This document shows positions 1 through 64,000 of a stretch of DNA of 64,000 bases, one piece after another. Both the position numbers and the translations under genes were made by a program. The DNA is from Apostichopus japonicus (taxonomy: Eukaryota > Echinodermata > Holothuroidea > Aspidochirotida > Stichopodidae), in the NCBI RefSeq assembly GCF_037975245.1, contig NC_092578.1, positions 9,776,359 to 9,840,358 of the forward strand, written 5' to 3'. Positions within the stretch are counted from its first letter, which is position 1, and every line of letters starts with the position of its first letter. The notes under the pieces were generated by a model. That model was not told where the DNA came from. It did no database searches and saw nothing but the letters and a program-made list of their open reading frames with translations.

Positions 1-360
1 CAAATTGCGCTTGAAAAATAAGGAAAGATTGAAATGGGCTTTCAGGCAAGTAAGATACTGAAATGACCGAACTATGTCAAACTGACATCAAAGATTGCGT
101 CTGAAATATTATTAGGGTGATAGACTGATTGGACAGTAGTTCTCAGCAATAGTATTGTCTCCTTTCTTGAAAATTTGGTTTTTTAGCGGTTTTAAGAGCA
201 TCAGGGTACGTCCCAGAAGTGAAAACCCAATTGAAAATGTAACAGAGTATCGAGGCAAGGACGCGAGCAATGATGTGAGAAACCTGTATGATGTCAGCTA
301 TTTTTACCTTTTAACATCTTCTTTGGCATTCCAGTACCTGGAAACCACCTTTCTATAAGG

Positions 361-3300
361 GTATAGTATAATAATAAGCAATAATAATAAGCAAATATTT
401 ATATAGCGCTTTATGTAAAGGCCTCAAAGCGCTTAAAACAAGTACACAAATATGCAAGACAAATCACTGTAAATTTTGGAATAAATGTGTTTTTAAGAGA
501 CGCTTAAAACAGTCAACCGATGGTGCATTGCGAATTGAAGATGGTAGATTGTTCCAGAGTTGAGGTGCAGCAGAGATGAAGGCTCTTTCTCCATAAAACT
601 TTGTGTTTGGGGTATGGCTGGTGGCAAGAAGACACTTTGTAGACGAGCGAAGTTGGCGTTGAGGATGATACTGAGGAATTAAATTTGTAATGTAACCAGG
701 AGCAAGGGAGTGTTGTGATTTGTACGTTAAGAGGAGGAGCTTATAAATTGACCGATGTTTTACTGGAAGCCAATGGAGTGATTGAAGCACTGGAGACATG
801 TGATCATGACGCGATGAACATGATATTAACCGGGCAGCAGAATTCTGAACAGTTTGAAGTTTTTTCAGTGTAGAGTCAGGAAGGCCAAATAAAAGGGAGT
901 TACAGTAGTCAAGCCTGGGCAGTATCAAGGAACATACAAGTTTTGTAGTGATATCTTTGGTTAAAAACTTCCGTATCCGGCTGATCTTCCGTACGGCATT
1001 GTATGATGATTTGCAAACAGCATTGACCTGTTGTTTCATGCTTAGATGGGGATCCAGTACAACTCCTAGACTTTTGACGTGCGTGGACGGAGTGATGGTA
1101 GTCTGATCAATTTTGACTGAAATAGATTTGATTGTTGTGGATTTAAATTGCGAGGTAGCATGGAGGATTTCAGTCTTTGAGTCATTGATAAAAAGATTGT
1201 TTGATATAGCCCATGATTTTACATCTGCAATACAGTTTTGGATTTTCTGAATAGCATCGGAACAATGATCAGGATGGAAAGATGTGAATAACTGAATGTC
1301 ATCAGCATAAATAACAGTTTGCATATTAGCTGAAATGATTAAATCATGCAATGGAGCTACATACAAGGTGTAAAGTAACGGCCCCAGAACTGAGCCTTGT
1401 GGGACTCCAGTTGCAAGCGTAACTTCCTTTGACAGATTTTGATCCACAATAACACATTGGGTACGGTTTGCTAAGTATGATTTCATCCAGTACAATGGAA
1501 TTCCATCAACACCATATCTTTCATGCAAACGTGTTAAAAGTGTTTGGTGATTAATTGTGTCGAAGGCGGATGAGAAATCCAACAGGACTAGTAAAGCATC
1601 TTTACGCTCATCAAGGGCACAGAGAAGGCTATTCTGCACATAAAGTTGAGCAGTTTCTGTGCTGTAATTTGCTCGATATGCAGATTGCATTCTCGCATAG
1701 AGATCATTGTTTGAAAGATAATCTTGAAACTGTTTGCAAACAATACGTTCGATTAGCTTGGATAGATAAGGGAGGTTTGATATAGGTCTGTAATTTGCAA
1801 GATTATTAGCATCAAGCTTGGGTTTTTTAATATGAGGAATTATCACCGCTTGCTTCAGTGAGCATGGTAACTGACCTGAAGTTAAAGAAAGATTAACAAT
1901 TTTCGTGATGACTGGTAGTAAGTCTGAGATACACTCCTTGAAGACAAATGTTGGCAAAGGATCCAAAAAACAAGAGGTAACTGGTGACGAGTTAATAACT
2001 TCTAAAACATCTTGTTCACTCACTTCTTTGAAAGCAGTAAAAACTGACTTTGATTTACATTGTTCCATCGGAGTATTACCAGTCCCATAGTCAGGATAAG
2101 CATGTTGGAGAGAATTTACTTTTTGTTGAAAGAAATCAACAAATCGATTGGCAAGATTCTCAGCGACATCATATTTTGGGAGGGTATTATCCACTTCCGG
2201 TGAAGTTAGCTTATTTACAATGCGAAACATATCCTTCGGGTTTGCGGAGGTAATCTGTTGTCGAAAATAACAGGACTTTGCGGAGATTAGCAAATCTTTG
2301 TAATGTTTACATTGAGTCATGTACAGCTGTTTGTGTACAATGAGACCGGAGTGTTTATATTTTCTTTCACATTTGCGTTTCTCACGTTTTGCTAATCGGA
2401 TGTCTCTGCTGTACCATTTTGCCCTTGGGCGCATAATTACAGCCTTTCTTGTGACAGGTGCATGTTTATCTATAATTGTCCTAAGAACTGAGTAATATTG
2501 GTCCACAAGAGAGTCAAGAGAACTTTGCGGATTTAGCAGTAAAGATGAGGATCCAATGTCACAACGAAATTGGTCAAAATCAATGTTCTTTAGGTTGCGC
2601 CTTTGAGTGAATTTCCTGACAGGAGGTGGTCGGTCCATATTAATGAGGCAACTTACAACTGAGTGGTCAGAAGTACATAAATGTTCATCATGCACACACG
2701 TACATTTAACAAGATCCGAGTCTTTATGTGAAATGATAAGATCAAGTGTATGTCCATTTCTGTGGGTTGGACCAGAGACATGTTGCTGGAAATCAAAAGC
2801 TTGGAGTAAGTCATCAAAAGAAGCAAAGTTTTGATCTGATGGAACATCAACATAAATATTGAAATCCCCCATGATAATTAAGGGGGTTGTGGAAGAGGAT
2901 AAAAATTGAAGTAGAGATGAAAAATCATCGATGAACATTGCAAAAGTTAATTTATTTTTGTTGTTTGGGGGAGGCCTATATAGTCCGATCATGCGTATTG
3001 TTGATTTTGATGACGAAATGTTGAGATCGATGAACTCAAAAGACCTAAGATTGCCACTGTCATTTAATTTCACATCAAAACTCTTCCTGATCAAGAAGCC
3101 AACTCCTCCTCCCTTACCCTTATTTCGTGGGCAATGGTAAAAAGCAAAGTCTGGAAGTGAAGTGTGTAAGTCAGCTAAAATACAATCATCACTGTCATCT
3201 CCCTTTAACCATGTCTCTGTTATTGCCATTGCATCCATATGTTGGTCAATGATAAGGTTACATAATGAAGTCACTTTGTTTTCAGCTTTTATTGAGCGAA

Positions 3301-3840
3301 TATTCCAAAGCCCGAAGTGCAAATTGCTTCCTTTTTTAGATAAAGAAGCAAGTTCATTGTCCTTTCTTTCTCTCCTACGACCTCTTCTGGTTCGCTTCAC
3401 TGCACATATATTTAAACTTCTTATGACAGAATAGATGTCAGAAGATAATCTGCATCTTGGCTGTCTTAAGCTGAGAAGATCACCTTTTGTGTATGTGAGC
3501 ATGGTTGTTCCAGTGGTTGATAGACAAACAAAAGCAATAGCTGCACCACAAAATAAAGCAAGAAAAGTGTGGAATTTTAAGCTGGCCATGGAGAAAATAG
3601 CTGAGGTTTACAGCTAGGCTAGTACAACTATCTGTTAGGCTTGAAAAGATTTCCAGAACAAAAACAATGTCCAAAATTACCAGAAAAGTAGCAAAAGTTA
3701 AGTTATCTGAGAAACTCCAAAGTCAACTCTTATGTCAGAAACGCAAGTAGCTTTGAGCATCCAACAGAAAAATTGTTAACAGTAGAAAAAAACTTGCAAG
3801 AAAGTGAGAGCTTGTTGCATGGTGCAGCCGCAAGGGCGCA
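361..3840 (-). mobile_element. LINE retrotransposon, L2/CR1-type, with intact ORF
   Basis: Non-LTR retrotransposon on the minus strand. Its single long reading frame (464-3589) carries both an endonuclease and a reverse transcriptase. The 3' end (361-463 on the plus strand) reads, on the minus strand, as a short UTR with GCGCTATATAAATATTTG followed by an A/T-rich triplet tail (TTATTATTATTGC...), the usual 3' end of this LINE group. The 5' boundary is not defined; about 250 bases upstream of the start codon may be 5' UTR, and I saw no second ORF for an ORF1 protein. Clade placement rests on the C-terminal 'LHWLPV ... APQLWNNLP' block and is inference. No target-site duplication was recognised. 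Confidence 0.9.
464..3589 (-). CDS. LINE endonuclease/reverse transcriptase polyprotein (1041 aa)
   Basis: Catalyses target-primed reverse transcription: the endonuclease nicks DNA and the reverse transcriptase copies element RNA at the nick. Residues ~1-80 hold a hydrophobic start and a basic stretch (KRTRRGRRR) typical of L2-type N-termini. An APE-like endonuclease follows at about 90-320, with N96 in LWNIRS, then ITETW, MGDFN, TLDLI and SDHS. The reverse transcriptase (about 570-830) has LDFSSAFDTINH, GVPQGSVLGPLLY and the catalytic YADD near residue 760. The C-terminal domain has LHWLPVKHRS and APQLWNNLPSSIRNA. There are no stops or frameshifts over 1041 codons and every catalytic motif I looked for is present, so the copy looks young and possibly competent. 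No ORF1 was found. Confidence 0.93.
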   Translation of the reverse strand: MASLKFHTFLALFCGAAIAFVCLSTTGTTMLTYTKGDLLSLRQPRCRLSSDIYSVIRSLNICAVKRTRRGRRRERKDNELASLSKKGSNLHFGLWNIRSIKAENKVTSLCNLIIDQHMDAMAITETWLKGDDSDDCILADLHTSLPDFAFYHCPRNKGKGGGVGFLIRKSFDVKLNDSGNLRSFEFIDLNISSSKSTIRMIGLYRPPPNNKNKLTFAMFIDDFSSLLQFLSSSTTPLIIMGDFNIYVDVPSDQNFASFDDLLQAFDFQQHVSGPTHRNGHTLDLIISHKDSDLVKCTCVHDEHLCTSDHSVVSCLINMDRPPPVRKFTQRRNLKNIDFDQFRCDIGSSSLLLNPQSSLDSLVDQYYSVLRTIIDKHAPVTRKAVIMRPRAKWYSRDIRLAKREKRKCERKYKHSGLIVHKQLYMTQCKHYKDLLISAKSCYFRQQITSANPKDMFRIVNKLTSPEVDNTLPKYDVAENLANRFVDFFQQKVNSLQHAYPDYGTGNTPMEQCKSKSVFTAFKEVSEQDVLEVINSSPVTSCFLDPLPTFVFKECISDLLPVITKIVNLSLTSGQLPCSLKQAVIIPHIKKPKLDANNLANYRPISNLPYLSKLIERIVCKQFQDYLSNNDLYARMQSAYRANYSTETAQLYVQNSLLCALDERKDALLVLLDFSSAFDTINHQTLLTRLHERYGVDGIPLYWMKSYLANRTQCVIVDQNLSKEVTLATGVPQGSVLGPLLYTLYVAPLHDLIISANMQTVIYADDIQLFTSFHPDHCSDAIQKIQNCIADVKSWAISNNLFINDSKTEILHATSQFKSTTIKSISVKIDQTTITPSTHVKSLGVVLDPHLSMKQQVNAVCKSSYNAVRKISRIRKFLTKDITTKLVCSLILPRLDYCNSLLFGLPDSTLKKLQTVQNSAARLISCSSRHDHMSPVLQSLHWLPVKHRSIYKLLLLTYKSQHSLAPGYITNLIPQYHPQRQLRSSTKCLLATSHTPNTKFYGERAFISAAPQLWNNLPSSIRNAPSVDCFKRLLKTHLFQNLQ

Positions 3841-3945
3841 ACACATATATTTAGTCATATAATCATTATGGCTCACTAGCTTGTTTGATCAATTAATGCG
3901 CACTGGTTACATGATCCTGATTGGCTGTTTGTATTAGTATTTATT

Positions 3946-4235
3946 CAGGCCCGTAGCGAGTAATTTGCCAAGGGAGGGGCGAACCTGTAAGCAAATTATT
4001 AGAGCATTAGATTCGGCATTGGAAACTATCAAAGCATAGCGCCACAATGAGTGGTGAGAAGCGTACAAGAAAATTTTGGCCGAAAATGCCTCCCAGATGG
4101 CTGGAAATGGCACTTCCCAGGCCTTGCAAGTTGCATCTAAGCATTTTCTATTTTTAAATTACTAGCGCTATCATGAAAACGTACCAAAAGATATGCTCAA
4201 GGGGGGGGACCGCCCCCCCCTTCGCTACTCGCCTG
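3946..4235. mobile_element. hAT-like MITE with perfect 8-bp target duplication
   Basis: Non-autonomous DNA element of 290 bp. It starts CAGGCCCGTAGCGAG and ends CTTCGCTACTCGCCTG, an imperfect inverted repeat. It is flanked on both sides by TATTTATT (3938-3945 and 4236-4243), a perfect 8-bp direct repeat as left by hAT-superfamily transposases. There is no coding capacity. A long G run followed by a C run lies just inside the right end. Confidence 0.82.
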
Positions 4236-4554
4236 TATTTATTAGAGCAGGAATTATATAATGCGACGGTCGTTAACATGCGTTTTCAGTACAGTGCGAC
4301 TACTGTAGATGTCTTCTCGGTCTATGCGCTATGTCACGTCAGGTTTTTTCAGCAACTATAGCCTACTGCCGGTCCATGGTCGAAGGGTCGTTCATGAGTG
4401 GTCATCATGGAGATTCTAGACCATTCAGACCAATGATATATTTTTCACACATGTAATTTTTTTTAAAACACCCAAAATCCCAGTGGGAGGGCGACTGGGG
4501 GGCGTCAAGCTTTCATGGAGGGGGGAGGGTTAGTCTAATATGAAGACCATTAAT

Positions 4555-4830
4555 AGGTCAGTTCCTCAGATGCAACACCAAACTCAATAGGAAACATATA
4601 AAGGCTTTTATAGCCTCAAAGGACGTGTTTACAATACATTACAAATATGTCAAGGACAAATGGTGTTGAATGTCATCCAAAGATCATCTCTTGTTTATGT
4701 GAAGTTAAAAGAACATGTTTGGATTGAGTTAATAGAATTTATATAACATTAAGGCCTGCACTGAGGAACTGACATCATCATCTCTGCAGCCTTAAAGGAG
4801 CAGTCAAGAATTTAAGCATATTTTAAAAGT
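4555..4830. repeat. Diverged interspersed repeat (related copy at 27,115)
   Basis: About 270 bp resembling 27,115-27,390 in the same orientation. Shared landmarks in the same order include CAGATGCAA, CAATAGGAA, GTCAAGRACAAA, GAATGTCATC/GGATGTCATC, AACATGTTT, CATCATC and AAGGAGCA. Divergence is too high to define ends by eye. It is probably an old non-autonomous element; the family was not identified. Confidence 0.5.
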
Positions 4831-5094
4831 AAGTACCTTGAAAAGCTCAAAAGGTACAGAAACATTAAAAGTACTCAATGTTTTTTGTTTGATTTTTTTG
4901 TAACTATAACATTATATCAAGTTTAAATTCTGCTTAAATTTACCCTTTAAAGGACTGGAAGTAACTAATTAGAGAATAATGAGGTGAAAGGGGGAGAGCA
5001 TTGGACCTTATACTAATTCATAGTGTATTATTAAGACTTCTCTGCACAATAATGCAATACTTCATATATGAAACTGTGTAAAGTATAGAAAATA

Positions 5095-5530
5095 CCTCTA
5101 GTAGATGGATGATTATGGGATGGGCATGGATGAACAAATTGATAGACAGCTATAAGTATGGATGAACAAATTCAATGAAGAATGCATGGGTAGAGGAATA
5201 GATAAATATTAAGTAAATGGATGGCCAAATGAAGGGAAAACAAATGGAAATCTGAAAGTGTGGATGAACAAATACAATGGTGGATGCACGAGTAGATGAA
5301 TGGATGAATATAAGTTGATGGCTGATTACTGAATGGGTTGTATGTGGGTGAATGAACAGATGAATGGAGAGTTGGAGGTGTGGATGAAAAAATGTAATGG
5401 TGAATACAGAAAGAAGTAGATGGATGGATGGCCATCAAGTAACTGGTGAGCTAGAATGGTAGATGAAATATACACTGGTGAACCACAGGGTAAATGAATG
5501 GATAGGCTGTTACAGTATATGGAGGGATTA
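5095..5530. repeat. Degenerate GGATGAATG-type simple repeat region
   Basis: A roughly 430-bp tract rich in ATGGATGGATG, GGATGAACAAAT and GAATGGATGAA words, a decayed tetranucleotide-derived minisatellite. Reading frames through it are repeat artefacts. Confidence 0.6.
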
Positions 5531-5659
5531 ACAGATAGGTCTAAGGCTGGAGAAATCTATGAATGTATGTACAGACAGGTCCTTCCTTTTTCATAAGTTC
5601 TAAATATATTTGACATTAGGCAGATTAATATTGCAATCATTCTAAAGGATGCAGCACTT

Positions 5660-5765
5660 ACGAGAGACATCTGTGATAAGTGAATAGTTTTAAGGATTTC
5701 TTCTGGTTGACCAATGGGACAACCCGGTCTGACAATTTCATTGTCTGAACACCAAACTTGGTTGT
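5660..5765 (-). other. Unplaced candidate C-terminal PMS1 exon
   Basis: On the minus strand this stretch is open, ends in a good donor (TCTC followed by gtaagt) and contains EIVRPGCPIGQPEEILKTIH. That resembles, only weakly, the part of PMS1 just before its conserved C-terminal region. The upstream acceptor is poor and the phase from the preceding exon could not be confirmed, so this is speculative. Confidence 0.2.
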
Positions 5766-6119
5766 CCAAAATAAATGTACAAAAATTAACAAAGAATGAT
5801 CAATATTTACACTGAAGGGAGAGATGAGTAGATTTGGTACAAAGAATACCAGCTTTGGACCAGTAAAACTCCCCTTTGGGTGGATCAATGGCAGTCTACA
5901 ACTATTCCAAACTGAATGAGGTGGTTGATACCAATATATATCATTATACATATTTGTAGTTAGTTAATTACCAGGGAATCTGATTCTGATGTAAACAACT
6001 TGTCGTCTGCCAGAAAACCACCGGAGCCAATTTTTAATTGTAGAAACAAAAATTTGGTCTTCACAGACGACTTGACAACCATATAAAAATTTGCCCTGTT
6101 GGTGAAAGATAATACTTAC

Positions 6120-6209
6120 CTTTCACTCAAAACAATGGGAACCTCCAGAGTGGATGAGGATAAAGAATGTGTAGCCATTAACCTCTTGAAAAGTACCGTT
6201 TCTTCTGCC
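6120..6209 (-). CDS. PMS1: PMS1 exon: C-terminal domain, [11 protein letters not shown]
   Basis: Acceptor tttcag before 6209, donor gtaagt after 6120. It encodes (R)[19 protein letters not shown] and EVPIVLSER, matching the VEEALLFKRLL region of human PMS1. It enters and leaves in phase 2, so it can follow the exon ending at 8096 directly. A short conserved stretch (…LNPYR) expected between them is missing or lies in an unrecognised exon. Confidence 0.85.
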
Positions 6210-9200
6210 CTGAAATAAAGGAAGGAATTTTAAGAAAATTGATTGCTTTCATCCTCACACCTCTCATTTGTTTATACCAATCCCTATATAACCATTTCTT
6301 TGTAAGGAGAGTGTCAGGGACCAGCAGGAAAGGGAATTTATAAAAAAGTATAGAAAACTAGCTCAGTTGGCAGAGAACAAACTATCCAACCAATCCCTCT
6401 CTGGTTGTGTTTTGCGGTTACAAAGTACTGAATTACCATATTTTGCAATTGTAATACTGGCTTGGTGCTTCTTTACTCAACTTTTCTTCAATAAAATGAC
6501 AATCACAAATAACCTTGGTACCACATAGTGGCTTTAATACCCCAACTGCCCCAAAGCAATCAACTTTGTTTTGACCCATTCAGTACATTATAATTATTAG
6601 AGAGCAATAAACATATCTGGTGAGTTTGAAGATACTCTCCATTGACAAACATCATATTTTAGTTTCAAGTCCTCAGTGCCATGTGAACAATGAAAGCATG
6701 TTAATAGTTAGCACTGCTGGATACAGAAACGTGTTGCCCCAAAGTAAAATAATCTATATAATTGCAGGATGGAGTCGATTTCAGGAGAATCACTCGTGAA
6801 TGGCAGATGCAACAAAGTTTCCATATGTATGTACCCCCTTCCAATCCATTGCCACCAAAGAAATGCGGATGTAATTCTGACACTTGTAAATAAATAAGAC
6901 ACAAGATGTCTTTACATCAAAAAGCATGTCTCACCTGAAATGGTTAAACAGCAAAAGTTTAGATTCTTGCAAAATAATCCAGTAATGATGAGGGAGTAAT
7001 TCTGAAATGATTCTTTGATTATCTTCATCCCTACTGTAGTAAGATAAAATATATATTACATTAAAGTTATAAAAAATATATTAAGAAAAGCTGCTGTTTT
7101 GAAGTAAAACCTATATTTGGCAATTGTTCTGCATTTCCCTGGACAACATTATAGTTATCAGTATATTCTCAAATTTCGTTGTTGTTGTTGCAACAAGTGA
7201 TGTGTAGAAAGGGGGTGGGGGGGGGGGGGTGTTGGAGGAGGGCATATAGCACACCTCCATTCGCCACTCAGAGTTAAAATATTCAGATGGCATATGGCAG
7301 TAATGATGAGGGAGTAATTTGGAAATGATTCTTTGATTATCTCCATCCCTACAGTAGTATGATAAAATAAATAATACATTAAAGTTATAAAAAAAATTTT
7401 TTTAAAAAGCTGCTGTTTTGAAGTAAAACCTATATTTGGCGATTGTTCTGCATTTCCCTGGACAACATTATAGTTATCAGTATGTTCTCAAATTTCGCTT
7501 TTGTTGTTGTAACCAGTGATGTGTAGAAAGGGGGTGGGGGGGGGGTGTTGGAGGAGGGCATATAGCACACCTCCATTCGCCACTCAGAGTTAAAATATTC
7601 AGATGGCATATGGCAGTAATGATGAGGGAGTAATTTGGAAATGATTCTTTGATTATCTCCATCCCTACAGTAGTATGATAAAATAAATAATACATTAAAG
7701 TTATAAAAATTTTTTTTTAAAAAGCTGCTGTTTTGAAGTAAAACCTATATTTGGCGATTGTTCTGCATTTCCCTGGCCAACATTATAGTTATCAGTATGT
7801 TCTCAAATTTCGCTTTTGTTGTTGTAACCAGTGATGTGTAGAAAGTGGGGAGGGTGTTGGGAGGAGGGCACATTGCACCCCCCTCATTTGCCAGTCGGAG
7901 TAAAAATATGCAGATGGCATATTCAATACATACAGTGGAGAATGAACTACTGGAGTCCTCTGGGCTGAGCATGCCCTCCATAATGGATCATGTCTCTACC
8001 TAAATCAGTCAGGAGATTACAAATATACTTCTCACTTTTGTAATCTTACATTGCTCTATAGTTTTATAAAGTCTAACGTTTGTACTTGTACTCACCTTGC
8101 AGAGACACAGGTTTGACTGTATTTCCTTAGACAGGGGATAGAGAAGGGTACTTCCTTAGTCTTGATCATTGTCTTCACACTGGTGGTGTCATTTTGTATA
8201 TGCTTTCGTTCTTTCGATTCCAGTAATTGATCTATCAGACCTTGATTTGAAATCTTAAAATAAAAGATGAGAAAATCATTGAAATAGAGGAAAAGGTTGT
8301 AAAGTGAACATTTCATAGAGTAAAGACCCTTGACACCCAAAGATCTAAATAGTTAAAGAATATGTCATGTACTGTATAAGTGGACAAATCCTATTTACAG
8401 CAGACCACTTTCAAATTCTTGCCGAAAATCCAATGTATCAACGCTACCTGAAAAGTCCAGAAATGTTGAAATTTTGAACTAGAGAGTAGAGACTACCATT
8501 TATCCACTTCTTAATTACACTTTGTGGTATAATCAGTATTTACTCTAAATATTAGTGCTTGCAAACAGAACTATCCGGCAACAGGTCAGGTAGTTCACTG
8601 AACGGGACAAACAGTGTATCAAAGCTAACTTATTAAACAATCATAAAGAACATTTTCAAATGTCAATGCCACACAAAGGTGTTGTACTTATAATGCACAA
8701 CAAATTCAATGTCAATTTCACACATAGGTGTTGTACTAATAATGAAGAAACAAATTAAAATGTCAATGTAAAACGTAGGTGTTGTACTTATAATGAAGAA
8801 TACATCCAAATGTCAATGTAATACATAGATGTTGTACTTATAAAGAAGAACAGTTTCAAAAGTCAATGTCACACAGAGGTGTTGTACTTATAATGAAGAA
8901 ACAAATTCAAATTTCAATGTCACACTTAGGTTTTGTACTTATAATGAAGAACAAATTCAAATGTCAGTGTCACACATAGGTGTTGTACTTTATTACAATC
9001 AATTGTGAGTTGTTAAAACATGTGAGGGACGACAAACATCTTCAATCACTCAAAATGTAAACAAATGTAAACAAAACAAAATTTTAGTAAAAACTATGGC
9101 AGTCTTAAATTACCAATGGTGGTCTTTTCAAAAGCTTCTTTCTTTTAGCGGGGTTACTTATGGCATCTTTCTGCTGAGATGTTGTATCTTTCTTGCTCGT

Positions 9201-12200
9201 GTCAAATCCAAGTAGGTGTTTGTTATATCTATGGATAAAGCAATAAGACTATGATTAGTTTAAGGCCGGTGAAAGCATTTCATTAACTTCAAAGAACCAC
9301 ACTGGATAGTTTCAATAAACTACAGTTGCTCTTCTCACTCTAAATAGTTCATCTCAATCACAGTGAAAGCAAACAATAGTCAAAATCAAAATACTCAATA
9401 CAGCCTCAATCCTTATATGCAAATTAATCTGGGGTATGTACATCTGCCATAGACATGAGAATGGCCAAAATCTAAGTGTTGTATTTTGTTTTGCAAAGTT
9501 ACAGGAGCATCTCCAGAACTTAAACATCTGGTGAGAAAAATATAGTACTTCAACCACAGACAATTTAAAGAAGAATTTTGTGTTGATTGTGAGAGAATAT
9601 ATATATATATATATAATAGCAATATGAAATACCTAGTTTGCATTTCCAACTTCACATTTCCAACATGACTAAATACAGACAAAATGTTTTGTGCATAGTT
9701 TGATGCATTAATGGTAAATGTTAACAGATTATTAAAATGTTCAGAGAATCTCTCATATTTTACAGGAAAACAGGAATCCTCAGCCCAGGACTCAAGCAGT
9801 TTCATAGCAGATTTGCAAAGATCTAAACATACTTGGCATATATATATATTGATGTAATTGCTTCCAACTACTTCTTGGCTTGAGGATTCATCTCAAATGA
9901 TTCTTTCGAGATGTCCAAATTAGTTTGTATAATTTTTAGACTGAAATGTAATCAAGCAAACCAAAGTAATTCATTTTTTACTACTGAACAAGAAAACACT
10001 TGTTTGCTTTGATGATTGGCTCTCTGGTCATTTTGTACATTAGTTTCAGTTCTAAACAGAACCTGGATAGCAATATGGCAGAGGGGTAGTATTGTGGGCA
10101 ACAGTTTGAAGTGAAATATTTGACTCATAATGCACGTTAACCTCTTTCTTTGTGGGGAGAGGGGTGGATTTAGCAAACAATGCAAGGGAGGAATGGGTAG
10201 GGGAAGGGGTAAGTGGGTGAAATATTTTTGGGAGATGTTTAAAAAAAAAGCTAACCTTTGCCCATCTTTCTCTGCTAAACCTTGGTACTCTTGTCGTTTA
10301 TCCTGTGGAAATTCCTTCCACGTTTCCTTCAACAACACATCCAGGCTATCTTTATCCAAAGCTGGCATGCACTCAGAAACTGATGATCATTTGGATATCA
10401 ATTTAAAGAAAATGAAAAAAAATGAATAAATCATAGAAATATATTAGACTAATAAAATGACCATTGGGAATAACAAAAAAGAAAGAGTTTAACATTTTAT
10501 GAAGAGGTGTTATAAAGAATATACCTGCAACTGTGCAACATGTACATCATAACTGTTAAATGTACTAGCTGATTAGGGTACATTTGATGCATTAAGAAGA
10601 CTACCTTATAATACTAGCAAATTTATTTTGACCTAGAGTTGGTAGGTATTATCAATTTTTTTTTTTAAACTGCAGATCACAAAAATGTTTAAGTTGATGA
10701 CAAGTTTTATTTAAAACTGTCAAATTCCTTAATTTCCAAGGGGGTGAACAATTTGCAAATCAAACAGAATTAATGTATGTTTACATGCATGTGTTAAAAG
10801 TTTACTCTCATTGGGTTGGGACCCAGAACCCTGACATATAATTATCATCTCTTGAGACAAACAGTAAAACTTACCCTTTGGTGCATAGTCCTTCACAAAG
10901 TGTGAATATGCACCCTCTGGTCTTTTAAGTGGCGCCCCATTCACTAAATCAAATGAAGACCTAGGGAGCGAAGACATTCCATTGTCTCGGATACCGTTTG
11001 TAGTGTTGTTCTCTGATGCCTGGTCTAGCACCCCGAGTGAGTCCGGAATATTCCTATGTAATATGGCGACGAGTTTATCATGTTCTGACAAATCTTCTCT
11101 AACCGTAGTTTGTTTTGAAATCTCAACTTCTCCTGTTAAGCCTCTTCTAACACCTTCCAAAATTTGATCCAACCCATCCGTTTGCGAATTGGTCTTTGGA
11201 AGTGACGGCAAAGATGATCCAACAGTGTTACTGGAAAAGGCATAATTAGATATGCTTTCCTCTTCGTCTTCTTCTGCTATGGCCCCCAAGATATCCACTA
11301 TCGAGGTCTTATCATGTCCACCCACCCTGTTTTCTTCGTTTAATGGTGGATTTAAGGATACATTTCTACTGTCTTGATCAACCATTACTACATCCCCATT
11401 CCTTTTAGCTGTACCATTCTTAGAACACAAGACGTTCCCCATTTCTTCACGTCCTCTCTCTCTGTTATCCTTACTGCTTGGTACAAGGAGCATCACAGGT
11501 TCAACAGGATTTGTCTTGCTTCCTAAAACAACACCTTTGCTCCATTCATTGATGGTAACTATTCCCTCCTTGATCAAATCGGTTGACACCTTTGAACCAA
11601 TTTCCGTCTCCAAATGCTCTGAACTGCTCATTTCAGGCTTTGATGGATCCTTGTCAAGCTGGTTACAATAACCTAGTGATGTATCGCTAGACTTAAGATC
11701 TGTTACAAACTTTTGCCCTTCTTCTTCCTTATCTACTGACTGAGTTTCTCCAACAGAAACCTGAGAGTCCCTGAAGATGTCATCATCATCAAACAACTCA
11801 AAGGTTGGTTCTTCTCGTACTTCATTCAGAGTCTTTTGTTTGTTCTCCATTCGAGAGTTTTGGTCTTCCTTAGTCTCTGGTTTCTTAGGCAAATCTGTGT
11901 CCGATAAAGCTCCATTTCTACCGTTACAAGAACCCTCCTCCACTCCTTGATTTTCAGAGCTGTTTTCTAGTCTACTTAATGTCTCAATGCCGTTCTGCTC
12001 TTTGTCGGATTCTGCTCCCGTTTTATCGCAATCCTTCTTGTAAATGACTTTCAGTACTTGTGCAAGGCCTGTCAAAACAGCATCCTGCAACAAGTGCAAA
12101 AATAAAATCATTCTCATTCTAAGTAATAGATGTATGTGGTTTCAATAATTTACATGTTCCTAGTAATTATTACTTCATGAAACTTTCACCAATACAGAGT

Positions 12201-15200
12201 TCGCATCCCCCTCCCGACCCCCCCCCCCCCACTTAAAAAAACCTTTATTTCTTTTACAAAATCTTTGTATTCTGAATCTCATCATTCCTGGTGTAAGTTT
12301 GGTGGACTGGGGAAGCTTATTTAAACAATGTAACATTCATCATAAATAGAAAAACTATTCAACACTGTTGACATGAATACCCCAACAGAATATCTTGTTC
12401 TGTCATGGAGGTATCGTTGATTGAATGTAACCTATGTTAACAGGCTAAACCCTGGATTCTTCCAGGAAGTGGATCAATGAGTATGGGATCTGAGATGCCA
12501 CCATGGTAGATATTGTTCAACAGAACTTTACTTTCTAATCTTTATAATCTTTTTCTTGATTTATTCATGAAATGTGGTTCCTTTGGAAATTTTTGATTAG
12601 CTGTCAATGTTCTCTGTATTCAGATTTCATCAAATATTATTATCCTCTTTGAATTTAGTGAGTTAAATATTGTTCAGAAAAGAAACCCTTTTCCAGCTGA
12701 ATTGCTGTGGTGACATTATTGACTCTGCTATTGCCAGGTGCATTATAAACTAAATATCACCAAACTTGATAAATGTTTATCTCGGCAATATAAAATGCTA
12801 TCAGGATTGTTGGTTTGATGCAGATGCAGAAACTTCACAGCATTTTAGTTCAGTAAGCAACTTCAGCAACTGGAATGTTCCTTTCAGTCACTAGAATATC
12901 CCTTTCAGCCCCTGGAATATCCCTTTCTGTCCCTGGAATATCCCTTTCAGCCTCTGGAATATCCCTTTCAGTCCCTGGAATATCCCTTTCAGTCCCTGGA
13001 ATATCCCTTTCAGCCCCTGGAATATCCCTTTCAGCCCCTGGAATATCCCTTTCAGCCCCTGGAATATCCCTTTCAGCCCTTGGAATACTTTTCAGTCACT
13101 GGAATATCCCTTTCAGTCACTGGAATATCCCTTTCAGCCCCTGGAATATCCCTATCAGACACTGGAATATCCCTTCTTATAATCCCACCATTCACCAATT
13201 TACACACTCAACACTAATGAGATACCTGGGTCAGTTGGTTTCTTTCTTCCTTTGCTGAGCAAAAATAAATCTTCCTTTTAGCCTCTGAAGAAGATCCTGC
13301 TTGGATCAAAATGTCAGGCCAACTTACTTTTACACATTCTCTTACACAAGCTCTCTAGTGGATAAGCAGTTTGCTGACAGTTTTATTTTATTTTTATTTC
13401 AAAAATAAATAAATCAACTGTGCTAGTTTAGACAAACCTTGTTCTGCAAAAGCACTTTCCGTTTGTCTGGTTCTAGGTTGACGTCCACCGTTTCAATCGG
13501 TAGAATAAAATGTAAGCAGGCCGTCAGGTATCTGAATGTTGTAACACCCTCTGAATGACTCTGAAGAAATGACTGCCTCAGCAACTGTAAGGAGAGATCA
13601 AACAATGTTATAATGGATTAAAGTATCCCTATAATACTAACTTCAACAAGATGAGATTAGTTTAGCTCAGTGAAACTAAAGCTTTATGAAGCCGATTAGT
13701 TTAAGCTCAGTGAATCTGAACTTTTAGGAAGCCAACTGGAGATCCTCTGAAACCTATCCTTGAAATACTACTAGATGGACACTGGCTGATATCAAGCGTT
13801 CTCTTTTCGATCGGTTTCGGAGCGTACAAGTGTCACGTCCGTTCCTCCTGTCAAGACTGTAACTTCAATGAACTCATCAGGGCAAGAGTGTACTTCAGTA
13901 TCTGAATCTTACCAAGGTTATTAATGTGTAAGTTAGAGGGTGTGACGTAAATAAACAATTTGTTAACAGCTTTTTCTCTCTATAATTTTAGCAATGCTTA
14001 CATGAATATCACCAAAGGAATAAAAAAGTTTGTAAGATTATCGAATCTAATGACTTCTTTAATATATATTCTTAAACACATTTGAATATTGGACACTATG
14101 CCAACCAATCATGCTTTCAATTGGTAATTCCAGAAAGTAAATAAATAAGATCTTTTTCAATGACCCTATTGTTTTTGAGGGTGTAGTGTTAATCAATGGT
14201 AGAATTCACTCATTTTGAAGCAATTTTTGTAATATTTCCAAAGGAGAATGTTTTTTAAGTTTGTGGTTCCAACTCTGCTCTACATTCCTAAACTAATTTC
14301 TAATGGACAAAGTGTAACCTGACTAGTACGAGATTCATCTTTATAACATTTGCGGAAAAATCGTCAAACTCAGTGCTCATGACCTGATGTTCATTAGACC
14401 AACTGTCAGAAAACTATGGGGGGAAATATTTTGGCGAGTGTTGAAAAACTTATTACAGTTCTTGGAGCTTGATGACAGAAATCTATAAGTTATTTTCTCA
14501 CATCAAGGCCGTAAATGCAAGCTAGCTTTCATACATTCTGAGCATCGATTCTCATGGGTGGGTTTGGGGGGGGGGGGTTGATGGGTTGTGGCTCAGTCCT
14601 CATGGAAGATCCTGAGTTGTGGGTTTAAAGTTTGTGGTCCTTTACATTAGACTGCAAACTTTACAGAACATGACCAAGTTTGACTATGGTCCATGAAAAA
14701 TGATCATATCAAAAGTTGCTCCAACTTGTTCTGATTGGACGACAGGGTATTTCTTTGTCATCCAGTGTAACTAAACTATACAACAGTAAAAGCAATAATT
14801 CATGTTCACAAAAGCTGACAAGTAACTATTAAACTATATCTGAAGTTCTTTATTCAAAAATTGTGTACTTTGTACCAACCCTTTGTCTGAGAAACAAATT
14901 ATAGCAAAGTTTGAACATCTACAACCTTTGTGCTGAATACATTTCACTACGTTTATTCAAGACAGTGGAATATACACACCAAATTCAATGGACTGCTATA
15001 GATAAAGTGATTTACTTTTATTTATTTGGTGTTAAAGCTTATTTGTTGTTATTTGCTGTTAAATTTATTTGGCATTAAAGCTAGCTGTTATCTTGACTTT
15101 GTCACAATCTTGCAGTATCATACTCGTAAGTTGAAGGACAGATTTAATCTAGTTATTTCAGTCAACTAACATCGAAACGGAAACAAAGAAACTAGATACA

Positions 15201-18200
15201 TGTGTGAAAAGGTTGCGAAAGAACAATAAAACTTATTATATTATTACATCAGCCGACCAACATCCAAACTAGAATAAATATACCAACTCCATGTTAGATT
15301 TGGGGGGGGGGGGTCAACATATAAGTATGTATAACATGACATAATCAGACACTAGGCAAAACAAAATGCAAAACAGAGAAAATAAAAAACAATGTAATAA
15401 AATCAATGATGATTATTACCCGTTCAGCTTCTTTAAACTGGACTGGTCTTTTATTGATATATATCCAACACCTGTCATTGGAATGGACTCTTCCAACTAG
15501 TTGAAGATCGCTTCCCGCTTTTGGCAAAAACCCGTTGATAGTCACCTGTAAATAAACATATCCACAATTTTAAACATAAACAGTGTCTTGCTTGTATTGG
15601 ATCTGCTCTCCCATTGATTTTATCGTTACAAGGAAGTTAACGATGAGAATATTGAAGATAAACTACACAGGAAATGGGGAAAGCTCAAGCATTGACAAAA
15701 CAAGAGAAGAATGAAAACACAGATGTATCTGTTACTTATCATCTATTTTCAACAACACCTATGACTTTTGCAAGTGAGCATGTGAGGTTTTTGAGTCTGT
15801 TTCTGATAATCATTGAATTCATATTACATATTTAAGACCATGAGTGAGGTGATATCTCCAACTCTCAGTTCTTGAGACATGAAATGAATTCAGGATCTCT
15901 TGGGCAGCTTAATGTAATAGCCAGGAATGGCATAAATTTAGCCTAAGAAACGTAAATTACACCAAATTTGAAAAGTTCCAAAATATTTTGACTGTAACTT
16001 AATAATAAAAAATTGGCTAAATCAAGGTAATGGACTACCTTGATGGGATTTTAACATAGAAAAGCATTTAATAAAATGACCCACATCAACTTAAAAAATT
16101 GCTTTTAATGGATGGTTTGTGTACTTCTAATTATTTTTCTGATTTAGTCTTATAGCAGTTTTTGAGTTCATATTTTTGTAACATTTTGGACATGCCTATG
16201 CACATATCATGAATATTGAGAACGTTCCTTTTGAATAATAAAGAGACTGCACAAAAAAATTCATTAATTTTAGGATTATTCATAGTCTGTCTCGGGTTGG
16301 CCCAATGATAACTTACATTGAGTGTTACTACATACTACAGTAGCTTTGGTAAACTTTGGAAATTAAGGACTAACCTCAAAAGCTGTTTCCCCTCAGAATC
16401 ACAACAAATTTCTTAATGGTATTATTCTTAAGATGGGTGTTACACCTTTTGAAATAAAGTATGATTTCCATTGTAATGTAATATATAAAATGAGAAAGAA
16501 ATTGATATTATTTTGTTGACTGCTTATGGTTTTAGTTTACTCTTACCCCTGTATCATTATCATGATCCTCAACAGATTGACTTCCTGTGGGTTTAGGGAA
16601 CACTCACCCCTGTATCATTATCATGATGGTCCACAGCTTCCATCTGATTCATGACACTGGATCCGACGATATTCAAAAGGGCGACCTTGCAGGATGGAAC
16701 TTTATTCTTTTGCCAAACCAACTTCTTATTATGACTGAGAGCAAATCGCACGCCTGGGTTGACATAGCCGTAACACATCAGTAAATCCTCCACTTTCTTT
16801 AATTCTTCTTTCTTTCTCCTTGAACTACTGTAGAACTGTCTTCTCACTGGTACATTCTTAAAGAGATGAGTGGATGTCACTGTAGTGCCTAGGAAATCAA
16901 ATATCAAGCTGAATAGTGAAATCTATTACTTAAAAACAAACATGACACATCTTCAAAGGAGATGTTGATTAAGTCTGTAGCTTTTGAGATGGTTGTTAAC
17001 AATTTTCATTTCTCTTCTACAAACTGTTTTACTCTTCTACAAACTGTTTTAATTTTGAATTATTTCCAGTTTCATATTTTTATTGTTGATTTATACTAGT
17101 GTTGAAAATGTTTTTTATTGTTAGTATGTTTAAGTCTCATTATGTTATACTTTTTACCTTGTAGCAGCTTGAGTTTGGTTTGCATTGTAAGGGGCTTTAT
17201 AAATCTAAATTATTATTATTACAGATGAGGGGTGTGTATTTCAGCCATTATTATGAAGCCCATAAGCTATTATTCATTAAGGTTGTTTTTGATGAGATAT
17301 GCAACTCCTTGGACTGCTCTCTTATTATTGAAGTGACGGCAGAATCCAATGTGACTTACACAGGATATAAAACTATTGAACTGGAAGACATGATAACATG
17401 TTAATCGTATTAGACCAATTTTTACAACTGTTACAACAGGTCAACTTTAAGGTAAAGATGACATTCAAACCTTTAGATACATACCATTACCAAGATGGGA
17501 AGGTTTTGATGAAGAAACCAATCCACTGTGATCCAGTGTATGAACACGACTAATACCATCTTCCTTCCGTTTGGTTGTTATGGATACATCTGAGATGGCA
17601 CACAGGGAAGCCAACGCCTCACCCCGGAACCCATAGGATGTGACACTAATCAGGTCGCTGAAATCTTTCAGCTTCGATGTATAATGTCTTTGACCCATCA
17701 AAGGTACATCCCTACTTGATATCCCGGCACCATTATCTCTAACTTCGATCCTATCAAGACCAAAGTTATCCTACAGATTGAAATAAACCGTTGAATAACA
17801 CAGATCCTAAGTTACAATCGTACATTACATCGATCCATCACAACTGTTCCCCAAGATAATACAACGTCAAAAACATCACCCAGTTTGCAGTTGTCCTTAG
17901 TCTTTACTTAATTTTAAGATGATAACTTGATCCAGTCTTCTTTTCCATTTATATGTAACTGGAGATCAGCCAGTGCATGACAAGGATCTTAGACAACAAA
18001 TTGATAATTCAATGTAGCTTAAAAGAATATTACAATACTGTACCTGGACCTTGAGCATTACTGCTGTACATTGTGGTTCCATATTACTAACACACAATGA
18101 AAATCAACAAATTGCAATCATGTCATCTTTCATATCGACTCTAGTTCAGGACACTTTAAAGCTAAAAGTCTTATATTAAAGCATAGACAGATTTTAGTCA

Positions 18201-18680
18201 TAACTGTTCGCAGCATCTGAGAAGCAACGTTTTACTACCCTTTTTCCATTTCAATTAAGGAACATTAAGTACACAGCCATTTGTATTTTCAATACACTGT
18301 TGGATGGAAAAATTTGTTTACTTACGATAATGCATCCAAACACCAAGCCATCGACACAACTCATTATATTTCTTTACATAAATTTTTAACGCAATTTCGT
18401 GTTTCTGTAATATGAAAGGTGCAGTGAAGTTAACTTCAAACAATATTTCAATAAAACTAGAATAACATACATCTATGATGGGCAAGTACACACCGTAGGG
18501 TTTAGAATTTAAGCTGTCATATTTTTAATCTTAAATGAACAGTACCAATTTAACTTCCACACTATCAGCTCCAGCATCTAAAGAATTTTCCAGCAACTCC
18601 TTTACAGCATTCAGCACAGATGTGATCACTTGCGCACTGGAAAGAAGACGAACTGTTTGTTCTGTGAGCTGTTGCATCAT
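6120..18680 (-). CDS. PMS1: PMS1 (MutL homologue, GHKL ATPase with HMG box), partial multi-exon gene
   Basis: PMS1 pairs with MLH1 to form MutL-beta in the nucleus; its role in mismatch repair is minor or unclear. Ten exons join in phase: 18680-18546, 17770-17485, 16888-16608, 15545-15420, 13584-13438, 12084-10875, 10361-10256, 9228-9114, 8253-8096, 6209-6120 (about 884 codons; human PMS1 is 932 residues). The N-terminal GHKL ATPase has [20 protein letters not shown] and [11 protein letters not shown]. The transducer domain ends [18 protein letters not shown] long acidic low-complexity linker follows, then an HMG box split over three exons ([17 protein letters not shown] / [18 protein letters not shown] / YNKHLLGFD), then [11 protein letters not shown] of the C-terminal domain. 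The HMG box distinguishes PMS1 from MLH1, PMS2 and MLH3. The segment before AEETVLF and the final conserved exons were not found. Either of two adjacent ATGs could start it; the second (18677) matches human spacing. Confidence 0.93.
6976..7922. repeat. ~318-bp tandem repeat, three copies, in a PMS1 intron
   Basis: Three head-to-tail copies, marked by 'cagtaatgatgagggagtaat' words near 6979, 7299 and 7614, spaced about 320 and 315 bp. The first two units are close to identical; the last is cut short and diverged. Each copy contains a G run of varying length. Non-coding. Confidence 0.85.
8096..8253 (-). CDS. PMS1: PMS1 exon after the HMG box
   Basis: Acceptor ttttaag before 8253, donor gtgagt after 8096. 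It encodes [17 protein letters not shown] and, later, [14 protein letters not shown], aligning with SNQPKLDELLQSQIEKRR ... VQIPFSMKNLK of human PMS1. Enters in phase 0, leaves in phase 2. Confidence 0.85.
8655..8990. repeat. ~60-bp tandem repeat, about six copies
   Basis: Unit contains AATGTCAATGTCACACATAG, then GTGTTGTACTTATAATGAAG. About six diverged copies lie in the PMS1 intron before the 9114-9228 exon. Confidence 0.8.
9114..9228 (-). CDS. PMS1: PMS1 exon: end of HMG box
   Basis: Acceptor ccatag before 9228, donor gtaatt after 9114. It encodes (R)[17 protein letters not shown] and ends [11 protein letters not shown], continuing the third helix of the HMG box and a basic tail that could be a nuclear localisation signal. 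This exon is too short and atypical to show as a long open frame; splice phase (2 in, 0 out) supports it. Confidence 0.88.
10256..10361 (-). CDS. PMS1: PMS1 exon: HMG box helix 2
   Basis: Encodes [18 protein letters not shown] and [17 protein letters not shown]. Acceptor gcatgccag before 10361, chosen because it restores phase with the preceding PK codons; donor gttagc after 10256. The motif is the W-K-x-LP-x-(E/D)-K-x-x-Y pattern of HMG boxes. Confidence 0.9.
10875..12084 (-). CDS. PMS1: PMS1 large exon: linker and start of HMG box
   Basis: 1210-bp exon from [18 protein letters not shown] to [18 protein letters not shown]. The first ~20 residues finish the MutL transducer domain. The following ~360 residues are acidic, Ser/Asn-rich and probably disordered, as in other PMS1 proteins. 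The end begins the HMG box. Acceptor ttgcag, donor gtaag. Confidence 0.93.
12871..13176. repeat. 21-bp minisatellite, about 14 copies
   Basis: Unit GGAATATCCCTTTCAGCCCCT (one base longer than 20, with CCCCT/TCCCT/TCACT variants) repeats almost without gaps in the intron upstream of the large PMS1 exon. Because 21 is a multiple of three, the plus strand gives a seven-residue repeat frame, which is an artefact. A hammerhead-like motif lies about 100 bp downstream. Confidence 0.92.
13281..13320 (+). ncRNA. Degenerate hammerhead-ribozyme-like motif (copy A)
   Basis: Stem I arms GCCT (13281-13284) and AGGC (13316-13319) enclose CTGAAGA, a stem II of GATCC/GGATC with loop TGCTT, then AAAAT and GTC. 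This has hammerhead order (core 1, stem II, core 2, NUH, stem I). Two faults make it probably inactive: the G of the conserved GAAA is A here (13308), and there is an extra A beside stem II. A near-identical motif at 60,394-60,433 keeps that G. Confidence 0.5.
13438..13584 (-). CDS. PMS1: PMS1 exon: transducer domain end
   Basis: Encodes [19 protein letters not shown] to [17 protein letters not shown]. The DVNLxPDKxxVLLQN motif is the conserved end of the MutL N-terminal region. Acceptor cttacag, donor gtttgt; phase 0 at both ends. Confidence 0.93.
15420..15545 (-). CDS. PMS1: PMS1 exon: transducer domain
   Basis: Encodes [19 protein letters not shown] and [20 protein letters not shown]. The NKRPV motif is conserved among MutL proteins. 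Acceptor ttacag, donor gtaata, phase 0 at both ends. Confidence 0.93.
16608..16888 (-). CDS. PMS1: PMS1 exon: ATPase/transducer junction
   Basis: Encodes [20 protein letters not shown] and continues to [12 protein letters not shown]. GTTVxxxxLFxNxPVRRxF is a signature MutL block. Acceptor ttcctag, donor gtgagt. Confidence 0.95.
17150..17222 (+). mobile_element. 3'-end fragment of a LINE-type element
   Basis: Plus-strand 'GGGGCTTTATAAATCTAAA' followed by TTATTATTATTA resembles the 3' end of the LINE at the start of the window (GCGCTATATAAAT + TTATTATTA). It is probably a 5'-truncated insertion in a PMS1 intron; its upstream extent is unclear. Confidence 0.45.
17485..17770 (-). CDS. PMS1: PMS1 exon: GHKL ATPase motifs II-III
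   Basis: Encodes [17 protein letters not shown] through [18 protein letters not shown] to [10 protein letters not shown]. It includes the DNGAGI nucleotide-binding loop and the GFRGEAL lid characteristic of MutL. Acceptor tctgtag, donor gtatgt. Confidence 0.95.
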
Positions 18681-18709
18681 TGCTCTACATGGAGCTGCAT
18701 TTGAAAGGC
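18546..18709 (-). CDS. PMS1: PMS1 first coding exon
   Basis: Acceptor cttttcccag precedes 18709, so at least one upstream 5' non-coding exon exists. Start codons at 18680 and 18677 give [17 protein letters not shown], then [20 protein letters not shown]. The catalytic glutamate and the magnesium-binding asparagine of the GHKL fold are present in [12 protein letters not shown]. Donor gtactg. Confidence 0.93.
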
Positions 18710-19729
18710 CTGGGAAAAGAATGAGGAAACATGCTATTATCAATTGTTACAGGATATGCAATGTAGCTTGGTTAATGGAAAAACTTGATCAAGTTCATGA
18801 TATATAGCCTAAGTGAGTCTTATTGGTTGCAACCAACCATCTTTATACTTTTCCATTTGCTGCTTTTAGAATTGATTCAGTTTTGCTGTCACTTCCAATG
18901 TGCATGCCAATAACACAAAAAGTATATACACAATATCTTAGGTTCTTTTAGTTTAAAAAGAATATAGGTTTGCCAGATTGGAAAATGGCATATAAATGAC
19001 TGTAATGACATGGCCTGCTGCTTAATAAATAACAGCTATGATGCTCACTTTGTCATGAATCATATTAACCCATCTATGCTGGAGGTAAGCAATTGATATG
19101 AAGTCAACATGACACTCACTAACTCACTACATATTAAATTTTACAGATTAAGTGTCTGCTCTATTGCAACTACCCATAATTGATGGTCAGAGGAGAAATC
19201 TACAGTACTTTTTTGTAAAAAGAAATCTGCCAGCAATTTTTATTATAGGCTAAGTATTTGAAGTTAGTGAAGGCAAGTCATTGTTGATGGTATAAGTTCA
19301 GGAGTTATGATAGCAAAAATAATATGCTAACACAAACTTGGCTAAACACATAGGGTCTATGTCAACTAAAGTTAAGACCAGATTAGATATTAACTGTATG
19401 CCTGCCTTCAGATTATTGTAGGAACTGTAATTTGTGACACTTGAACTACTGTACATAACAGAACGTACCTTAATCCTAAATCCATGACAAAATATGGTAT
19501 ATCAATAGACATTGTCAAATCAAAGATTTGACCAACAGGCCGGGACTTTTAATGGGCCTGATTTCCACATATATATACAAAGTCTGGGTTTTGTATTGTA
19601 TACACATGTAGCTATCATGTTGCAATGGTTTTAAATGTGTGGCTAGAATAGCAGATCTATGCCATTATCATCATGATATAGGCCTAGCCTATATGGAATA
19701 CTAGCAGTTGGTCTAATATTTAGCCCGGG

Positions 19730-20041
19730 TCCAATTAAAATCAAAGTGGCTATTCTTACGACTAGTCGTAAGAATACTTTATAAATACGCATGCGCAGTT
19801 GCTTTAACGTGGCTATTTTTACAACTAGGAGTACTATTTTTATGACTAGGAATAACAATAATTTCCAGTTAGGGTTAAGGTTAGGGTTAGGGCTAGTGTT
19901 TAGGGTTATGGTTAGGGTTACCCCCACTACATGCCCAGTTGCTTTATTTACTTTACTGCGCTTGAATTCACCAATGTCGTAAGAATAGTTTATAAATAAT
20001 TGTTACGACTAGTCGTAAGAATAGCCACGGCCAATTAAAAT
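19730..20041. mobile_element. Palindrome-ended element with telomere-like repeats
   Basis: Both ends carry TGGCTATTCTTACGACTAG (left, minus one base at the right) running into its own reverse complement, so each terminus is a near-perfect 22-bp palindrome around CGACTAGTCG. The two termini are also inverted relative to each other. GTCGTAAGAATA followed by TTTATAAAT recurs just inside both ends. Between them, 19,866-19,921 holds degenerate TTAGGG repeats. CCAATTAAAAT flanks both sides (near 19,730 and 20,031) and may be a target duplication, though separated from the ends by a few bases. Confidence 0.6.
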
Positions 20042-21774
20042 ACACTGAAGACTTTGGAGTGTTAAATTTATCTCATTGTTGAATGGTGCAATGTGTTGAC
20101 AAAATACCCATTATTGGCTACATTGCACTTATATAATTAGAAGGAACTCTTAAGTAATTTTTGTAGTATCTTCGGGGGAAATGGTGCCTACTATGGCTTG
20201 TGCAGTCTACTAAGAAACTGTGGAATATGTCTTTGGTATTTACTTGGAAAGTTTGGACGGAATTTAAAAAATTGGCTAATCTATCCTTTGTTTTAAAGCA
20301 AATATACCAAGTAGGCCTATAAAGTATAACATTAAAGTCCTAGGAAGAACAAGTTGGGATATTTCTTTTCATTATTTACATTGACACAAACAGTGTAGCT
20401 CAATATAAGCACACACAACAAATTACTTGATTAGCCTAGGCTAGTGATGATTTGGACCAATGGGCCTAGGCTAGCTTTACAAATTTACATCATCGTTCAA
20501 CTTCACATTGGCTTGCTTATCTTTATTAAAATACTAGGCCTAGCTAGGGGCCTAGCCTACTGTAGTGAGGGAATGTAGGACTATGCCTTACATACTGTTG
20601 CTATCCTACAACAGTACACAAATGTCACAAGGTAAGGCCACAATATGGCAGCAAACTCGAATTAGTGTAGGCCTAACCTTATGCCTAGGCCTAGTTGGGA
20701 AGTTAGTTTAGTTTAGTAGAAAAAAAAGATCAGGAGGGACACTCAAGTTGGGATTCCTTTCATAGTTAGAACACGGATCTGGGCAAGGCCTAACGAATGC
20801 TACGCCAGGCAAAAGGGTTTGACTTAGCTTAGTTGGGTTTAGTCCCTCCCCCCCCCCCGCCTCTTTTCTACTGTTCAAAAGATACAAGGCCATTCGTAGA
20901 TACTGTGAATGTGATGAGGCTAATCTTGGCTTAGCCTAGGACGTGGTTGTTCAGTGAAGTGTGTATACCGGTTCCACGATACAAGCATACCTCGCGTATA
21001 TCTACTGTATGCCTAGGCTAAATGATTTTTGGTTTGGGGAATATTAAAACGAAAGAGTCGAATGCACCAACACCGCTTAGTCTAGGCCAAAAAGTTTCAA
21101 TTTTAAGTATCTTGGATATTACAAAACGGATTTTTGAATGTTCCGATCTACCTTGGTCGTGGAACTTGCGGAAAGTCTAAGAAAATAGTGCGGTAATCTC
21201 TTCTGCTCAGTTTATATCGCATCAAGGGATTTTCGTCGTTTGAATTCAGCGCAGCCTACGCGCGTAATTAAGTTCAGCTTCATATATATATATACTGTAT
21301 TGACAATATACGTAAAGCTCTGCATAAGCTATTCTATTCGTGATATAATGAAATAGCGCCTCCAAGTTGTGAAAGTTTACTCTGAAGAGCAACTTTGGGA
21401 AACATGGTGTTGCCATCCTATTCGAATGCCTGCGTAGAGTTGGATATCGTTTTCACCACATATATAAATGCAGGAGACACCGACGACCATTTTACTGCCT
21501 ACTATATGCTAAGATACCATGGGACTTCACGGGGATGTAGGAGGGGTGTAGAACCCACAGAAATCCAAATTTCCCTCGTTTCAGAGTGACGGTGTTGGGA
21601 AAAGCTTGTGGTTTGTCAAACTAGTAAAAGCATTTGTCAACTTTGTCAAGAACATGTAAATCTTGTTGGGTCGATGTTGCATCCAGGCTGTTGGGTAGAT
21701 TTATGAACGTACTGTTTTCGGGAAGGAATTAGTATGATTTCTGAGTACATGTAGAATTATGATAAGTTTACGAA

Positions 21775-22223
21775 CAAGGGCGGCGGAAGCCTTTTAATCT
21801 GGGGGCACCGACGTCGAAGGGCACTTTGCAGAAATTAGATTGGACGGATGCAGCCTGATATTTAGTACCCTTTATAACTCTTATTGTATTATCTTGTTTT
21901 CGTGTACACATCACTCCACCAACGCCCCCCCCCCACCCTCAAGGAAAAAATGCATACTAGCACTGCAATATCCAATGTGCAAATTGGGAAACAAGGAACA
22001 AGTTTTCGGAGAAAATGAGGTGAAATCATAATAAAGTCCAAGTCCCTTAATTAAATGCATTAATAGTTCTAAATTAGGATTAGATCTCTTATTGAAATAT
22101 CGCTGACCTAATAAGGTGATCAAGAGTACAATTTTTATGTAGAAAAAGGGCACATTTTTAACCTGAGGAAAAGTGGGGGCACGTGCCCCTGTGAACCCCC
22201 CCCCCCCGGTTCCGCCGCCCTTG
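21775..22223. mobile_element. hAT-like MITE with perfect 8-bp target duplication
   Basis: 449 bp, starting CAAGGGCGGCGGAAGCC and ending GGTTCCGCCGCCCTTG, flanked by TTTACGAA at 21,767-21,774 and 22,224-22,231. The inverted repeat and the exact 8-bp duplication are direct sequence evidence for a hAT-type insertion. G and C runs lie just inside each end. No transposase. Confidence 0.88.
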
Positions 22224-23149
22224 TTTACGAAAATAATGACAATTTTATCTAGGATCGGTAAATCTTAGTTTAGTAGAAAAAGGAATCAGACGTCGGCAAA
22301 AGAAAGTTCCCATCGAGGAATCCGTAAAGGAAATACAAAAGCTGAGTACAGCATCCTCAACCCTTCAGCAAATTTTAAAATTACTATAATAAATGCTTCT
22401 TAGGATCTGAGTACCAGTGGTTGAGTAGCCTACAGCATTATGAGTACCTATTCATCCGCATGCTTTTTGGGTACTATCAAGTACTTTTGATTACTTAACT
22501 TTACTAGAATATTATGCCTATAACTGCTCTGTGGTGATCATTGCAAGGGCGTAGGAACCGGGGGGCTGGGGCGCCAGCCCCCCAGTGAAAAATATGGGGG
22601 GCGGAAGTATCATTCCGCCCCCCCCCCCCCCGCTCCGCAAGTCAGAAAACCCCTTTTTCATTTCCAAATGAGAAAAAAATCTCATTTGGAGCACCAAATT
22701 GCATCTAAGACCAGGTGAAAATGCAAAATTATTTACAAAATGGAGTGGGTGTTGAAGTGTGCTATATTGCACCAAATTGCATCTGAGGCCACCTGGAAAT
22801 GCAAAAACCCCCCTCCCCTTAGACCCCTTCCCCAGGCCGGCCATCAGTCTTCAGCCGAACGCTGAACTAATGCATATGATTTTCTGTATGATGTGATAAT
22901 AGTAGAAATAAAATTGTTCTGTATATGTTAGCCAAATACAGCACTCATCATTCTCATACCGTTATATGTTCTGTATGTTGATACATTTGGTTTATTACTT
23001 GTATGATACTTCTGGAGCCTATGCATGAGTATAGTAGCCTACTGCTACAGAGTGATACAACAAATTGCAAGGGGAGTTTAAAGTTTCCATAACTTCAACA
23101 AATCAAACCAACTACTCAGGGGCGTAGCGAAGGGGTTTTTGTTGGGGGA

Positions 23150-23785
23150 GTGTGGAGAATTTGATTTGCCGACGGATCTGGAAGTGGTGACTGAAATGGT
23201 GGAGGGGTCTAAGGGGAGGGGGTGTCCCCTCCCCTTTGGCAATTTTTTAGTTTTGAAACGTCCTTAGATGCAATCTGGTGCATATTTTAAGTCATATTTG
23301 ATTTGCCGACGGATCTGGAAGTGGTGACTGAAATGGGGGAGGGGTCTAATTTTTAGTTTTGAAACGTCCTTAGATGCAATCTGATGTATATTTTAAGTCA
23401 AATTTGATTTGCCGACGGATCTGGAAGTGGTGACTGAAATGGGGGAGGGGTCTAATTTTTAGTTTTGAAACGTCCTTAGATGCAATCTGATGTATATTTT
23501 AAGTCAAATTTGATTTGCCGACGGATCTGGAAGTGGTGACTGAAATGGGGGAGGGGTCTAAGTGGAGGGGTGTCCCCCTCCCCCTTTGGAAAATTTTTAG
23601 TTTTGAAACGTCCTTAGATGCAATCTGGTGCATATTTTAAGTCAAATTTGATTTGCTGACGGATCTGGAAGTGGTGACTGAAATGGGGGAGGGGTCTAAG
23701 GGTAGGGGGTCTACCCCTCCCCTTTGGAAAAATTAGTTTGAACGTCCTTAGATGCAATCTGGTGCATATTTTAAGTCAAATTTGG
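23150..23785. repeat. Tandem repeat, five copies, 105-138 bp
   Basis: 'TTTGCCGACGGATCTGGAAG' starts near 23,163, 23,301, 23,407, 23,513 and 23,651. Two unit lengths alternate: about 138 bp with an extra G/C-rich 'ggagggggtgtcccc' insert, and about 105 bp without it. Each unit also contains GAAACGTCCTTAGATGCAAT. Non-coding. Confidence 0.88.
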
Positions 23786-23920
23786 CACGGAAGAAGCTCC
23801 CGTTCTCCTTTTTCTATTCAGCTTTCCTTCTTTCTTCCCCTTCCGCTCTCTTCACCTTTTCTCCTTTTGCCGACGGACCCAAAATTTGCCGACAGCGATT
23901 AGGATTGCGACAAGGATTGC

Positions 23921-23921
23921 G

Positions 23922-23957
<36 letters not shown>

Positions 23958-23975
23958 CTCTATATATAAATACAT
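23921..23975. repeat. TA microsatellite
   Basis: Mostly (TA)n, just upstream of the hammerhead and Penelope-like remnant. Confidence 0.9.
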
Positions 23976-24017
23976 ATGTATACAGTAAATGAAGATCAAC
24001 ACACCACAAAAATTCCA

Positions 24018-24059
24018 CTTCACGACCGGTTTCGTCCTTTCGGGACTCATCAGGCGAAG
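24018..24059 (-). ncRNA. Hammerhead ribozyme (type I, minimal helix III)
   Basis: Read on the minus strand: stem I arm CTTCGC, core CTGATGA, stem II G-TCC / GGA-C closed by loop CGAAA, core GAAA, helix III C-C/G-G, cleavage triplet GTC, and stem I arm GTGAAG. All invariant core residues (CUGANGA, GAAA, U-H before the scissile bond) are present. Stem I has six pairs including one G-U. Helix III is only three pairs (ACCGGT is self-complementary) with no loop, as in the minimal hammerheads known from Penelope-like elements, which may act as dimers. It sits about 100 bp upstream of a Penelope reverse-transcriptase remnant, but on the opposite strand. Confidence 0.82.
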
Positions 24060-24129
24060 GTAGGAATCAATTCTGGAACTTGTCATAGACCGAAGTCCGT
24101 ACCACTCGACCACAGTGATTCTACAAGTG

Positions 24130-25110
24130 TGTGAATGCGTATAAACTGACTTTGTATAACTGTCAATTAGGGCGTATGAGGGCTGAAGTGATGCAACTTG
24201 TCTTGACCGGCAATAAACTGGTATTTGGCAACAAACACTACCTCCAGATTCATGGCACCGCAATAGGTACTAAACTGCTCCTTCTTTTGCCACATCTTTA
24301 TGGGAAACCTTGAGAAAGAATGTCTATCTCAACAAAACTTGACACCACACATATGGTTACGTTTCATTGACGATATCTTTATGATATGGACTCAAGGTGG
24401 GGCAAAACTAAAACTCTTCCTTGATGACATAAACTTGTTTCATCACACAATCAAATTTACTGCAGAGTTTTAGACCTGACGTTCACTTCCTGGACACCAC
24501 TGTGACCCTACAAATGACTTGTTCAATAAACCTACGAACGAGCACAACTACCTCTTACCAAGCAGCTGCCGTCCACGTCATCGTATCAGAGACATTCAAT
24601 AGTCAAGCGCTGCGCATTCAACGCATTTGCTCTTCTGAAGTCCAATTTTAATTCTCGCACCAAAGAACTGTCACAACACCTTCTCAACAGACAGTTTTTT
24701 TTGGGGTACTATTGAAATTGAAATATTGAAGTACAAAACTCACCAAAGCAGTTCCAAAAGGATACCACTGGTTCCTGAATTCCACCCTGGTCTCCCACCA
24801 CTGGCAAATATCATTCACAAGAATTTTCACACTTCAAAGCATGAAACGTCTAAAACCAGTTTTCTCAGAACCACTTGTCATTTCAGTTACAAGACCCAGA
24901 AACCTACATGACATTTTCCATCTTTTTTTTCATCTTTTCAGGATGACAACCCATCAGGGGAAAACAAACTAGAAAATACAGGATCATTGCCCTGTACACA
25001 AAATTGCAAAATGTGCTTTCGTGATTCTACTGGGGCCCTTCAGAGCTACCAGACTAAACACACGTCAATTGTTCACATCCAGCTGCAAAAGTGCTAAATA
25101 CATAGAAGTA
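24130..25110 (+). mobile_element. Penelope-like retroelement, decayed reverse transcriptase
   Basis: Plus-strand frames, broken by several frameshifts and stops, give LVLTGNKLVFGNKHYLQIHG, then FMGNLEKECL, then MWLRFIDDIFMIWTQGG with the catalytic RFIDDIF. Next come NLFHHTIKFTAE, VHFLDTTVTL, then VPLVPEFHPGLPPLANIIHK and LPCTQNCKMC. These blocks and their order are those of Penelope-like reverse transcriptases. The GIY-YIG endonuclease that normally follows was not found; AT and CA microsatellites take its place. The copy is 5'-truncated and inactive. Confidence 0.85.
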
Positions 25111-25159
25111 GAGCAAGTATATAATATGGTATACATATATGGTAACCATATGTAGGTTA

Positions 25160-25330
25160 CCATATACATATACTATATTATATATATATATATATCCAGA
25201 CCCGGTGGCTACATATGTATACAGATACATACACCCATACACACACGTACACGCACGCACACACGTACACATACGCATTCATGCAATCACATACATACAG
25301 GCATACTTACACACACACATACATTTTGAA
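25160..25330. repeat. AT and CA/TACA microsatellites
   Basis: Short (TA)n at about 25,178-25,193, then a CACACGTACACGCACG-type tract to about 25,322. Open frames here are repeat artefacts. Confidence 0.85.
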
Positions 25331-25835
25331 TTTATGTGCTCCATTACAATCATTCGTAGACCGAATGGAGAGATTTAAAAATAACACAAATGAAGAAAAA
25401 ATTGTCTTTCATTTTCTGTCTCGACTTCTTCTGTTTTCATGTTTTAGCTGCTTTAGATTTATTGAAACAGCTTTTTTACAGTTCCAGTAAAACAGCAGTT
25501 ACAAATCAACTGTCCAGACATTTCTCTTAATTAAAAAGTTTAAAAATTGGGAAAAATTAGGAAATAAAGAGTTTAATTTAATCTAAAAAAGAAAGTGGCA
25601 CAAGTTCCTTTATTCATCCTCTATATTTGTGTAATAACTACTAGAGCTATAAATGATAGGATAATTATCAGTACTAGATTCAGGTGAAATCAGAAAACTT
25701 CAAATGTTAATCCATTGTCCTCCTTAATGAGATTCAAAACACAGGCTACATTATTATAAAGCAAAACATGTTACACTATAATTTTAAAGATGTTCCACTG
25801 ACTGTAACATAATATGTTCCACTATCGCATAAGAC

Positions 25836-26306
25836 AGGGATGTGCCCAGGATATACTGATCGCCGTCCTGAGGGAGGGGTCTAAGGGGGAGGGGGTGTCG
25901 TCCTCCCCCCTTTAAGAAATTTTTTGATTTTTGAAGGTGCTCAGATGCCAATAGCTGGCACTTGTGTAGCTTTTTAAGCACATACATTAGTTTTGCTAAA
26001 AATTTACATTTTAAATTTTGTTTCTAGTGAAATACATTAGTACCTGGTAAAAGTTATTAGTTTGCTTCAAAGAGATTTTATAAGGGACTGATTGAGAGCC
26101 ATAAGTAATGTTTCTCGCATGCGTAACTGATGCATTATTAGTCTGTATGATTTTGGCATAGGCTAGGCCCACTTTACGTTGAATATATTGTTAGGAATGT
26201 TGGGATTTTAGATGAAAATAGTGCTGGGCGGGATTCACATTTTTTAAGACAGTGCCAGGCGGTAATTTTTAGTGCTGGGCGGGCCGCCCAGCGTGGGCAC
26301 GTCCCT
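25836..26306. mobile_element. hAT-like MITE inserted in a minisatellite
   Basis: Begins AGGGATGTGCCCAGG and ends CAGCGTGGGCACGTCCCT. Flanks are CATAAGAC (25,828-25,835) and CATAAGAT (26,307-26,314), a 7/8 match. The host sequence on both sides is a short repeat built on AAGATGTTCC...CTAGCA, so the element landed in a minisatellite. Related ends occur at about 31,796 and 52,297. Confidence 0.75.
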
Positions 26307-26671
26307 CATAAGATGTTCCTCTCTAGCACAAGATGTTCCTCTCTAGCATAACATGGTCAACTAGAACAAACTGAAATTCATTGGCTACCTTTTCTACAGT
26401 AATGTAACAACCAACATAACTCTGATCTTTTCTATACCAAACAGTGAATGTTGATGTTTTTAGGAAGACTACCCCTAACCTCATGTTACTACATTAGAGT
26501 TAAACATCATTTCAGTGAAAAGGGAACACACCTGGACAGCAGGCTACTGTTCAATCTCCAGGTGCTTCTAATATCACACTGTATATGTGAAATTACATCA
26601 ATACTACCAATAGACATGTGCTGGTGCTAAACACAGCTTATCTTCCACAAAAATGATAGAAATATTAATTC

Positions 26672-26677
26672 TTTATT
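26672..26677 (-). terminator. Poly(A) signal of WDR12
   Basis: AATAAA on the minus strand, about 114 bases past the WDR12 stop codon, a normal distance for a short 3' UTR. Confidence 0.6.
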
Positions 26678-26790
26678 AGCAATTATGACAAAGAAATAGT
26701 TGTTTATCTATATTTCTGTAGACTTCAGGATGTCTTAGGTCAATATCATCTGTGCATTCCTTTATCCACATGTGGTTCCTTCCTTGTCAG

Positions 26791-26889
26791 TTACCTCTCC
26801 ATAGCATCACCTTCTTCACTGGGGCTTATCCTGACACCTCCAGATGAAAATATGTGAAGATTATTATCAGCTGCTCCACATAAAAGTAG
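26791..26889 (-). CDS. WDR12: WDR12 exon 11, last, with stop
   Basis: Encodes [18 protein letters not shown] to DAMER and TAA. Matches LLLSGGADNKLYSY of human WDR12. Acceptor ccatag. Confidence 0.93.
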   Translation of the reverse strand, partial: LLLCGAADNNLHIFSSGGVRISPSEEGDAMER

Positions 26890-29800
26890 CTATGGAAGAA
26901 AATAATCAATAAATTAATGTCTTGATGAAACAATTAGGTAAATAACGATGATCAGACTTAACGAACAAAACTAATCTTAAAATGTTTTAGGCTGCTAAAG
27001 TAACTTCTATCAGTCCAGGTTACAACTTTTTAGTTTTTGAGAAATAACTCTTTAAACATCTCAGACTCGTCAATGAAGTGACTGGACCACTAAGTCTAAC
27101 ACACTGATACTATTAGATCATCTCATCAGATGCAAGACAAATGTCAATAGGAATGCGAAAGAATTTAATGGCTTCAAATGACATGTTAACATTTCATAAC
27201 AAATTAGTCAAGAACAAACGGTATTGGATGTCATCAAAGGGTGCTCTGTTACGCATATGAAGTAAAAATAAATCAAATATAAAAACATGTTTTGGTTGAT
27301 TTAATTGACAAAATAAGTAAGAGCTGACCACATCATCAACTTAGACTTTTAAGGAGCATTCCAGAAATTTACCATATATATTGTAAAACTGAATTTCTAG
27401 AAAACCAAAAATAGCTACAGAAACATTACAATTGATTTCCCTTGACCTAATAACATATCCAGACTAATGTGTTGTTTAGAATATGAACTTGTTTAGGTTG
27501 AGTTATTAGAATTATAAAGCAATTAATCACCATTAACATTAATACCTTCACTATGGAGAACAAACTGCAGTAGCATTAATACAATCTTATGTTAATAATG
27601 AAGAAATTCTGGCAAAAGACCTCTAAAGCTCTTTCCATGGCTTTACATTGTTGTGGACAATACAACTCAGCATATCCTGTATTTGTACCTTGTAGGTGTT
27701 TTCAAAGCTAGATCCATTGCAATGGCCAGCAAGGTTATTTTGACATTCCAAACAACTAATAGAATCAGTGATATCTCAGTCTCGTCTACACTATTCATTT
27801 CATATTGTTCATTGGCTGGTATGTTATTCCGATGTTACTTCTCTCAGCCTGCAGATGACTCTTTAGACTATTCACTTGAAGACAAACATAGCGCTTACAT
27901 TTTAGAAACATTTGTTTCTAAATTTGAAACATGTAAATTAAGAGTTACATACCTCAGCTATGGACCAATCAACAGCTAGGACTTTATCTTTAATACCGGA
28001 CATGTCAAACAAGGGAGCCTTTGGACTGTTGGACGAAAATGGAAAAGCTCAAATGAAGAAACAATATCACCAAAAACAGAATGCTCAGTGCTTATGAATA
28101 TGTATAACTTTCATCAAAATATTATAAGTTCTTTCAGTAAAAATAAAGGAATAATTCTTTCTTTGGAAGTTCACTGTTCATGAGCAAAAGCAAGAAATAT
28201 ATGAGAGTGAGAGCAAAGCATGGTAAGAATTCTATATACAAGGTAATAAACATACATGCTTATGAATCAGAAAGGTTCACATTGGTATCTGATATCCCGC
28301 TGCAGTTACCATAGAAACATAAAGATATACCGATGCCTAATAATCTGCTTGATTAAACTTGACACTTGTTCTGTACAAATGACTTTGTCATGACTTCACT
28401 CTAAAGCTTGCAAAAAACAGTTGCAAAGTGATTAAAGTAATTATTTGTGTAGAGTGCTTTAATAGCTGATGATACATGTTATAGTCCCTCACTGATTCAC
28501 TATCAATTACATTCATGAATGTGTTGATGGAAGTTCATAATGCACAGAATTGATCATGTCAAGCAATCCATGTACCAAAAGAACATCAACGCAGTTTACA
28601 TTCATTCCAATAACAGATAGTGTAAATACAGAATATAAACTAGAAAACCAAGGAAAAGGTCAAAAGTTATACATTTATATTTATTTGCATGTATGCTGGT
28701 AAGAAGTCACTTAACATTTATTTTGTCTTCTATTTAAATATATGAGACTTCTGGATATGAAATTGAAGAAACAATAATCTTTCAGTTGATAAGGCACATG
28801 CAGAAAACTGCTGTGGTTTATAATGTTGAGTATATAACCCATGCATGCTGATAAGCGAGTAGGAAAAGTATTCAAAATTGACCTTAAAAACTGACCTTCT
28901 AATGTCCCACATTTTGATTTGTTTATCGTAACCACCTGACAGCAGTTGGTGTTGGTTGTCAGGTGACCAGGCAACAGACGACACCCAGCCTGCATGATGA
29001 GTCAACGATGAGTGCACCACAGAACCTGATTTTTCTCTGGGGTCCCATAACCGAACGTGTCTGTCAACACTTCCTGAAGCTAACAGTTTACTCAAAGGGG
29101 AGTAAGAAATGCTAAGAAAAGCTTTAGTACCAGTCTGTCAAGACAAAACAAAAACCAAATTGTGTTATTAACATGGTTAAAAGCAACACATTTAGAGTTG
29201 TAACAACAGAAGATGTTTGTCAGTGTGGGATATCATCTGGAGTACAACCACCTTGTTGATGAACAGTTCATATTTTAACAGTTTATGACGCAGTACATTG
29301 GATGTACTAAAAAGCCATGTTATAAATAGCATTTGTTATCTGGCAAAGTACATAAGGCAAACTCAAATACAACATATAAAGTCAACTGTTATTTAATTCT
29401 TCATAGGACCTGTTTGGGTATATGGACTATATACGTTGCTGTCCATTTGTGAATAAATTGATCCTTTTATCAAAAGATCTATAAATATATGTTTAACATA
29501 TATAAACACAAACCAGAGAGGATGTGTGGGTTGCTGTGGTAACATCCCATATGTTCATTGTGTGGTCCCATGATGCACTGCATACTTCGTTTTCACCAAT
29601 CCAGAGCACAGATGAGACAGCTTCTTTATGGCCTTCAAGAGTAATGAGAGGTGTCTGCTCGGAGAGGAACCAAATATTTAGGATTAAATGCTGGCAACTA
29701 ATGAGTAATACATCTGGCTCTGTGCATTTCATATACAGTTTCAATGTCGAAATTGGGGATAACGTTCCCGGATTTCTTCAAAGCAGAGAATTATGTTTGG

Positions 29801-32800
29801 CCAAAACTGTACTGTCTACTGGAACAATGTTCAAAAGACCTTTAAAATTTCTAGAATGTCTGTTAATAAAAATAGATCACCTAGACATACAAGTTGTCAT
29901 AGCAGGCTTTGCCTAGCCTAGCCTATTATTATCATAAGAATCAAGAATGTTGTGTAATTTTCAATTATCATGTTGTGACAAGTACTTGAGCCTGTGTGAC
30001 CTGCTCTAGTGTTCAGTCTAGTATATAATGGAAAACTTGATGATTTATCCCAAACAGAATGACAGTTTCCTTAAATGATTCAGAGAGTTTTTTTTTCATA
30101 CTATAATACACATTCTTATCACACTTGTTAAAGTATCAATTTGCTGGTTACCCTGGTAGCAGGCTTTGGATTTTCTGTTTTGACTTTCTTTCGTTCTTGT
30201 TCGCTTTCTTCGGATGGATTATCTTCAATTTCTGTCGGTATTCAAAAGAAAAAGAAAACTCAAAACTTGTCAACCTTTCATAACTGTTTGAATGATTCTA
30301 CACAAACTCCACAAATACGATCCTAATCACATAAATGGAGGTACACCATTAACAGTACACTATTGAAATGGTGTTTCTCGTTACTTTTCGTCTCAGCATA
30401 GGAGAAAGCAATGATGATGATCAAATGATTTATTTTTTCTCCATGTTTTATCATTGTAATGGTTTAACTTGAGACACTGTCTCTGAAGCACTGCTGTTCA
30501 AGACTAGCTACAGTTAATTTCATGCTCATCTTACTACAGAAATGTAAAAATGTTTGTTTAGATGCACAGTACTGTACCTGTTGACCATATTTTGATAGTT
30601 TTGTCGAATGATGCACTGCATATCTGTAATAGATTCATAGAAAGCAAACAACTTATTGATATGTGAAGTCTTGTAACGAAGCTCAAACAAACCAAACATT
30701 AATAAATCATTCCTTAAGAACATCAACTTTTAAGCTCTACAATTCCAGAAAACAGGCTACCAATGAATTTAATATTTCAGTAAACCAAAGACGACTTTCA
30801 CTACCAATAACAGCATTTACTGAAGAAACAAGAGGCCAATCGCAAAATCACTTTAATGAGTACTTCCTTATGGCTGCATAACAACTTTTAAATTCATGAA
30901 TATTGCACTGAACAAAACACCATGACTTCTGACCTAAGACATTTCAACTACAATACATATTTTGACAATATTACTTAATTTTGATGGTTGCATGTCTATT
31001 CAACATTTGCCCTCTTGTTTCTACATTTTTTCTTTAATTTCTAGATGGCTATGCACACATTAACAAAATGCTAAATAACAAATAAAATGAATTGCCTGTT
31101 TTCACCTCAGGTCCTTGAAATATATGTATTTTGTAGTATTTCCTTGTTTGACATGGCAAATGCTGTGTAATTAGCTTGGTTAATGAAGCTTAATCAAATT
31201 CATACAGGTTCAAGGCTAACATCATTGAGTTACCTGCACTATTGAAGGCTTGCAAGTTCATTTTGAACAGATGCTTAAGATGTAAGACAAGTTAAACAAA
31301 CACATTACACTTGTGTTTCTTAACATGTTCTACTTCTCACACTCTTAGAAATGTAAAATGAACTTCTGCATCCCCTTAGCCATATGTGGATGAATGCTTT
31401 GTGCATTAAGCTTAGGGCCCTTGGTGGGATCCACACACCTACTTTTGTGACCTAGGGACCCTGGAAGTCAACTCATTTTGGTGCAATGTAGGAGTTAGAG
31501 ACTGCTTAAAGTAGCGCACACATCTGATTTTACAGATCACATACAGAAAGTAAATTAAATTTGCATCCTTGATAAAATTAAATGATACATTACACCTACA
31601 AACAATGTGTAACATTATAACTTTGAAAATGTTGGTCTATCAGAGAACCCTTATATTTAACTGGCCAGAAATGGGTTTAATGAAAGAGCTGAATCTAAGC
31701 TTTCATTTGCTAGTATAACACATTTAATGGGCTATGCTGAAGCACTTGGATATGAAAATGAGTGTTTTAAATGGACACTCCAGCTTGTGACAGTCTCAGG
31801 GATGTGCTCACGCCGGGCGGCAGCGGGCCGCTGCGCCCTGCAGTGCTGAATGCCGCCCAGCACAGACAGTATTTTAAACATTTTGGCCCGGCACTATATT
31901 TGATGATTAATATAACAACTTTTACCGTTACCAAAATATGGGAGAATACTTGACACAGAAGTTAGCTCTGGAACAGGAAAAAGAACATCTAAGCATACTT
32001 GCAAACTTTGCCAAAGGGGAGTGGGATACCCCACCCATTAGACCCCTCCCCCAGGATGTGGATCACACTACCGTACAAACACATCCAGCACTCAAATATT
32101 CCTGAGCACATCCTGCAGGCTGTTGCAACCCACCATTAAATTAGAAATTACTGAAACTACTGAAATTGCTTCTTCAGGAACTGTTTTGTTGATACCTTTA
32201 GCTTTGTACCCCACAGAGCCTTTGCCTGGCACCCCAGGTTAACGACCACTGCCTTACACTTTCACAATATAATTTACGAGGTATTCCATAGCAAAATGCT
32301 ATTCATAATAAGGCAGACTGCTACATAATTGCCACAACTGACAGTAAGTTCGCACCTCAAAGGCTTAGTACTTTCAACCTTTCATGACTAACAAACTTAA
32401 TAACCTGCAAACTGCTACACAACCTGTGAGTACTAAATGATTCTCTGCCTTAAAGGTCTGGACACCTAGCCAATTTCTCCCATATTCAGTACATTTTTTG
32501 TGTAGGATAGTCTCATTCAAAATCTGTTGAAATGTTTTGGCAAGCTCTTTTCGATTCCAAGATTTACACATTTGAAGTTTTGATAAATCTGGGGAAACTC
32601 ATCAAATATGTGCAAACTATGACATAGAGTGTTGCACTCATCAAAATTTCTTAGTTTAGCCCTTGTTAGGTTAACCCCTAATTACAGCCCACATTCATTA
32701 ATGGAATAATGTGATGTTCCTTTCTTCAGAGAAGACTATAAAATATTTCCAAATTTTTTGTTAGGCCACCAACCTTTGTTCAGTGTCCTTGAAACAAAGC

Positions 32801-35800
32801 TTGTAACACAAAGATGTATAACATAACAGAAAACTAGGCAGTCACTCCTTTTACATCATCAATGTGAATAGTTAGCTCATGTTTATTCATAAATGAAACT
32901 AGATGAAATCAACCATAGAGACTAACCCTGCTGCCACTGGAGTCTACTGCCAGAGAATCGACACTCCTGGAATGTCCTCTGCAGCAGTACAGACATCTGT
33001 GTGTGTTTGAGTCTTCCTTCCATTCCCACAGAAGGAGAGTCTGGTCATGTGATCCACTCGCAAACAGACTCCTATCTTCTTCTGAATGAATAGAAACAAG
33101 TCAATAATTACCAGAGTGACCACTCTCTCCGATAGGGTTACTTTATGTAACTAATAACATTAACTTTGGCAACTTTTGAAGAGGATTGGCTACTAAACTT
33201 TTATAGAAATGTAGTTGATCAGCTTAATGAGCTACATGTTGACCTGTCACACATCATCAAAGCAATCTGCCATTCAAATACAACACTTGTCAAACTTCAG
33301 GCATTTAAAATGTTCAAATGTTTTACCTCTGCTAAACCTTTTGATGAAGCTAATAACATGAAGAACCTTGTCCTCACTATGCTAAAATCACATGCAAAGT
33401 ATTAAATCTATACAGTACTGTACATTGTTTACTGTACAATACGTTGCATAGAGGGTTTCAGGAACTAACTGTTGATTTAAAATGACTTTTGACCTCCATC
33501 AAACACATTTTAATTTTCTCTGCTTTCAGATATAGTCCATCGGGGCAGGCCTCAAAATGTGCTTAAAAAACGAGTTTCGTTGCACATATTTAGTACCAAG
33601 GTTTGTTGGTTGGAAGTGGTAGAGGGATGTCCTGGGAACATTTTTCACGATGTTGGATGATTGGAGAGGTGTTATTTTTCGAGTAAACAACAAACAAATG
33701 ACGTCACTCTTATACGGTGTACGATGATTACAACAAAGCAGTTCCTTGTCACAGCAACACGAAAACGGCATTTAAATGCATTTGAACTTATTAGAACCTA
33801 GATGTTTTTGTTGACAGGTATAGAGGGATGTCCTGAGATTATCGTAGGAGTTGTTGGATGCTTGGAGAGATGTTATATTGTTGGTAAACAACAAATTACC
33901 TCACTATGAAGTGTGGGCTAAATTAAAAATCAGCAACGACTATTCACAGCAACATGATAATAGTTTTTAAATGTTACTAAACCTATTTAGAACCAAGGTT
34001 TGTTGGTTGGATAATGTGAAGAAATGTCCTTAGAATACTTGAAGAGTCGTTGGATGCTAAAAGAAGTAATACTTTACGAGTAAACAATAAACATATGACG
34101 TCATAGTCCATCAGGGCAGGCTTCAAAAAGTGCTTAAAATACGAGTTTCGTTGCACATATTTAGTGCTAAGGTTTGTTGGTTGGAAGTTGTAGAGGGATG
34201 TCCTGGGAACATTTTTCGCGATGTCTGATGTTTGGAGAGGTGTTATTTTTGGAGTAAACAACAAACAAATGACGTCACTCTTATACGGTGTTAGACAATT
34301 ACAACAAAGCAGTTCCTTGTCACAGCAACATGAAAATGGCCTTTAAATGGTTTTGCACTTATTATAACCTAGATGTTTTTGTTGATAGTTTTACAGGGAT
34401 GTCCTGAGATTATCTTAGGATTTGTTGGATGCTTGGAGAGGTGTTACCTTGCGTGTAAACAACAAATGACCTCACTACAAAGTGTGGGCTAAATTGAAAA
34501 TCAGCAATATTCACAGACTATTCACAGCAACATGATAATAGTTTTTAAATGTTACTAAACCTATTTAGAACCAAGGTTTGTTGGTTGGATGTTGTAAAGA
34601 AATGTCCTTAGAATGCTTGAAGAGTTGTTGGATGCTAAAAGAGGTAATACTTTACAAGTAAACAATAAACATATGACGTCACTGTTATAGGTTGGACGGC
34701 AATCAAAACTCAGGAGTTCCTTGTAACAGCAACATGGAAACGAAATAATTAAATTGTTCTTGACTTATTTAGAAACAGGATGTGTTGGATGAAAGTAATG
34801 GAGCGATATCATAATGATATTTAAATAGTTGTTGGGTGCTAGGAGAGGTGTTATTTTACGAGTAAACAATATACATATGACGTCACTCTTATACGTTGTA
34901 AGATAATGAAAATAGAGCAGTTTCTTGTCACAGCAATATGATAACATAATTTAAATGTTCTTGCACTAACAGTACTAAGGACCAGGTAATGTTGCTTGAA
35001 AGCTATATAGGAACGTCTGAAGAACATTTTAACAGTTGTTGGGTGCTAAGAGAGGTGTTATGTAAAGAGTTAACAATGAACAAATAACGTCATTCTTATA
35101 CGTTTTGCTGTACGACAATTAAACAGAGCAGTTCCTTGTCACAGCAAGATGATAAAATAATTAAACACAGTATTAAGAACCAGGATGTGTTGGCTGAAGT
35201 AAAAGAGGAATGTCCGAAGAATATTTTAAGAGTTGTTGGATTCTTAAAGCAGTGTTATTTTTCGAAAACAAAAAATTTATGTTGTGTTAAACATAATTTG
35301 AACAAATGCATTTTTAAACACTGTCCGTCTCCTGAAGTCTGCCTCGAGACTCACCTTTAACACAAATGTAGCTGGTCAAAAATGCAGTGACCAGGCAAAA
35401 ATATATGTTTTTAGGTTTGGGAAAATTACAAGTAGCACCTTCCCATGAGAGAAGGACCGGATGACTCTGAGATCATGGGGACAACTTGAAAAGGCGTAAC
35501 GCTCACACAAAAGTAAACATAAGGAAAAATAGTAGGTTTACTATGCACATGAATCTTGTATTAAAAACAATGGGGTCACTTAAACTTAAAGAAAAATTTA
35601 AATGATATACAGTAAATGGGTAACTAACAGATCTTATCAGAGCTGTTACGTCTAACAAGAAATCCACTGAACTTATTTCAAAATAAACTGCCTAAAAGTT
35701 CTAAGTTAGAACACAATCGCGGCGCGGGTCAACCAACTAAAAAGTCGCAAAATATAATTACTTCCTTGGGTTACTTCGATCAGAGGCAGGTTCACTCTGT

Positions 35801-38800
35801 TGGGGGAAGTCTCTGAGATAGGTTTGCTCACTGAACGGCTCTTGACCAGCTTGCTCTTCAATCCCTGGTATCTGGGGTCCATTGACCTATCAGCTGTCAA
35901 TTAAGTTACTAAATAATTACCAGGCACATTACTTAACCCCAATCTAACCTTATTAATGGGTCTCATCAGTGTCCTTACATAAATTTGTTGTTACACATCC
36001 ATCACCAAGAATATTCCTACCAAAATAAAATAGCTATTAAACTGTCTATTTCTCCTACAGCTCTCAAAAGTGATAGAGGCTTGGAGCCATTACATGTATT
36101 CCTAGAAAACAAGGGCCACACAAAACAATAACTATGTTCAAAAATGACAAAGGTCACACAGGGCCACGTGACCACAAACTGTTGCCCTGTAGTAGTAGCA
36201 TAAAAGTGAAACTTTAGGGAACTCCTCAATCTACCAAAGTAAGTTATTCATTGTCAAATGAATAAAACAAAATAAGAAAAAGAACGGAAAAGATCAAATG
36301 AATTAAACAAAATTGGAAAATGAAAGAAAATGATCAACATAAACACCAACAAAACATTGACCATGTTATGCTTTGGTTACACAAACAATCCTTTCTGAGA
36401 GATATGACTTCCTCGTCACTATCAACATGACCAACACCCAAAGCCACTTGCTTAGGAAGTAGTCTTCTTCTGTTATGTGAAGACAGAATGTCTTGGGCAA
36501 TAGCACTGTCATCCTTTCATCACAGCAGCTTTTTCAGCATCTCGTGCCAAACACTGAGACAGCTGTTCTGTCTGCCCACTAACAGATCTTCTTCCTTTTG
36601 AAAACTTGAGTCCTGATTGTGCCAGAGAAATCTCTGTAGAGGGAGCACCGCAAATATCCTTGTCTTTGGCGCGGATGGGCCTGCACTTTCATCTGCAACA
36701 AATCAAAAAAAAATTGTTTGGTTGATACAGTATTTTGAATTGTCCTGTTGATCACACTGTGGTTCACATTTATTGTCTACACTGGAACTCAACTGACTAA
36801 TAAGCCTCCATTTATTTCAGTGTAAGTCTGGAGCCATGAGCTTGGTAGGGTATAGTTACAAACCCACACACTAGAAAGGTTTGAGAACACATGCGACGCT
36901 ACTTGACCGGATTTCCCATACTAAAAGAAGGCCTCTCCATACATGCATCAAAGTAAAATAAACCAAGCAAGATGCTTTGATATAAAATATTTTTTTCCAA
37001 ATTTTTAAAGAGCTGTAATAAGACTACAGGTGCAACTAAATCGAGTGCCATGCTGATGCTAAATTAGCTGGAAACTTACATATGCCAACTCGCTGTAGCA
37101 TTGCCTAGGCCTATTTACTTAGTGGCCTGTATATAAGCTACATTACACGCTACATTTGTTTGTGTGTGTGCCAGTACTACCAGGAGCGATGGAGACATGC
37201 TCTGGGCTTAGTTAGGCCCTGTTTTGACAAATTAATCCAAGACTAGAGGCTTGACCATAGGCCCAGGCTGACATTGAATATTGATAGGCCTAACGTTAGT
37301 CTGCCTATCGAACCTACACTGGTGTTGATTTCATTTCTTTGTTTCATGACAAATAAAATATGAAATAAATACAACAGATACCAGTATATAGTAGCTGTCG
37401 ATCTATCCTTCATGGTTGCTACGTTAATCACTTCTAGTCTAAGGCAAACTAGTAATAGTATAGTATTGAACAGCCTTGTCCTAAATTTTCATAGTTGGCA
37501 TTCGTATCACTTCAGGAAGTTTTCTTGTCACAGTAATGCTCTAACATGAGTATTAGTAACAGGCCTTGAATTACCTTCATCGTTTGTGTACTGAATCATG
37601 GAAGCACCTTCTAGGTATGAAAATTTGCCACCCTCAATACTGCTTCATATCTCGGCACATTTGACGTCGGTTTGCCAACTGTTGGCTGTAAATTTTGTTA
37701 GACTTTCAGCCCATCGTTCTCTTGTTATGCAGTACGTTATGCAGACTAGTTGTAAACACGTACAAACGTTACATACACACAGTCTGTGCATATACATCAC
37801 GCCGAGCCGAGCAGTTTCTGTATCAGCTGACATATCACATGCCATACAATAAGGATTTTGATTGGCTCTTGGGTGAAAAAATCGCTGCGATCGGAGAAGT
37901 CCTAACAACGCAAAGCGGACTAAATGAGTCCGTTTTAAACTGCTGTTTACTCTTAAGATAACACTTCCCGAACCATCCAACATCGAGAATTGTAATAAGC
38001 ATATGAAAACACACCATAATATGTGATCAAACCTTGGTACTAAATATGTGCAACGACAGTGAACGATACCGAGCCTGCCCCGATGGACTAATACTGTGTT
38101 TACAATCTGTTGACTTCAAATGATAGCAAAGCAAACTTCCACACTTGCTGGCACATCATAAGGCCTCTTTATCATGTATTACTCTTATTATTAGTTTTAT
38201 GATTAATGTAGGTACAACCTTTCTTCAAGTTGCCATTCTTCCCTTGTTACATTTCAAGATTTTTTTTAACCTCTGCTGACCTTTGAACTTTACCAACAAT
38301 TTCAGACACCTTGCACTCATTTTGGGCTATCGAAATACCAGTTATGACAATTGCCAACATTTCCCTTCTTGAGATATCCTGTTGACAAGATTTTAAGGTT
38401 TTAACTTCCACTACAAACTGAAGATTTGTTGCACTACATAGACTCAGCAATAATGTTTATATAAAATGATACAAATTTTAAGATATTGAGCTTACAAAAT
38501 GTTCACATTATGACATCTTAACACCTCACATGACCTTTGAACCAAGAAAAACCATAGGAAACTTGTAATTAATATGGGTAAGCCACAGACCATGTAAAAC
38601 ATTAATCATCAATGCTATTGTGATAACAAGCTAGGGTATCACACAGATATGCACACAGACATCTATGAACACCAACCTGACTGCAAAGGTTACTATAAAT
38701 ATATACTATATAGATGTGACTACATAGATGTTTCCAATTGGTGTCCTATCATGAAACTAAACATGTACTCAGTATCTTTAAAGTACAGTATCACCTTAGT

Positions 38801-41800
38801 AGTTGGTGTTATGTACATAGACAAACATACAGTAGTAGTGCACTGAGATTTAAGCAAGTTAGCTCAACTCTGTAAGAAGAAACAAATGCAAATTTGACAA
38901 TATAAGTTAGTACAAAGTGTTACCATTCTTGATCCATGCAACAGATTTCACAGGTTCTGAGTGATATTCCAAGGTAGCAATGGCACTGCCATCTTTGTTC
39001 CAGAGTCTCACGTGGTTGTCATAGCAACCAGTAAGTATTCTACATGGGTATTAAACATGTAAGAGAACTTCATGAGCTGAAGAGTTAGTATTCCTACTTC
39101 ATGTCTAAATGTTTCACTTTAACCTTTAATTTTGTTTTATAGTTAATAAAATTCAAAATTTCTACTTGTACCTAATAAGTACAGGAATAGCCTCGATCGC
39201 ATAAATTAACGTAAGAGGAAACATTATCTGAGAAGTTTCAGACACAATGAAACTATAACAGCAACACTTTTTGGAAAATTGAAATGCCACTAAAACCATA
39301 TTGCATAAATAACCATTAGTATTAATATATTATAACTGTGGATTCTGTAAGAAATAATGAGATGCATGACAACACAAATGCAACTTGAGAGAACATTCAT
39401 GAAAACATAAGAAGCAGCAAGGTCTAAAAATCCAAAAAAAGGTGGCCAAATATAATACAGAAACTCACCGACCACTATGACCTCTAACAGTGCTGATCCA
39501 GTCATCGTGCAGAACACTACCCACAGGCTTAGGACTAGGAAACTTTTCAACATATTCAATGTCAACTACTGTTTCCGTAGATACTCCTTTCTCTTCCAGG
39601 TGTTCACCCAGTGAGAGTCGCAAGAATTCGCCATTGATGAGAAAATCAAAATCAACCTGTTTGTGTTCTTGCTCTGTCTTATCTATGACAAAATGCAGAT
39701 AGGAAAATGGTGGAATCTTTGAGGAAAACTAAAAGTCAGCTCAAACTAAGTACCTATTAGCTGAATGATATACACTGTACAATACAGATCAACATTGCAT
39801 TCTTTCACATGGTAGAAAATGCAATCAGCTCTCAAATATTAAAGTTGCTGCTCTGAGGCAATTGGAGCTTATTCAATGTGAGTAAATATTTAAATTGAAG
39901 ATCCAACTGAAAAAAGGTGAATCTTGCATTTCAGACCTACAGACCAACCTTTGAAGTTATAATGTTAACAACTGCAAGAAATGTTTTCTTTTTGATGACC
40001 AGTGTAAGAATTAACAGAAATTATTTCAACATGTTCGCATTAATGCATAGTTTGATAGCTGACCAAACTGCAATACAAGATTAGGTAGTGTGTGGATTCA
40101 TGGGAATAATTTGCAGTTTAATTTTATAATCAAGTTCACAACAGCCCACTATATGTGAGATCTCTTACTACTACTACTATGAGATACATCAGTTTCTAAT
40201 TCTGAGGCAATGTAGGAATGGTTGAAGTGTAAGGGCTGTCGGTATATCGATATTATCGATAATAGCCGGTATTTCAATTGTAGTCATATGGACGATATCC
40301 ATTTCCAACCGCATCGATATGTTGCAAACATCAAATTAGAAATACCAATTAAAATATGGAAACATAGACTGTTATTGATATCACAGAGACTTGCCTATAT
40401 TCTACTAAATATCGATACACTAATTTGAGCGGTGTTTCGTACAAATTCTGTGTCAAAACTTATGCAAACAGGTTCTTTACTGTCCTTTCTAGTTCTACTA
40501 CTAAACAATGATAAGAATAGCCTAGTTTCCCTTGTTCTACAACCCTATAAACCATTAGTAAACATGGCCGTCACTGCGCAAAAGCCTAGGACTATGTGCT
40601 GGGACAGTATATACCCCTAATCACTGATCTTCTTTACTGACCAAACGATATAGTCCAAACAGCTAAATACCAACTGTATCAATATATATAGACTACCCAC
40701 TGTATTGATACTAACTATAGAGCGACTGATACAGCGAGATTGGTCTTCACTGCTGCTTCATCCAACAACAAGGGGGCTTGTTAACACTGTAGTCTTGGCA
40801 CACACAGTGGCTAGGTGCCCATAAGACCATCACCCACACAGTCGGACAATCCTATTAAATGCAAGTCACTGTAGTATCCGATAGGGAAGAACTGACCTAT
40901 GACCCTAGGCCTATAGGCATTATATCTTGGGGCAAACAATTTTTCGTTATAGAATTTATTGAATGAAAATTTTCTTATGTTAGTAAACTATTCCAAAAAT
41001 TAATCATCATAGATAGACGCCTTTTCAAACCAGCTTCATTTGTCATAATTTGTGTAACATAGTTAGTATCATTTAGTGCCATGCAGTGTACATCAACAGC
41101 AATGCAGGAATGATGGAAACCCTGATGAATCATAATGAATATATTCAGCTATCTAGCCAGCTACACTTAGATGTTATGTACGGTACCTGGGGATTTACTG
41201 CATGGTACCTGGGGATTTACTGCACGGTTCCTGGGGATTTTACTACAAATGCGGCATCCCACCATCAATCCCACGTCCATAGCATATTTAACATTTTCTA
41301 CAAAACTTAAGGAGCTCAATAAATCAGTTAGAAGTGCAATATTTTTATTCTTGTATTTTCTCTCTAGGCAATGTTTAACTTTACATTGATTCCGACATTC
41401 ACAGCATATGCATGGAGTATAAAGTTTTGACAGACCTTATGTTTGACAGTTGTATACCATACAATAGTATGTCTAGGCCAACATACACAGTAACTAGTCT
41501 ACCACAAAATTTCCCACTTTTGTCATTTTGTTGATGTCTATTAGTTATAGATTTCACCATTTGATTTTTTTTTCGTGCATATTGTAGACCTATCACTATA
41601 GGCATCAGTTGTGCACAAGTGAATCTGTTGTCAGAGGTCATTATAACTAAGTACTGTGTGTTCCTGTAGAGGTAATTAAAAGTGCATGTTTTTATGGAGG
41701 ACTGCAGGAATGCAACTTCTTCTGGGCGGATACAAACAAGTGTAAGATGTTGCATCCTGCAGACCCAACTTTTAAAATCTTAACAATACGCCACAGATAT

Positions 41801-44024
41801 ATTTATTAAGTTTTGAAATTTGAAATTGATTGCCAAAATACTATACAAACCTGTCTCAGATACTTCCAAAAATATTTAATCAAGGTAAAACACATTTGCA
41901 ACATTTTAATAATACTCAACATTCTTTCTTACTTTGTCATGGTCAAAAAGTTGATGCATATTCATGCAACTTACCAAACATCCCCATCCCACAATGTACC
42001 TGCAAAACCAACGTATATGAAAGTATTACATGCTTACCTTGAAGAAGCAATTTATTGATGAGATCACTCAGATCTGAAACAACAATATTAGCTGGGACAG
42101 AGAATGGGGTGTCAGCCACAGAATATCTGATGAAGAAAACATATAAAAGATACTTATGATACATAAGATATTACTGTGATAATCATTGCTAATCATTAGG
42201 ATGCCAGGAAAATAGCCACATTTTGGAAACAAATTCAGAGAATTCTTCAGGTTGGACTTAACGTTTTCCATTGCCACTGTATGATCAGAAATTCAAAAAG
42301 TGAGTCTTAATACTGTAGGCCTACTGTTCGATAAAACTAAAAGGTAGCCTAGGCCTTCCTAATTATTACATTAGCCTAGGCTATAGAACTCACACCTGTA
42401 CATGTACCCACATGCCCACCATCAGATAACATGATAATGGTTACATAGAATTCTGTAATATTTGTAGGCATACCTGTAACACCGACTAAGTCCCTGCCTA
42501 ACCCTTGGTTTACTTGTATTAATACTGTTAGGACTGCCCTAAATTGTACTAGGTCTATGCAATGTCCAACTCATCTCCCGACTCCCAGTCTGTAAGTCCC
42601 AGTCTTAAGTCTGACAACTTACATGTTATTGATCTAGTGCCATTCCGCCATAGGCACATACCGTCATACCTTTCAAAACTTATGGCGGAAAGGTACATTT
42701 TAGGAATGGATTTTACACTGGTGTACAGGAATGTATCAGTGAAATTTTCTTTGAATTGCGTGGAAGGATAGGTAAGATTGGGAAATTGATTCACAGTCTT
42801 TCATGTACAGGTTGATAGAATAGTTTTAATGGTAAGTTCGTAAGAGTTGATATACTGTCTTCAAATATACAAAAGTTGGTTGAATGAATTCAATTAAATT
42901 AGGCTGATTGTTTCTTAAAAAGACCAATTCTGATTGTCGATTTAAAAGACCGATTTTGCAGGCCTTGGTAGAGTGAAACTAAGCAATATACAGTGCATAT
43001 ACAGTGCACCCACAGTAATGTGCTCTTTCCGCCATACAAATAGTGTTTGCCGCCACGGCAGAATGGCACTTTTTGTATGGCGGAAAGAGCACATTTTCTA
43101 CGGCAGAAAGTACCGATGGTGGAATGACAAGGCCCCCACAAGTTACAAGACTAAGTTCTACTAAGTAGCATGGTGACTTCGAAGTTCGGACACTTAAGAC
43201 TTAAAACACCCCAAAACTAAATCTTCTGGTATAAATCACCGGAAAATAAACTTCATATGGGGGGAGAATTGTGTTATAGTACGATACGCGGCCAAACTTT
43301 CTTTCCTGCAAACTGTTTTCACGTTGTATTCCAAGAAGATTCTTCGTGATTGTGGAACTGGTATTTCTTTGCTAGAGTATTGCGAAGTTCGGACACGCAA
43401 CCCACAGTGTGGCGCTGGTGATAAAATTGGTGGCGCAGTTGCTTTTTCAGTAATTATAACAGACTTCATATATCTCGGTCATTTTATTGACTAATATGTA
43501 AGTATTTTCTTGCACACGGGCCATTTTGGAGAGAAAATAACTGTAGCTTCGTACTTTTTGGTGAAATTTGGCTCTTCCTGTAAGTTGTCATGGTAAAATC
43601 GTGTATTTCTTAGGGTGTCCGAACTTCACAGTATGCCGAACTTTGCACTACTGACTATACTACTAAGGTTCTTATCTTTGTCTAGCTGCCGGCCAAATAA
43701 TTAAATAGAAAACTGTCCCCGGCTGTCGGGTGATTAAACACGACCAATGAAGTAACTTGCAAACACCCTAGTACTAGGCTTCAGTCTATAGAACGAAGTT
43801 TTGCCTTTACAGTACACTAATTAGGGCCCAAGATTGAGCAATAAAATTTCGCAGATCTAGGCCTACGGACTTTTCAGTGTAAAATAACCCACGTGAATAA
43901 CAACAAATCGTTGATGTAGATTAAAAGGATAAAACGGAACCGTAATAAATAGTTACTTCTTCTGAGCGGTAAAGAATCTTGCTTGAAGTCGAGATCCATC
44001 TGATCCCGGGATTGCGCTGGCCAT
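26791..44024 (-). CDS. WDR12: WDR12, ribosome biogenesis WD-repeat protein, complete 11-exon gene
   Basis: WDR12 joins PES1 and BOP1 in the nucleolar PeBoW complex, needed for maturation of 28S/5.8S rRNA and the 60S subunit. Eleven exons (44024-43957, 42126-42038, 39682-39469, 39039-38924, 33081-32927, 30623-30578, 30231-30152, 29654-29514, 29134-28896, 28025-27953, 26889-26791) join in phase with GT/AG ends into 439 codons plus stop; human WDR12 is 423 residues. Residues ~15-90 are the NLE-type N-terminal domain ([31 protein letters not shown]). Seven WD40-type blades follow, including [54 protein letters not shown] and [14 protein letters not shown]. An acidic/basic insert ([15 protein letters not shown]-like) sits mid-propeller as in the family. 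No broken exon was found. Confidence 0.96.
27115..27390. repeat. Diverged interspersed repeat (related copy at 4,555)
   Basis: Second copy of the family described at 4,555-4,830, in the last WDR12 intron, same orientation on the plus strand. Confidence 0.5.
27953..28025 (-). CDS. WDR12: WDR12 exon 10
   Basis: Encodes (S)[19 protein letters not shown] and WSIAE, start of the last WD blade. Acceptor caacag, donor gtatgt. Confidence 0.93.
28896..29134 (-). CDS. WDR12: WDR12 exon 9
   Basis: Encodes [44 protein letters not shown] and [14 protein letters not shown]: two WD blades. Acceptor ttgacag, donor gtcagt. Confidence 0.95.
29514..29654 (-). CDS. WDR12: WDR12 exon 8
   Basis: Encodes [18 protein letters not shown] and [16 protein letters not shown]. 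Acceptor gagcag, donor gtttgt; phase 0 on both sides. Confidence 0.95.
30152..30231 (-). CDS. WDR12: WDR12 exon 7, charged insert
   Basis: Encodes (E)[18 protein letters not shown] and ENPKPATR, the charged inter-blade insert that in human reads DEEDEMEE...RKKQKTEQ. Too short to stand out alone; placed by phase and family pattern. Acceptor cgacag, donor gtaacc. Confidence 0.9.
30578..30623 (-). CDS. WDR12: WDR12 exon 6, 46-bp micro-exon
   Basis: Encodes [15 protein letters not shown], the end of a WD blade (human FCSGSWDKMLKIWST). Acceptor attacag, donor gtacag. Phase 0 in, 1 out, matching both neighbours. Confidence 0.93.
31796..32118. mobile_element. Degenerate hAT-like element related to the 25.8-kb MITE
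   Basis: Left end CAGGGATGTGCTCACG near 31,796 and right end CCTGAGCACATCCTG near 32,115 are inverted repeats of each other and resemble the 25,836 element. Flanking duplication is not convincing. Lies in WDR12 intron 5. Confidence 0.5.
32927..33081 (-). CDS. WDR12: WDR12 exon 5
   Basis: Encodes (E)[20 protein letters not shown] and [20 protein letters not shown], matching SASMDQTILLWEW ... [20 protein letters not shown] in human. Acceptor attcag, donor gttagt. Confidence 0.95.
33533..35200. repeat. ~200-bp subterminal tandem repeats with a ~567-bp higher-order unit
   Basis: About eight diverged ~200-bp units, each with CAGTTCCTTGTCACAGCAAC-like, GGATGTCCT-like and GAGTAAACAACAAACA-like words then (A/T)GACGTCACT. 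The last word recurs near 33,699, 34,097, 34,271, 34,675, 34,878 and 35,087. The segment starting 33,534 is repeated from about 34,103, giving a three-unit higher-order period. Confidence 0.82.
35765..36715 (-). pseudogene. Coding-like, frameshifted fragments of unknown protein
   Basis: After a good acceptor (ttgttgcag, about 36,696) the minus strand reads [18 protein letters not shown] shifted frame then gives [20 protein letters not shown] and [18 protein letters not shown], stop, and after a further shift [20 protein letters not shown] and [12 protein letters not shown]. At about 35,765-35,882 [20 protein letters not shown] and [12 protein letters not shown] then a stop follow another acceptor-like site. 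The composition looks protein-like, but I do not recognise the family. It may be cargo or a decayed gene of the surrounding inverted-repeat element. Confidence 0.3.
38924..39039 (-). CDS. WDR12: WDR12 exon 4
   Basis: Encodes (R)[18 protein letters not shown] and [14 protein letters not shown], matching ILTGSYDKTSRIWSLEG ... VVKDVAWVKKD. Acceptor catgtag, donor gtaaca. Confidence 0.95.
39469..39682 (-). CDS. WDR12: WDR12 exon 3
   Basis: Encodes [36 protein letters not shown] and [13 protein letters not shown]: end of the NLE domain and start of the propeller. Acceptor gtcatag, donor gtgagt. Confidence 0.95.
41160..41240. repeat. 22-bp tandem repeat, three copies
   Basis: Unit 'GGTACCTGGGGATTTACTGC' plus two bases repeats three times (last copy GGTTCC...). 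Lies in WDR12 intron 2. Confidence 0.8.
41570..41770. repeat. Interspersed repeat, copy 1 (related to 58,040)
   Basis: Shares, in order, with 58,040-58,225: CCTATCACTAT, GGGCACAAG/GTGCACAAG, GTCATTATA, AAAGTGCAT, TTTTCATGGAGGAC/TTTTTATGGAGGAC, and ATGTTGC(A/G)TCC at the end. Same orientation. Family not identified. Confidence 0.6.
42038..42126 (-). CDS. WDR12: WDR12 exon 2
   Basis: Encodes (K)[18 protein letters not shown] and [11 protein letters not shown], matching KYAVDDVPFSIP ... ADLSNIINKLL. Acceptor catcag, donor gtaagc. Confidence 0.95.
42640..42709. repeat. Stem-loop A, CCGCCATA/TATGGCGG
   Basis: Arms CCATTCC (42,640-42,646) and GGAATGG (42,703-42,709) are complementary, and CCGCCATA (42,645-) can pair with TATGGCGG (42,681-42,688) inside. 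The same TATGGCGGAAAG...CACATTTT/TACATTTT words form stem-loop B 380 bp away, so the two are related. Confidence 0.5.
43017..43095. repeat. Perfect 24-bp inverted repeat, stem-loop B
   Basis: 43,017-43,040 (AATGTGCTCTTTCCGCCATA + CAAA) is exactly complementary to 43,072-43,095, with a 31-base loop. It could form a cruciform or an RNA hairpin. In WDR12 intron 1. Confidence 0.88.
43165..43660. mobile_element. ~495-bp MITE with GAAGTTCGGACAC ends, copy 1
   Basis: Closely matches 60,578-61,072 in the same orientation over its whole length. Ends carry inverted GAAGTTCGGACAC-type words (left CGAAGTTCGGACACTTAAG; right GTGTCCGAACTTC twice). A further internal copy (TTGCGAAGTTCGGACACGC) occurs about 215 bp in. 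Probably a non-autonomous DNA transposon, perhaps Tc1/mariner-like (TA at the edges), which is inference. Confidence 0.75.
43957..44024 (-). CDS. WDR12: WDR12 exon 1 with start codon
   Basis: Encodes [20 protein letters not shown] then QK and two bases of the next codon. RLQARFFT matches LQTRFYT at the human N-terminus, about eight residues further in, which fixes this start. Donor gtaact. Confidence 0.9.
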
Positions 44025-44329
44025 CAACGATTACTTCGCACCTGAAAATGAAGATATTAAAATTGTCTCGTTTCACACTTCGAGACGTGAGCGGGCTGTG
44101 TCTAACATAGTCCTCCATACATGAGTGACAGTTTAGTGACCACACCTATAATCATCTAACATCCAATAGAATCTTTCCATTTCTTAACATTTTCTAGGAT
44201 CCGCCCCAATAACATGAAAGGCTCATATACGCATCAAAGTGTTTGATGCTAACATGAATTCTTTGAAATATAACGTTGAAACTGAAAACTGATTTTTGTT
44301 TTTAATGAAGACCCATTAAAAAAAACCTT

Positions 44330-44550
44330 TCTAACATCGTACAACTTGCTCCTAAGTGTTTTCCCAAGAGGCAGCTGACCTGAGTCTTTCACTCATTCTG
44401 TAAATAAGAGGGAATGTCGTGAAAGACTCAGCCTGACACACCTGACATGCTGAGGGTCTCATGTAGCATCTACTGAGACACCGAATCCTAAAAGACAGAC
44501 CTGAGTCTTTCATTCATTCTGGAAATACCGATCGAGACCATACGTGTCAT
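44330..44550. repeat. ~130-bp repeat interrupted by nested transposons (left part)
   Basis: Words GACCTGAGTCTTTCATTCATT, CTGGAAATA, GAAAGACTCAG and TGAGGGTCTCATG occur here twice and resume at 46,280-46,440 after the nested insertion. Originally one tandem array. Confidence 0.7.
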
Positions 44551-44661
44551 CATAGGCGTAGAAGGCGGGGGTGCTGGGGGGGGGGGGGGGGCATGCAGCC
44601 CCCTAACCAAATATTTTTGTGAAAAGTCGGGCAATATGCTGAGAATTTTTCGGGCACCTAC

Positions 44662-45985
44662 CAGGGGCGTATCCAGGGGGGCGCAACAGGCGCCCGCCCC
44701 CCCTATTGGCCGTCACCAAAAAAAAAAAGTTTAGCAAAAAAAAATTGATGACGACCTTTATGTGAGATGTCGGTGATCGCTCACCCCCCCCCCCTCCCCT
44801 CCCGTATTCTTTATTTTTGTTTGCCAAAAAAAGGTTCTGGCGAAGTTCGGCGGCATAATAGTTTTAGAAACATAGATGGTAATTGTGTTTGTATTATCAC
44901 TATAAACACTAAGTGACATGCCAGCCATACTACATTGTGCATTTTGTGTCCATATTTACTGGAAATGTTGCTTATTATTAAGGTCGAAAAATGGATCACA
45001 TATGGCCATGGGCGGCGATCCTGGGTGGAGGGGGGATATATCCCCCCATGAAAATGGGTGGAGGGGATGTAATGCACCATATCCCCCCCCCCCCACCAAA
45101 TGCCAGGGATAAGAATATTTTCATGCCTACATTTATGCATCTTCGTTAATGTACGGCTCTTTTTTAGCTTCATTTCTCGCCTACCATAAACGCAGTGCGA
45201 TCTTTTCAAATAAAGCGTCTTTATAAAGCAAAAATAGTTGACTGTAGGCTTCATTGGCCCTATAACAACAAAATGTATTATTGCGCCCACGGTATTGATA
45301 TAGTACATATATGCACCCTCATAGTATTCATATAGGCCCTATAGTAGGCCTACACACGTACATGTTCCCTCGAACAGCTGAGAATCTCATGTAACCAGGG
45401 TAATGCTTAATACACGTTTCACCTGGATGCCCTAGCAATCGGTACCTAGGAATGTAACTATGTGTAATTGTGTATTGCATGTGTATAGGCCTATAATAGC
45501 CTGCATGAGGCCATTTTCTTCATCGAATAATATAAAAAAGCTCTCGAACATTCTAACGTTGCGCCTGAAACAAGATTGACAGGGGCAATTTTCCCAAAAT
45601 AACACCCGAAATTTAAAAAAAAGTATATTGGATCCTGATTATGAGATATCTCGGACATGACATCCCTATTTTAAAGTTGGGTATATGCCGCTTGGAAATC
45701 TCGGGAAGTGCCGTTTCCGGCCATCTAGAGGGTTTGTTAATCCCAAAATTTTCTTGTACGCTTCGCGCCAACTCATGGTGGCGCTACGCTTAGATAGTCA
45801 ACAAGGTCATATCCCCCCCCCCCCACTCGGAAGTACGGATCGCCGCCCATGCATATGACACCATTTTGCAAAACAAAAAAAAAGCAAAAATTGTACACCC
45901 CTCCCCTTAGACCCATCCCCCAGGACGGCGATCATTCATGCCTGACGCCCCCCCCCCCTATTGGAAAATCCTGGATACGCCCCTG
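44662..45985. mobile_element. Middle inverted-repeat element of the nest
   Basis: Starts CAGGGGCGTATCCAGG and ends CCTGGATACGCCCCTG, a perfect 16-bp terminal inverted repeat. CCTAC lies directly outside both ends (44,657-44,661 and 45,986-45,990), a 5-bp direct repeat. It holds the 45,007-45,851 element. Confidence 0.82.
45007..45851. mobile_element. Inner hAT-like element of the nest
   Basis: 845 bp, starting CATGGGCGGCGATCC and ending GGATCGCCGCCCATG (perfect 15-bp inverted repeat). Flanks are CATATGGC (44,999-45,006) and CATATGAC (45,852-45,859), 7/8 identical. G and C runs lie just inside the ends. Confidence 0.85.
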
Positions 45986-46279
45986 CCTACTGAAAGAAAA
46001 ATAAATTGCAACGTGTTTTGCAATGGTTAAACATATTATTATTATTATCATTATTATTGTAACGACTTCCCCAAACGTTATAACCAATATGGACGGGTAA
46101 TAACACGGCATATGTATGTATGTAATTGGCATGCGATGTAAAAACCAATGCATGCCTATATTATATGCACATTAACATATGTTGAACGCGCGGAGCGCGC
46201 GAACAATTTTGGTTATATTTTTGGGCAAGTCGTTAAAGCCCCCCCCCCCCCCCATCAAATTGGGCTCCCTACGCCTATG

Positions 46280-46440
46280 CATGTCATGAAAGACTCAGTG
46301 GCATACCTGAGGGTCTCATGCACTATTACCAGAGGCAGACCTGAGTCTTACTTTCATTCTGGAAATAAGAGGCAGAGTCATCACTGACACACCTGAGGAT
46401 CTCATGCACCAAATCTTCAAAGGCAGATCTTAATGCTTAT
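46280..46440. repeat. ~130-bp repeat, right part after nested insertion
   Basis: Continuation of the array at 44,330-44,550 (GAAAGACTCAG, TGAGGGTCTCATGCA, GACCTGAGTCTT, CATTCTGGAAATAAGAG). Confidence 0.7.
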
Positions 46441-46959
46441 ATTCACACCCAAGAGACATATTTTAACATGCCATTTCTAGAATTTGCATCCTGAAAAGGG
46501 TGATCCATGCCGACAGTTCGTTTAACGAAGCCGTGACGACGGAATTTGGCGCTAAATCAAGAAGTAGTTGATATCTTTGAAGTAGGTGAGGCCATGATTA
46601 CGTTAGGCATGGGCGTAGCTAAAAGTGTATGGAAGACTTAGAATCTAGTGAGAGCCACGTGAGCTTCAATTGCTAAGTCGATTGAACACAAGTCATGAAA
46701 GCAGCATGCTTGATGTTGTGCTTATCCGGAAACGCACGTTTAGTACTTCAGCCAAAAAAAGAGCTGATAAGAAGCAGACGACCCGGCGAAGTTATATAAA
46801 TCAAGTCGACACTAACGTATGATCGAACGTGACTCATACTCAGGGGAGTCACTCGGGTTTGACGACTGCGTGGGGGGAGGGTGTTGGAGCTTTTGTCCGA
46901 CGAAAAGTGTCGAATTTACCATTGGATGCTGACACCGAAGTATGAACAAAATACGATCA

Positions 46960-47530
46960 GGCGTAGGCCAACATCTACTCTCATATTCCGTCAAAATAAA
47001 AATCTGCGAGATAGAATTTCAAAATTACGTGTTAAAGTATCAACATTGCGAAACAAAAAGTCGAAATCGAAATGAAAATTCGAAATTGTGAGGTAGACCT
47101 ACTATAGGCGTCGCAATTTCGATATTAAACGTCGCAATTTAATGGTAAAATACCATATTTCGAGAGTAAATGTAGAAAATATTCGAGCATGAGTAAACAT
47201 ATCCAGATGAAACGTTTGCGATGTGAACAGAAAATGTCGAAAGTTGACATGGTAAATCGTCACGATTTGAGCTGAAATTTTGACGTAAAAAGTCGCAGAT
47301 ATGATGATCACATGTTCGAGATGGGATATGTGCAGACATTTTTAGAAAAAGCGTCAACATTTCAAGATAAACTGTCGAACGTGCAACGTCGAAATTTCGA
47401 TATGAAACGTCGGAATTTATCATTAAACATTAGTTTAGAAATGAAACTTAAAACATCTACGTTTTAAAAACGTCAACATATCCAGATGAAATGTCAAAAT
47501 TTTGAGATGCAGAAATGATGACGCCCTGAT
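46960..47530. repeat. Degenerate ~20-24-bp repeat, GTCGAAATTTCGA-type
   Basis: Loose repeats of GTCG(C/A)AATTT, CGATATTAAACG and GAGATGAAA words over about 550 bp, with no exact period. It resembles in style, not in sequence, the GATATC array at 62-63 kb. Confidence 0.6.
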
Positions 47531-48649
47531 GAGGTTTGAGAAGTTTCAACAATTGCTTTCAATCAAAATGCCATGATTTCCCTGAAAAGTAGCATGCACA
47601 ATTTCCCACAAGCCAATCCGCGCTTAAGCCCAATGAAAGAAATCTGTGGAGTGTTACCTCTACTTAGCTTACTCCCCAATTCCCATAATGATGTCGAATG
47701 GTCACCCTAATGATTTAGAAGCTCCCGAGAACAATATCCCAAAAACGTCGTGATATTCCTGACAAACCTCAAACTTCCCTGATGGAAATCATACCTGGGA
47801 GTGCTACAGGAACTTGGTTCAATGGGGAGGGGCGGGGGTGGTTTTGTCGGGGGTTGTTTGCATTGAGCTGGGAAAGATTTTATTGCAACTTCAGAGTGCT
47901 TAGTAGGAAAACCTTGCACATAGGGCTATACATAGACCTAATTTAAAGTCTAACTTTTTCTGGGGTAGGACCCCCAGCCCCCCTCCCCTACACAGAAGCT
48001 GCTTTAATGACACCAGGGCATCATTCCCTCCTTTATAAAATTTTTCATTTGACTCTGGCCCTCCTGATAATGTCAGAACCTTACCTAATTCAGTTGGGGA
48101 AATTTAAGATCCAACTTTGAATTGGCGAGTACGTCACTGCATGAAGGGATATGTAGTACCCCTCCCTAACGATACCCCTGCTATTACCCAAACTTCAACA
48201 AACATTTTACAGCCACCCTTGGCATTCTTGCATGCTTTTCCACTGAGGTTGGGTATATTCACTGCCAGCATTAAATATGGACAAAGGGGCTGTGGTAGCA
48301 ACACACACACAAAATAAGACTACAAAAGCAATGTGGACGTTAAAGTATTTGTTTTTATTGACTTGTCAACGATATCACAAAGGCTACTTTCAGTACTAAA
48401 ATCTATACCAAACATAGTTATTGCAAATCAAGAGGTTAAAAGAAAAATGGACATTATGTAGTTGTTTTCCAATGGTTCATTTACAAGAATTTATAGAAAT
48501 CATTTATGAAAACATTATGCCTTTGATAACAAAAATTGCTGTAAATATTAAGGTGCTTTTTTTCTTTGGTCAAAAGCTCAACAACTTGAGTAGACAATCC
48601 ATGGAATTTCAAAATGTGGTTACCCATGAGTGAATTCTGTTGACATTAA

Positions 48650-49499
48650 AGGCATTGAAGACTCGCCCCAAAACGCTCTCTGAAAAAGTTAACTTTCCGT
48701 TGCTTGCAAGTGAAGTATTCTGCTTGTCGCTTCGATCCCAGAAAATACACACACAGATTGCTACTGTCAGTTATTAGACACTAGTGTACAGTCAATTCAT
48801 GCAGCCAGTGGCGGACTGGCCACACGGGCATTTGGGCAATGCCCGGTGGGCTGAGGAGCCTAGTAAAAATTACAGCCCATTTTCACAGTAGTTAATAGAA
48901 TACAGACGGGCTGTGTAGAAATATATTTTTAACTGTGGGAATCAGCTCATGACATCCCCATGTAACTTAGTCTGTTAGTTCGTAACATTAAACGTGCTAT
49001 TGGTAACCCGTCAATGCTAATATTTTTACGACAAGATATACAAGTACGGTGACCAATGCATTCTGACATATGCATAGCATTGGCAGAAAATACATATTTT
49101 ATTAATCTGCACATCATCCTCCAGAAAACGAAGTGAAAAAAGGTAAAATCATATTAGATTATTTCGATATCACTCAGTAGCTAAGTCCTGAGAGAATATG
49201 TATGAATAAAAATGACCCACATACAGTAGGGTGTTTGGATTTAAGACCCAGTCCGCCCCTGCATGCAGCTACGGTCAATACCCACAACACAGTGTACATA
49301 GCAACGATGGACATCTCAGCAGGGAGTTATTATGATACTCCCTGATCTCAGGTCTAAATAGATATAGATATAAACAAGGTAGCACCTTTCATTACTGTCC
49401 TTATTTTGCAGCGACAAGAAGAAAACTTCACTTGCAAGCAACGGAGAGTTAACTTTTTTCAGAGAGCAGTACACGGTTTGGGGCGAGTCTTCAATGCCT
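48650..49499. mobile_element. piggyBac-like TTAA-flanked MITE
   Basis: About 90-bp terminal inverted repeats: left AGGCATTGAAGACTCGCCCC onward (48,650-48,740), right its inverse (about 49,405-49,499), roughly 85-90% identical by eye. TTAA stands at both edges (48,646-48,649 and 49,500-49,503), the piggyBac target signature. The centre is occupied by a second element. Confidence 0.8.
48806..49261. mobile_element. hAT-like MITE nested in the TTAA element
   Basis: Starts CAGTGGCGGACTGG and ends CCCAGTCCGCCCCTG, with CATGCAGC on both sides (48,798-48,805 and 49,262-49,269), a perfect 8-bp duplication. It therefore inserted after the surrounding TTAA-flanked element. Confidence 0.9.
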
Positions 49500-49869
49500 T
49501 TAAGCACAGCATAAGACTTAAACATACAATTTGGTAAAAGCTTTCTTTTGTAGTCACATTATAATGGTTTGTTGTTATTACTATCATAATTATTGCAAGA
49601 TGAGTTATTAAAAGCATCCAATGAGGTAGTGATATGAGTAGTCAAAGTTTAGAAATCAACTTTTGATCAACATTGTACGATGCAAATATTTATCATAATT
49701 CAACATCTGGCACGCAATAACATACACTAATAACAATATGATATAAACAATGGTACTGTGTATAACCTATACAAAACTTCTGGAACATTCTTAAGTTGCC
49801 AATGGTGTCATTAACAAAATGAATACCAGATACTAATAACTGTGTGAAATATGCACAACTACCACATAC

Positions 49870-50060
49870 AACCAATACAAAACACTTAATAACAGTATGA
49901 CATTAACACAGCACCTGCATACTACCCATACAAAACACTTAATAACAGTATGACATTAACACAGCACCTGCATACTACCCATACAAAACACTTAATAACA
50001 GTATGACATTAACACAGCACCTGCATACTACCCATACGAAACACTAATAACAGTATGAAC
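49870..50060. repeat. 53-bp tandem repeat, about 3.5 copies
   Basis: AACACTTAATAACAGTATGA begins at 49,881, 49,934 and 49,987 (exact 53-bp period) with nearly identical units, then decays. Confidence 0.93.
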
Positions 50061-51517
50061 TACCAAGTGGTTTAAGGAAACACAACTGGCACATACAACC
50101 CATACTAATATCAGTATGCAATAAACAAAAAAGGTACTGTATAAAACTCGTGCAAAACAATTATAGTCTCAGTATGTATTTGCCAAATTTAATCTTCGGC
50201 CTTTCCAGCTCACTGCACTGAAAGTTCAGTGCAAATATCAGTTCTATGCAATTTTCATATCAATATTCTTTATTTTTATTGAGTTATCTGTCGTTAAAAA
50301 TTTTGAGCTGAATAAAATTCGCTAGATTTATTAACGAGTCTGTAGATTCTCAAACTTCAATCAAAATTTGCAAGCCCCGCCCAACAGATCATGCGCCAAA
50401 CAAATCTCTCTTTTTGGTAACAACTGTTAGGCCTAGGCATATTTTCACTTTTGTGGCTAGCCTGTCTTAGGTCCCTGCTCTTGTATCTTTCTCTTGGTCT
50501 TACCGATGTAGCTTGCAAAATTGTGTCATTTTCTTCCATTGCAATGAATAAACAAGTGTTTTCAGCATTTCCTCTGTGGAATTGTAAAAAGTGGATATTA
50601 CGAGTAAATGGGAATGCATTACAATCTTGATCGGGCCGCATGTGTACTCTATTTTGTTTACATTTTTGTAATGAACATGCTGACATGGACGATACAGTGA
50701 TAAGGGCAACAAAAAATAAATTTCTTTCTTTTGATTGCGACAGCTTTTCTCTGTTGAACCCACTTGGTCAGAGTGCATTTAGAATAAGAAACATTGAATC
50801 TACTTCTGAAGTTTTTTTTCCGAAATTCATCAGCAAACATGTATTGAGACTTTAACTGCATACTTCAGTCTTGAGATTTCAAGCCACTAAAATATGTGGG
50901 ATATTAAACAGTATATCTATATCACAGAGAATAAAATCTGTCTGTATTTTTACTATTACCTGATTAAAACTCAGGGGAGTAAAAGACAGGGAGCAAAGGG
51001 TAAAAGAAAATAAGTACTGCTGCCTACAAATTTAGAGCAGGTACCTGCAACCATATCATATCTGAGTGAATGGTGCTATTAAAATACTACAACAAGTGTA
51101 AGTACAGTAAAAATAGTGTAAAGTTATAAAATTGTTAGATATAAAACTGCCCTGAATATGACATCTTGTTTGGTTAAAAGTTATGTTGTTGTCAGCAAAT
51201 AACCAAAAATCCAAATGGTTCATGAGGTATTCAAACATAGTCTCACTAATACAAAAATCTGCAATGTGAATGGTTCCAGCATCTTACAAGGAAACAACAC
51301 ATGCAGGCCCCAAACATGTACTGACTGAGGCTCTATTTGACATGGAATTATGAGCAAAATATGAATACATACATAACCAATGTCTCTGCAATACATGATA
51401 CATTAATAACATATACTGTAGTGTCTGAGTTCTTTGAAAGTTGATGAAGGAATGTACTGCTATCTGTTGTGGGAAAAAAATTGTTGAAAATATAGAATGG
51501 AAATTAATTCTGGACAC

Positions 51518-52050
51518 AATATGCTGCATATTTGCATCTTTTACACTTGTGTCAAAAAATTGAATTGTTAAAGCTACAAGCAGTTAAATTTACATTTGAT
51601 TGGACGGTTGGACTAAATAAATTTGTGAGCAAACCAAAGCATAACTTTTCGTGCATCAGCTTGGCTAATTAAGTTTTAATGCAAGTAATGAAGAAAATAT
51701 TTCAAAATTTAGAAAATGTTTGAGTTGCATTTTGAATGTGATGAAGTAATTTTATGAAAAAATATCTGAGTTACAAACTTTTTGAAATGAATTGGATTCA
51801 TTAACAACTGGCAAATAATGTTAGTGATTATATATTATTATATGATTATATGTATTATATAGTGGTGTCTCAGTTTGGTCCAGTAAAACATAATATGCTG
51901 CATATTTGCATCTTTTACAATTGTGTCAAAAAATTGAATTGTTAAAGCTACAAGCAGTTAAATTTACATTTGATAGGACGGTTAGACTAAAAAAAATTCT
52001 TGAGCAAAGCAAAGCATAACTTTTCATGCATCAACTTGGCTAATTAAGTG
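51518..52050. repeat. Direct duplication of ~160 bp, 371 bp apart
   Basis: About 51,519-51,678 and 51,890-52,050 are nearly identical, both starting AATATGCTGCATATTTGCAT and ending CTTGGCTAATTAAGT. The 210 bp between them is AT-rich unique sequence. Confidence 0.88.
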
Positions 52051-52736
52051 CAATCACAAATGAAGTGTTCAGACCACATTCGTGACTTGACTGCTTAATC
52101 GGTCAAAATCCAAACCCACTACGTACAGCAGTTTAGCTGTTCACCTGTACTCCTAGCTTAAACAGAGCAGTACTAAAATGGTTACTTAAATTAATTGAAA
52201 GTTGCATCATGGCTGCACTGTTTCATTGTTATGAATCTGCTGTGCTGTGCTGTGTGCAGGGTGGAAATTTTTGGTGTTGGGCATTGTCGCCTAGCGTGGG
52301 CACATCCCTGCACTGTATATATACCTGCAGTATTAAAAGCTCTGACCAATCAATGGTCATTAAAATAACCAGTCTGAGCCGCGACCAATGGGGGTCAACT
52401 CTCGTCTCCCTACATTGTGATTAAGTAAGCAGGCGATTTTCACTATAATACTTAGTATGGAGATCAACAAAGATGTACTCTTTATGTACCATGCTTACAA
52501 AAGTTTTTAGGCTTTGACCTCTGTTGACCTTCGCAGAAATGAATAAGGTACTTGTACTCAATACGACAGATCAACATACCAAGTATAAAGTTAATCCACC
52601 ATGAATTTTTTTAATTAGCATTTTTACAAGCAGGTGTCACAAATACACACACATGCCATCACATGGCATAGATTTCTTTCGACTCTGGCAAGGAATCAAT
52701 ATAAACTGATTTAAAAGTATCTCTCACCGATTTGTT

Positions 52737-52742
<6 letters not shown>

Positions 52743-52780
<38 letters not shown>
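52743..52780. repeat. TA microsatellite directly after the sulfotransferase stop
   Basis: (TA)n about 38 bases, starting two bases beyond the stop codon on the minus strand, so it forms the start of that gene's 3' UTR. Confidence 0.93.
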
Positions 52781-52781
<1 letters not shown>

Positions 52782-52782
52782 C

Positions 52783-53292
52783 TTATAGACGCAAAGCATA
52801 CATCTCTTGATATGAAGGTAGCTGTTGGACAGCAATCTCCTTTATATCTTCTGGCATATCTTCTAAACTTCTCAAAGGCTTGGATGGCTGCAGACATACA
52901 CTTTGCATAGCCTGGTCAAAAACACCATTGAGCATTCCCCTGAGAAAATGATCTTCTACCCCTTTCCACTGTTTTACAATTTCAGTTCCTTGAGGCCATT
53001 TCAAGTAACTGTCTTTCCATGGTATTTGAAGTGTTTCAAATAATTTGGAAAGAACTGGTTGTGGGTTACATAAAATATCGTCAGTGTCTATGATCAAGGC
53101 ATTAGGATCCTTGTTCTCCTTAATGTACTTCCAAAACTTGTAATGACATTCCCAGGCTGCACTGTACATCGGATCTAATCGCAGATTAAATGATTCTTTG
53201 GCTTCAGTTGTCATCCTTCGCAGCATGTATGTCCGTAGACCAGATAGAGCTCTCAGTGGATGTCGTATAAGAAAGACATGCTTGCATGGCAC
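52783..53292 (-). CDS. Sulfotransferase-like exon 3, last
   Basis: 170 codons including stop, from VPCKHVFLIRHPLRALSGLR to SYQEMYALRL. Acceptor caatag. It contains the 3'-phosphate-binding arginine and serine and the C-terminal half of the fold. Confidence 0.9.
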   Translation of the reverse strand: MPCKHVFLIRHPLRALSGLRTYMLRRMTTEAKESFNLRLDPMYSAAWECHYKFWKYIKENKDPNALIIDTDDILCNPQPVLSKLFETLQIPWKDSYLKWPQGTEIVKQWKGVEDHFLRGMLNGVFDQAMQSVCLQPSKPLRSLEDMPEDIKEIAVQQLPSYQEMYALRL

Positions 53293-56200
53293 CTATTGAA
53301 AATGTATCCCAAAAATTGTTGGTGGTTAAAAATCTTTCATTTATCCCAATATTGCTACAAATTTATGTTACCAATAACATCCCCAGACTTTTTCAACAGA
53401 TTACTACCGTATTATCCTAATAAAACAAGTAATGTTGTATCAGTAAAGCTGTAATCAAATGCCACCATTTTGGTAAATGATATTGTTATATAAACCAGAA
53501 TGCACATATATGCATTGAGGTTTTGATGACTTCAACTTTAACTACTTCAGACTTTAACTACTTGCTTACCAGAAATATATAGCTATCATAATATACATGT
53601 CCTGAACCACTATTTTGATGTACAATTACACTGTGGCATGTTTAACCAGAATGCAAAAATGCATTGTGGTTTCGATGTTGCATGAGCAGTTTTCTTCATG
53701 AATCTGATGTAATGTATAATGAGGGTGTACATGTTTACAAGGGTTTCACGTTTGACCTCTGATGACCCAAAGACCTTTGACCCCCAAAAACAATAGGCTT
53801 CTTTAACTCAATGTGGTACTTTTACACACTAAATTAGAGGTCGGCCCAAGCTTCCAGCATTGAGATATCATGATTACAAGGTTTTCAAAATTTGACCCCT
53901 GGTGACCCCAAATGACCTTTGCCCTCAATAAAAAACAACAGGCTTCTTTTAAACAATGTGGTACTCCTACACACTAAATATGAGGTCTGCCCATGATTCC
54001 CTTCTTGAGATATCGTCTTTAAAAGGCTTTCACAATTTGACCCCTGGTGACCCCAAATGACCTTTGAACTCCGCCAAAAACCAATAGACTTTTTGTACTC
54101 AATGTGGTACTTCTACACACTGACTATGAAGTTGGTACAACCTTTCCTTCTTGAGATATCGTGTTTACAAGTTTACACAATTTGACCCCTGGTGACCCCA
54201 AATGACCTTTGACCTCCACCATAAACAAATATAGGCTACTTCTACTCAATGTGGTACTTCTACACATTAAATATGAAATTGATCTGACCTTTTTCCCTTC
54301 TTGAAATATCATCGAAACCAAAACACAGGTCAGTCTACTGTATGAGGCATACACACCTCCACCAAAACAAATAGGGGTCTTTTACTCAATATGGCAAATC
54401 CATATACCAAGTATAAGAAGTATCCATGATTTCTACTTTGACATATCATGGTTTTCACACTTTGACCTCTGGTGACCCAAAGTGACCTTTGACCTCCAAC
54501 AAAACAATAAGGTTTTTCCTCTCAATGTGGGGCATACGCATGCAAAGTATGATTTTCATAAAAAAATACCCTTCTTGAGATATGGTGTTTACTAGATATG
54601 TATACACATGCATATAGGTGCACACACACATGCATACACACGCCATCATGACGGCATAGCTTTCTATTCTCATCAAAATATAAAAGAAGTTGACATTTCT
54701 CCGAGATAACTTCAATAAGTCTGAATAAATTTGGGTTGGGAGGACTTTTCAAACCAGACAGGCTTACTGATAAATTGCCACATGAGGACATGTAATATTA
54801 ACTGTTCACAATAGTTCTTGTACTCAATAAGGTTGAGCCTAATTCACAGTATAACGTTCATTCACACTACTCTTGGAGTTATGTGTTTAGGAATTTTTCA
54901 GACTTTGATCTGTCTTGACCTCAAATTTACCTCTGATCTCCACAAGAACCAAAAAGTGTTCTTGTACTCAATAAGGTGCATCCACAATGAATTGTTGCTC
55001 CCTCTTTCTTTTTCTCTGGAAAGCACTTTGTATAGAACAGGTTCCACTCCCCCCAGTAAGACAACAGGGCTAACTTGCATTACAGCTGTAACAAAAGCAG
55101 CTTCACAAAAAAAACATTTCTTGCCAAGATGTTGGCAGGAGTCCAAGAAAACTTTTACAGCGTCAATCCACATTTATGTGAACCAGTAGGCAAGTGGAAA
55201 ATATAAAGGCAACCAGCTACTTTGACTGTGAAGATTTATACAATACTACTTACATTTTCTGGAAGATCATCAACATGTTCAAGAATGCCAGACGTTTGAT
55301 CTTTAATGAAGATAAATTTCTTTCCCGGTTCTTCTTTCTCTAATTCAGATTTTACCCAAGAATAACTGCAATGAGAAAGAATAGATATGTTCAATGAAGA
55401 ATCAAAATCGTACTATTAAAGTTGACAAAGGTATTTACTTTCTTCTGCCTTGAACAAACAAGGCAGTTTTCATGAACCTGTTAGTGCAGCAGTCTCTCAA
55501 TTATGGGGTGACCTTGAAAACTATATATCACAGCTTTTAGAACTTGCCAACGGAGATCGACTGGGTGATTTTTTTCAACATGAAGTGCATAGCTCAAGTT
55601 AGCATTCATGCTTTCTTAGTATTTTGGGGGTTAGAAGGCTGAAGAGTTATGGCTTATTCCTCATGGAAGATCCTGGATAATGGACCTAAAGCTTGCAGAC
55701 TGCTGTAGTAGCACAATGCCTTGTGTGCACCAGTTATCAAACAATTATCTTACAATAATTCAACCTAGAATTAGTCAATCTTTGAGTAATTAACATTGAC
55801 AGTCACAACAAACTGAAAACTATGCCTCACTTATTACACTCTTTGGTGGTAAATGCATTAAACCTCAATCATGATAACTTCTGTAATGACCCAACCAATA
55901 AATAATTTGCAAAGTTTAAGAGTGACATGAAGTCTTGAAATTATTTTGGTAAAACAAAAATTATCTACTAACTCTGTGTTACAATGTGTATAAGGCTAAT
56001 CAGTATATAACTATTTGAATTTGGGACAGTGACAATGACATAACATCATAATTAATGTAAGAGGCATAATATTTTTTAAGTTTACCTTACATTGATGCGA
56101 TTCTGAACCATCTTTCCAGAATACGGAGACTTGTTTTCTTTTACCATCTTTGTACTTTCAGCTATAGATTGAGCCCAGGTTTCCATTTCCTGAGATTTGC

Positions 56201-56384
56201 TGGCTGAATTGAGGAAATACTCCGTCTGGTAACAGCAGTCGTAAGGTTCCAGCCACACTTGAACATCGTCAACATGGCTCATTAACTTCATTAAAACTGT
56301 GGAACATGTCCTTGGTATGCTCCAAAAGAATATTCTTGGAACCTCTGAGTTTTCAACCTTTTTATCCTCCATTGTTGATGCCAT
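52783..56384 (-). CDS. Sulfotransferase-like P-loop protein, three exons, 306 aa
   Basis: Probable PAPS-dependent sulfotransferase or a related P-loop enzyme; acceptor substrate unknown. Exons 56384-56086, 55365-55254 and 53292-52783 join in phase to 306 codons and a stop. IFFWSIPRTCSTVLMK (residues ~18-33) is the 5'-phosphosulfate-binding loop: P, R, T, S/T in the expected spacing. HVFLIRHPLRALSGLR (~142-157) matches the 3'-phosphate-binding region, with R147 and a downstream serine. DTDDILCNPQPVLSKLFE (third exon) resembles the ...Y-E-D-L...P...L segment of the fold. There is no signal peptide or membrane anchor, so a cytosolic enzyme is likely, unlike Golgi carbohydrate sulfotransferases. 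This divergent group is common in invertebrate deuterostomes (recalled, not checked). Confidence 0.85.
53740..54560. repeat. ~144-bp tandem repeat with nuclear-receptor DR1 words
   Basis: At least five diverged units in intron 2 of the sulfotransferase-like gene (starts near 53,750, 53,895, 54,038, 54,180, 54,465). Each has TTTGACC(C/T)CTGGTGACCC, then AATGACCTTTGACCTCC, then CTCAATGTGGTACTTCTACA, then CTTGAGATATCG. TGACCTTTGACCT occurs exactly at 54,203-54,215 and 54,483-54,495; its reverse is AGGTCAAAGGTCA, a perfect DR1. Weaker units extend to about 52,500 and 54,990, and similar words occur near 38,270-38,560. Confidence 0.85.
55254..55365 (-). CDS. Sulfotransferase-like exon 2
   Basis: Encodes (S)YSWVKSELEKEEPGKKFI to LEHVDDLPEN. 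Acceptor ctgcag, donor gtaagt. Phase 2 in, 0 out. Confidence 0.9.
56086..56384 (-). CDS. Sulfotransferase-like exon 1
   Basis: Starts MASTMEDKKVENSEVPR and includes FFWSIPRTCSTVLMKLM and VWLEPYDCCYQTEYF. Donor gtaaac. The second methionine (residue 5) is an alternative start. Confidence 0.88.
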
Positions 56385-57444
56385 GTCCTTTAAAATGAAA
56401 TAAATGCGTCAGTCAATAACTTACTCAAACTAAGCTAAACCTTTAGCCTGCTTCAACATAAGTTGTACAACTAACCAATTGAATCAGCCAATCAAATCTA
56501 GAGAAAAACTGAAAAATTATATAAACATAAAGATATGAAAAAGGCAGTGTTTAATCTAGACACATGAAGGATCAGCAAGAAAAATCAACAATATATAACC
56601 CATTGCACAGATACTTTTAAAGAAAGGTCACCCAGAAAGAGAACCTGGGCACGAAAAAAACAAACAACGAACCGACTGATCCCCTTTCAACTTGAGAGCA
56701 ATATTGTAGAGACAGCACTATAAGAGAAGACAACTTTACGTTATGGAAGTATAAGCTGCACTGAATATATGTTAACTCTGTACAAGTATCTAGAAACCTC
56801 ATGTCACATGATTACTTTGTATGGTTCATGCATGGAGACTCCATAAAAGACGCTATGCAAATACAATACAATATACATACAATGGACCTTTCTTTAGCCT
56901 AAACAAGCAGAAAGATAATAAGATCATAGAGGATTTAAGTCACACATGGCCTAGATATTATCTAGGTTTGTAAAGTCCAAGGTACTTATTATCATTCTAT
57001 AGTAACGGCCAGTATTCAGCAACCCAGTAATGTACTCTACAATATGTGCACAAAACAACTTTAGTTTGGTTAATGGAATAGTGAACTGGTGAATTCTAGT
57101 TGTACTGAAAAATGCAAACTATGGGGGAATGAATTTGTAGTAGAGCTATCCATTTGAAGTACTGTTTGCATGGGCAGCTATGCCCTTTAGTATGAGGGGT
57201 GAGGGTGGAGAACTTCAGCAGTCTGTTAAGGCTGTGGTAGACTAAAACTGATCTATAAGGTAGGCCCTGTAGAACGAATAAATGAGACCAGCATTGTTAC
57301 GAACGCAAGATTCTGCATCCAGGGCACAATGTTTTAGCCAGGGACGCAAAATCTTCAAATTGCTTGCATCTGACGAACGCAAACTGCTTTCATCTGAGAA
57401 ACAAACCCCAAGTACACACACTACAACTACAGTAGGTCTGATAA
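56385..57444. other. Upstream region of the sulfotransferase-like gene
   Basis: Presumed promoter and 5' UTR of the sulfotransferase-like gene lie here; no TATA box or other element is convincing. No other gene seen. Confidence 0.4.
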
Positions 57445-57735
57445 CCAAATCAAACAACAAAAACGAGCTAATGCGCTTTTTAGGCATGGTTGGCTATTAC
57501 AGATTGAAGATATTATACAAAATTTCAGAAATTGTTACCACACTGGCAGATTTGTTGAGTTAAAGGTAAAGTTTGGCTGGAATGAGGCTTTCAGATAGTA
57601 TTGAGGAAGAAAATGCATTCTTACGAGTGGACCTATTGCACCAAATTTTGAAAAAGACTTGCAGTAGATGCCAGTGATGCTGTTGCAAGTGGAGTATTAT
57701 TTCAAGAGAATAAAGATATTAACCATCCAGTTTAA
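57445..57735 (+). mobile_element. Ty3/gypsy-type LTR retrotransposon remnant (pol)
   Basis: The plus strand reads KNELMRFLGMVGYYRLKILY and KISEIVTTLADLLS, then, after stops and shifts, KVKFGWNEAF, CILTSGPI, NFEKD, a VDASDAV-like segment, GVLFQENKDINHPV. This order is the thumb of the reverse transcriptase running into RNase H in gypsy-type pol. Many stops and frameshifts; no LTRs found. Further weak pol similarity may extend to about 57,800. Confidence 0.78.
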
Positions 57736-58039
57736 AGAATGTTAACCAGAGATTGGTGAGATGGTGGTTTAGCCTGATTTCTACTGCTTTGCAGTGTTAA
57801 CAGACACTATAGATGCCTTTTCATTTAGATATGTTCAACTAGTTCAGGTATTGTTACTGGACCTATGCCTTGTGTTGGAGTTGTATACTGTACAGCAGTG
57901 TGCTTTGCATGTTGTACAGGCCCGCCTTTATGATAACTACTGTAGTCTACAGCCATATTTCCGGCTTCACAATTCCACAGTCATTTTGGTACTGTATATT
58001 AGTAAAGACTTTTAATCTTTTACTTTTTGTTTCTTTTTC

Positions 58040-58225
58040 GCATGATAGGCCTATCACTATTAGCTTCCCTTGGGCACAAGCCAGGTTATTGTCAGGGTCA
58101 TTATACTTTAGGTATTTCAAAGTGCATATTTTCATGGAGGACAGCAGCCTAGACGCAATTTATAGCGAGTACGAGTGAACACAAACAATTTTTTAAAATG
58201 TTGCGTCCCCTGGACACAAGTTTAT
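58040..58225. repeat. Interspersed repeat, copy 2 (related to 41,570)
   Basis: Second copy of the family noted at 41,570-41,770, same orientation. Confidence 0.6.
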
Positions 58226-59898
58226 ATACGGGTTCATCTTTGAATATGTTATAGGCTATGTATGCTGTGAATGTCGGAAATCAAGTAATAGTTAAGGGCC
58301 TAATGTAAGATTGTCCATTTGGGAACATGCTAGGATTTTTGTATCAGATGGTAAGAACAATTTGTAAGAAGTGGCTAAATACCCGAGAGCTAATCTAGTG
58401 CATCAATTGTTTCTATATGTGAAAATGAAAGATATTTTGATGAATAGATCAGGATTTCATCAAAACCTTGTTACTATAATGTAGGCACCATTTGTGCAAG
58501 TCAATGTTTTGGGTGTACATACTAAGATGGCTTCAGCAACCTTCAAATAGCTGCAAATCGTATTGTTGTCAGCAGGTGAGATATGGCTTCTATGTTTAAA
58601 TTTCTGTGATGCCACATAGTATTTATGCATAAAATAATTTAGGCCGAAAACTGCGTGAGAAGGCGTTACGTGAACATCGATATCTGTGCTCTTGGTATAT
58701 CAGCCTCACGTAGGCTTTTGAACTGTAAATATCCAACTGTATTAGCCTACAGACTCAACCAATCCTTCAGGTCTCAAGCAACTTGCACGTAACATAGACT
58801 TGCCTAGCCTAGATCATATCGCTTTATTAGTGTGAGCCTGAGAATATTGATCATTGATTTTAGACTTTATTGTACTTTTACAGTTTTGTTGTTGAAAGAA
58901 ACTTACAAATTGAAAACCAAAATGACCTTTTATCGCACAAGCAACTGATCTGTAGAAATGCTTTTAAAATGGAAAGCTGAATACAGTATCTGCCCAATAT
59001 GATATGATATCAATATCATAATCAGTCAACCCCCTGAAGTTTACGACTGGGTTGTGAGTTATTGTCGTAATGATTTAGTGTTTTTGAGATCATAACTGAA
59101 CAATAACTGAATCCAAGATGTTTTATAATCGTGTGTTTTTCTATGCACGTGGAAGTTCTGAGCGATATTTCACCAACCCATTTCCATGTTTATATAATTT
59201 GAACATTTAAATCACTTTAACTTTCTGTTAAATATTTCTAATTTCTTTGTTCGATAACAGAAGCTCGGGTAATGTAAGTAGGCAATTTTGGTTACCTGTA
59301 TTCACTTGAAGTTGAAATGCTTCCCAGCTATTTGCTGTCAGGTTGACGGCCAACTGAATGGGTTTGGGGACCTAAATTTCATCACTTACACCATAAATTG
59401 CTTACATTGAAGCTAAAAATTTGAAAATAGAGTAATTTGCCATAGGGTACTTTATACTCAGGTCCAATTGTTGTCCAAATTATAGTAAAATGAATTTGAA
59501 ATATGAATAACTAATTTTCTATTCTTGTTCCATACTTAATTTTAAGATGGCACACTATAAAATATAACTATATAATGAACAATTCGGAATTAATGTGATC
59601 TGTAAAACTATCTCTAAAGGCCTGATCACTTTCCCAAAAATTAAGAAAGATGTCACTTTTTGTCTCCTGATGGCATACGTAAAAATTTATTTAAAAAAAT
59701 ATTTGTTCTTTGAATGTTAAAAACCATCCCTACCCACACCCCCTTAAACGGGCCTGTATTCCCATGGTCTCAGGAGACATAACAAAAACGAAGAAAGAGA
59801 AAGCAAAGTCGTTCAGTTCCGTTCTCCCTGACGTATTCTAGATTTGGACAATATTAAGGTAACAAAATGCTACCGCTTCAGAGGAATCCACCCGGACC

Positions 59899-60102
59899 CT
59901 AACCTGGCTTCAGTATATTCTGCTGAAATTGAATTCTTCTTGGGAATGTATATTTATGCACTTTAAAATCACTTCTGGGATACATTTCCGCAAATTTTAC
60001 ATTAAATTCTCTTGATATCTTGTCTTTTCTTTTCTCTAAAAAATTAAAAAGGCTGTTGGTAACTTCGGGGGACTTTGCCTCACTCCCTGAATTGTCAGCC
60101 AA
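59899..60102 (-). CDS. Candidate first exon of an unknown gene
   Basis: Reads MADNSGSEAKSPEVTNSLFN, then FLEKRKDKISREFNVKFAEM and RSDFKVHKYTFPRR, and runs to QQNILKPG. A good splice donor (CCAG followed by gttagg, near 59,904) falls at the end of the frame. Charge-rich composition and the ATG-to-donor layout suggest a real exon. I do not recognise the protein and found no following exon; it could be chance. Confidence 0.35.
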   Translation of the reverse strand: MADNSGSEAKSPEVTNSLFNFLEKRKDKISREFNVKFAEMYPRSDFKVHKYTFPRRIQFQQNILKPG

Positions 60103-60393
60103 TAATAGTGTGCAGTTTTAACAATAAAATAAATGTTATCTTCCACCCTTTTTTTCTCTGTACCTTTCTGTCTTTGTCCTTCTCCAGTTTATTCCCTACC
60201 CCCTTCCCTTAATCCTCTCTTTGCCTCTCCACTATTTATCTCCTACCTCTCCTCTTCCCCTGTTGGTTTCTCTCTTTCTTCTCTCCATCCCTTGTCTACT
60301 AATCCCTTTACATCTATCTCTTTGTGTTCACCATGCTCATTAACCTGTCTGTATTCTGTGTGTGTTTTTGTCCCTTCTGTTACTGTTCATTTA

Positions 60394-60433
60394 GCCTTTG
60401 AAGAAGATCCTGCTAGGATTGAAACGTCAGGCC
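60394..60433 (+). ncRNA. Degenerate hammerhead-ribozyme-like motif (copy B)
   Basis: Same motif as 13,281-13,320: stem I GCCT/AGGC, core TTGAAGA, stem II GATCC/GGATT with loop TGCTA, then GAAAC and GTC. Here the GAAA core is intact but the first core base (C) is T (60,398), and the extra A beside stem II is again present. Followed by the shared CCAACCTACTTTTACAC. Confidence 0.5.
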
Positions 60434-60577
60434 AACCTACTTTTACACAATAAAATAAATTACCGGTTCTATTGGTTCAAGTTTCCAAAAGGTTGCTCAG
60501 TCAGTCACTGAAGTTGGTCTCAAAAAGTTGCTAGTAAATCGCTCTAAACCCCCTTGAAAAGTGTACGTCTTATGCAT

Positions 60578-61072
60578 AGTAGCATGGACACTTCGAAGTT
60601 TGGACACCTAAGCCTTAAAACACCCCAAAACTATATCTTCTGGTATAAATCACCTGAAAATATACTTGATATGGTGGGAGAAGTGTGTTATATTACGATA
60701 CACGGCCAAACTTTCTTTCCTGCAAACTGTTTTCACGTTGTATTTCAAGAAGATTCTTTGTGATTGTGGAACTGGTATTTCTTTGCTAGAGTATTGCGAA
60801 GTTCGGACACCCGGCCCACAGTGTGGCGCTGGTGATAAAATTGGTGGCGCAGTTGCTCTTTCAGTACAGACTTCATAGATCTCTGTCATTTTATTGACAA
60901 ATATGTAAGTACTTCCTTGCACACGGGTCATTTTGGAGAGAAAATAACTAAACTGTAGCTTTGTAATTCTTCGTGAAATTGGCTGTTGCTATAGGTTGTC
61001 ATGGTGAAATCGTGTATTTCTTAGGGGTGTCCGAACTTCGCAGTGTTCCGAACTTCGCAATACTGACTATAT
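60578..61072. mobile_element. ~495-bp MITE with GAAGTTCGGACAC ends, copy 2
   Basis: Second copy of the 43,165 element, roughly 90% identical by eye. The right end is cleaner here: GTGTCCGAACTTCGCAG, then TTCCGAACTTCGCAATACTG. The internal TTGCGAAGTTCGGACACCC is also present. Confidence 0.78.
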
Positions 61073-62222
61073 AAGTATACTGTAGAAAATCTCTGTAAGT
61101 TTGCAAGAAAAAGTACAAGCAAAACTTTCACACAATATTTTATGTCATTTTTGGTCAGTCTGCAAATTTACTAATAAAATGTTATTTTACAGACTTTAAA
61201 TTACCTTAAATTTGTGTGAATTTGTTGCCAATACCTTTTTACTATAAAATTGCAGATTCTTAACTAAGGGTAACATGTTCTGTTAGTTAACAGAAACTGA
61301 AAAAAAGGAATTATGCAGCAGGCGTTTGAAACAAAATCAAATGAGTTCTTATTCAGTACAAAACTTTTAAACTTTTAAAGGCTGAATAAAATGGCCAAAA
61401 CGGTCATGAGTAACAACCTGTGAGTTGCAAGATGCACTTAAAAACTGGAATTTTCCACTTAACATGAACAAATGTTTTTTAAGTGAAATAAATCCTTAGA
61501 AACATATGTTCGATCCGAACAGTTCTTATGCCTGCAAATTACAAGTGACCATTGGTACGTTCAGTACAATTAACGACATGGTCAATAGGCATTAATTCTA
61601 TACACGTAACTGACATTTACAGCCTACCACCGAACATAACAAGTCTAACTAGTATAACGTTAGGCTAACACTAAACAATAACCGTATACGACGAACTAAC
61701 GTGTTGAAAATGTACTCCGCTCTGTTCAAAATTTGCAAAAATGATCATAGGTTGCACTCAAAATTCAATAAAAAGCACTTTATTCAAAATGGAAATATTT
61801 CAAACGATAATTAAAGCCGATGGGGGAAGGAAACAAATCATACCTACCGCAAAAATTTACGATGCGCGGCGTCTGCGTTGTGCGAATTGCAAATTCAGTG
61901 CCACACATGACCGGGTTGTAACTACTCTAAATTTGCATTGGACTTACTTGTGGTTTACGCAGTATAGGATGTAGTATAAAAGTACATAAAAGTTCGTCAA
62001 ATTTACAAAATTCCTTTATTTCCATTTTGGATAAAATGGTAAACTGAGATTTTCAATAAGTAAACATGGAAAATGACTGATTTCAGTTGAAACTATGTTA
62101 AAATATATCATTTTACTCTACGTAAATTTACAGATCTTTCACTGACAACTGCACAAATCCCTGCTGCTTTCAATTTCACTCATTTATTAAAGTCACCTAC
62201 CGCAAAGATCTGAAGGTAAAAT
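61073..62222. other. AT-rich intergenic stretch, nothing recognised
   Basis: No gene, RNA or repeat family recognised. The 77-codon frame at 61,741-61,974 has no family resemblance. Confidence 0.4.
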
Positions 62223-63279
62223 ATCTTTTCCTACCGTCCGTATGGAAAGCCATTTTAACATTTAATCAGGAATTTTAGATATCTTAAATTTTTTTCTTAC
62301 TTTAGATATCTAAAATTCTATTTCAGATATCTAAAATTAAATTCGAGATATCTTAAATTGAATTCGAGATATCTTAAATTTTATTTCAGATATCTGAAAT
62401 TGAATTCGAGATATCTAAAATAGATTTCGAGATATCTGAAATTCTAATTCAGATATCTGAAATTGAATTCGAGATATCTGAAATTGAATTCGAGATATCC
62501 GAAATTGAGTTCGAGATATCTGAAATTCTATTTCAGATATCTGAAATTGAATTCGAGATATCTGAAATTGAATTTAAGATATCTGCAAATCTAATTCGAG
62601 ATATCTGAAATTGAATTCGAGATATCTGCAATTGAATTCGAGATATCTGTAATGCATATGCAGAAATTCCCGAATAAATGTTAAAATGGCACGTATGGAA
62701 AGCAATTTTAACATTTAATCGGGAATTTTCAGATATTTGTAATTGAATTCGAGATATCTAAAATTGAATTCGAGATATCTGAAATTGAATTCGAGATACC
62801 TGAAATTGAATTCGAGATATCTGAAAATGAATTCGAGATATCTGAAATTGAATTCGAGATATCTAAAATTCTATTTCAGATATCTGAAATTGAATTCGAG
62901 ATATCTGAAATTGAATTCGAGATATCTGAAAATGAATTCGAGATATCTGAAATTGAATTCGAGATATCTAAAATTCTATTTCAGATATCTGAAATTGAAT
63001 TCGAGATATCTGAAATTGAATTCGAGATATCTTAAAATGAATTCGAGATATCTTGAATTCAATTTCAGATATCTGAAAAAGAATTTTAGATATCTGAAAT
63101 TCCCTGGTTATTTCGAGATATCTGAAATTGATTTTAAGATATCTGCAATTATTTGTAGATATCTTAAATAAATTGGAGATATCTGTAATTTAATTTGAGA
63201 TATCTGAAATTATTTCGAGATATCTGAAATTCCGTATTAAATGTTAAAACGGCTTTCCATACGTCCGTACGGAAAGATG
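62223..63279. mobile_element. Foldback element built of palindromic 21-bp GATATC/GAATTC units
   Basis: About 45 units of AGATATCTGAAATTGAATTC + G (21 bp), mostly exact, each with two palindromes (AGATATCT and GAATTC). The array is bounded by inverted termini: left CGTATGGAAAGCCATTTTAA at about 62,239, and its inverse at about 63,243-63,268. A third inverted pair around 62,665-62,728 suggests two adjacent elements sharing a boundary. TTCAGATATCT and TTCGAGATATCT variants alternate. The 142-codon plus-strand frame is a repeat artefact. Confidence 0.82.
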
Positions 63280-64000
63280 TTTCGTATTTCTAATTATTCA
63301 AATTTGTAGTAGCCTATAGTTGGGAAGGAACTCGATGATATTAAACTAGACAATTAAGAGTTTCCTTTAATGAGTCCTAGGAACAGAAGAGAATCGAATA
63401 CCACAAACATACCGTTCTAAAGGACGAAAGATAAACCGTGCTAAAAATATGTAGTATTTTTGCAAGTTATCGCGGAATACTCATTTGCCGGTGGCGAGGA
63501 GGATTGGAACTTGCATGGGGAAAGTGACACTGGCGAGGCTCGAAGGGCAGTCGGACAAGCACCTTTGACTTAAGGGCGCGATCTGTAGTAATAACTCACA
63601 ATATCAAAGCAAAATCAACCGTCCGTGAAGCTTCCACACAACATGTTCGGTCACTGTTGTCATTTCTAGTTTTGAATCAAAAGGGCACCATTTGGATTAA
63701 CAAAAAAATATATCTATATATATCAACACAAGAGCAATTTTTAGGGGAAAAAAGGATATGTTTCCTTAACACAAATAGAAGCCATCACGGTGGTAAATTT
63801 ATATTTTTCATTTAAGCAAAGCACTTTTTAAATTTTTTAATAAATAATAATGATCAGGTAATTGTCATTCAAAGAAACGGCACAGGGGTTCGCGCCACCG
63901 ATGCATATAGTCTATGATGAACCGTGCAATGTTCCCTATCGGTAGGCCTTTATGGTAAACTTGTCAACTTAGTGGGGTAGTTCCATATAATAGTAGTTCA
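63280..64000. other. Intergenic stretch, nothing recognised
   Basis: No gene or repeat family identified to the end of the window. Confidence 0.4.

Follow-up and report, generated by a model that had tools for sequence, protein, structure and literature searches.

Hammerhead motifs were reportedly found in the pLTRs of Penelope-like elements (PLEs) by Cervera and De la Pena in 2014. The available sections of later sources describe these ribozymes as type I, with a very short helix III (PMC11167929 and PMC7761336), and as minimal forms without helix III or loop-loop contacts. PLE-type hammerheads may self-cleave as dimers (PMC7761336, citing Lunse et al. 2017), and a palindromic stem III with a hypothetical dimeric form has already been published (PMC3088659). 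According to the accessible text on an Anolis element, its start codon is located at stem II, outside the core, and the cut lies 26 bp further on. Mutating the ribozyme left the insertion of this element in vitro unchanged, and RNA ends at the cut site were not seen (PMC11167929), which weakens the case for a needed role of cleavage. A typical Penelope insert, also in flies and fish, has an ORF between two direct pLTRs and is completed by an adjacent inverted pLTR (PMC3846280, in the part available). The same source lists two 5′-truncated Penelope members, and the longest is flanked by inverted pLTRs. Type I hammerheads are also carried by the non-LTR retrozymes of animals, known in coral, mussel, and salamander, where they lie in tandem repeats of 150 to 450 bp (PMC7229834, in the part available). 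Retrozymes seem to have no pol III promoter of their own, judging from the accessible text of a review (PMC7761336). In a single mollusk, the giant squid, 235 Hammerhead_1 loci were reported in the genome (PMC6962438, available in part).

The window analysed here (the whole stretch of DNA, 64 kb long, with a G+C content of 36.8%) contains one type I hammerhead motif (Table 1). As in the PLE pLTRs described above, helix III is very short, an RT-like remnant lies nearby, the predicted cut falls about 26 to 27 nt past a putative start codon, and the presumed target is AT-rich. Unlike in those pLTRs, the putative repeat is inverted here and one copy is left, and stem I is perhaps extended past an internal loop. 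The locus also resembles the Penelope copies of Adineta vaga, as far as the published excerpt describes them, in having an inverted pLTR before the ORF (putative here), a 5′ truncation, and terminal direct repeats, which measure 9, 10, and 8 bp in the rotifer (PMC3846280) and 15 bp here; unlike those copies, it has no recognisable 3′ pLTR. With the animal retrozymes it shares a type I hammerhead in AT-rich DNA, but the tandem repeat of 150 to 450 bp that contains their ribozymes is absent, the motif being present as a single copy in the window.

Table 1. Features of the hammerhead locus, in positions of the window
Feature	Positions	Strand	Basis or remark
(AT)n array, left of the insertion	23922-23982		
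Direct repeat TACATATGTATACAG (15 bp), left copy; candidate for a target-site duplication	23971-23985	+	
Putative inverted pLTR	23986-24140	-	Placed from the direct repeat, the position of the core ATG, and the reach of the rotifer pLTR; right limit guessed
Possible extended stem I	24011-24068	-	6 further bp past a 3/1-nt internal loop
Type I hammerhead ribozyme	24018-24059	-	Rfam and rule scan; predicted cut after C at 24024
RT-like reading, decayed (contains frameshifts and stops)	24173-25105	+	Translation; peptides 24173-24274, 24282-24470, 24519-24599, and 24750-24908
Direct repeat TACATATGTATACAG (15 bp), right copy	25210-25224	+	

The hammerhead motif is real. When the whole window was searched with cmscan at Rfam gathering scores, the sole match was RF00163 (Hammerhead_1), which covered positions 1 to 45 of the 45-position model with 35.3 bits (cut-off, 34; E = 4.1e−5). 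A preliminary description of this DNA had reported a complete minus-strand hammerhead and had proposed such a covariance-model search; run on the 64-kb window, the search returned exactly the same coordinates and strand. The stems of 6 bp (I) and 4 bp (II) and the GTC before the scissile bond that it had listed were found again by a rule-based scan, which also gave a helix III of 3 bp. The site shows the sequence features of a type I hammerhead in RF00163: the conserved core is surrounded by three stems, the cut is preceded by UH, and the score exceeds the curated cut-off. No second site combining the core with the stems was found on either strand of the window, in which the seven-base core CTGATGA alone occurs 12 times.

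The shuffled controls used a rule with a looser helix III and a tighter stem I than the scan of the window. Under this rule, the real window gave 2 counts on the minus strand, both from this one core with two choices of the end of helix III, and 300 dinucleotide shuffles of the window gave 3 counts in all over both strands. The bare core together with ACCGGTC was found elsewhere at 26 loci (1 viral and 25 prokaryotic), none of which reached 4 bp in both stem I and stem II, and a stricter hammerhead pattern had no match in the prokaryote collection. Judged from these counts, a chance origin of the motif appears very unlikely.

Helix III consists of ACC paired with GGU without a loop and is the self-complementary ACCGGU, as had been described. 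Since the loop is missing, a single copy is unable to close this helix. The lowest-energy fold of the monomer (58 nt, −17.4 kcal/mol) is not a hammerhead, and the same 58 nt folded as a hammerhead without helix III reach −14.8 kcal/mol. For two copies, the unconstrained minimum is the exact double hammerhead, with −38.9 kcal/mol versus twice −17.4 kcal/mol. The gain on dimerisation (−4.1 kcal/mol) is an ordinary one, as 188 of 200 base shuffles gained as much or more. Only 7 of 200 shuffles fold as well as a 61-nt stretch of the locus, whose fold is a non-hammerhead one. An outer helix as long as the extended stem I was obtained in 6.6% of 20,000 random flank pairs. With lax thresholds, another Rfam family, Hammerhead_HH9 (RF02275), covers 24003-24070 with 37.6 bits, which is below its cut-off of 52; the match spans the whole 77-position model, including the core and the outer stem I, but the 5-nt loop on the helix III of HH9 is missing here. 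The palindromic helix III and cleavage as a dimer had been presented as unusual, a view that is not supported, since both are in the literature (PMC3088659 and PMC7761336, in the parts available). A dimer in cis is impossible at 24018-24059 alone because only one copy is present. The loop-less palindromic helix III would make a simple substrate with which to test dimer-only cleavage.

Past the motif, the plus strand can be translated into peptides that we take to resemble the RT of Penelope, including YLQIHGTAIGT and RFIDDIFMIW, an assignment made by eye from motifs only. The preliminary description had placed the ribozyme about 100 bp before a plus-strand RT remnant and on the opposite strand. 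The arrangement stands, with 114 bp between the motif and the first RT-like peptide, but no library confirms the RT: no meaningful match was returned when the fragment was searched against Pfam, NCBIfam, and the sequences of the PDB. The predicted fold of one 68-residue piece was poor (mean pLDDT of 56.8). By eye, the RT-like frame fades near 25105. No endonuclease was matched by Pfam in the RT pieces up to 25098 or in the three plus-strand frames of 25000-25800. The GIY-YIG domain of canonical PLEs was thus not found by Pfam up to 25800, which would make the locus a truncated PLE derivative at best, not an intact member. Just past the RT remnant, beside a TA run, there is an inverted repeat of 30 bp (90%) at 25118-25184, its arms 7 nt apart.

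The ribozyme and the RT-like fragment are bracketed by a 15-bp direct repeat that occurs exactly twice in the window. When the two flanks were shuffled 300 times, a shared word of at least 15 bases never arose; the real flanks also have a 17-base TA run in common. Pairs of 15-base words lying 0.5 to 3 kb from each other numbered 585 in the window before collapsing and 339 after it; the first 60 by position, reaching 62304 where a dense repeat array starts, were inspected. Most of these 60 fall in clear repeat families, and at least three comparable pairs that by eye lie outside such families were among the matches listed: 20708/22265 (17 bp), 29570/30608 (15 bp), and 44513/46353 (15 bp). PLEs are characterised by variable target-site duplications in AT-rich targets. 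Because comparable word pairs occur elsewhere in the window, the 15-bp repeat is suggestive, but no proof, of the target-site duplication of a single insertion. With the insert removed, the flanks form by eye one microsatellite, a TA array running into a CA-rich array that starts at 25219. The right end of the insert is TA-rich and then reads CCAGACCCGGTGGC, which an origin from Penelope does not account for. Just before the insertion, a tandem array of 106-bp and 138-bp units occupies 23244-23784, and one word of this array, GGGAGGGGTCTAAGG, is found again at 25872.

We think it somewhat probable that the locus is a dead, truncated Penelope-like relic in a TA/CA-rich microsatellite, with one pLTR inverted before the RT remnant. 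A Penelope-like retroelement would have inserted into the microsatellite, and one pLTR would have been placed backwards ahead of the RT by twin-priming-like or self-primed synthesis. The motif would then be the sense-strand ribozyme of the inverted pLTR, and would read opposite to the RT because that pLTR was inserted backwards. In an active tandem element, adjacent ribozymes may have paired through ACCGGU to form a double hammerhead, which could have cut the multimeric transcript into units.

The published layouts bear on two further points of the preliminary description. It had called the opposite orientation unusual, which is not supported: in the parts of the sources available, inverted pLTRs are typical in PMC3846280 and mentioned in PMC8969392 too, so that a ribozyme reading backwards ahead of an RT remnant is to be expected. 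Its suggestion that the ribozyme belongs to an inverted terminal repeat gains plausibility from the same two sources. On its left side, the insert ends 65 nt beyond the A of the core ATG. According to the excerpt on rotifer Penelope, the pLTR plus tail reaches 22 codons (66 nt) into the ORF (PMC3846280), an agreement that depends on translation starting at the core ATG. Between the predicted cut and the A of this ATG there are 27 nt, the Anolis figure given above being 26 bp. Taking the core ATG as the start codon is an assumption because the Anolis ORF begins at stem II. The putative inverted pLTR is present in one copy, without a second one in the window; in a search for a pLTR on the 3′ side, the best inverted match was 22, the shuffle mean was 19.1, and 21 of 200 shuffles were as good. 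Pattern searches in viral and prokaryote collections found no relative that would show the ribozyme flank as a Penelope pLTR. In the viral contigs, 13 stretches fitted a search pattern for relatives, with none confirmed, and two motif patterns had no match. Two near-identical viral loci fitting the pattern of the flank were rejected as relatives, the rest of the hammerhead core being absent from them. Taken alone, 24018-24059 is a further relic hammerhead in an association already known. If its flank is an inverted pLTR, orientation relative to the RT is by itself no sign of a separate element, and this bears on how orientation is scored in genome scans.

A possible but rather doubtful alternative is that the ribozyme comes from a small non-autonomous element, either a retrozyme of the animal non-LTR kind or a SINE-like element with a tRNA head, and is the chance neighbour of an unrelated RT remnant. 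The animal retrozymes cited above provide a precedent, and a pol III promoter-like arrangement lies upstream of the ribozyme on the minus strand, with a full match to the A-box consensus (24112-24102) and, 28 nt beyond it, a B-box-like word with three mismatches (24073-24063). However, the window has four A/B box pairs of such quality, this one included, and no tRNA was matched by Rfam (E ≤ 10) or ARAGORN; a tRNA-derived head for 24063-24112 is not supported by these models. The 15-bp repeat counts on both sides: comparable pairs elsewhere in the window favour a small element, but the repeat takes in the RT fragment as well as the ribozyme. The single ribozyme copy in the window, without a tandem, also speaks against it. 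The B-box-like word overlaps stem I in its outer arm. It is quite improbable that a pol III promoter-like head is fused directly to a dimer-only hammerhead, with the B box serving as this outer arm; if true, the locus would be either a retrozyme or the terminal repeat of a Penelope, with a pol III promoter of its own. By eye, a C(UUCG)G hairpin can be drawn between the A box and the B-box-like word (24063-24112, minus strand).

Two other explanations are less probable still. It is very improbable that the motif is a chance or fossil one with no link to an element: the RF00163 score is barely above the Rfam cut-off and the monomer prefers a fold other than the hammerhead, but the shuffles yielded just 3 counts over 300 and both stems were seen at 0 of the 26 bare-core loci elsewhere. 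A host-adopted ribozyme acting in the transcript of the neighbouring minus-strand genes would, judging from the sequence, be extremely improbable. Both neighbours are on the strand of the ribozyme, and the first intron of human C10orf118 is described as carrying a hammerhead (PMC3088659, in the part available); on the other hand, the loop-less helix III should leave a single copy weak or inactive.

The neighbouring genes were recognised by Pfam matches above the cut-offs, to NLE on one side of the ribozyme (39468-39728, minus strand) and to HATPase_c_3 on the other (17468-17770, minus strand), and by these two matches the window looks eukaryotic. We take the NLE match to represent WDR12-like exons and the HATPase match PMS1-like exons. 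An open frame of 1047 residues (467-3607, minus strand) resembles the ORF2 of a CR1-type LINE, with endonuclease and RT. The dense repeat array at 62239-63264 has direct and inverted self-similarity, and several matches to miRNA families, far below their own cut-offs, fall within it.
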